A stretch of 42,165 nucleotides of DNA from Planctomycetota bacterium (GTDB taxonomy: Bacteria; Planctomycetota; UBA11346). The stretch spans positions 1 to 42,165 of the forward strand of contig REDP01000161.1 of NCBI GenBank assembly GCA_007693455.1, given 5' to 3'. Below are positions 1-42,165 of this stretch, in pieces. Every line of letters begins with the position of its first letter. Within the stretch, counting starts at the first letter, position 1. The translations under genes and the position numbers were made by a program. The notes beneath the pieces are model-generated. The model made no database searches, had not been told where the DNA came from, and saw only the letters and a list, made by a program, of their open reading frames with translations.

Positions 1-1094
1 TTGCCGAATGCTTGCATCGGCAGCATGGAACCACAGCTGTTTTCGATGATCCCGAGGCCGAAGCCATGCGCGGTTGGTTCCGTGCCCTGTGCGCTGCCGA
101 TCAACACGCCACGGAACTGCTCAATCAGATCAAATCACTCCTTCCTCAGGTGCATCCAGCGCTCGTATCACACCTGACCAATAACGGTTTGCCGAATTGG
201 GCCATGGAACTCCTCAAGGCCTATCCCACAGCAGAACGCTTGGCACGCGCGCGCGTAAAGACCGTGGCAAAGATCCGCATGATCACCGAAGCAAAGGCCC
301 GGCAATTGATTGACGAAGCAAAACGGTATCAAATGGCGGCAACGGGCCCCACCAACGCGATCCATATGACGTTCTTGGTCGATTCCTTGGCAGAGGCTGA
401 GCAAAGGAATGACCGACACTGGAAACGTTTAGAGCAATCCTTCAACGATTCGGCCGAAGCGCACCTGATGCAAACCATCCCAGGGGTCGGAATCAAAACC
501 AGCGCCGCCATGCTCGCTGAAACGGGGACGCTCACCCGTTTTATCAGTGCCGACGCATTAATTGCCTATTGCGGACTCGACCCCATTTTTGAGCAGTCAG
601 GTGATGGGGTCGTCAATAAAGGCATTAGCCATAAAGGACCGGCGAAGTTGCGAGGCATGCTCTTCAATGCCGCCCGTACAGCAGTCGCACACAACCCCAT
701 TATCAAATCGTTCTATCAACGACTGACGGCAAACGGCAAGCCTTACTATCTGGCCATGACCGCCTGTATGGCAAAGCTCGTCCGCATCATGTATGCCTGC
801 GTCATTACCGGCAAAGCATTTGATCCGACCATCCACGAAAAGAATGTTAAGCGTTGTGGGGACGACCACCGAGCCAAGGAACCACTGGGACGCAAAGAGG
901 TCACCCATGCCGTACGGGACTCCTTGGCCCCGATCTCACGCAAAGAAAAACAGCGGAGAAAGGCCCAGGAAAGACAGCAGACGGCCGACAGTGTACGAGG
1001 TCAATGCCTCAATGCCGAACCGCCTGCTGTCGCTGGTGAGCATGTCTTGGGCCGTCAAAAACGCAAGACCGGGAGGGTCCCGATTATGACTTGA
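1..1094 (+). mobile_element. IS110-family transposase, 5' truncated by window edge (N-terminal DEDD catalytic region mostly outside)
   Basis: Reading frame is open to base 1 upstream of the listed ORF start (12). Transposase_20-like motifs 'IPGVGIKTSAAMLAETG' and 'FISADALIAYCGLDP...SGDGVVNKGISHKGPAKLRGMLFNAARTAVAHNPIIKSFYQRLTANGKPYYLAMTACMAKLVRIMYACV' are typical of IS110. Confidence 0.9.
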
Positions 1095-1220
1095 ATTCAA
1101 CGGGGTAGCTTCGTGGCTTGGTGAGAACCCTTCTTCTGCCCCGTACACCAGCGATGAATGGCCTCTCACGAAAGACACTCAGCCATAAAGATAATACAAA
1201 GTCCTTGGCTTTTTTCAGTG

Positions 1221-1302
1221 CTCTCCTTTCTCTGTGGTGATCCAAATAGCTGGCGCTTTGGTTTTATACCACAGATACCAGCACACAGAGGGGAGAAGGG
1301 AG
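1221..1302. repeat. Imperfect inverted repeat of CACAGAG/GAGAAGG type
   Basis: ctctcctttctctgtggtg (1221-1239) opposed to accacagataccagcacacagaggggagaagggag (1268-1302). Confidence 0.55.
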
Positions 1303-1375
1303 CAAGCACATAAGATAAAAGTGAGAGCACTACCGTTTGGCCGGTTTTAGGCGCTGTGCCGCGCATGGATTGGGG

Positions 1376-1532
1376 CCGAGTGCAACTCGGCGATCCCAGC
1401 TGGGATGGTTGGTGGGGCTGAGATTTAGTGCGCTCGGGAGATCGATGGCATTACCCATTGGAGATGGACAAATACTCCCGTATCCAGTCGAGCATCTGCC
1501 ACATGCTTAATGCCATTGATCTCCAGGTCGGC
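1376..1532. repeat. Palindrome/inverted-repeat block sharing a core with 27.68 and 28.04 kb
   Basis: ccgagtgcaactcgg hairpin; perfect palindrome atcccagctgggat (1393-1406); ggagatcgatggcatta (1437-1453) inverted relative to taatgccattgatctcc (1508-1524) with one mismatch. Confidence 0.7.
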
Positions 1533-1565
1533 CAGCATAATCACCCATAATAGGGCTCTTTATCC

Positions 1566-1602
1566 GCCAAAAAAAATCCCCGCGAAGTGGGGCGCCTTTT
1601 TC
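1566..1602 (-). terminator. Probable intrinsic terminator for the minus-strand spoIID-like gene
   Basis: Minus strand reads CCCC-ACTTCGC-GGGG followed by ATTTTTTTT; lies downstream of the stop of 1685-3061. Confidence 0.6.
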
Positions 1603-1684
1603 CCATGCGCTTTACGGCGGATTGTGGTAGAATACTCATACTCCTTGTAAACATATACCCACGCCGTGAAAAAAAACTTGCCGC

Positions 1685-3061
1685 CTACCAGCGCCGCGCC
1701 AAACGGGCACCAGGATAGAAGTGGCGCAATATGTCTCCCGCCAGAATGCCCTCTTGGGCCATGGCCCAGGCACTAATCTGTGATAGTCCAACACCATGGC
1801 CAAAGCCCTTGCCATGAATCGTAATCTGATTGCCCTGATGTTGCAGGCTGGTCCATAGGGTACTGCGCAAATCATGACTACCCAAGAGAAGACGAAAGCG
1901 GGCGGCATCCACGCGCCAGATACGCTCGGGACCTGTGTGATGGACAGCCAGTTCTCCGACCCGACCACTGGCATGACGATGGCGCACTTCAATGCGCTGA
2001 ATGTTTCCCAGGGAAAGCTGCTGCCCCTGGGCCTGGGCATTTTGTCGCAGGCGCCAGGATAAAGCATCGCCCGCCATACTCCATTGCCATTCATAGACGG
2101 TGGGACGACGGAGCCCCTGCGCACCGCGACGTGCCCAGGGGTCATCTACCGACGGCATGGCTGGTCCTGGATCAGTTACTCCATCAGCCGCCATGCGATC
2201 GGCGAAGACTTCTGCTTTGGCAGCAGTGCGGCCGCCCGAGCAACTGTGAAACCAGGCGGTGAGGGGAAGGCCCTGATAGAGCAAGATATCCCCCCGCGTT
2301 TGCCGCAGGGCGGTACGTAAATGCACATGCATTTGCGGCAGATATCCAGCATATGCCACATCCACGCGTTCGGCGGCTGCCACATGCCAGGGTCGTTGAT
2401 GATGCCGTAAATACTGACTGGTAATATAGGATCGGGCCGCTACTGCCTGCGCTTTGAGAGCTTCAAGTGGCCAACTTCCTCCCATTTCACGTTCTATCAC
2501 TCCAGGCAGGAAGTCTTCTATGCCTATACGCTCGATCACCGCCAGGCCATCATCCAAACGTTTAATCACCAGATCGCCACCATATTCGGTACGCCGATTA
2601 TCACCTTCAATGGAGAAGGTTGCACCACTTCCTGACCATTGGATATGCATCTCATAGGCGCGCTGCAGACCTAAGGCAGCGATAACAATCTGGCCATTAC
2701 GCTCCTCCACCAAGACACGTCCAGGGCCAATGCGCCGCCCATCAATGCTGCCACGGCGCTCAAGGGTAAGCCACTGCCGACTCCCCCGTGCCAGCAATAC
2801 ATCCAATATGGGTTCACCGCGTATTTCGGGCACTGGCTGTGGCTGGGGTGCTACTGGCGGTGCTACTACAGCTGCTTGCGAGGGAGCTTGCAACACCTGG
2901 GGTTGAACTACAGGTGCGGGCGCCACTGATCTTGCTGCTGAACCACGTTGCTGACAACTCGACACAAGTAGGCCCAGGGAGCAGAGCAGGAGAAGTCCCA
3001 TGCACCATAAACCGCCCACCTGGCGCGGGAGTGATCGAACAGCAAAGTACAGCAGACTCAT
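1685..3061 (-). CDS. SpoIID/LytB domain-containing (lipo)protein
   Basis: Motifs 'IEDFLPGVIEREMGGSWPLEALKAQAVAARSYITSQ' and 'GKGFGHGVGLSQISAWAMAQEGILAGDILRHFYPGARL'; N-terminal hydrophobic segment with lipobox-like 'LLVSSC'. Confidence 0.9.
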   Translation of the reverse strand: MSLLYFAVRSLPRQVGGLWCMGLLLLCSLGLLVSSCQQRGSAARSVAPAPVVQPQVLQAPSQAAVVAPPVAPQPQPVPEIRGEPILDVLLARGSRQWLTLERRGSIDGRRIGPGRVLVEERNGQIVIAALGLQRAYEMHIQWSGSGATFSIEGDNRRTEYGGDLVIKRLDDGLAVIERIGIEDFLPGVIEREMGGSWPLEALKAQAVAARSYITSQYLRHHQRPWHVAAAERVDVAYAGYLPQMHVHLRTALRQTRGDILLYQGLPLTAWFHSCSGGRTAAKAEVFADRMAADGVTDPGPAMPSVDDPWARRGAQGLRRPTVYEWQWSMAGDALSWRLRQNAQAQGQQLSLGNIQRIEVRHRHASGRVGELAVHHTGPERIWRVDAARFRLLLGSHDLRSTLWTSLQHQGNQITIHGKGFGHGVGLSQISAWAMAQEGILAGDILRHFYPGARLARRW

Positions 3062-3891
3062 AACGTCACCTCAAAAGTGTCATGCCAACCATCATAGGCC
3101 AACTCTACACCCGGCGGGAGACGATCCTGCCATTCCTGCCAGCGCACGGAATACCCCATGTGGGTCAGCACCGCTCGCCGTGGTCGCAGATCTTCCAGCA
3201 CTTCATAACACTCCTGCCAATTCAAATGGCTTACATGGGGATCTTCTTGCAACATGTTAAGCACCAAAAGATCTTTGCCGCGCATGGCCGAACGGGTTTG
3301 CGCACCTATTGTTTTGGCATCAGTAATATAGCCAGCTCTATCGCCCAAACCCCAGGCCAATACTAAGCCCGCAGGACCATGCTCGACCGGCCACGGAGTC
3401 ACTGGCAAGTCTCCTACGTGATATTGCTGACCGATGTCGACTGCTTGCGTTTGCAATACGGGATTTCCTTGATGGTAGTAGGCATTGGTGCGGCCAAAAC
3501 AGTAAGGAAACATTGCCTGCACTTCGTCTAAATGCTCTGCGGAACCATAAAGGGTGATGCCCCCACCACCCATAAGACGGTTGATATGGCGCAAATCGTT
3601 GAGCCCATGACTATGGTCGGCGTGGGCGTGGGTCAGGAGTACCCCGTCGCAACGGCAAATGCATTGTTCTGGGTAGCCGACTCCATCCCAGTTGGCGAAG
3701 GGGTCACGCAATTGCTGCATAAGGTCTGGGCCACAGTCGATCAAGAGGACTTGCCCCGCGGGGCCAAGGAGTGCGGCCCCACTACGACGACGCAGATCAC
3801 GAGGATCACTCGACCACAGTTCCGGTACGCCCCAAGGCGGATTGCCGTGACTAGTGCCACAACCAGTAATAACCAGTGTCCAGATTGCCAT
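3058..3891 (-). CDS. MBL-fold metallo-hydrolase, PhnP-like
   Basis: 'GCGTSHGNP', 'LLIDCGPDLMQQL', 'LLTHAHADHSHGLNDLRHIN' metal-binding motif; stop overlaps the start of the spoIID-like gene. Confidence 0.88.
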   Translation of the reverse strand: MAIWTLVITGCGTSHGNPPWGVPELWSSDPRDLRRRSGAALLGPAGQVLLIDCGPDLMQQLRDPFANWDGVGYPEQCICRCDGVLLTHAHADHSHGLNDLRHINRLMGGGGITLYGSAEHLDEVQAMFPYCFGRTNAYYHQGNPVLQTQAVDIGQQYHVGDLPVTPWPVEHGPAGLVLAWGLGDRAGYITDAKTIGAQTRSAMRGKDLLVLNMLQEDPHVSHLNWQECYEVLEDLRPRRAVLTHMGYSVRWQEWQDRLPPGVELAYDGWHDTFEVTL

Positions 3892-4015
3892 GATACGTGT
3901 AGTGTGCTAGGCTATGGACCCGCAAGCAATGGGCGCTTGTCGCCGCGCAGTTACGATGATAATCACTACCTAAAGCTTCATGCACTTTACCGCTCTATGA
4001 TAACAGGGACGTTTT

Positions 4016-4339
4016 ATGGTTCTACTCAACACCCAAACCATCGATGAACTCCAAGATGCCATTGGCCAAGATGCAGTCCATGATATCGCCCAAGCCCTAC
4101 AGCAAACCTTGGACACTTTTCGCGCTGAACGCGCTCACATGACGCCTGAGGAAATGGGCAGACATGCCCACTCGCTCAAGGGAAGCACAAGCTATTTGGG
4201 CACTGAGGATCTGCATGCCGCTGCACTGACAGCAGACACTGCCCATAAAGAAGGCGGCGATACGGCTGCTGCCCTGGACCATCTCATTTCCCTTATTGAT
4301 CCCAGCATGGAAGCACTCAACGCATACTTGAAAATCTAG
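4016..4339 (+). CDS. Stand-alone Hpt (histidine phosphotransfer) domain protein
   Basis: 'MGRHAHSLKGSTSYLGTEDLHAAAL' matches the Hpt HxxKG motif; small all-helical protein. Confidence 0.85.
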   Translation: MVLLNTQTIDELQDAIGQDAVHDIAQALQQTLDTFRAERAHMTPEEMGRHAHSLKGSTSYLGTEDLHAAALTADTAHKEGGDTAAALDHLISLIDPSMEALNAYLKI

Positions 4340-4428
4340 GCCCTACACCAGCAAGCCTGCCGCAGCATGCCAGACTGATATATCACCACCGTGGCAAGAC
4401 CGAGAGACCAAGGTTCCCCTGACAGGCA

Positions 4429-5691
4429 TTGAGTATTTTTCCTTTCACTCACATTTTGCCCATGCTCCACTTCCATCATCAACCTCCCCCCTATCCAGTG
4501 CGGCGCCAAGAAACCATTGACGCCATTACCAAGCTTTGTGCCGATGAGGCCTGGACTCGCTTGGAAGGCGCGCCCGAACTAGAAGCGGATCTGGCCGCTT
4601 TTCACCACAACGACCCACAAGGACGCCCGCCATTGCCCTGGTTTATCTCCAGTGGTACGGCTGCCCTTGAAGCAATCATGCTGGGCCACGGCATAGGGCC
4701 TGGCGATCAGGTACTCACAACGCCCTATACCTGGGGGGCCACGGTTTCTGCCATTCTTGCCATTGGTGCCATACCGCGCTTTGCCGACATTGATCTCCAC
4801 AGCGGCCTCCTGACAGCCGAAACCATTGCTGCTGCCCTCACGCCGCAGTGCAAGGCCGTATTGGTGGTGCATCTTTTTGGCCAATCCTGTGATATGGCTG
4901 GGATCCGTGAGGTCTGTAACGCCCATCAGGTACTCTTGTTCGAAGATGCCAGCCAAGCCCACGGGGCCCGCTGGCAGGGGCAGCGGGTGGGGGACTGGGG
5001 CGATGCCGCAGCCTTCTCCTGCATGGGACTCAAACCATTGGCTGGCAGTGAAGGCGGCTATGCCATTTTCCGTGACCGCCAAGCAGCAGAAACAGCCTGG
5101 CTCTATGGCAAGCATCCCCGTGGCTTGGACAATGAAACGGCCCAACGATTGGGGGAACAGGGCTTACTGGATGCCTTGCAACTGGGATGGCGCAATTGCA
5201 CCTTTTCAGCGACCCTTCTACGCCATGCCCTCCCCTATCTCGATCAAGAAAACGCCGCGCGACGCGCCAATATCGCTCATCTGCGCCAGCACCTTGGCGA
5301 CTGCCCCTGGGTGAGCATCGCTCCCGAACCTGATGATGCCCATCATGTCTATCATCTGCTCTCCCTCCTCTGGCAGGGCGATCACTGGAGCCGTGAAACC
5401 TTCCATCAGCGCCTTCTGCAACGCGGGGTAGAGAATTTCCTCTACATTCCCACTCCTATTCATCGCCTAAAGCGGATGCAAACCAACGGCTACGAGGGGC
5501 CGCCTGTCTTCTGGCACGATACCCTCAAACGGGCTGGAATAGATTATAGCCAGGAGTCCTACCCCGCAGCCGAGCAGCGTTGCCGCAGTAGCGTGGAAAT
5601 GGGCTTTAACTGGACCAGGGAAAACGCCGCCGCCATGGCTGACTTAGCAGCCTGCATCTTAGAAGCCGCACAGCCTGACTCAGGGCAATGA
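4429..5691 (+). CDS. DegT/DnrJ/EryC1/StrS family PLP-dependent aminotransferase
   Basis: 'SSGTAALEAIMLGHGIGPGDQVLTTPYTWGATVSAIL', 'FEDASQAHGARWQGQRVGDWGDAAAFSCMGLKPLAGSEGG' (PLP lysine). Start may instead be the internal Met at ~4462. Confidence 0.88.
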   Translation: MSIFPFTHILPMLHFHHQPPPYPVRRQETIDAITKLCADEAWTRLEGAPELEADLAAFHHNDPQGRPPLPWFISSGTAALEAIMLGHGIGPGDQVLTTPYTWGATVSAILAIGAIPRFADIDLHSGLLTAETIAAALTPQCKAVLVVHLFGQSCDMAGIREVCNAHQVLLFEDASQAHGARWQGQRVGDWGDAAAFSCMGLKPLAGSEGGYAIFRDRQAAETAWLYGKHPRGLDNETAQRLGEQGLLDALQLGWRNCTFSATLLRHALPYLDQENAARRANIAHLRQHLGDCPWVSIAPEPDDAHHVYHLLSLLWQGDHWSRETFHQRLLQRGVENFLYIPTPIHRLKRMQTNGYEGPPVFWHDTLKRAGIDYSQESYPAAEQRCRSSVEMGFNWTRENAAAMADLAACILEAAQPDSGQ

Positions 5692-5743
5692 TCAAGGCCC
5701 ATGAGTGGGGGACTTGTTATGGATGACCCCACCCATCCATGAG

Positions 5744-6232
5744 TTATTCGTAACTTCTGGACTCTGCCTCGGCACTATCTTCTGGCTGCAGGCACCATGC
5801 TGTGGTTACGGCATGGCGGTGGGCAAACATGGTATCGAGCTTGCGCCCAACAATCAGATTGCCCAGAGGCGGCAGCTGCCACCAGCGCAAACGCCATTGA
5901 ATACGATCGATGAGGAGACTGGCATGATCTCCGAGGGGCTGCATGACATGCTCGTGCCGCCAATAGGCCATGGGGCCTTCGACCTGTTCATCAATAAACC
6001 CTCGTTCGGCTTCCACCTGCGACAGGCGGGCCAGCCACCCCATACGCGCACCAGGGAGAAAGGGGAGTGAGAGGAGGGTTTCGCCGCCATCACGCAGGGG
6101 ACTATCATGACGCAGCACCCGAATCCCAGCATCTGCAGGACTCAGGCGTTCAACCGCATCGGGAAGATTATGGAAGGCCCAGAGACGCGAGACCGGCACC
6201 GCCACTTCAAGCTGATATGCGCGCTGGGGCAT
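5744..6232 (-). CDS. SRPBCC-family (START-like) ligand-binding protein
   Basis: 'VAVPVSRLWAFHNLPDAVERLSP...GPMAYWRHEHVMQPLGDHASLLIDRIQWRL...' pattern; start overlaps the gltX stop. Confidence 0.7.
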   Translation of the reverse strand: MPQRAYQLEVAVPVSRLWAFHNLPDAVERLSPADAGIRVLRHDSPLRDGGETLLSLPFLPGARMGWLARLSQVEAERGFIDEQVEGPMAYWRHEHVMQPLGDHASLLIDRIQWRLRWWQLPPLGNLIVGRKLDTMFAHRHAVTTAWCLQPEDSAEAESRSYE

Positions 6233-7686
6233 TAGCGCACTCGCTTCAATCGCTCAATGGCCTGCGCCAGTCGGGGCAGAACGCGATGCTGTCCCACTAC
6301 CGCCATGGTATCAAATAAGGGCGGCGATTGATTGCGTCCCGTAACTGCCACTCGCAGGGCACTAAAGCATTGCTTGGGCTTCCATCCATGGGTTTCCATA
6401 AGACCACGCACACAGGACTCAAGACTATCGGCTTCCCAGGCAAGGGCATCCTTTTTGATGCCCTTATTGAAGGCTGCTTGAATGTGTTCCAAGGCCTGGG
6501 CAGTGGCCGCCGCATCCCAGCCTTTGGGAATGAGGGTTTCCAAATGTGGCTCGACGTTATCGCTAAAGACAAAATCGGCGAGCCAGGTGACATCGCCGCC
6601 AAAGGTCATACGTGGGCGCAGTAAGGGCAGGAGTTCGTCCAGGCGCTCATCAAGGCAGCGATGCATCTCTGCCTTGAGATCGGCATCACTGAAATCGCGC
6701 AGCCAGAGGCCTTGGAGATGCGTCAGCTTGACTCTATCGAATACGGGACCGCCTACCGATAGGCGGTCGAGATCAAAAATACGCAAGAGCTCATCGCGGT
6801 CAAAATACTCGCGCTCTTGGGGATGAGAGTGCCCCAGTAGGGCGAGAAAATTCAGCAACGCTTGGGGAAGAAAACCTTGCTGCTTATACCACAGAAGATT
6901 GGTGGGGTTTTTTCTTTTGGAAATCTTACTTTTGTCGGGATTGCGCAAAAGTCCCACATGAATGTATTCGGGAAGAGCAAATCCCAGGCGCTCTCCCAGC
7001 CAAATATGCTTGGGCAAGGATCCTAGCCATTCCTCAGCACGAATCACATGGGTAATGCCCATTAAGGCATCATCAACCACCGCTGCCAGGTGATAGGTTG
7101 GCCAGCCGTCTGCCTTGAGCAGTACCTGGTCATCAATTTCTTCCCAGCGCTTCTCTACCGAATCTTTACGCAAACGGTCACGGTAGGAAAAGACCCCAAC
7201 TTGCGGTGCCTTCATGCGGATGACGTAGGGTTCACCATTGGCAATGCGCTGCCGAGCCTGTTCTGGATCATAGTCACGGTACCGGCCATCATAGCCGATA
7301 AACGAGCTCTTGCTGGCGATCTGCTGCTCACGCATTGCTGTCAGTTCGGCACTGGTGCAAAAACAAGGATAGGCATCCCCCTGGTCAACCAATTGTTGAG
7401 CATATTGTGCGTATATACCCTGGGCTTGGCGCTGTGACTGCACATAGGGGCCGCGTTTTCCACCAATATCAGGGCCTTCATCCCAATCCAGGCCCAGCCA
7501 GCGCAAGGCGTCAAGGATGGCCTGGGCTGAGGCATCACTGCAGCGTGTTTGGTCGGTATCTTCCAGACGTAGGACAAAGGAGCCGCCCTGCGAACGGGCA
7601 AAGCACCAATTAAGCATGGCGATATAGGCGGTACCAACGTGGGGATCGCCGGTCGGAGATGGAGCAATGCGAACACGGACAGTCAT
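6232..7686 (-). CDS. gltX: Glutamate--tRNA ligase
   Basis: 'RIAPSPTGDPHVGTAYIAMLNWCFAR', 'LRLEDTDQTR', KMSKS-like 'DKSKISKRK'. Confidence 0.96.
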   Translation of the reverse strand: MTVRVRIAPSPTGDPHVGTAYIAMLNWCFARSQGGSFVLRLEDTDQTRCSDASAQAILDALRWLGLDWDEGPDIGGKRGPYVQSQRQAQGIYAQYAQQLVDQGDAYPCFCTSAELTAMREQQIASKSSFIGYDGRYRDYDPEQARQRIANGEPYVIRMKAPQVGVFSYRDRLRKDSVEKRWEEIDDQVLLKADGWPTYHLAAVVDDALMGITHVIRAEEWLGSLPKHIWLGERLGFALPEYIHVGLLRNPDKSKISKRKNPTNLLWYKQQGFLPQALLNFLALLGHSHPQEREYFDRDELLRIFDLDRLSVGGPVFDRVKLTHLQGLWLRDFSDADLKAEMHRCLDERLDELLPLLRPRMTFGGDVTWLADFVFSDNVEPHLETLIPKGWDAAATAQALEHIQAAFNKGIKKDALAWEADSLESCVRGLMETHGWKPKQCFSALRVAVTGRNQSPPLFDTMAVVGQHRVLPRLAQAIERLKRVR

Positions 7687-7868
7687 GGGCTTCCCTTACG
7701 CAAAAGGAGGATCAGCAAGCAAGCGGCGCTCTTCAGGCCATCTCGGCACAGCAGTGTGTAAGAGGAAGCTAGGACTCAACGCAAAACCGCTTGGCACAAT
7801 GCGCGTTGCCTGGGCAGACTGCACACGGCGGATGGGGATCAGCTCCAACCATCCAGGCGGCGGAATGG

Positions 7869-10800
7869 CTAATCAGGCATATTGTTGAGGCCCAGGCGAT
7901 CCAGTCCTGCTTGGGCATATTCCACATAGCCACCACCAACCTTGGTCAGGCTTTGGTAGGCATCTGCCCCCTCTACGGGCCTGGCTAGACACTCCGCCAC
8001 CATAGCGGCCAAGGCACGGTACTTTTCTCCGCCCACTAGACGCTGGATGGGCTCCCATACTACCTGCCAAGGGAGATATTCCAAAGCGTAGAAAGCCAGG
8101 CGGGCGGCGACGGTAGTGGCGGTGCTGGTACGCTCGGTCTCAAGAACATCCATCATTTGGAAACAGGTCATAAAGTCCCGCTGAGCGGCATCTTCATGGC
8201 CGAGATGGCGAGCCAAGGCACCCCGTAACAATCGCAGAGGTGGACTGGGATCCTCCAGCGATTCAAGCCAGCGCCAAATGGGATCACGACCACCACAGGT
8301 CAGCACATACAAGACGTCACGCAAAGTGCGCGCATTACCCAGCAAACGATCAATGCGGGCGATATATTCCGGATGATTACGCGGTAATTCGGCAATGCGC
8401 TGGACCAATGGCTCATACCACTGCAAGGGATGCAAGCCATCAGCCTGAATGTCAAAGCCACGCAGACGGCAGCGCTGAATTGCATCCAATTGGGCTTCTA
8501 AGGCGTCATACTCCCCTTTATCCATGAGCATGCGTCCATGCGCGCAGATGGGCTCGGTCAAGGCCAGGGCCAAGGTGTCCATGAGGAGTTCATTATCGGC
8601 AAACATAGAAATAAGGTGCTGCAGGAGTCCTATCTCCTTTTCACTTTCCGCTGTCAAGCCACTCTTGGTAATGCGCGCCGAAATCTTATCGATCATCCAC
8701 AGGCAAAAACGCGAACGGGCACGGTCGCCCGCCTCTTGATAGGACAGTACCGTACGCACCGCACGTTCGACCGATCGACCTTCTTCAACTTTAACCCGTG
8801 CCAATTCAAAAATGGCATCCTGGGCAAGAGCGTGTTCTATGCTACGAGAAAGGAATTGCTCTAATTCGCGCTCACTTTGCCGTAGGTGGCCTGCCTGACG
8901 GAACGCTAGACAGAGCATAAAATGAGCTTCGATGGCATCATCGGTTCCCTCATGCTCGGAGAGAAAACGACGATAGGCATCAATAGCCTGGGGAATAAGC
9001 TTCTGGCGTAGCAGTTCATTAGCCACCATAAAGCTGGGAATCATCAGTGGTGAACGGCGTTGATCCATGGTCAAATGATGAATCACCATCTGGCTTTCCC
9101 GCGATGCCAACGCCATTTGCCGATGCATTGGCCCCGCCAACGGACAGGGGTCACGCACCTCTAGGCGGGTTGTGCCATCAAAGGTCACACTGATGGACGA
9201 TCCCACCACTTGCACATCGAGGTGATGGCGCTGTTCGGGAAAGGCGAGGGCCTGGGCTCTCAGGGGGATCATGGAGAGGAGGATTGGGCGCTGATGACTG
9301 CTTTGACCTTCGAGACGACTGACTGTAAGCCAACGGCCGCCAAAGGCGCCCAGAGAAATGCTATAACAGGCATGGGGAGGAACACCGCGGACAAATACCA
9401 TGCATTCTTTGCCGCGAGTCAGGCTAAAACTGGCGCGCAAGTGGGCATCATCACCAACTTCACGACCAAGAGGATATACCTGCAAGCCCACACCACCCAG
9501 CAGCACCCCTTCCATTTCTGGGTGCGCTACCTGTCCGATAGGCTCGCCATCAAAGGCAACCACAGGTTCGGTAAAGGGGTCCAACTGAGTTTGCGTCTGA
9601 TAATTCCATGACCCTACTGGCAGCCAAGCAGCCTTGCGTTCACTGGCCAGACGCTGCCGTTCACGCTCGGCAAAGTTCTCGGAAAATTGCACCAGAAGAA
9701 TACGTAGCTCTTCACGGAATATTTCACACGATGCATAACGATCCTGGGGGTCACGGGCCAAGGCCCATTCGCTAATCGTGCGCAATTGCTGGGGGGCCTC
9801 GGGCCAAACATCCGCAAGAGTGCGGCGGTCGCCCTCTTCAACGCGTTGAATATATTTGACGATCGCCTCATGGGCCTTGCGCTCTACTGGTATATGCAGG
9901 GTTAACAATTCAAAGAGAATAACCCCGAGACTATATATATCCGTCCGCTCATCGGCGCTATTGGCTGCACCTGCCGCCTGTTCGGGAGACATATAGGCCG
10001 GCGAACCGAGCACTGCCCCCACCCGCGTAGAGCGCTCGTTCACGGAACTGGCAACACTGCTGCGCCGACGATAGCGATCGCTGCTCACTTGGCGCGTAGG
10101 GCGGTGTGACTCAGAGTCGTGGTGGGTGGCCACGGTTGCACGGCGCGTAGAATACCGACCTGAACGCGGCCGTGGTGATGCTGCCGTAGCGTTTTCATCG
10201 ACCGCTTCAGCACCGCCGACACCATCGACGAGCGTTGCCTGGTCGGCATCACCAAGCACCGTTGAGGGCTGAGGAGATGTCTCTGGCTGGGATGAGGTAT
10301 CAACGACAGTCGCATCTTCACCTGTATGGCGGCGTTCGGCAGCATCGGTTTGCTCTGGCCGCTGAGCCAGCACGGCATCAGCTAACTCCTCTGCAGCCAT
10401 GGTTTCCATGGTATTGGCCTCAGAAGCGGAGCGGGTCTCTGCTGATCGTTGATCGGGGTCATCTATATCGGGATGCTCAATATCAGGCTCATGGAGTACG
10501 CGAGCCAGACCCCAGTCCAAGACCCGCACTTCACCATGTTCACCTAAAATAATGTTTTCTGGCTTGATATCACGGTGCACCACGCCTTGGCCATGGGCAT
10601 AGGTTATGACATCGAGGATTTTGAGAAAGATATTGAGGCGATCAACAAGGCTCGATACTTGCCAATGGTCTTCGGCTTCACGCAATTCGTCCAGGTACTG
10701 GCTCAGGGTTTTACCCAGCGCCAAGCTCATGGCATAGCATAGCGCCCCTGAGGTTGTCTCTGCGCGATCAAATACAGCCACTACACCAGGATGCTGCAGG

Positions 10801-11015
10801 CGACTGGTCACAAAGGTTTCAGTGATGAATCGTTGTAGGATCGCTTCATTAGAGCTGTACTCGGCGTGGAGGACTTTAATCGCCACCTCACGATTCAAGT
10901 CCATATCATATGCCGCATAGACACTGCCTGTGGTACCGGTACCGATCAATTGGGTCACCTGGTAGCGACCTTTGATCACCGTGCGTTCAGCCAATGCCGT
11001 ACGACTACCACTCAT
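7869..11015 (-). CDS. Large Ser/Thr protein kinase with activation-segment insertion, predicted ConA/LamG-like middle region and TPR-like C-terminus
   Basis: 'GTGTTGSVYAAYD', 'EVAIKVLH', 'VVHRDIKPENIILGEHGEVRVLDWGLA', 'GSPAYMSPEQAAG', 'RTDIYSLGVILFELLT'. Confidence 0.93.
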   Translation of the reverse strand: MSGSRTALAERTVIKGRYQVTQLIGTGTTGSVYAAYDMDLNREVAIKVLHAEYSSNEAILQRFITETFVTSRLQHPGVVAVFDRAETTSGALCYAMSLALGKTLSQYLDELREAEDHWQVSSLVDRLNIFLKILDVITYAHGQGVVHRDIKPENIILGEHGEVRVLDWGLARVLHEPDIEHPDIDDPDQRSAETRSASEANTMETMAAEELADAVLAQRPEQTDAAERRHTGEDATVVDTSSQPETSPQPSTVLGDADQATLVDGVGGAEAVDENATAASPRPRSGRYSTRRATVATHHDSESHRPTRQVSSDRYRRRSSVASSVNERSTRVGAVLGSPAYMSPEQAAGAANSADERTDIYSLGVILFELLTLHIPVERKAHEAIVKYIQRVEEGDRRTLADVWPEAPQQLRTISEWALARDPQDRYASCEIFREELRILLVQFSENFAERERQRLASERKAAWLPVGSWNYQTQTQLDPFTEPVVAFDGEPIGQVAHPEMEGVLLGGVGLQVYPLGREVGDDAHLRASFSLTRGKECMVFVRGVPPHACYSISLGAFGGRWLTVSRLEGQSSHQRPILLSMIPLRAQALAFPEQRHHLDVQVVGSSISVTFDGTTRLEVRDPCPLAGPMHRQMALASRESQMVIHHLTMDQRRSPLMIPSFMVANELLRQKLIPQAIDAYRRFLSEHEGTDDAIEAHFMLCLAFRQAGHLRQSERELEQFLSRSIEHALAQDAIFELARVKVEEGRSVERAVRTVLSYQEAGDRARSRFCLWMIDKISARITKSGLTAESEKEIGLLQHLISMFADNELLMDTLALALTEPICAHGRMLMDKGEYDALEAQLDAIQRCRLRGFDIQADGLHPLQWYEPLVQRIAELPRNHPEYIARIDRLLGNARTLRDVLYVLTCGGRDPIWRWLESLEDPSPPLRLLRGALARHLGHEDAAQRDFMTCFQMMDVLETERTSTATTVAARLAFYALEYLPWQVVWEPIQRLVGGEKYRALAAMVAECLARPVEGADAYQSLTKVGGGYVEYAQAGLDRLGLNNMPD

Positions 11016-11286
11016 CGTTGACCCCTACTGGCCGATAGCGCTTTCAGCCCGGCCATAGCATACGGGTAGGTATGCAATGGGATACCACTCCACGGCACAA
11101 GAACTCTGAGTCTACATTTTAGTCGCTCTGGACGCCTCATCATCAACAAGTGTGATGAGGCATACAACAAAGGCAAACCCCTTTTTGCTGAGAAACACCA
11201 CGTGTCATAGTCTCTTGCAGCAGTCCAAGCGACCTTACTCAGCAGCTGCTCCCTTGCCTTATTGTCAGTTTCCCCACAACCCCTGC

Positions 11287-14166
11287 ATGGCTGATAACGA
11301 TTTTACCTGCATCCACACCTTCCCCATCCCCAATCTGACCACTGAGGGACAGATATATCGCCACCCCAGTGGTGCGGTGCATGTGCATTTTGCCAATCAC
11401 GATCCCCACCGAGCCTTTTGCCTGGGCTTTCGCACCAGCCCCGAAGATAGCAGTGGTCTGCCGCATATCCTTGAGCACACGGCTCTGTGTGGATCGCGGA
11501 AGTACCCTATTCGCGATCCTTTTTTTATGATGCTGCGGCGCTCGCTGCAGACTTTCATGAATGCCATGACCTATCCAGATCGCACCTGCTACCCCTTTGC
11601 CACGCAAAACCAGCAGGACTTCTTTAATCTCCTTGATATCTATCTGGATGCGGCCTTCGACCCCCTCTTGGATGTCTATGATTTTGCTCAGGAAGGCTGG
11701 CGCCTAGCTCCAGAAGGAGATGGCTGGGCGATTAAAGGAGTGGTCTATAATGAGATGAAAGGAGCCATGGCTGACAGTGATTCCATGGTTTCAGATGCCT
11801 TAGCGGCGGCTTTGCTACCCGATACCTGTTATCGTCATAACTCCGGCGGTGATCCGCGCCATATTCCCGATTTGCAGCATGAGGATCTGGTTGCCTTCCA
11901 CCGCCGCACCTATTGCGCCGCCAATGCCTGCTTTACGACCTGGGGAGACCTTGATCTGGAACGGGTACAGAGCCACATGGCTGCATATTGCCAGCGCTTT
12001 CCCGGCACGGCTGTAGCGATACCTGCGTTACAACAGCCCCTGCGGCAGCGCCAAGACCTGCGCATCTCTGTGCCCCTGGCCCAGGATCAAGATCCCCGCG
12101 ATGTTACCATGGCCGGGATCGCCTGGATTGGTGATGATAGCGCACAGCTGGATGCGGTTCTGCAAGGGGAACTGTGCGAGAGTTTACTCCTGGGGCATGC
12201 CGCTGCGCCCCTGCGCTTGGCTCTTGAGCAATCCCTCCTGGGACGCTCTATTGATGGCTCGGGTTATATGGCCTATATGCGCAACGGCTCGTTCCATGTG
12301 GAAATGCACGGAGTTGATGTCAATGATGGGCCAATCATACACAAACTTATTGATGACACCCTGGAACGCATTGCCAATGATGGCTTTAGCGGCGAAGAGA
12401 TTGCCAGCGCCCTGCATCAACTAGAACTACGCCGACGTTCCATCGGTGGCGATGGTGCACCCTTGGGTCTGCAGCAGGGCCTGCGAGCCATTGGCACATG
12501 GTGCTGCAATGGTGATATCGCCGCCGCCCTCGATCAAGAGCAGGCCTTACAACGCCTCCGTCACACCGCCAGTGACCCTGATTTCTGGCCCCAGTACCTG
12601 CGCCGCTGGTTCATCAATAACCCCCATTGCGCTACCTACAATGCCATTCCAGATACTCAGATGAGCGCACGTACAGCTGAGGCTGAAGCCGCTTTGGTGG
12701 CGAAGAAGCTGGAAGTCTGCGACAATGCGCAGCGTCAGCAACTGCGCACCATGGCCGAAACCCTGCAGCAACGTCAAGAGCAGGATATGGACCTGAGTAT
12801 TCTCCCCAACTTGCAGCTTGAGGACATCCCTGCCCAGCGTGCATGTAGTGATGGCGCCTGGGTGAAGCCAGGTGTACGGGTTTTTCAGGCTGCCACCGGA
12901 GGCCTGCTCTACTGCACGGCAGCCTTCCCCTTGGGCACACTCAACGATGGCGATCTGGCAGTGCTGCCCATGCTGCGTGGAGCCATCGGCAATCTTGGCT
13001 TTGGCTCCCATGATTATCAGGATACCGCGCGCTTGCTGGAAGGGTGCTGTGGCGGCATTAGCGCCCAGCTTCACCTGCATGGGGATGGCAAGGATCCATC
13101 CCAGGTGTCAGGCATTTTGAGCTGCTCCATCTATGGCCTAGCAGACCGTTATCAAGAATGGCTGCCGCTTCTGCCCCAGGTTATCAGCGAACAGCGCTTT
13201 GATGAACATAATCGCATCAAAGAGCTCCTGGCCATGAGTCTGAGCGGGCTCAATGAACAGATTATTGGTCGTGGCCATAGTGTCGCTGCGCTCGCGGCAC
13301 AGCGGAGTTTCCCCGGTATGGCTGGCATCGGTCATCGTCTTTCAGGACTGGGGCGACGGGAGATCTTGCGGCATCTTCTAGGACCGGATGGCGACATCCC
13401 AGGCTATGCTGCTCAAGCCCAGGCCCTATTGCAGCGGATTTGCACGAATCCCCCCAGTCTCGCCCTGGTCAGTGATCTCGCCGACCCCGAGAGTGCCCTC
13501 ACCTGCCTGAGCCAGTCATGGAGCAATCTACCGCCAGATACTCCGCCAGCGGCTGCCTGGTGGCAGCCGCATCCCATCGACCAGAACTGCAGCGCCAGTG
13601 CCTTTACCACCTCCACCCCCATCAATTTTAATGCCATGGCTATCCCTACGGTTCCTGGCGAACATGAGGATGCTGCGGCCTTGGCGGTGTCCTGCCGACT
13701 CCTCACTCATGAACAGCTCCATCGCAATATTCGTGAACAGGGCGGCGCCTATGGGGCGAGTGCTAGCTACCAAGCGAAAACCGCGAGCGTGGTATTAACC
13801 TCCTATCGTGATCCGCGTCTTCAGGACACCTTTAAAGACCTCGGCGATGGCCTTTTGTGGCTACGCGACTGTCCGGCCACTGCCGCGCAACTCAAGGAGG
13901 CAAAGCTCTCCCTTATAGCTGGCATTGATAACCCAGGATCGCCCACGGGAGAAGCACTGCGACGTTTTCTTGGCGACCTCAGTGGCAATACCCCCGAACG
14001 CATTAACCGCTATCGGCAACGCATTATTGCGGTAACGGTCGAGGACATCCATGCCGTAGCCCAACGCTACCTCAACCCCGCTGCGGTTCATCGTGCAACC
14101 ATCACCAGCAATGAACGCGCCGAGCAAGAGTGCGCAGACACCAGCTGGACCCGGGCTGCCCTGTGA
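11287..14166 (+). CDS. M16C insulinase-family peptidase, presequence protease (PreP)-like
   Basis: Inverted zinc motif in 'GLPHILEHTALCGSRKYPIRDPFFMMLRRSLQTFMNAMTYPDRTCYPFATQNQQDFFNLLDIYLDAAFDP'; downstream 'VVYNEMKGAM'. ORF opens at 11152 but Met at 11287 is the likely start. Confidence 0.92.
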   Translation: MADNDFTCIHTFPIPNLTTEGQIYRHPSGAVHVHFANHDPHRAFCLGFRTSPEDSSGLPHILEHTALCGSRKYPIRDPFFMMLRRSLQTFMNAMTYPDRTCYPFATQNQQDFFNLLDIYLDAAFDPLLDVYDFAQEGWRLAPEGDGWAIKGVVYNEMKGAMADSDSMVSDALAAALLPDTCYRHNSGGDPRHIPDLQHEDLVAFHRRTYCAANACFTTWGDLDLERVQSHMAAYCQRFPGTAVAIPALQQPLRQRQDLRISVPLAQDQDPRDVTMAGIAWIGDDSAQLDAVLQGELCESLLLGHAAAPLRLALEQSLLGRSIDGSGYMAYMRNGSFHVEMHGVDVNDGPIIHKLIDDTLERIANDGFSGEEIASALHQLELRRRSIGGDGAPLGLQQGLRAIGTWCCNGDIAAALDQEQALQRLRHTASDPDFWPQYLRRWFINNPHCATYNAIPDTQMSARTAEAEAALVAKKLEVCDNAQRQQLRTMAETLQQRQEQDMDLSILPNLQLEDIPAQRACSDGAWVKPGVRVFQAATGGLLYCTAAFPLGTLNDGDLAVLPMLRGAIGNLGFGSHDYQDTARLLEGCCGGISAQLHLHGDGKDPSQVSGILSCSIYGLADRYQEWLPLLPQVISEQRFDEHNRIKELLAMSLSGLNEQIIGRGHSVAALAAQRSFPGMAGIGHRLSGLGRREILRHLLGPDGDIPGYAAQAQALLQRICTNPPSLALVSDLADPESALTCLSQSWSNLPPDTPPAAAWWQPHPIDQNCSASAFTTSTPINFNAMAIPTVPGEHEDAAALAVSCRLLTHEQLHRNIREQGGAYGASASYQAKTASVVLTSYRDPRLQDTFKDLGDGLLWLRDCPATAAQLKEAKLSLIAGIDNPGSPTGEALRRFLGDLSGNTPERINRYRQRIIAVTVEDIHAVAQRYLNPAAVHRATITSNERAEQECADTSWTRAAL

Positions 14167-15185
14167 CCGCGTCCCCTGCGGCACGGCTGGGGCATAGCCC
14201 CGTTGACTTGGATGCATTCTCAGCGCAGCTAGCAAGCTATGCCTCCAGCAATTCCTGGACGCCGCCACCTCGCTTTGTCGACAAGCGTTTTAGCACCTAT
14301 CGCATTGATCCCCATATTCCAGGTCAAGCCGAAGCGGTGGCTGCAGTGCAAGCCTTTGCCGCACAGGCACGGCGACGGGGGGTAACCGACTGGCTGCGGC
14401 GACGCCGCAAGCATCCCCGTGGTTGCTATCTGGATGGTGATTTTGGGGTTGGCAAAACCCATCTTTTGGCCGCATCCTGGCACGCGGCCCCAGGAAGTAA
14501 AACCTACGCCAGTTTTGCCGAGGCCATTCATCTCGCCATACGATTAGGTCCTCAAGCCGCCATTGAAAGCCTGGCCGCAGACTTGGTGTGTATTGATGAG
14601 TTTGAATTAGATGACCCCTCCAATACACGCCTAGCGGATTTATTATGCGATGGCTTGAGTAATCGGGGTTGTCGGCTCCTGGTCACCAGCAATACGGTTC
14701 CAGGGGAACTGGGTGCTGGCCGTCTGTTCGTGGATCAATTTCGCGCACAATTAGTGCGCATTAGTAGCATATTTACCGATATCCATGTTCCTGGCAATGA
14801 TTACCGCCGCAGTCATGGCGGCGAAAGTGGCGCGCACCCCCTGCGTTGGCACAGTGACTTTACCCCCCAAGCAGGTGACCGCTCACTGATTATTAGCGCG
14901 GCCCAGCTCGACCAACTTTTGATGCATACGCCTTTGACTCATCTCCGCCACCTCCACCACCTCATTGACGAGCTATGCATTCTTGATCTCGATACCTTTC
15001 CCGAACAGTTAAGTGCCCTGCGCTTTGTCCACTGCATTGACCGCTGCTACGATGCCTGCATTCGCATCAGTGCGCGGGCCCACTGTGCCATTGATGAGGT
15101 TTTCCACCCAGAGTACCGTAATTGGGCCTTTGCCAAAAAGTATCGACGCTGCCAAAGTCGTCTCCAGGAGGCCTGCCGTGAATAA
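14163..15185 (+). CDS. AFG1/ZapE-like ATPase
   Basis: Walker A 'LDGDFGVGKTHLLAA', Walker B 'LVCIDEFELDD', 'LLVTSNTVPGEL...FVDQFRAQLVRISSIFTDIHVPGNDYR'; GTG start overlaps the preceding stop. Confidence 0.87.
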   Translation: MTASPAARLGHSPVDLDAFSAQLASYASSNSWTPPPRFVDKRFSTYRIDPHIPGQAEAVAAVQAFAAQARRRGVTDWLRRRRKHPRGCYLDGDFGVGKTHLLAASWHAAPGSKTYASFAEAIHLAIRLGPQAAIESLAADLVCIDEFELDDPSNTRLADLLCDGLSNRGCRLLVTSNTVPGELGAGRLFVDQFRAQLVRISSIFTDIHVPGNDYRRSHGGESGAHPLRWHSDFTPQAGDRSLIISAAQLDQLLMHTPLTHLRHLHHLIDELCILDLDTFPEQLSALRFVHCIDRCYDACIRISARAHCAIDEVFHPEYRNWAFAKKYRRCQSRLQEACRE

Positions 15186-15672
15186 TACACCACACTGTCT
15201 CATTGAATATATTGACGATGGGGCTGGAGAGGAGGCTCTGAAGGCAATCGACCAGGATATTGTGCAGGCGGTGATTGAACGCGCCTTGGCCGATGAAGAC
15301 CCCAATCCCGATGCGCGCTGGCAGCTTATTGTCCTCCTCGTAGATCCCGCGCGTAGTGCGGCAATTCACGCTGAATGTTTTGCCATGGACGATGCCACTG
15401 ATTGCATGAGCTTCCCTGATGGTACGATCAATCCCGAAAATAATCGTCGGCTTGTGGGAGAAGTTGTGGTATGCCCAGCAATCGCCCACGAGCGTTGCAG
15501 CCAGCCAGGGCACCCTATGCAACTGGGTCAGGAACTGATCTTGTATATCCTCCACGGCGTCTTGCATTGTCTGGGCTACGATGACATTGAAGCCGATGAC
15601 CGTGCGGAAATGTGGCAGCGTCAAAAACACCTTCTTGCCCCCTGGGGCATCCCCGTTGTCGACCATGGCTAG
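15178..15672 (+). CDS. ybeY: Endoribonuclease/rRNA maturation factor YbeY
   Basis: 'CMSFPDG', 'LGQELILYILHGVLHCLGYDDIEADDRAEMW' (HGxLHxxGYDD); GTG start at 15178 overlaps the ATPase stop. Confidence 0.9.
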   Translation: MNNTPHCLIEYIDDGAGEEALKAIDQDIVQAVIERALADEDPNPDARWQLIVLLVDPARSAAIHAECFAMDDATDCMSFPDGTINPENNRRLVGEVVVCPAIAHERCSQPGHPMQLGQELILYILHGVLHCLGYDDIEADDRAEMWQRQKHLLAPWGIPVVDHG

Positions 15673-16675
15673 GCCCCAGCACCGCAACCCTGACCCTCGG
15701 CTTCCTCCTGCGCCAAGCCTTCTGCGCAGGATGACCTGCGGAGTATGCATGGGCGTGGCCGATGCGGTGCCAGGGGTGTCGGGTGGCACTATTGCCCTGA
15801 TCCTTGGCGTCTATCGCCATCTTATTGCCCATTTGGCGGCAGTGGTGGATATTGCCGCCCAACCGTGGCTGCGAGGGCCATGGCTGCAACTGCCCACGCT
15901 CCTGCGCTTTCTCGTCCCCCTCCTCCTGCCACTGCTCATCGCCTTATGGCTCACCACTCGTCTCTTGGTAGGTGTTGTGCCCGATGTTCAAGGCCTTGAT
16001 GTGGAACAAGGCAATGCCCTCCTGCGCGAAAACGCGGGGTGGCTCATCGCCCCTCATACGGCACCGCTGATATTGGGATTTTTCTTTGGCCTGGTGGCGG
16101 CGTCGCTGACGGTACCATGGCGTGCACGTCACAACCCCACAGTTTCCCCAAGACACATTATCCTCGTGATCCTTGGTGCGGTGGCGGCCATGAGCCTGAC
16201 CCTTATGCCTGCCAGCAGCGGCAGTGTGCATCCCTTGGCCTTAGCGCTTGCTGGGGCTGCAGCGATTGCGGTGATGCTACTTCCCGGCATTAGTGGCTCA
16301 CTTTTACTGCTGGTATTGGGAATGTATCAACCCATCTCCGATGCCCTGCATCGTGGTGATGTGGGGCAAATGACTGCCGTAGCCATTGGCGTAGGGCTTG
16401 GTGTGGCGTTGGTAATCCCCCTCCTGCGGCGCTTATTACAGCGTGCCCATGATGCCACCATGGCGACGCTCACCGGACTTATGGCAGGAAGCCTCCTTGC
16501 CCTGTGGCCGTGGAAACAGCATTATCTGCCGCAGCAGGTGGAATCATGGGGTCCCATGTATCCCATTCTGCCCCATGGTTCCTGGCTATGGGTAGGAGTG
16601 GCAGCAGCATTGGGTGCAGGGATCATGGTCCTGGTGCGCCTGCTTGCCCCTCCTCCGCAGCATGGAGAAGCATAG
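15665..16675 (+). CDS. DUF368 membrane protein (polyprenyl-phosphate transporter family)
   Basis: 'MGVADAVPGVSGGTIALILGVYRHLI' and 'LLPGISGSLLLLVLGMYQPI' duplicated PGxSG motifs, multiple TM segments; start overlaps the ybeY stop. Confidence 0.9.
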   Translation: MARPQHRNPDPRLPPAPSLLRRMTCGVCMGVADAVPGVSGGTIALILGVYRHLIAHLAAVVDIAAQPWLRGPWLQLPTLLRFLVPLLLPLLIALWLTTRLLVGVVPDVQGLDVEQGNALLRENAGWLIAPHTAPLILGFFFGLVAASLTVPWRARHNPTVSPRHIILVILGAVAAMSLTLMPASSGSVHPLALALAGAAAIAVMLLPGISGSLLLLVLGMYQPISDALHRGDVGQMTAVAIGVGLGVALVIPLLRRLLQRAHDATMATLTGLMAGSLLALWPWKQHYLPQQVESWGPMYPILPHGSWLWVGVAAALGAGIMVLVRLLAPPPQHGEA

Positions 16676-16680
16676 CACCA

Positions 16681-17711
16681 TGCCATTCATCACTCCATTT
16701 GCGGTTGCTCTGCTCATCTCCATGCTGCTGTGTGGGATAATGATTTGGCTTGCACCGCGCCTGCGCTTTACCGATCAGCCTGGCCGCGAGCGCCATAAGC
16801 AACATACCCGCAGTGTTCCCTACGGTGGTGGCGCGGCCATGGCCGTAGCTTTGCTGGTGGCCCTTTTGGTGGTATACATTCCCGATCTCATTGAGCAGCA
16901 ACGCCCCATTACCATTATCCTGCTCGGAGCAGCCGGACTCTTTGCCCTGGGTTTTATTGATGATATTCGCCCTCTTGGCGCCCGCTGGAAACTGATCATT
17001 CAGGGCATTATTGTCGCCACCACCGTTGGCTTTGCTGATCTCAGCTTGGATATTATTCATCAATGGCCGTGGTTGTCGGCTTTCTTGGCATTCTGGTGGT
17101 GCCTGCTTTTGGCCAATGCCTACAATCTCATGGATCACGCGGATGGCTTGTCGGGGTCCATTGCCTTTGTCAGCATTACCGTGCTCCTGGCTACCGCACT
17201 CCTCAATCAAGAATGGCACCTGGCAGTGATGTGGCTGTCCATGCTGGGGTGTCTGGGTGGCTTTCTTATTTGGAACCTCCCGCCCGCTAAAATTTATATG
17301 GGTGATGCGGGCAGCCTACCTCTCGGATTTCTTATTGCTGCTGGGAGTGTGCATACCGTGTTCTGGCATTCTGATGGCAGCATTGAGACCAATCCTTTGG
17401 CCGTACTCACACCATTGCTCATCGCCATGCTGCCCATTTATGATATGGGGGTGGTACTGATTAAACGCTATCGTTTGGGACGGCCATTGATGAGCGGCGA
17501 TCGTAATCACATCAGTCATCGACTCTCACGCTTGGGCCTCTCCATGCGTTCGGGATTGGCAACGGCGGTAGCCCTGCAGGTGGCCTTGGCGGCAGGAGCC
17601 TTACTCCTGCGCCATCAAGACACGCTTACCGGCGTTGTTGTGGTTGCCCAGGCCGCCTGTCTTTTACTCATAGCGGCCCTGCTGGAAGCCAATCGTGACC
17701 GCGCTATCTAA
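16681..17711 (+). CDS. WecA/TagO-like undecaprenyl-phosphate sugar-1-phosphate transferase (MraY family)
   Basis: 'DQPGRERHKQHTRSVPYGGGAAM', 'GFIDDIRPLGARWKL', 'NAYNLMDHADGLSG', 'KIYMGDAGSLPLGFL'. Confidence 0.92.
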
Positions 17712-19806
17712 GCCGTCCACAGCCCCCCTGTCTTTGGGGCATGTGCACAGCGGGATCCTTATCAGTCTGATTGTATGGCGAGTCATGATTGCTACGCCAG
17801 ATTTCTCTGGTGTTGACCATCACTTATGGCATGTGCTCTTACTCGCCGGATGCGCGCTATTGGCTTGGGAATGGTATCGTGGCTGGCGCCAAGAAGTCTT
17901 TTATGGCCCCTGTGGGCTGGTCTTTGTGGTGCTCTGCCTCGCCCTGCTTCCGGCATGGCTGCGCGGAGCCCAACCCAGTAGCGCCATGGGCTTTGCCCTG
18001 GCCTACGCCGGACAACTGGTTTTCGCGGGGTACTGCATGCAGGTTATTGCTCCGCGCGTACATCTCGCACTTGCTGCGGTGCTGGCTGCGGTGACTGTGC
18101 AGGCTGGCTTGGCCATGGGCCAATATTTCTGGGTATTACCTGAATTACTGCGTCAATTGGAAGCGGGTCGTCTCAGTGATGTGGTAACCCATGATGCCAG
18201 CCACGACATGGCCGAACGACTACGCAATGGCGGCAGCTATGGAAGCTTTACCCTGGCTAATGGCTTGGCTATTGTCCTTGCTGCTGGGCTCGCCTTGGCG
18301 GTGAGCCTCTGTCACAATCTTTGGCGCCAGGGGCATCCTGCTCGCTGGCCCAGCCTCCTCCTGCCCCTATGGCTGACGGCGGGGCTGATACTGGCGGACA
18401 CCAAGGGCTCTTGGGCGGCCCTCGCCGCAGCAACACTCTGGGTAAGCCTTAGTTTATGTCGGCCACGTTGGCGCTGGACTGCTATTGGGGTTTTTGGCGG
18501 TGCCCTGATCTCCCTCGCACTCTTTGTGCCGCTACTGGAAATTCCCAGTATTGCCGTACGTGTGGGCTATCACCTTGCTGCCACTCAACTGTGGCTGGAA
18601 TCTCCGTGGTGGGGCCATGGTTGGGAGGCTTTCGCCTACCAGGGCGCCCAGCACCTTCCGGTATGGGCGGAGTTTGCTCGCCGGGTTCACAATGAAGTGC
18701 TGGAAAGTCTCGTGGCCGGGGGGCTACTGGCGGCGCTGCCCCTAATCGCCTTAATGATCATGCTGGCATGGCCCAGTCGTGGCCAAAGCCTGCGCCACCA
18801 GGCCACGGAGAGAACGCCAGCATCTCAGCCCCATACGCCATGGTGGATGGCTGTGGTCCCCCTCGGTCTTATACCGTTGGGAGTAGCTCTGGGCACCCTG
18901 CAGTCAGACAATCTTGCCTACTGGCCCGGGGCCGCACAGGGCATGATGCTCCTGTGGGGCCTGCTTTGGGGCGCCTGTGCAGGTATGGTCTTCTGGCTTG
19001 CGACACGCTGTACATCGTCGCTGCCCAAGGGCTCATGGGTGGCTGTATTAGTACTCCTGCTGGGAAGCCTCATCGACTTTCATCTCCATGAAATGGCGGT
19101 AGTTACCCTGCTGATCGTATTGAGTTGCTGCCATTCCTCCTTCGCCAGCATAGACCTCTCCACCCCGCGTCGGCAGCACTTGGCTGCAGGATCGATGCTG
19201 ACTATGGTCATTCTCGCCAGTTTCCTGGTGCAAAATGGTCAACAGCGCAGTGAAGAACTCGCCCATGCCCAGCGTATCGTATCCTTGCTCACCAGCGACC
19301 ATCAGGACGAGGCCACGGCGCAACTGCAGACACTTCTCGGCGCCCCCGATGGGGCCGCAGATCCACAAACCGTGCGCCAACAGGGACGGGCTGTGGCCAG
19401 CCATTTAGCCGGTCGCTTCCCAGCCCACGAAGCTCTGCTGGCGGCGGCGGCCAGCAGTCATAGGGATCCTCATGCGCGCATCCGTGCACTGGAGGATCAT
19501 CTGCAACGCTTTACCCCGCGTACTGGCGTGCTCTCGGATCTGGCCGCCAGCCACGCCCAAGCAGGAGCGTGGGAGGCAGCCATCCACCACCAGCAGCAAG
19601 CCATTGCCCTCAACCCTTGGTTCCTCCCTCTGCGCCAGCAACTCATCAGCTATTACCGTGCCGCCCAGCATAGCAGGAGCAGTGATCACGAGGCCCTTGC
19701 CGCAGCAATTGCCCAAGAAGAGGCGCGCATTCGCGAGCTGACTCCCCAAGTATTTAGTCGCAATCGCATTCGCCCTTCTGCAGTGCAGCAAGAGTCCACG
19801 CAATAG
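17695..19806 (+). CDS. O-antigen ligase-like (Wzy/WaaL family) membrane protein with TPR-like C-terminus
   Basis: Many TM segments; 'WWGHGWEAFAYQGAQHLPVWAEFARRVHNEVLESLVAGGLLAALP'; C-terminal helical repeat region; GTG start overlaps the preceding gene. Confidence 0.8.
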   Translation: MTALSKPSTAPLSLGHVHSGILISLIVWRVMIATPDFSGVDHHLWHVLLLAGCALLAWEWYRGWRQEVFYGPCGLVFVVLCLALLPAWLRGAQPSSAMGFALAYAGQLVFAGYCMQVIAPRVHLALAAVLAAVTVQAGLAMGQYFWVLPELLRQLEAGRLSDVVTHDASHDMAERLRNGGSYGSFTLANGLAIVLAAGLALAVSLCHNLWRQGHPARWPSLLLPLWLTAGLILADTKGSWAALAAATLWVSLSLCRPRWRWTAIGVFGGALISLALFVPLLEIPSIAVRVGYHLAATQLWLESPWWGHGWEAFAYQGAQHLPVWAEFARRVHNEVLESLVAGGLLAALPLIALMIMLAWPSRGQSLRHQATERTPASQPHTPWWMAVVPLGLIPLGVALGTLQSDNLAYWPGAAQGMMLLWGLLWGACAGMVFWLATRCTSSLPKGSWVAVLVLLLGSLIDFHLHEMAVVTLLIVLSCCHSSFASIDLSTPRRQHLAAGSMLTMVILASFLVQNGQQRSEELAHAQRIVSLLTSDHQDEATAQLQTLLGAPDGAADPQTVRQQGRAVASHLAGRFPAHEALLAAAASSHRDPHARIRALEDHLQRFTPRTGVLSDLAASHAQAGAWEAAIHHQQQAIALNPWFLPLRQQLISYYRAAQHSRSSDHEALAAAIAQEEARIRELTPQVFSRNRIRPSAVQQESTQ

Positions 19807-19841
19807 CGCCGCGATCTTTTCTTACATATACGGGGCGCGTG

Positions 19842-21518
19842 CTACCACTGGGCTAAAATGCGTTGGATGCGGGCTTGGCCTGGGCCATCGGCGTGGCCAT
19901 GCATGCGCTCAAGCACTGCGCGGGCTTGGTCTTGGGCGCCGAGGGCATAGAGAGCCTGGGCAATGAGCCATAGGCTTGCTTGCATCTCCGTATTTTCGGC
20001 ATGAGCCTGGGCGATGGCCACAAGCTGGGTGCGAAGGTCCACCAGGCGAGGGTCGGGAATATCGGCAACGCTCCAGGCAGAATGTTCTGCCAAGATGCGC
20101 CGGAGGCTCTGTTGTGCTGCGATCGGCGCCCATGGCGCATGGGCAGGAAGGTACCGCACTGCCTGCAGCCAGGCATCCAGGGCGGCCGGATCGGATTCCT
20201 GCTGGCGGGCATGTAACACCCAGGCTTCTCCCACACCTGGATGCACTTCACGGTAGGAGCGCAGTTCTTCACTGAGGGCAGTTGCATCCCCATGCGCGTG
20301 GTTGTGGGCCAGGCGCAAGGCAAGGTGGAGCATGCGCAGGCGCTGATCATGGCCCAGGTCAGTGAGCTGCAGGGCCTGGCTGAGCGCCTGACTAACTTCC
20401 TGCCATAATTCTTCGCGCCAGAGGCGGCGAATAACCTGGAGTGCGGTCTCGGGGTGAGCAAAGGCGACGCTCGTAAAAAGATTGTCGAGAGGCACCTGAG
20501 GTATGCGTACCCACAAGGACAGAGCCATACTATCACTGCGATACCAGGGCTCCAAGTGACGCTGGGCCTGCGCCCATTCCTCGAGCACAATCGCCGCCTC
20601 AGCCCGGCCTAGGGCCTGCTCGAGCGGATCTTGCACCGCGGGTGCCGCCGCAAGATGGCGCAGGCTGGGATGCTTGGCATATTCTGCTGGCAATTGGGAG
20701 AGAGCTTGAGCGGCACGCTGTGGGTCAAGCTGAGCCAAGGCGGCAGTCCGCCACAGGGGTAATTCTCCTGGCTGCTCCTGATTGCGGCGCAGGCTTTGCT
20801 CCGTTACCAATAACGCCAAGGATGGCTCTGTGTGAAGAAATGCCCGGGCGAGGAGTACGGCAACGCGATAGTGCGCCGCATCATCAAGCTCGGGATGAAC
20901 CAATAATGCCAAAAGAAAGTCACGCCCCTGCTGTGGTGCGAGGTGCAAAAGCGCGCGGCCATGTAATTCTCCAGCGGCCTGCCTATACACCCACGGAGCA
21001 CGCCGCTGCCACAAGGTTTCGGTACTGGAGGAAACAATCTGCCAGCGCTCCTGTTGTGCCGCATATTCGGCAATGGCTAATAAAAGGCGATTAGCATTGA
21101 CCCCTGAACCAGTTTGATCCAGGGCCATGGTCCACCACCAAATAGCGTCATTACGCTCCTCCATGGCACACCAATCACCCACCTGTGCCGCCACTGGACC
21201 ACGCAGATGCTCTGGCCATTCACCCAGCCAAGCATCACGCAAGGGCAGGTCTGCACCATCTGGCGGAAGCTGCAACCAACGCAATGCTTCACTGGGATCT
21301 ACTGCCTGGGCCAAGGCCTGGGCGAATATTTTACGCAGGTCTGGACTATGGGCACTCCCACGCAGAAGCCGAATGACCTGTTCAGGACGCTCTTGTTCCA
21401 TGGCATCTTGTGCCGCCAATAGGAGTCCCTGCTGATCTTCGGCCAATGCCGGCATGGTCATTCCTACCAAGGTACATAGCAGCGCCTGTACGGCGCCGCA
21501 GCTAGGACGCGCCGCCAT
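19842..21518 (-). CDS. Exported TPR/helical-repeat protein of unknown function
   Basis: Internal start 'MAARPSCGAVQALLCTLVGMTMPALAEDQ' looks like a signal peptide; the listed ORF start at 21722 lies inside the sigma factor gene, so 21518 is preferred. Confidence 0.7.
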   Translation of the reverse strand: MAARPSCGAVQALLCTLVGMTMPALAEDQQGLLLAAQDAMEQERPEQVIRLLRGSAHSPDLRKIFAQALAQAVDPSEALRWLQLPPDGADLPLRDAWLGEWPEHLRGPVAAQVGDWCAMEERNDAIWWWTMALDQTGSGVNANRLLLAIAEYAAQQERWQIVSSSTETLWQRRAPWVYRQAAGELHGRALLHLAPQQGRDFLLALLVHPELDDAAHYRVAVLLARAFLHTEPSLALLVTEQSLRRNQEQPGELPLWRTAALAQLDPQRAAQALSQLPAEYAKHPSLRHLAAAPAVQDPLEQALGRAEAAIVLEEWAQAQRHLEPWYRSDSMALSLWVRIPQVPLDNLFTSVAFAHPETALQVIRRLWREELWQEVSQALSQALQLTDLGHDQRLRMLHLALRLAHNHAHGDATALSEELRSYREVHPGVGEAWVLHARQQESDPAALDAWLQAVRYLPAHAPWAPIAAQQSLRRILAEHSAWSVADIPDPRLVDLRTQLVAIAQAHAENTEMQASLWLIAQALYALGAQDQARAVLERMHGHADGPGQARIQRILAQW

Positions 21519-22053
21519 TGGCCAGCGCCTTATCCAAGGCCTCAAGCGCTTCCTGCACAACCCCATCAACATCATCTGGGGGAACATGCAATGCTGCCGC
21601 CAAGGCTTCGCCTTCAAGGCCGCCGCGGTAGTGCTGCTCGAGTGCCATGCGCTGACGGTCCTGTAGGTTTCCCAAGGCATTATCCAAAGCCTGCATGGTG
21701 GCATATTGCTGCATGCCTTCACAGCGCTCGCGTGGGAAAGCCTCCACCAGTGGTTCGCCCTGATGACGGCGATGCCAACGCAGCGCGAGATTGGCGGCTA
21801 TACGCCGCAGCCAGGTGGCGAAATCTTGGCCTTGGGCATATTCATGGCGATGTCGCCAGGCAACGTAAATGGTTTCCGCCACCAGTCGCTCCACCACCTT
21901 GTGACGACGTAGACGCGCACCGATATATGCCGCCAAGCGGGGTGCATAATGGCGCATGAGTTGCCCCCAGGCCTCATGGTCGTCTTGCAGGGCTTGCTGC
22001 ACCAGCATACGTTCGGCAGCACTGTCGATGATATGGGCGTCAACATCGCTCAT
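21502..22053 (-). CDS. ECF-type RNA polymerase sigma factor
   Basis: Sigma region 2-like 'AWGQLMRHYAPRLAAYIGARLRRHKVVERLVAETIYVAWRHRHEY...FATWLRRIAANLALRWHRR'; region 4-like 'NLQDRQRMALEQHYRGGLEGEALAAALHVPPDDVDGVVQEALEAL'. Confidence 0.82.
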   Translation of the reverse strand: MSDVDAHIIDSAAERMLVQQALQDDHEAWGQLMRHYAPRLAAYIGARLRRHKVVERLVAETIYVAWRHRHEYAQGQDFATWLRRIAANLALRWHRRHQGEPLVEAFPRERCEGMQQYATMQALDNALGNLQDRQRMALEQHYRGGLEGEALAAALHVPPDDVDGVVQEALEALDKALANGGAS

Positions 22054-22478
22054 CGCGGTAATCCATCATCGCTGGCTATCGCTATAATTGTTCCAACATC
22101 GTGGCGTTCTCCCTGGTCCATGCCAGGACAGCCTGCGCTAGCTTCCTGCCAATCTTCACGACTGGCGAGATTGGGCTGCCAAAAAGGCCAGGTGCGACAT
22201 TGCCGCGGACGATCCTCATAGACACTGCAACCGCGCCCGCGCTCGAAAAAGACGCAGTCATAATTGCGTTTTTCCTGTAAACTTATCCCGCGGCCCTTGA
22301 TGTGCCGAGTATAACGCGTGCGAAATGCTTCAACACTCATGCCGAGTCGCTGCGCAAGGGCAACGATCTCATCCTCACTTACCCAGCAATACCCAGGAGC
22401 ACCACCGCAGCAGTTGCCGCAGCGAGTACAGCTAAATTGCAGGCCTTCAGCATACCACGGTTGAGAATCATTACTCAT
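22050..22478 (-). CDS. YkgJ-family Fe-S/cysteine-cluster protein
   Basis: 'FSCTRCGNCCGGAPGYCWVSEDEI' and 'CVFFERGRGCSVYEDRPRQCRTWPFW'; internal Met at 22478 preferred over 22538. Confidence 0.88.
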   Translation of the reverse strand: MSNDSQPWYAEGLQFSCTRCGNCCGGAPGYCWVSEDEIVALAQRLGMSVEAFRTRYTRHIKGRGISLQEKRNYDCVFFERGRGCSVYEDRPRQCRTWPFWQPNLASREDWQEASAGCPGMDQGERHDVGTIIAIASDDGLPR

Positions 22479-22582
22479 AGCCGTTATATGGTGTCCTTTC
22501 CCCCCGCTAAACAAGATAGATCCGTCGCGCAGAGACAAAGCCAGGACTTGGCTTTAATCAAGAGGCTGCACCATAATCGACA

Positions 22583-24055
22583 ATGAAACAGCTCCCCAGT
22601 CCCACCGTGAATTCCCTCCTCCACCTCCCTCCACCCATTCTCCCGGCTTCGAGCACAGCCCTGGTGGATGCGTGTGTGCAGCGCATGGGCACTGATCTCT
22701 GGCACCTCATGCAACAAGCCGGTAGAGCCCTCGCCGCGGCGGTGCAGCAACATTACCCTCAGGGAAGGGTGCTCATTGCATGTGGGCCAGGAAATAATGG
22801 TGGTGACGGCCTCATTGCAGCAGCCACCTTGGCCCAGCAAAGCCGAGATGTGGCCGTCATTATGGCTCGCGATGCTAGCAGTCCCTTAGCCCAGAAGGCG
22901 TGGCAGGTGGCTCAGGAGGTTCACGTCCCCCTGATTACTCACCTAAGCCACTACCGCGCAAATGTGATCGTTGATGCCCTATTGGGGGCGGGACAACAGG
23001 GGCCTTTACGCGATTCCCTGCGTCCCCTGTGCCGAGCAATAAACCAGTCTGGGATACCCGTTCTGGCCTGCGATATCCCCACCGGGGGAGAGGATCGTGA
23101 TGCCATCACGGCACAACGCGTCTTAAGTCTCCAATACGCGAAGCAAGAAAATAGGGCGGCCACGATGATTGAGGACGTGGCCGATATTGGCATCCCCGAC
23201 ACCTGCTATGTGCACACCCAAGAAGAGTGTGTCCTGCACTTTCCGCGCTATTTAGCGGGGTCTCATAAGGGCTCTAATGGACGAGCCGTTGTCGTTGCTG
23301 GAGGAGCGTATCCAGGCGCCAGCGTCATTGCGGCTGATTTTGCCTGCGCCAGTGGTTGTGATTTGGTGTATCGTTGGTCGGCGGGATCGGCCCTGCAGCG
23401 CCCTCATATTATTCACCATCACCAATCTCATAGCCACCTGCTTCCCGATAGCAGCGGACTTCTTCAGCAATGGATCTCTCGGGCGAATGCGGTTCTCATT
23501 GGGCCTGGCTTGGGTGAAGCCCCTGAAAGTGATGAAGCAGCACGACAAGCCCTCAATTGGGCACGCGAACACCACATTCCCTGCGTTGTGGATGCTGATG
23601 GATTACGTGCCTGCCATGAGCTGATACATGCCTGGGGGCTGGAAGATCCGCCGCTCATTCTTACGCCGCATGCGGGAGAAGCGCGCCGCCTTCTTGGCGA
23701 GGCCGTCAGTTGGCATAGTCTGCACGCCTTTGCCCATCGTCGGCGTATTATTATCGCCAAAGGTCAGCAGGACTTTATCAGTGATGGGCAGCAGTGGCTG
23801 ATCAATCCCCGCGGTAACCCGCGTCTTGCCCAGGGCGGCAGTGGCGATGCCTTGGCTGGGTTACTGACGGGACTGGTGGCCCGTGGCTGCGCACCCATGC
23901 AAGCTGCGCATATTGCTACATGGTGGTTATGCTCCGCAGCCGATCACTGCTGGCAGGAACGTGGCCCCATGTATTTGCCAGAAGATATTCATGCGGCTTT
24001 GGCTCAGACGCTACGCGCTCCCCTGCAACGCTTGGGCATGTGGCCGCCAGGGTAA
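22583..24055 (+). CDS. nnr: Bifunctional NAD(P)H-hydrate epimerase / ADP-dependent NAD(P)H-hydrate dehydratase
   Basis: YjeF_N 'ACGPGNNGGDGLIAAATL'; C-terminal 'LTPHAGEARRLLG' and 'NPRLAQGGSGDALAGLLTGLVARG'. Confidence 0.92.
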   Translation: MKQLPSPTVNSLLHLPPPILPASSTALVDACVQRMGTDLWHLMQQAGRALAAAVQQHYPQGRVLIACGPGNNGGDGLIAAATLAQQSRDVAVIMARDASSPLAQKAWQVAQEVHVPLITHLSHYRANVIVDALLGAGQQGPLRDSLRPLCRAINQSGIPVLACDIPTGGEDRDAITAQRVLSLQYAKQENRAATMIEDVADIGIPDTCYVHTQEECVLHFPRYLAGSHKGSNGRAVVVAGGAYPGASVIAADFACASGCDLVYRWSAGSALQRPHIIHHHQSHSHLLPDSSGLLQQWISRANAVLIGPGLGEAPESDEAARQALNWAREHHIPCVVDADGLRACHELIHAWGLEDPPLILTPHAGEARRLLGEAVSWHSLHAFAHRRRIIIAKGQQDFISDGQQWLINPRGNPRLAQGGSGDALAGLLTGLVARGCAPMQAAHIATWWLCSAADHCWQERGPMYLPEDIHAALAQTLRAPLQRLGMWPPG

Positions 24056-24247
24056 CCCCTGTCGCAGTAGCGCTCAGCTGTAAAAGATACGGCTGTGGAG
24101 CCTGGGCAAGGGCTTGGCCTTGGCCTCAGCCAATCGTCGCCTAGGCTGCAGCCACATTGATGCGGTGCCTGAAAGCTTCGCCTTCACCTGAACACAGGCG
24201 CTGCCTCCGTTTCACAACGACACTGTACCGAATAAAGGATCCTCCCT

Positions 24248-25897
24248 ATGAGTTCTGAACACCTACGTCTCACAACTAATGCTTTTCACGGCAAGCGCCC
24301 TGGCCCAGTTGTGGTCATTGTAATGGATGGCGTCGGTCTGGGCCCTGATTACGCGGGCAATGCCGTGCGCGCGGCCCATACTCCGACAATTGACGCCCTC
24401 ACTGCCAATCATCCCTGGCTACCCATTGCCGCCCACGGTACGGCGGTGGGCATGCCTTCGGATGCCGATATGGGCAACTCCGAAGTCGGCCATAATGCTC
24501 TGGGTGCTGGACGCGTCTTCGATCAAGGGGCCAAACTGGTGCAAAATGCCATTGATGATGGCAGTCTCTTTGTCGATGAGGGCTGGAAAACGGTCACCGA
24601 CAATGTTTTAAGCAAGGGGAGCACCTTGCATTTTCTCGGCCTTTTTTCTGACGGCAATGTGCATAGCCATATTGAACATCTCAAATCCATGATTGCCAAA
24701 GCCAAGGAGATGGGGGTCAGTAAAGTCGCCGTGCACGCCCTTCTTGATGGACGTGATGTGGGTGAAGTTACCGCCCTGGATTACACCGAGCCCTTTGAAG
24801 CCTGGCTCGCGGAATTGGATCCCGCCTATGGCATCGCTTCTGGCGGTGGCCGCCAGGTCATCACCATGGATCGCTATGATGCCAACTGGTCAATGGTAGA
24901 GATGGGATGGAAAACCCATGTTCTGGGTGAAGGGCCGCTCTTTCCCTCGGCATCTGACGCGGTAAAGGCATTGCGTGAACAACATCCAGGAACCATCGAT
25001 CAGGACCTTCCTCCTTTTGTGGTTGGACGTGATGGTGCACCATTTGCCACCATTGAAGATGGCGATTCGGTGGTGTTTTTCAATTTCCGTGGTGACCGTG
25101 CCATTGAGATTAGCAAGGCCTTCACCCAAGACACGGTGCCGTTTGAACGCGTTCGGCGTCCGCAGGTAGTCTATGCTGGGATGATGCAATATGATGGTGA
25201 TGAGCACATCCCTGAGCTCTTCCTGGTCAAGCCACCGGTAATTGATCGTACCCTCTCAGAATACCTTGCCGCCAATGGCGTGTTCCAATCAGCGTGCTCG
25301 GAAACCCAGAAGTACGGCCATGTCACCTATTTCTGGAACGGTAATAAATCTGGCTACATCGATAAACCCAATGAAGCCTATGTGGAAATCACCTCTGATG
25401 TGGTTCCCTTTGAACAGCGGCCGTGGATGAAAGCTGCCGAGGTAACCGATGCCACCATCAAGCTCCTGCGTGAACATCCACACAGCTTCTGCCGCATTAA
25501 TTTTGCCAACGGCGATATGGTTGGTCATAGTGGCGTCTTTGAAGCCGCCCGCATTAGCATGGAATGCGTTGATCTGTGTCTTGCCCGTCTTCTCCCAGTG
25601 ATCAAGCAATTGGGCGGAATAGCTTTGGTTACTGCCGACCACGGCAATGCTGATGAAATGTATGAGATGGATAAAAACGGTGATGCAAAAATAGAAAATG
25701 GTCGCTTCAAGTCCAAGACCAGCCACACCCTCAATCCCGTGCCGTTTATCGTCTATGATCCCCACTTTGCCGATGAATACAGCATCGCTGACATCGCCAA
25801 GCCAGGTTTAGCCAATGTTGCCGCCACTGTACTGACTCTGCTTGGCCACAACCCTCCGGAACAGTACGAACCATCCTTGGTACAACTGCGCTCATAA
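24248..25897 (+). CDS. gpmI: 2,3-bisphosphoglycerate-independent phosphoglycerate mutase
   Basis: 'VVIVMDGVGLGPDYAGNAVRAAHTPTIDAL', 'PSDADMGNSEVGHNALGAGRV', 'ADHGNADEM'. Confidence 0.94.
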   Translation: MSSEHLRLTTNAFHGKRPGPVVVIVMDGVGLGPDYAGNAVRAAHTPTIDALTANHPWLPIAAHGTAVGMPSDADMGNSEVGHNALGAGRVFDQGAKLVQNAIDDGSLFVDEGWKTVTDNVLSKGSTLHFLGLFSDGNVHSHIEHLKSMIAKAKEMGVSKVAVHALLDGRDVGEVTALDYTEPFEAWLAELDPAYGIASGGGRQVITMDRYDANWSMVEMGWKTHVLGEGPLFPSASDAVKALREQHPGTIDQDLPPFVVGRDGAPFATIEDGDSVVFFNFRGDRAIEISKAFTQDTVPFERVRRPQVVYAGMMQYDGDEHIPELFLVKPPVIDRTLSEYLAANGVFQSACSETQKYGHVTYFWNGNKSGYIDKPNEAYVEITSDVVPFEQRPWMKAAEVTDATIKLLREHPHSFCRINFANGDMVGHSGVFEAARISMECVDLCLARLLPVIKQLGGIALVTADHGNADEMYEMDKNGDAKIENGRFKSKTSHTLNPVPFIVYDPHFADEYSIADIAKPGLANVAATVLTLLGHNPPEQYEPSLVQLRS

Positions 25898-25917
25898 ATA
25901 CCTTACGAGGATAACCT

Positions 25918-25951
25918 CCCCGCTTCGCGTTGCAACATACGTGAAGCGGGG
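25918..25951. terminator. Perfect 9-bp stem hairpin between convergent gpmI and rpoN
   Basis: CCCCGCTTC (25918-25926) / GAAGCGGGG (25943-25951), loop contains palindrome GTTGCAAC; no strong T-tract on either side. Confidence 0.5.
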
Positions 25952-25988
25952 ATGGCTCGTATGGCATCACGCCAGGGATTATGGACGG

Positions 25989-27434
25989 CTACGCAAAACT
26001 GCGGCGCTGGCGGGTCGATGGGATATTCTCGGCAATGCGGTATTTAGTTACCGTACGCCGAGAGATATCTAATCCTTCTTTGGCCAAAATATCGGCAATA
26101 GCCTGATCGGAAAGCGGGCGCTTGGGATCTTCTTTATCCACAAGTTGCTTAATTTTGAGCTTCACCGAACGCGAGCTTTCAGCTTCACTGCCATCCTGTG
26201 TAGCAATACCACCGGAGAAAAACTGGGCCAGGGGAATAATGCCCGCTGGGGTTTGAATGTATTTATCCTTTACCGCGCGTGATACTGTTGCCACATGCAT
26301 ACCAATACGATCGGCAATGTCTTGACGCATAAGCGGGCGTAAGTGCTCTGGGCCAAATTCCAGAAAGCCTTGCTGATGCTTGATGATTTCGGTAGCTATT
26401 TTTAACAAGGTGCGCTTGCGCTGGGCCACGGCGTCAATAATAAAACGGGCAGAACCTAATTGCTCTCGCAGATAGGCCTTATCACGGGCTGCGGTTTCTT
26501 CGCTCTCGTAGAGCTGATGGTAGGCTTGATTGATCTCCACTTTCGGAAGGTGCGAATCGGGTATTTCAACGATCCATTCCCCCGCCTCACTACGCTCCAC
26601 GACCACATCAGGAACAACAAATTGATTTTCACTGCGCGACCAGGGTTTACCAGGAGCAGGGTCTAATCGGGCAATGGCCTCTAAGGCCTCCTGCACGCGA
26701 TCAACTGAAACATCAAGGGCCTGGGCAATGATGGGCAAACGATTGCGCAAAAGATCGTCCAAATGATCACGCACAAGGGCAATTTCGAAGCTATTATCCC
26801 CAGATTCACGCTCCAATTGCAAACATAAACAATCGGCTAGGTCACGCGCCGCAATGCCAGCCGGCTCACAGCGGCGCACCCATTCCCATGCTTCTTCGGC
26901 TAATTCAAGCTTATCTTCGGGAAAGAGATCGCACAAGGGATCCACAAGATAGCCACGGCGATCTAACTGCCAGCAAATATCTGGGATCAAGGCGAATACT
27001 GCTTCGGGGACTTCTTCCATGCGCAGTTGCTCAATTAAAAAATCAGGGAGATTTTGCGGCGGCGATGGGGCTGCATTAATCGCCTCCATTTTGTCCGGAG
27101 CGTCTTCGTCCATACTGCGCGCTTCGCGCCGTGCTTTAAGAAATTCAGCGTGCTGTTCGTGGTCAAGATCGGAACGCATCTCCTCCATAACATCGGTGCG
27201 CCGACGACCGCCCTCATCGGCGACAGTCACATCCTCGGCGCCATCGAGAGAGCCGTCTTCTGGTGCGGTGTCGACGATTTCCAATACGGGGTTGGATTCG
27301 ATCTCGTGCATAATCCGCTCTTCGAGAGCCATTTGCGGGAGCAACAGAATTTCAATCGACTGAATCATCTGCGGCGTAAGCTTGAGCTTTTGCTCCATCC
27401 GCATATCAAAGTTCTGTCGCATCTGCAATGCCAT
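25989..27434 (-). CDS. rpoN: RNA polymerase sigma-54 factor
   Basis: 'QKLKLTPQMIQSIEILLLPQMALEERIMHEIESNPVLE' region I; RpoN box 'SRRTVTKYR'. Confidence 0.95.
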   Translation of the reverse strand: MALQMRQNFDMRMEQKLKLTPQMIQSIEILLLPQMALEERIMHEIESNPVLEIVDTAPEDGSLDGAEDVTVADEGGRRRTDVMEEMRSDLDHEQHAEFLKARREARSMDEDAPDKMEAINAAPSPPQNLPDFLIEQLRMEEVPEAVFALIPDICWQLDRRGYLVDPLCDLFPEDKLELAEEAWEWVRRCEPAGIAARDLADCLCLQLERESGDNSFEIALVRDHLDDLLRNRLPIIAQALDVSVDRVQEALEAIARLDPAPGKPWSRSENQFVVPDVVVERSEAGEWIVEIPDSHLPKVEINQAYHQLYESEETAARDKAYLREQLGSARFIIDAVAQRKRTLLKIATEIIKHQQGFLEFGPEHLRPLMRQDIADRIGMHVATVSRAVKDKYIQTPAGIIPLAQFFSGGIATQDGSEAESSRSVKLKIKQLVDKEDPKRPLSDQAIADILAKEGLDISRRTVTKYRIAENIPSTRQRRSFA

Positions 27435-27677
27435 AGACGACCTCCTTGGCTACACTAGGCTCTCTCACTACCCCATAATTGGGGAACGGGCTATTGTGGA
27501 TCATTGAGCAAAGCCGATACTCCAGGCTCTCAACGCGTCCTAGCAAAGTATAAGCCAATCTTTGCCCTCACGCAAGTCCTGGCAATGCCATACTCATGTC
27601 TATGATCAACACAGTCGCAGGGCTCTCCCCGCCTTGCCCCTGGCTACAGGGCGGCGCACAGCTTGCCCCCGGGGCCG

Positions 27678-28064
27678 CCGATCTCCTTATCAATGGCATG
27701 AAGCATTTGCGATACGCAGGCGCGTGGCCTGATCGAGCCCCAACGGGGTTGCGAAGACGTAAATATTGTAATGCCATCCTGCTCCATTCCGGGGCTGCGC
27801 CGCCGTTTATGGGCATATTATCTTCACAGCAAGAATCTCGCGTCTGCCCTGCTCTGAGCCTCCGCAACCCTTTCAGGGTTGACCGTTTCTTGGACCTTTA
27901 CCCAGGGTAGCTAGCGCAACCCTGGGCTAGTATGCGAAGCCCCCTTGGGGCTTTAAACGCTTACCGACACCCTACCTCGTTTTTTTGATCTCACCATTCG
28001 TGCGGTGGTGTACATGAATACACGAACCCAAAACGCTTAATGCCATTGATCGGGAGATCGGCGA
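27678..28064. repeat. Noncoding unit bounded by ~26-bp inverted repeats and containing three or more perfect hairpins
   Basis: Left ccgatctccttatcaatggcatgaagc; right gcttaatgccattgatcgggagatcgg; internal stems AACCCT/AGGGTT (27866-27880), CCCAGGGT/ACCCTGGG (27901-27926), AAGCCCC/GGGGCTT (27937-27953). Confidence 0.7.
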
Positions 28065-28146
28065 TCACGGGAGCAAGATTTGAGCCGCCCTGGGTGTGAC
28101 GCCTGAATGCTGATTGCATTTATCTTCGACAATCATCCTAGGGAGC

Positions 28147-31100
28147 ATGCAGGTCTTACTGGAACGCTATGGGCGTGATCAACGGATTCAACAACTCCTC
28201 AGCGCGGCACAGCGTGAAGCATCTTTGAGTCTGGCGCCCATCCACGGCGGCCTTGCTGCGGTGTGCATTGCTTGCCTACGGCAGCAACGGCAGCACCACC
28301 GCGTCCATCTTGTTGTATGCCCTGATCCCGATGCTTTGTCGGATGATCTCGAAGCGCTGGGAATACCAGCGACCATTCTTCCCGAACTCGATGAACACGA
28401 TGGTGATGGCGATGCGGACAGCATCCGTCCCCAGCTACTCAGCCAGCGCCTCCTGGCCTGCGAAGCTTGGTCGCAAGGGAATTTGATCCTGGCTACCCCC
28501 CATGCCGTAGAACAACCCGTTCCCAATTTCCGTGACCTACGTGCAGCAAGCTTTCAAGTGGAAACGGGGCAGCGCCACAATCTCTCAGATCTGGCCGAAC
28601 GACTCCATGACCAGGGCTATCGGGTAACGCCCTTGGTTGAAGAACCTGGACAGCTCTCCCAGCGCGGCAGTGTGCTAGACATTTGGCCATGGTCGGCATC
28701 ACTACCGGTGCGCCTGGATTTTTTTGATGATGAGGTTGATAGTATTCGCCGTTTTGAACCGGACAGCCAAGAAACGGTCAGCCGCATTACTAAGGTTCGC
28801 TTTTCTGGCATGGGCGGTGGCCTCATTGCCACTGAGCCATTGTGGGAGCAAATTGATCACGCTCCCATTATTGTGCTAGGTGATGTGCCATTACGACAAC
28901 GCCTGAAACACGACCATGGACGGCCAGAACTTCGCCTGGGACGCACCCTGAGCCACGGCGATCTGGACGGCGGAAGCACCACCATTCAGCGCTTTCAAGG
29001 TGATCTCCATCGCGATTTGACTGAACTTTCCCTCGTTCCCCAGGAAGGTTCTCAGCTGATTCTGCTCGCACGCAATGAGGAAGCGGCAACTGACCATCGG
29101 CATATGATCAGCGAACATGGCCTCAACGCCGAAGTGCTCATTGGTCGCCTGCATGCGGGGTGGCGGGATCAGCTGAGTGGAGTGGTCGTCCTCCATGATT
29201 TTGAGCTGGCTCATCGCCTACCCAACCGACGACGTAGCCGCAAACGCGTGAGTGGCGGCAACCCTCTCTCAAGTCTTGCCGATTTACGCAATGGTGACTA
29301 TGTGGTGCACTTGAATCATGGCATTGCCCGCTTTCGTGGCATGACCACTTTAGAGCGGCGTGGATTCTTTGAGGATTTCTTGCTGCTCGAGTTTGCCGAA
29401 GAGAGCCGCATTTATGTCCCCGTTGCCGCCATTGATCTGATTCAAAAGTACATCGGCGGCTCGGGTCGACATCCACCCCTCGACCGTCTCGGTGGCAAGG
29501 TATGGGCGAAGCGCCGTGCTAAAGCCGAAAAAGCCATTGCTGACCTGTCGGCTGAGCTGATTGAGGCACAAGCCAAGCGTCAGGATGCCCAGGGCATAGC
29601 ACATCCTGCAGACGACGCCGAGCAACGCCACTTTGAAGCGCGTTTTCCCTACGAGGAAACCGAAGACCAACTGCTGGCGATGCGCGAAATAAAACAGGAT
29701 CTGCAAGCCAACCAACCCATGGATCGCCTCCTCTGCGGGGATGTGGGCTTTGGCAAAACAGAGCTTGCTCTACGCGCGGCCTTTAAAGTGGCCAAAGGAG
29801 GGCATCAAGTCATCCTCCTGGCACCCACTACCATCCTTGCCGATCAACATGCCCGCACCTTTGAGTCTCGCCTGCAGGGGCATAATCTGCGACTGGCTTG
29901 TCTCCATCGCTTTGTCAAAACCGCCCAACGGCGAGCCACCTTGGAGCAAGCGGCCCAGGGTGAGATTGATATCCTTATTGGCACCCATGCCTTACTCAGT
30001 AAAGACCTCAATGTCCCCCTCCTGGGCCTGCTGATCATAGACGAGGAACAGCGTTTTGGGGTCCGCCATAAAGAGCATCTGCGCCGCCTCCGCCATGGGG
30101 TTGATGTACTCACCTTAAGCGCTACCCCCATTCCACGGACCCTCCATTTTTCCATGTTGGGTATCCGTGATATATCCGTGCTTGCGGAGGCTCCAGCCGA
30201 ACGTATGGCCGTACAAACCCATGTCAGCCATTGGGACAAGGCTCTTTTACGCCAAGCAATCGAGCGGGAACTGGAACGCGGTGGACAGATTTTTGTCATC
30301 AATAATCGCATTGAAGATCTCGATCGCGTGGCTTTTCGTCTAGGGCGCTTGGTTCCTGAGATGCGCTATGAGACCCTTCACGGGCGCATGAGCGAACAAG
30401 ATATTCATCATACCATGGAACGCTTTCGCAGTGGAGCCCTGCACTGCTTGGTGGCAACTACCATCGTTGAATCGGGCTTGGATATCCCCAATGCCAATAC
30501 CCTGATAGTTCATAATGCCCACGCCTACGGCCTGGGAGAACTCCATCAGTTACGAGGACGTATTGGTCGTTTTACGCGCCAAGCCTATGCGTTTTTTATT
30601 ATCCCCACGGGACGCAGTATTGGCGATGATGCCCGAGAACGACTCGACGCCATTCAAGAATACGCCGATTTGGGCGCTGGTTTCAAATTAGCCATGCGCG
30701 ATCTGGAACTGCGCGGGGCAGGAAACCTCCTGGGAGCACAGCAATCTGGCCACATTGAAGCCATCGGCTACGAACTCTACTGCCGCCTGCTCAATGATGC
30801 CGTACGGCGGTTACGTGGCGATCCAGACAACCACCAAGCGACCAATATAACCGGCACACGCAGCCCACGACTGGCCTTCCCTATTGATGCTTATATACCC
30901 GATGAATGGATTGAAGCCCCGCAAATTAAATTTGATCTCCATAAAATATTGGAGAACAGTCGCCGGCACAGCGATCTCAGTACTGCCGCACAGGTGTTCC
31001 GTGATCGTTTTGGGCCCCTTCCTGATCCCGTCGTACGCCTCTTCCAGCAGCATGCACTCACCCGTGCCTGTGACGATTTGGGCATTGAGCGCATCGAACG

Positions 31101-31335
31101 CAGCGACCGGCAAATACGCCTCCGTCTGAGCAATGGCATTCCCGACATGCTCGTTCATAGCGAAGTCCCCGGATTACTGCATGTCCAACCAAGTGACGAT
31201 GGGATCACCCTTTTCCTTCGCCATGCCCCTGATCAAGACCACACCCTGTCCCTACTTTGTCAACTCTGCCACTTGGATATGGGATACTTAGGGCGTGAAG
31301 ATCGGGCTTTGGCCTCGGTTAACGATGAGATATGA
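28147..31335 (+). CDS. mfd: Transcription-repair coupling factor
   Basis: 'DRLLCGDVGFGKTELALRAAFKVA', 'LLIIDEEQRFGVRHKE', 'LTLSATPIPRTLHFSMLGIRDISVL', 'VVHLNHGIARFRG'. ORF opens at 28114; ATG at 28147 is an alternative start. Confidence 0.95.
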   Translation: MQVLLERYGRDQRIQQLLSAAQREASLSLAPIHGGLAAVCIACLRQQRQHHRVHLVVCPDPDALSDDLEALGIPATILPELDEHDGDGDADSIRPQLLSQRLLACEAWSQGNLILATPHAVEQPVPNFRDLRAASFQVETGQRHNLSDLAERLHDQGYRVTPLVEEPGQLSQRGSVLDIWPWSASLPVRLDFFDDEVDSIRRFEPDSQETVSRITKVRFSGMGGGLIATEPLWEQIDHAPIIVLGDVPLRQRLKHDHGRPELRLGRTLSHGDLDGGSTTIQRFQGDLHRDLTELSLVPQEGSQLILLARNEEAATDHRHMISEHGLNAEVLIGRLHAGWRDQLSGVVVLHDFELAHRLPNRRRSRKRVSGGNPLSSLADLRNGDYVVHLNHGIARFRGMTTLERRGFFEDFLLLEFAEESRIYVPVAAIDLIQKYIGGSGRHPPLDRLGGKVWAKRRAKAEKAIADLSAELIEAQAKRQDAQGIAHPADDAEQRHFEARFPYEETEDQLLAMREIKQDLQANQPMDRLLCGDVGFGKTELALRAAFKVAKGGHQVILLAPTTILADQHARTFESRLQGHNLRLACLHRFVKTAQRRATLEQAAQGEIDILIGTHALLSKDLNVPLLGLLIIDEEQRFGVRHKEHLRRLRHGVDVLTLSATPIPRTLHFSMLGIRDISVLAEAPAERMAVQTHVSHWDKALLRQAIERELERGGQIFVINNRIEDLDRVAFRLGRLVPEMRYETLHGRMSEQDIHHTMERFRSGALHCLVATTIVESGLDIPNANTLIVHNAHAYGLGELHQLRGRIGRFTRQAYAFFIIPTGRSIGDDARERLDAIQEYADLGAGFKLAMRDLELRGAGNLLGAQQSGHIEAIGYELYCRLLNDAVRRLRGDPDNHQATNITGTRSPRLAFPIDAYIPDEWIEAPQIKFDLHKILENSRRHSDLSTAAQVFRDRFGPLPDPVVRLFQQHALTRACDDLGIERIERSDRQIRLRLSNGIPDMLVHSEVPGLLHVQPSDDGITLFLRHAPDQDHTLSLLCQLCHLDMGYLGREDRALASVNDEI

Positions 31336-31374
31336 GTCGAGGCGCGCCGTTAGGGACCTCACACAGCACAATCG

Positions 31375-33033
31375 CTAACGCACTCGCGTCCACCGCGGGA
31401 ATACTACACCAAAGACCCTGCCCCGCATATTGGTACCTGGCACCCAGCCCCAATTACGACTATCGGCGCTAAAAGGGCTATTATCGCCTAACATGAGATA
31501 GGCGTTGTCTGGTACGGTTATGGCTGTTTCCTCACAAATGGCTAAGCCTTGGAGCCATGATGGATCTTGACGATTATCTGCCTGCATGCTGGCCAATAGT
31601 GATTCGCGCTTGTTCGGATTGGCAAGATGGGGAACAAACTGTTCGCGAATCATGCGCACTTCCATGCGGCGTTGCTCAAAGCGTGCCATATCATCACGAC
31701 TGGCCATGGCTGATAAACGGTGATGCCAGACATCAGATTGATCGGTTAAAATTCCATCTGCAGTATAATATACATCACGATCTACGGCCACATGCTGGGC
31801 TCGTAGCACGCCCTCCCCGCGCAGCTGAATGCGGGTGCGCGTGGCCGAGGCACTGGGGTCTACAGGTACAATTGATTGAGGCTCCATGAGCATGGTATCA
31901 TCCAGCCATGCCTGGGCAGTATTATCCACCAAGGCGAGACGAATATGGCGGCCAATCAGCTGCTCGTCCCCCTGGGCAAGAGGCTCGTCACCAAGAGAGA
32001 GCGTCCATCCATTATCATCCAATCGCAGCCGCAAACGATTCACACCGCCCTGAGCAAGAATAAGTTCAACCGTGCCGCTACGCTCCTGGGGCACCATATG
32101 CAAGCGAACATCACCCACCAAATCACGCATGAGCATATTGAGACTGGAGCCATAATGCTGGCTATCCAGATCTGCCGTAGTCAGACGGTTAATCTCCCAG
32201 CGATCCAGATCATAGATATTTCCGGTGCGACCGTTGTAAGAAAATTGTGGCTGTGTCAGTGAAACCTGCTGCTGCTGCCATTGACCGCCTCCCCCACGGG
32301 GCCGCACGTTCACAGGCCCAGGCTTGACATAGATATTACGCAGGGGTTGATCAAAGAGTATTCCTTGATCATCGCGCAAAGAAAACAACAAGGATCCACC
32401 GTCATCAATCTCCGCAGTTGACGATCGCCCCCGCCAGGGCACATAACCTGAATCCTCGCCATGGCGATAGATTGGCAACCACAGTGCCTCCTGAATGCCT
32501 GGTGGCTTGGCGGTCACCGCAAAGCTACCATCATCCTGCTGCTGATAGACATCACCATAACGGATGAAAAAGGTATCTCCTGGCATCGCTACACAGCGTT
32601 TAACAAAGTTACGCTGCAACAGGGGGCGGAAAGGGAAGGAATCTAATCGCTCGCCATCAGGGGTGATTGCTGGCATTTCACGGCCATGGGGGCCTTCGAC
32701 TTCTGGAACAGGATACTGAAAGACCACTACACCCCAGCGTTTGGGGCCTATAAAACGAAAGCCCATCTTATCAACCACAACGTGATCAGCTTTACTCAGA
32801 GCCACATCACCATACAGCGCTGGCTCCATACTGGCAGTAGGAATGCGGTAAGCCTCAATAAAAAATTGACGCAGGGCCAAGGCGATAATAAAAGCGAAAA
32901 TCCAATTCTCGCAAAATGCATTCACCCACCGTTGCCACGCCGGAAGTCGCTCTTCAAACACCTGGCCACGGCGCAGACGCTCCTGGCGGGTAGGCTTGGC
33001 AGGGGATGAATCTGGGGGTATTTCGGACATCAT
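31375..33033 (-). CDS. lepB: Signal peptidase I with very large inserted domain
   Basis: Catalytic Ser in 'YRIPTASMEPALYGD', Lys in 'RNFVKRCVAMPGDTF', C-terminal 'VPDNAYLMLGDNSPFSADSRNWGWVPGTNMRGRVFGVVFP'. Confidence 0.92.
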   Translation of the reverse strand: MMSEIPPDSSPAKPTRQERLRRGQVFEERLPAWQRWVNAFCENWIFAFIIALALRQFFIEAYRIPTASMEPALYGDVALSKADHVVVDKMGFRFIGPKRWGVVVFQYPVPEVEGPHGREMPAITPDGERLDSFPFRPLLQRNFVKRCVAMPGDTFFIRYGDVYQQQDDGSFAVTAKPPGIQEALWLPIYRHGEDSGYVPWRGRSSTAEIDDGGSLLFSLRDDQGILFDQPLRNIYVKPGPVNVRPRGGGGQWQQQQVSLTQPQFSYNGRTGNIYDLDRWEINRLTTADLDSQHYGSSLNMLMRDLVGDVRLHMVPQERSGTVELILAQGGVNRLRLRLDDNGWTLSLGDEPLAQGDEQLIGRHIRLALVDNTAQAWLDDTMLMEPQSIVPVDPSASATRTRIQLRGEGVLRAQHVAVDRDVYYTADGILTDQSDVWHHRLSAMASRDDMARFEQRRMEVRMIREQFVPHLANPNKRESLLASMQADNRQDPSWLQGLAICEETAITVPDNAYLMLGDNSPFSADSRNWGWVPGTNMRGRVFGVVFPRWTRVR

Positions 33034-33137
33034 TACCTCTTAACCGAAGATACCGCAGAGCCAAGAGGCAAGGCGATCACAAAAGCAGGACCGCGTAAAG
33101 CCTGCCCCTGGAACCGCCGGTCTCCAGACCGTCCAGC

Positions 33138-33163
33138 AAAAACGCCCTGTGTAGGGCGTTTTT
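33138..33163. terminator. Bidirectional intrinsic terminator
   Basis: aaaaACGCCCtgtgtaGGGCGTttttt between prfA and lepB. Confidence 0.75.
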
Positions 33164-33194
33164 GCACACAATAGCGAGCTTTGCGTCGCCTTGA

Positions 33195-34280
33195 TTACAG
33201 CACTCCATCCCAGTGCTCAAGTAAACTCACTTTGGCGTGATCAATCATGGCTTGCTGGACATCCTCAAGATGCCCCTGGAGGTAGCGATCAAGATCGTAG
33301 CTGGTCCAATTAATGCGGTGATCAGTGATACGGTTTTGCGGCACATTGTAGGTGCGAATGCGGTCTGATCGATCGCCGCTGCCAATCTGGCCCTTACGTT
33401 CTGCGGCTCGGGCCGCAGCAGTGCGCTGCAACTCAGCCTCGAACAACCGGGAGCGCAGTACCTTCATGGCACGATCGAGGTTTGCCCCTTGGCTTTTTTG
33501 ATCCTGACATGAAGCAACAATGCCTGTCGGCTTATGGGTTACGCGAATGGCTGATTCGGTTTTATTGACGTGCTGACCACCTGCACCACCAGCGCGCTTG
33601 CGCTCGATGACAAGATCATCGTCATTAATAGCCACTTCGACTTCATCCGCCTCAGGAAGCACGGCTACGGTAGCCGCAGAAGTATGCACACGTCCTTGAC
33701 TTTCGGTTTGGGGAACTCGCTGCACCCGGTGTCCACCCGATTCATAACGCAAAAGGCCGTAGGCGCCTTCGCCGCGCACTTCAAGAATGGCTTCTTTAAA
33801 GCCACCTTGCTCACTTTCGCTAGCATCAATAAGCTCAATGCGCCAGCCTCGCCGCTGGGCATGCAGCTGATACATCCGCACCAGATCACCAGCAAATAGA
33901 CAGGCTTCTTCGCCACCTGTGCCGGCACGCACCTCCATCAAGGCAGTGCGGTCAGCCAGGGCATCACCCTGAACGATCTGTGCCTTCACTTGCTCTAACA
34001 GGGCTTCACAAGCGGCTTGCGCCTCGTGACATTCTTCGCGCGCCAGCTCAGCGAGCTCTGAGTCCTGCAACATTGATTCGGCTTGCTGTAACCGGTCTTG
34101 CTCGTGGAGCATGGCGCGGTAGGGCTCCACCACGCGAGACAATCGCCCATGCTCACGCACCAAGACAGGGTACTCACGACTTGATGCAACAACTGGATCC
34201 GCCAGTTGTTGCTCAAGTTCTTCATGACGGGCAGCCACATGTGCCAGCTTCTGAAGCAAATCGTTGGACTGCCCAAGCAT
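33195..34280 (-). CDS. prfA: Peptide chain release factor 1
   Basis: GGQ motif 'RAGGAGGQHVNKTESAIRVTHKPTGI'; PxT-type tripeptide in 'HRVQRVPQTESQGRVHTSAATVAVLPE'. Confidence 0.94.
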   Translation of the reverse strand: MLGQSNDLLQKLAHVAARHEELEQQLADPVVASSREYPVLVREHGRLSRVVEPYRAMLHEQDRLQQAESMLQDSELAELAREECHEAQAACEALLEQVKAQIVQGDALADRTALMEVRAGTGGEEACLFAGDLVRMYQLHAQRRGWRIELIDASESEQGGFKEAILEVRGEGAYGLLRYESGGHRVQRVPQTESQGRVHTSAATVAVLPEADEVEVAINDDDLVIERKRAGGAGGQHVNKTESAIRVTHKPTGIVASCQDQKSQGANLDRAMKVLRSRLFEAELQRTAAARAAERKGQIGSGDRSDRIRTYNVPQNRITDHRINWTSYDLDRYLQGHLEDVQQAMIDHAKVSLLEHWDGVL

Positions 34281-34291
34281 AGGAGGTGCCG

Positions 34292-34567
34292 TTAGGCCTT
34301 ACCCTTCTTTTTCGCCAAGCGTGACAGATTGGCACCAAACTTGGAGCCAAATTTCTCCACACGACCAGCGGTATCCATGATGCGCTGATTGCCTGTGTAG
34401 AAAGGGTGGCTGCTGCTGGTAACGTCAACCTTTACCAAGGGGTATTCTTGGCCTTCAATGGTGATGGTTTCTCTGCTTTCGACCGCACTATCGATGCGAT
34501 ACATGCAACCGTTCACCGAGTCTTGAAAAATAACGGGGCGAACTTCTGGGTGGATTTCAGCCTTCAT
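34292..34567 (-). CDS. rpmE: 50S ribosomal protein L31 (type B-like)
   Basis: 'MKAEIHPEVRPVIFQD...YPLVKVDVTSSSHPFYTGNQRIMDTAGRVEKF'. Confidence 0.93.
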   Translation of the reverse strand: MKAEIHPEVRPVIFQDSVNGCMYRIDSAVESRETITIEGQEYPLVKVDVTSSSHPFYTGNQRIMDTAGRVEKFGSKFGANLSRLAKKKGKA

Positions 34568-34634
34568 GACGGCCAACTCCTCATAATGGATGTTTGGGAA
34601 TGTGCGCTCACGGCACGATCAGTAGTAGCTCGAA

Positions 34635-35162
34635 TCAACGCTCTTCAGCAACGGCCTCTTCGCCATGAGCGCTGGCCAGCACTTCGTCCATGGTGCTGCC
34701 CTGCGGATCAGCATCGACAACCTCTACTTCAATGGTGGCTTCAACCTCACCAAAGAGGCGGAGAAGAACTTGATACGTGCCGAGCTGCTTGAATGATTCA
34801 TGCAGGTGCACCTGTTTGGGGTCGATTTCGTAACCACTCTTGGCCAATGACGCAACAATGTCACGAATGCCGACGGAACCAAATAAGGTATTCCCAGAGG
34901 ATACTTTTGCCGCGATTTGCAGGGACATACCATCGATTTGCTTCTTGGTTGCCAAGGCTTGGCCTTCGTGCTCGGCACGACGTCGTGCTGCCTGCTCGCG
35001 CAAGAGCTCGATTTGTCGCTTGGCAGCCTGCGAAGCGGCAATGGCCTTGCCGTAGGGCAAGAGGAAGTTGCGCGCATAACCAGGGCGCACGGCAACGATG
35101 TCACCCATGTTCCCCAATTTGAGCACGTCTTCAGTCAAGAGGACTTCAACGTTTTTAGACAT
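34635..35162 (-). CDS. rplI: 50S ribosomal protein L9
   Basis: 'VEVLLTEDVLKLGNMGDIVAVRPGYARNFLLPYGKAIAAS'; start placed at Met 35162. Confidence 0.94.
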   Translation of the reverse strand: MSKNVEVLLTEDVLKLGNMGDIVAVRPGYARNFLLPYGKAIAASQAAKRQIELLREQAARRRAEHEGQALATKKQIDGMSLQIAAKVSSGNTLFGSVGIRDIVASLAKSGYEIDPKQVHLHESFKQLGTYQVLLRLFGEVEATIEVEVVDADPQGSTMDEVLASAHGEEAVAEER

Positions 35163-35273
35163 GATTAGATCCTTTCCATCACCAGCGACACATGAGCCTC
35201 GCCAAGACGATGGTGACACAACGATTATGAATGAAAACCCTACCATCAAGAACTATGGCAGGGTAGAGCCTCT

Positions 35274-35531
35274 TTATTCACCCACGTAAGGTAAGAGACC
35301 GAGGAAACGGGCGCGCTTAATGGCGACTTTCAACTGCCGTTGATAGCCAGCACTAATGCCATTACGATTACGAGGGCTGATTTTGCCTTGGGCGCTCACA
35401 TGACGCCGCAAAACATCGATCTCTCGATAGTCAATCTCAAATATATCATCGCGAGTAAAGCGACAGGGTTTTGGGGTTTCCACTACGCGGCGGGCGCGCT
35501 TCTTGCTGTTTTTGCTTTTAAATTTAGCCAT
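35274..35531 (-). CDS. rpsR: 30S ribosomal protein S18
   Basis: '[59 protein letters not shown]'. Confidence 0.95.
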
Positions 35532-35580
35532 ATTGAAAGGTACCTCTAAGAAAAAAAAGGATAGGGAGCGTTCATTCCAC

Positions 35581-36054
35581 CTAGAATGGGGGCTCTTCAT
35601 CATCGTAGGACGGAGCAGGATCAGAACGCGAGGGCGCAGCTGGTGCTTGCGCATCGGATGATTGTTCAGAACGCGAGCCGTAACCGCCACCGCTTTCAGC
35701 ACCACCTCCACCAGCACCGCGGGTGCTCAGGAATTGCACCGAGTCGGCAACGACGAGGAGGCGTGAGCGCTTGGCGCCAGTCTGTTTGTCTTCCCATTGG
35801 TCAAGACGCAGGCGACCCTCAAGAAAGCAGGGCTGGCCCTTGGTAAGATATTGACCGACGAGCTCTGCAGTCCGGCCCCAGGCTTCCACATCGACAAACG
35901 TAGTTTCTTCCTTCAATTCACCATCGGCACCTTTGTAACGACGATTGGTTGCAATGGAGAAGTTTGCCACAGCGCGTTCATTGGCAAAAAAGCGCACCTG
36001 CGGATCACGGGTTAAATTACCTGCCAGAAGAACTCGATTGAGATTGACTGCCAT
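35581..36054 (-). CDS. ssb: Single-stranded DNA-binding protein
   Basis: '[39 protein letters not shown]', acidic C-terminal tip 'DDEEPPF'. Confidence 0.95.
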
Positions 36055-36058
36055 AACT

Positions 36059-36442
36059 TCACTCCTCCTGTTCGTTTTCGCTATCGCGCTCACGATCATT
36101 ACGGGCAGCACGTTCGGCAGCCTTAGAACGTTGATCACGAATGGCATCATAAGCCTTGCCATCACGGACTACGATCAACTGGCGCATGATAATATCAGAG
36201 AGACGGGCGCGACGCTCGATTTTTCCCACCACATCAGAGTCAGCTTTAAAATAGCCAATGAGATAGAGGGCGCTGGTCTGGCCAGCAATGGGGTAGGCAA
36301 GCTTGCGCTCTTCCCATTTGTCCAATTCAATCCATTCAGCGCCTTCGCCTTCGTAGGCCTGACGGACTTGCGCTACGGTACCTTCATAGTCCGTACGAGC
36401 GGGGCCAGGGGCAACAAGAATAGTGGTTTCATAGGTACGCAT
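36059..36442 (-). CDS. rpsF: 30S ribosomal protein S6
   Basis: 'MRTYETTILVAPG...WEERKLAYPIAGQTSALYLIGYFKAD'; SD AGAGGAGG just upstream of Met 36442. Confidence 0.93.
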   Translation of the reverse strand: MRTYETTILVAPGPARTDYEGTVAQVRQAYEGEGAEWIELDKWEERKLAYPIAGQTSALYLIGYFKADSDVVGKIERRARLSDIIMRQLIVVRDGKAYDAIRDQRSKAAERAARNDRERDSENEQEE

Positions 36443-36449
36443 TAACAAC

Positions 36450-36620
36450 TTCCTCCTCTGTTTACGTATGCAGAGGGTACACAGTATCCCGAGACTGTGT
36501 ATGCGGGTTCTCACGGACCCGACGTCGGGCGTCGGGGAGGCCACTTACCTGCGTGGCCCCGAGGCAGCGAACATCCTACACACGGATGTTTACGCGGCAG
36601 ACAACGTACGAATACGTTAA
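36450..36620 (-). promoter_or_regulatory. Structured 5' leader of the rpsF-ssb-rpsR-rplI operon (candidate r-protein autoregulatory RNA)
   Basis: Six consecutive perfect stems on the minus strand immediately upstream of rpsF; the most downstream overlaps the SD. Confidence 0.65.
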
Positions 36621-36677
36621 CCGCCTAGAAGGGTATTATTCTTCGCTTATTGACAAAGAGCGAGGTTTGCGTTTGAC

Positions 36678-36950
36678 TCAGGACGCTTGCAGCGAGGCGT
36701 GCAGCTTTCCAGCCATACGTGATTTATGCCGATTGGCAGCATTCTTATGCAGCACACTGCAGGACTGAGCCTGATCAAGGCGCTTGGCATAGCGGCGATA
36801 GAGCATTTCGGCTTCATCACGGTTGCCATCGTTAATCGCGCGCTCAACCTTCTTGGCGATGGTTTTGAGCTCGGTTTTACGAGCCTTGTTGCGCACACGG
36901 CGCTTTTCATTTTGACGATCGCGCTTTTTGGCGCTAGCAGAATTCGGCAT
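36678..36950 (-). CDS. rpsT: 30S ribosomal protein S20
   Basis: 'MPNSASAKKRDRQNEKRRVRNKARKTELKTIAKKVERAI...HKNAANRHKSRMAGKLHA'. Confidence 0.94.
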   Translation of the reverse strand: MPNSASAKKRDRQNEKRRVRNKARKTELKTIAKKVERAINDGNRDEAEMLYRRYAKRLDQAQSCSVLHKNAANRHKSRMAGKLHASLQAS

Positions 36951-37109
36951 TTGAAATCCCCACTCCTCATTCTCGAAGACAAGAACACATTAAATAGATA
37001 GATTGCGCTGGAGACATCCAGGCGCACACTCTGCAATGATGAGCCATGGCCAAGGAAGCACTACCTTCGAAGGTCATGTGTTCTTCACACCAAAAGGCGA
37101 GAAAAACAA

Positions 37110-38456
37110 CTAGTTGCTGCGAAGCGCAGAGAGTCGCTGCGCAGCATCCTTATATCCAAGATCGAGCTCAACGAGCCTCGTGTAGTCGGTCTCAGCTTCA
37201 TTCACTTTACCCTGCGCTTCGTACACCCGCGCACGGTGATAGCGAACGTCCTTGGCTTCGTCACCAAGGTCGTCCTCGATCAGGGAAAGGCAAGAAGTAT
37301 ATTGCTGCACAGCAAGGTCAAGCAGCTTCTTCTTGGCGAAGCATGTGCCAAGATGGAAATGCGATTGTTTTTTGTACCGAGGGTCGCCAACTGACTTCTG
37401 AAAATTACTTGCCGCCTCATCAATCTCACCTGCGGCCATAAGCTTGGTAGCAAGATGAAAAGAGTGGCTCAGCTCGGTTGGCTGCCGCTGTTGGCGCAGA
37501 CGGTACTCAGCAATCTCCAGCTCCAACAATCGCTGCTTCCCAGCGCTGATATCTTGGCCTTCCGCCTCCGCCTGCTGCAATTCGGCACGACTACGGGCAA
37601 GCTTGGTGTCACCGATGCGCATGGTGATGACAAAGTCGTGTGGGTCTATTTCCTGGGCTTTTTCGTAGGCCGCCTGAGCTTCGTCAAATTGGTTGACGCG
37701 GCGATGCACATCCCCCTTCTTCTGCCACAGTGACTTGTCCTTGGGATTGGCTTCCAGGTCTTTATCAACAAAGGAGAGGACTTCCTTGGCATCTTCGGGG
37801 GTGCGGATAATGCGGTTCATAACCTCATTACGACGCGCACTGCCATCACTGGCTAGCTGATCACGATAATCGCCAGACTTGTTCTCGGCGCGGCGGGCCA
37901 TGGACTTGAGTGCCTCCCACGATTTTGCCGTACGCGAGGCTTCGGGGTGAGAGGGCATACCCCGCTCAAGCTCCGCAAGGGCCTTGATCGCCGACTCAAT
38001 ATCACCCATCTCTTTCGTGGATTGAAAGCGGGCCTGATAGGCATGTGCCAAATCCCAGAGCAATTGGGCATTGAAAAGCCCCGTGGCACGCGCCTCCTCA
38101 TACATAAAAATAGCTAAATCAAGCATGCCCTTGGGGCCGCTGCCATTGGCTTTCATGGCAGCATCGCCCACAGCCTGAAAACCTTTGAGGTCAGGCGACT
38201 TTGACATCTTTTTCACTGCTGCTGACAGCTGCTTCTGGGGATCCTTGCTGAACGAAAAGCCGCCCAGACCACCAAACAGACCTTTCTTCCCCCCTTCACG
38301 GGCGCGTCGTTTGGCGGCATCCACCAGCAATTGGTAGTTTTCCATGTTACCAGGATCAATCTCCTGGCATTCTAAGCATACTTCAATAGCAATATCATAT
38401 TGACGGCGATCAACAGCCTGTCGCGCCCGCTGCATGTGCTTACTTAGGTCTACCAT
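37110..38456 (-). CDS. Tetratricopeptide-repeat protein of unknown function
   Basis: TPR-like helices 'AQAAYEKAQEIDPHDF', 'DLAVQQYTSCLSLIEDD', 'VNEAETDYTRLVELDLGYKDAAQRL'; Met at 38456 preferred over 38705. Confidence 0.8.
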   Translation of the reverse strand: MVDLSKHMQRARQAVDRRQYDIAIEVCLECQEIDPGNMENYQLLVDAAKRRAREGGKKGLFGGLGGFSFSKDPQKQLSAAVKKMSKSPDLKGFQAVGDAAMKANGSGPKGMLDLAIFMYEEARATGLFNAQLLWDLAHAYQARFQSTKEMGDIESAIKALAELERGMPSHPEASRTAKSWEALKSMARRAENKSGDYRDQLASDGSARRNEVMNRIIRTPEDAKEVLSFVDKDLEANPKDKSLWQKKGDVHRRVNQFDEAQAAYEKAQEIDPHDFVITMRIGDTKLARSRAELQQAEAEGQDISAGKQRLLELEIAEYRLRQQRQPTELSHSFHLATKLMAAGEIDEAASNFQKSVGDPRYKKQSHFHLGTCFAKKKLLDLAVQQYTSCLSLIEDDLGDEAKDVRYHRARVYEAQGKVNEAETDYTRLVELDLGYKDAAQRLSALRSN

Positions 38457-38585
38457 GACAGTATACTCCCTGTAATCTATGTCATTACGATATATAAATA
38501 TGGTTTCCCGACGAAGATGGCCCTTGTCTGGATGACCGAACACTATAGCTTTGTCCCGCCTTTCACAAGATGAGATTGTGTCCCC

Positions 38586-39170
38586 ATGAGTACAGCGTAC
38601 CACTACCCCAGCGAACTCGAACTCGTCACCTATCCGCACCCAGCCCTGCGTGCGCGTAATACTGCGGTGACGGAATTTGATGATGCCCTCGCCACGTTTT
38701 GCCAACGCCTATTGGATGCCATGCGCAGCTTCCGCGGGGTTGGCCTGGCAGCACCCCAGGTTGCGGTAAACCAACGCATTTTTGTCAGCGACCATGTGGG
38801 CCTTGAGGGCGAAGACGCCCCCTCCCAGCCAATGATTTGGATCAATCCAAGCATTGAGGCCCCTGAGGGCAGCACCACTTACGAGGAAGGCTGTCTCTCG
38901 TTCCCTGGTATCTATGCGAAAGTGCAGCGCCATGACCAGTTCACTGCGGTATGGCAAGACACCAGTGGCACAGAACACCGGCGTCAGCTCAATGCCAGCA
39001 ATGACATCTTGGGCATCGTTTTCCAACACGAGCTCGACCACCTCGAGGGCACCCTCTTCGTTGACCACCTGACCCCCTCTCAGTTAACCATGGCCCGGCG
39101 ACGCCTGCGAGAACTTGAGCAAACGCATAAAAAACGCTATGGCAGACCTGGATCTGTCCTGCGTCGCTAG
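38586..39170 (+). CDS. def: Peptide deformylase
   Basis: 'GVGLAAPQV', 'EEGCLSFPG', 'QHELDHLEGTLFVD'. Confidence 0.96.
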   Translation: MSTAYHYPSELELVTYPHPALRARNTAVTEFDDALATFCQRLLDAMRSFRGVGLAAPQVAVNQRIFVSDHVGLEGEDAPSQPMIWINPSIEAPEGSTTYEEGCLSFPGIYAKVQRHDQFTAVWQDTSGTEHRRQLNASNDILGIVFQHELDHLEGTLFVDHLTPSQLTMARRRLRELEQTHKKRYGRPGSVLRR

Positions 39171-39182
39171 CCCTTTTCTTTC

Positions 39183-40025
39183 GTGAGCACCCCCAAAAGG
39201 ACGTCCACCATGGACTCGGATGAGCGCAGTGAGAATGGCTTTGGATTTGCCCTACCCGATGATCCGCGGCAGCGAGATCGCCTGGCGGAACTGGGGAGCA
39301 TCGCTGGAGGTCTGGTGCATGAGCTCAAAAATCCGCTCGGTGCTATCGCCCTTAACGTGGAACTCCTTCTTGATGCATATGCCAAAGGTGACCCCCAGCC
39401 AGAGCGCAGCAAAGCCCGTCTGCAACGGATTCAGGCAGGCACCAATCATCTGCAAGATATTGTGCAATCGTTCCTAAGCTTTGCCCGACCGGGGCGACCT
39501 GATGTGGATAAAGTTGACATCAGTCAACTACTCCACCACATCGTTGACGAGCAACGCGACCTCCTCAATGCCGATCGCATTAGCATCGCCATCCGCGTCG
39601 CTCCCGATCTGGCAGCAGTCCCAGGTGATTCGGGGCAACTGCGGAGCATATTTCTCAATATTATCCTCAATGCCCGCGATGCCTTACGTGACGATCCACG
39701 ACCCATCGATCGACAAATCATTATTGCCGCACGCAATCGCCGCCACGGCATCCGCGTGGTCATCGCCAACAATGGTCCAGCCCTCAACTCGACTGCCGCC
39801 GCGCACCTTTTTGATCCCTTTTTCTCCGCCAAAGATGGCGGGACTGGCCTTGGCCTGGCCATTGTAGCCCGCCTCGTGGAGCTCCACCGCGGCCGCGTTA
39901 CCGCCTCGTCCAATCCAGACCAAGGAGTCAGCTTTACCATCGAGCTCCCCACCACTCTCGGACCAGCCCAACATCGCACCGAACTCCCAGCACCCGATGC
40001 CGGTATTCACCCAGACGCTTCATAA
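39183..40025 (+). CDS. NtrB-like sensor histidine kinase lacking an evident input domain
   Basis: H-box 'GSIAGGLVHELKNPLGAIALNVELLL', N-box 'IFLNIILNARDAL', G-box 'FFSAKDGGTGLGLAIVARLVELH'. Confidence 0.92.
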   Translation: MSTPKRTSTMDSDERSENGFGFALPDDPRQRDRLAELGSIAGGLVHELKNPLGAIALNVELLLDAYAKGDPQPERSKARLQRIQAGTNHLQDIVQSFLSFARPGRPDVDKVDISQLLHHIVDEQRDLLNADRISIAIRVAPDLAAVPGDSGQLRSIFLNIILNARDALRDDPRPIDRQIIIAARNRRHGIRVVIANNGPALNSTAAAHLFDPFFSAKDGGTGLGLAIVARLVELHRGRVTASSNPDQGVSFTIELPTTLGPAQHRTELPAPDAGIHPDAS

Positions 40026-40109
40026 CACCCCCTCATATGACCCCTTCAGACAAGCAACGCACCCGCAATACCATCCCATTGCTGATAGAGTCCAAGGAAC
40101 AGATAGACC

Positions 40110-41537
40110 ATGGCAAACATTCTCGTCATTGATGACAATCCCACCAACCGCGATACGTATAGCGATATCCTGGAAGGAGAGGGACATACCGTACTCAGCG
40201 CATCGAGCGGTGAAGAAGGCCTGGCCAAGCTTACTGCTGCGGCTGTCGACTGCGTACTCTGCGACCTCAAGTTACCAGGCCTAGATGGCCTGGAGACCAT
40301 GGAACTGGCTCACGAAAAACATGGGCGCACGCCATGGATACTCATCACTGGCCATGGCAGCGAAGAGATCGCCGTGCGCTCCATTAAACAAGGCGCGTTT
40401 AACTATCTCACCAAGCCAGTCGATCTCCAGCGACTAAAAGCCACCATGGAGAGCGCCGCGCAAACTGCAGGCCTGTCGCGAGAAAACAAGGCTCTACGCA
40501 GAGAACTCGGCTACGATGAAGCCTTGGATCGCATTGTTGGCACCTCTCCTGCCACTAAGGCCATGAAAGCGACCATTCGACAGGTCGCCCACTCCCATGC
40601 ATCGGTATTGATTGAAGGTGAAAGCGGCACAGGCAAAGAGCTCGTTGCCGATGCCATCCACACCTTATCAGGCCGCAGTGCGCGACCGTATGTCAAGCTC
40701 AATACAGCCGCCATTCCCCGCGATCTCTTGGAATCCGAGCTCTTCGGCCATGAGCGCGGGGCCTTCACTGGCGCGGTGGCACAGAAAAAAGGGAAATTTG
40801 AGGTCGCCGACACGGGGACCCTCTTCCTCGATGAAATAGGCGAAATGTCCATGGACGCACAGGTAAAACTCTTGCGCGTTCTACAGGATGGACATTTCTC
40901 TCGGGTTGGCGGCAATGTCGATATCGCTGGTGACGTACGCCTGATTTGTGCCACCAATCGCAACCTCAAGCAAGAGGTGCTTGACGGTAATTTTCGCATG
41001 GACCTCTACTATCGACTCAATGTGGTGAACATTCACGTGCCAAGCCTTCGTGAACGACGTGAGGACATCCCGCTCTTAGCCAAAAATTTTGTTGATCGCC
41101 TTAACCAGCGACACGGGGGCAACAAAGTCCTTAATGAAGAATCTATGGAAGTACTGCGGCGCATGGATTGGCCAGGGAATATTCGCGAACTCGAAAACAC
41201 CGTGGAAAAACTCTATGTCTTGAGCGAAGGAGCCAGCATTAGCGCTAGCATCTTGCGCCAAGAACGCTCCTTTGCACACACACGCCTCCACGATGAATTC
41301 GCCGCCGCCCCGCAGCCCTCCCCCGCAGGGAACACCGCAAACCAAGAAGACGCCATCGCCTCACTGGTGGGATTACCTATGGACGAAGTTGAGCGACGCA
41401 TGATCATTGCCACATTAGACCACTGCCAGGGGAATAAATCAAAGGCTGCGCGCCTGCTGCGCATCGGCTTAAAAACGCTGTATCGAAAACTCGAAGCCTA
41501 CCAGCACGATACCACAAGCAGCGCCACTGCTCCATAA
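40110..41537 (+). CDS. NtrC-family sigma-54-dependent response regulator
   Basis: Receiver 'ILVIDDNPTNRD...VLCDLKLPGLDGL...KPVD'; AAA+ 'GESGTGKELVADAIH', 'ERGAFTGA', 'LFLDEIGEM'; Fis-type HTH C-terminus. Confidence 0.96.
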   Translation: MANILVIDDNPTNRDTYSDILEGEGHTVLSASSGEEGLAKLTAAAVDCVLCDLKLPGLDGLETMELAHEKHGRTPWILITGHGSEEIAVRSIKQGAFNYLTKPVDLQRLKATMESAAQTAGLSRENKALRRELGYDEALDRIVGTSPATKAMKATIRQVAHSHASVLIEGESGTGKELVADAIHTLSGRSARPYVKLNTAAIPRDLLESELFGHERGAFTGAVAQKKGKFEVADTGTLFLDEIGEMSMDAQVKLLRVLQDGHFSRVGGNVDIAGDVRLICATNRNLKQEVLDGNFRMDLYYRLNVVNIHVPSLRERREDIPLLAKNFVDRLNQRHGGNKVLNEESMEVLRRMDWPGNIRELENTVEKLYVLSEGASISASILRQERSFAHTRLHDEFAAAPQPSPAGNTANQEDAIASLVGLPMDEVERRMIIATLDHCQGNKSKAARLLRIGLKTLYRKLEAYQHDTTSSATAP

Positions 41538-41564
41538 TACCACACAGGAAACTCGCTCTACCCT

Positions 41565-42165
41565 ATGTTTTTCCGCCGCAAGACTCCATCGCCCGAACCA
41601 GAACTCGACGAGCACGGTCGACCCATTGTCAAACGATGGTCGCAAGAGCACCTACAACGCCTCTGTGCGGAAAACGCTCGCTTCCAGGTCATGACGGTGG
41701 ATGGCCTCCACTGGATTGACCCCTTCAGTCTCAACCTTGTCGAGGCCGCATTTGATTGGCAGGAAGCTGCCGTGGATTGGCTCCTGCGACATCGCCCCTG
41801 GCGCAAGCATGGAAAACCGCACAAACGCAGCGCTGTGGTAAGTCGGCGCTGGCTGCACTATCTCAAACAACATATTGCAGAAAATCGTGATTTGCGGCGC
41901 TTTCTCCCCGATGGACGCTGGCTCAACCCCCTCAGTGGATCCTGGGTGGGTGGCTTTCCGCGTAAGCAAAAACAGATTACCCCCGAAATGTTGCAGGCCA
42001 TGGCCACTGCCATGGCTGAACATGAACTCCAACACGATCAGGCAGCACCACTCCCCCACCTGGAACTTGAACGCATCTTTGATAAGGCCATTGCAGAACT
42101 ACGGGCCTCATCGGCCTCATCAGCGCAACTGAAATCCGCACCGCCTGCCCCAGTCGCCGACCCTC
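41565..42165 (+). CDS. Conserved-looking hypothetical protein, 3' truncated by window edge
   Basis: ATG at 41565 ('MFFRRKTPSPEPELDEHGRPIVKRWSQEHLQRLCAENARFQVMTVDGLHWIDPFSLN...DGRWLNPLSGSWVGGFPRKQKQITPEML...') open to the window end; absent from the supplied ORF track because no stop is reached. Confidence 0.7.
   Translation, partial: MFFRRKTPSPEPELDEHGRPIVKRWSQEHLQRLCAENARFQVMTVDGLHWIDPFSLNLVEAAFDWQEAAVDWLLRHRPWRKHGKPHKRSAVVSRRWLHYLKQHIAENRDLRRFLPDGRWLNPLSGSWVGGFPRKQKQITPEMLQAMATAMAEHELQHDQAAPLPHLELERIFDKAIAELRASSASSAQLKSAPPAPVADP

Follow-up and report, generated by a model that had tools for sequence, protein, structure and literature searches.

The rpsF leader bound by the S6:S18 complex (bS6:bS18) reportedly goes back to two founding papers, Matelska 2013 and Fu 2014. 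In E. coli this leader consists of an outer stem, which contains the Shine-Dalgarno (SD) sequence, and an inner hairpin, with a 3' bulge whose conserved CC imitates C719/C720 of the 16S rRNA, K60 and R63 of S18 being the expected contacts; mutation of the CC abolishes repression by the leader (Babina 2015, PMC4647458; review PMC10931766). The S18 residues K60, R61 and R63 have been tested in E. coli (PMC4647458). We examined nine canonical leaders, that of E. coli (L025) and eight from records of a phage collection that carry a bacterial rpsF (L101-L108), which are named after Staphylococcus, Enterococcus, Listeria and Acinetobacter phages or are unassigned gut records; what they carry suggests that these records, in several cases named as phages, contain bacterial DNA. 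All nine follow one pattern, consisting of UCCUU, the inner hairpin, 6-8 nt ending in [AU]CC[AG], 1-2 bases and ARGGA.

The window analysed here is a stretch of 42,165 nucleotides from a planctomycete assembly of 334 contigs. Pfam searches bear out the earlier assignment of the gene downstream of the hairpins as rpsF, which is the first gene of an operon in the order rpsF-ssb-rpsR-rplI and has rpsT as the next gene on its 5' side:

36678-36950, minus strand: rpsT, ribosomal protein S20, the upstream neighbour
36059-36442, minus strand: rpsF, ribosomal protein S6 (PF01250)
35581-36054, minus strand: ssb (PF00436)
35274-35531, minus strand: rpsR, ribosomal protein S18 (PF01084), which keeps AIKRAR
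34635-35162, minus strand: rplI, ribosomal protein L9

By alignment, the AIKRAR retained in the S18 of the window covers K60, R61 and R63 of E. coli. S6 was detected in 22 of the 24 genomes of the window's planctomycete class, and the DNA 5' of rpsF from all 22 (the window and 21 others) constitutes the class leader set, in which rpsT again lies directly 5' of the rpsF leader. The window's genus is represented in the comparison by a single other genome, hereafter the sister species (leader L010). Two planctomycete genomes, G099 and G242, gave two S6-family matches apiece.

An earlier note had described this leader, from its letters, as an array of six perfect hairpins. The inverted repeats that it listed are indeed present at their minus-strand coordinates, and a scan of the 171 nt from 36450 to 36620 (minus strand, loops of 3-10) yields six perfect stems of 6 bp or more that do not overlap, against a mean of 0.32 in dinucleotide shuffles, of which 0 out of 2000 reached six. 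The 253-nt leader of the window has a folding energy of -91.4 kcal/mol (z -3.9 versus its own shuffles), and that of the sister species is likewise more stable than shuffles (z -3.4). Once the relatives are taken into account, the leader can be divided as follows:

36603-36618, minus strand: hairpin 1, AACGTA-TTCG-TACGTT, from inverted-repeat scan and folding, with no counterpart shown in relatives
36570-36590, minus strand: hairpin 2, here P0, with a positional counterpart in about 20 of the 22 class leaders
36561-36563, minus strand: 5' strand of P1, CUC (CCUC with the C before it), pairing with the GAG at 36510-36512
36537-36560, minus strand: P2 hairpin, GGGGCCAC/GUGGCCUC, an extended hairpin 3, with covariation
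36518-36536, minus strand: P3 hairpin, CCCGACG-cccga-CGUCGGG
36513-36517, minus strand: UCCGU, unpaired, whose CC(G) element corresponds to the cytosines that S18 contacts in known rpsF leaders; [AU]CC[AG] in 22 of 22 class leaders
36510-36512, minus strand: 3' strand of P1, GAG, with covariation in the class
36504-36521, minus strand: hairpin 4 (CGGGT/ACCCG), a competing pairing, judged not to belong to the element
36478-36501, minus strand: H5 hairpin (hairpin 5), 8 bp, seen in the window's genus only
36455-36476, minus strand: H6 hairpin (hairpin 6), 6 bp, occupying part of the SD, seen in the window's genus only
36452-36459, minus strand: SD of rpsF, AGAGGAGG, from the sequence

Two of the six hairpins differ from their first description. 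Hairpin 5 has in fact 8 bp, and the best set of non-overlapping stems does without hairpin 4, containing instead the 7-bp stem of P3. The overlapping palindrome of 12 nt that had been proposed as a competing fold does exist and is part of P3; hairpin 4, its competitor, represents a mispairing. We considered hairpin 4 as a part of the element and rejected it in favour of P3, since it clashes with both P3 and P1 and is not conserved in the class; within the genus it shows one single-sided change only (window versus sister species). Hairpins 1 and 4 may be chance inverted repeats. A hairpin just 3' of the rpsT stop, where P0 lies, is found in about 20 of the 22 class leaders, with unrelated sequences and without a T run, and may mark the 3' end of the rpsT message or serve in its processing. 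A consensus scan detected neither a terminator nor a promoter in the leader, although promoters of planctomycetes do not have to follow this consensus.

Comparison with the 21 other leaders of the class delimits a class-wide core at 36510-36563 (minus strand), formed by P1, P2, P3 and the unpaired UCCGU, which takes up only hairpin 3 (the inner part of P2) and the palindrome (in P3). The six hairpins of the window, as judged by what relatives conserve, are thus not one uniform array of equivalents. The motif lies immediately 5' of rpsF in all 22 class leaders, every one of which keeps, exactly or with slight variation, the order (G)UUC - GGGGCC..loop..GGCCUC - variable hairpin - (G)GUCC(A/G)N - GA(A)C; P1, P2 and P3 abut one another, leaving UCCRN as the conserved unpaired joint. 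P1 is short, with 3-4 bp in the class and just 3 bp in the window, and occurs in the variants UUC/GAA, UCC/GGA, AUC/GAU and CUC/GAG. In P2, whose second pair is a G.U that is typical of the class, 100% of cells in the class alignment are paired and four of the six pairs show double changes, two such changes separating the window from the sister species. In P3 double changes affect 5/5 modelled pairs, and the sister species reads CCCGAUG-CCCGA-CAUCGGG.

Two alignments were set aside: in a MAFFT alignment of all lengths (A1) P2 was misplaced in several rows, and A2, in which the window row had been edited by hand, was discarded. In A3, an alignment of ten leaders from sequence alone, 94.6% of cells are paired, compared with 31.5-57.4% in slid controls, and there are 11 double-change cells versus 3.9 in shuffles. 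The 19-leader alignment, which leans towards the structure because it was fitted to the model, has 96.4% of cells paired (34.6-58.0% in slid controls) and 35 double-change cells versus 7.9 in shuffles, with double changes in 12 of 15 pairs. The covariance model R1, built from A3 only and with the window left out, recovers the core of the window with 26 bits, as well as nine other left-out leaders. L010 and L014 gave no match to R1; by hand, P2 and P3 are present in L010 with compensatory changes relative to the window, and L014 has P1 as GCUC/GAGC with CCGU just 5' of its 3' strand. Between the window and the sister species, 10 of 29 pairs carry double compensatory changes and 0 are broken. 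On these alignments, we regard the covariation as solid for P2 and P3 and as moderate for P1.

The class leaders resemble the S6:S18 leader of rpsF in several respects. They are directly 5' of rpsF, whose operon includes rpsR, they have an outer stem on which the inner hairpin is stacked with little or no 5' linker, and they carry [AU]CC[AG] 1-2 bases 5' of the 3' strand of the outer stem; this tetranucleotide is unpaired, at an equal distance from P1, in the 22 class leaders and in the 9/9 leaders of the Proteobacteria/Firmicutes type. They differ from the canonical leaders in having hairpin P3 in place of the 6-8 nt linker between the inner hairpin and the CC, and in that the outer stem P1 is not UCCUU/AAGGA; in the window, furthermore, the SD is not part of the outer stem but follows about 50 nt later. 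The S6:S18 site of 16S rRNA (C719/C720 region) likewise offers an unpaired CC with A or G as the next base, but no P3-like hairpin separates the preceding helix from this CC. A 16S gene was not found in the window's genome, and in two class relatives that stand in for it the equivalent place reads GCCAA and GCCGA; going by these letters, the likeness of the class motif to the 16S site is one of a few letters. The candidate S6:S18 leader of Chlorobi (Eckert 2020, PMC7247131) is also lineage-restricted and precedes rpsF-ssb-rpsR-rplI. As described in the available part of that article, it lacks resemblance to rRNA according to its authors, whereas the class motif keeps the CC, a distinction that we draw from the description.

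Covariance models place the class motif apart. The Rfam model RpsF_leader (RF02893) matches neither the window nor 20 class leaders at its gathering threshold of 37 bits, and at a permissive threshold nothing relevant appeared, the sole match being a chance fit of mir-30. This silence is uninformative, because RF02893, which gives the E. coli leader 110 bits, also misses all eight of the other canonical leaders (L101-L108); as a model it is far narrower than the motif as published, covering only part of it. Our own model of five canonical leaders (R2) recovers 4/4 held-out canonical leaders with 27-41 bits, but matches no class core and, resting on five sequences, found nothing convincing in 297 planctomycete genomes.

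Taken together, the leader probably holds a cis-regulatory RNA, a variant of the autoregulatory S6:S18 leader that is specific to this lineage. The earlier note had left open whether this was such a leader, a divergent version or something new, and the class covariation and the fixed CC element speak well for the S6:S18 type. We call it a variant because by model it is not a plain member, although by anatomy it seems built to work alike; the class motif would have either diverged from the canonical leader or converged on it. We postulate a three-way junction of P1, P2 and P3 in which the unpaired [AU]CC[AG] is displayed beside P1, as it is in the canonical leaders and in 16S rRNA at C719/C720. 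A surplus of free S6:S18 would then lead S18 to grip the cytosines, stabilising the junction and lowering initiation at rpsF, and ssb, rpsR and rplI would follow rpsF through coupling and mRNA decay. Binding and repression by S6:S18, like the coupling, are inferred here, and feedback repression by this complex is the likely function.

How binding would reach the SD seems to vary within the class. In most of its members the 3' strand of P1 holds or closely precedes the SD, and 5-32 nt separate the end of P1 from the start codon; since the SD is then inside or just after P1, direct occlusion is plausible. In the window's genus this distance is 65 and 71 nt, with about 50 nt and two extra hairpins, H5 and H6, between the core and the SD, which makes the mechanism in the window less clear. 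H5 keeps 8/8 pairs in the sister species with six double changes, and H6, whose pairing probabilities are 0.93-1.0, keeps 6/6 with one. We consider both hairpins real, because they are kept with double changes and no broken pair; with two genomes only, they say nothing beyond the genus. That the last stem uses part of the SD holds in part for the window and hardly at all for the sister species, where the SD comes just after the hairpin. The folded leader, with H6 holding part of the SD, might block ribosome loading in this genus, a weakly supported step that we assume here.

The CCUC of the 5' strand of P1 (36561-36564) can pair either with the GAG beside UCCGU or with the SD (36452-36459). 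Pairing with the GAGG of the SD has a probability of 0.88 in the sister species and of <0.1 in the window, where it is low because H6 takes one G of the SD. As this pairing excludes the local P1, binding to the core would free the SD instead of hiding it. It is conceivable, though doubtful, that the three-way-junction leader arose separately in the class and converged on the CC, and that the window's genus uses a distant platform of two hairpins rather than direct occlusion of the SD, with the CCUC of P1 possibly switching between core and SD.

An unlikely alternative history is that the element is an autoregulatory leader of independent invention with another ligand (S20, L9, or S6 or S18 alone), the CC being coincidental. 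Lineage-specific ribosomal leaders are common, Chlorobi have, by the available part of its description, a separate S6:S18-type leader of their own that lacks rRNA resemblance (PMC7247131), rpsT lies directly 5' throughout the class, and neither R2 nor Rfam gave a match; however, the CC is invariant, unpaired and at the canonical distance from P1, and the element stands before rpsF and not before rpsT. We find it improbable that the hairpins act with no protein ligand at all, by protecting or processing the rpsT-rpsF transcript or by tuning basal initiation at rpsF. The intergenic position after rpsT, the additional hairpin that follows the rpsT stop in about 20 of the 22 leaders and the outcome of the consensus scan for terminators and promoters would fit such a role, but it leaves unexplained why an invariant unpaired [AU]CC[AG] and a P2 conserved in sequence accompany the covarying stems. 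Short repeats do arise by chance, hairpins 1 and 4 being possible cases, yet as a general explanation this is hardly credible given the shuffles, the class covariation and the absence of broken pairs between the two species of the genus, and a chance origin is already refuted for P2, P3, H5 and H6.

Among 297 genomes of the phylum, strong R1 matches occurred only in the window's family, each of them at rpsF. Matches outside this family (E 1e-4 to 1e-2, the E-values of the R1 and R2 models being rough) were dismissed as noise, comparable ones being located on contigs other than that of S6. The class motif was not evident by eye in a further 32 loci, almost all of them from planctomycetes, nor did R1 or R2 detect it there. 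A conserved stretch of another kind, GGGGCTTTGAG ... CTCAAAGAGAAATATTCAGGAG, precedes rpsF in three leaders (L053, L057 and L070) that come from a rumen-type group of uncultured planctomycetes and from a Thermoguttaceae MAG, and may represent a further type of leader. The 2020 survey of ribosomal leaders (PMC7247131) does not mention planctomycetes in the available part of its main text.

S6:S18 autoregulation is thus likely extended to a lineage that both Rfam and the canonical model miss, and the Rfam RpsF_leader model is shown to cover only a part of the published motif. The class motif suggests that a whole hairpin can stand in for the linker beside the cytosines contacted by S18 while the CC element stays fixed. 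Its members would form a natural series, with the SD inside the core, beside it or about 50 nt away, in which one protein-binding site may be joined to different expression platforms.
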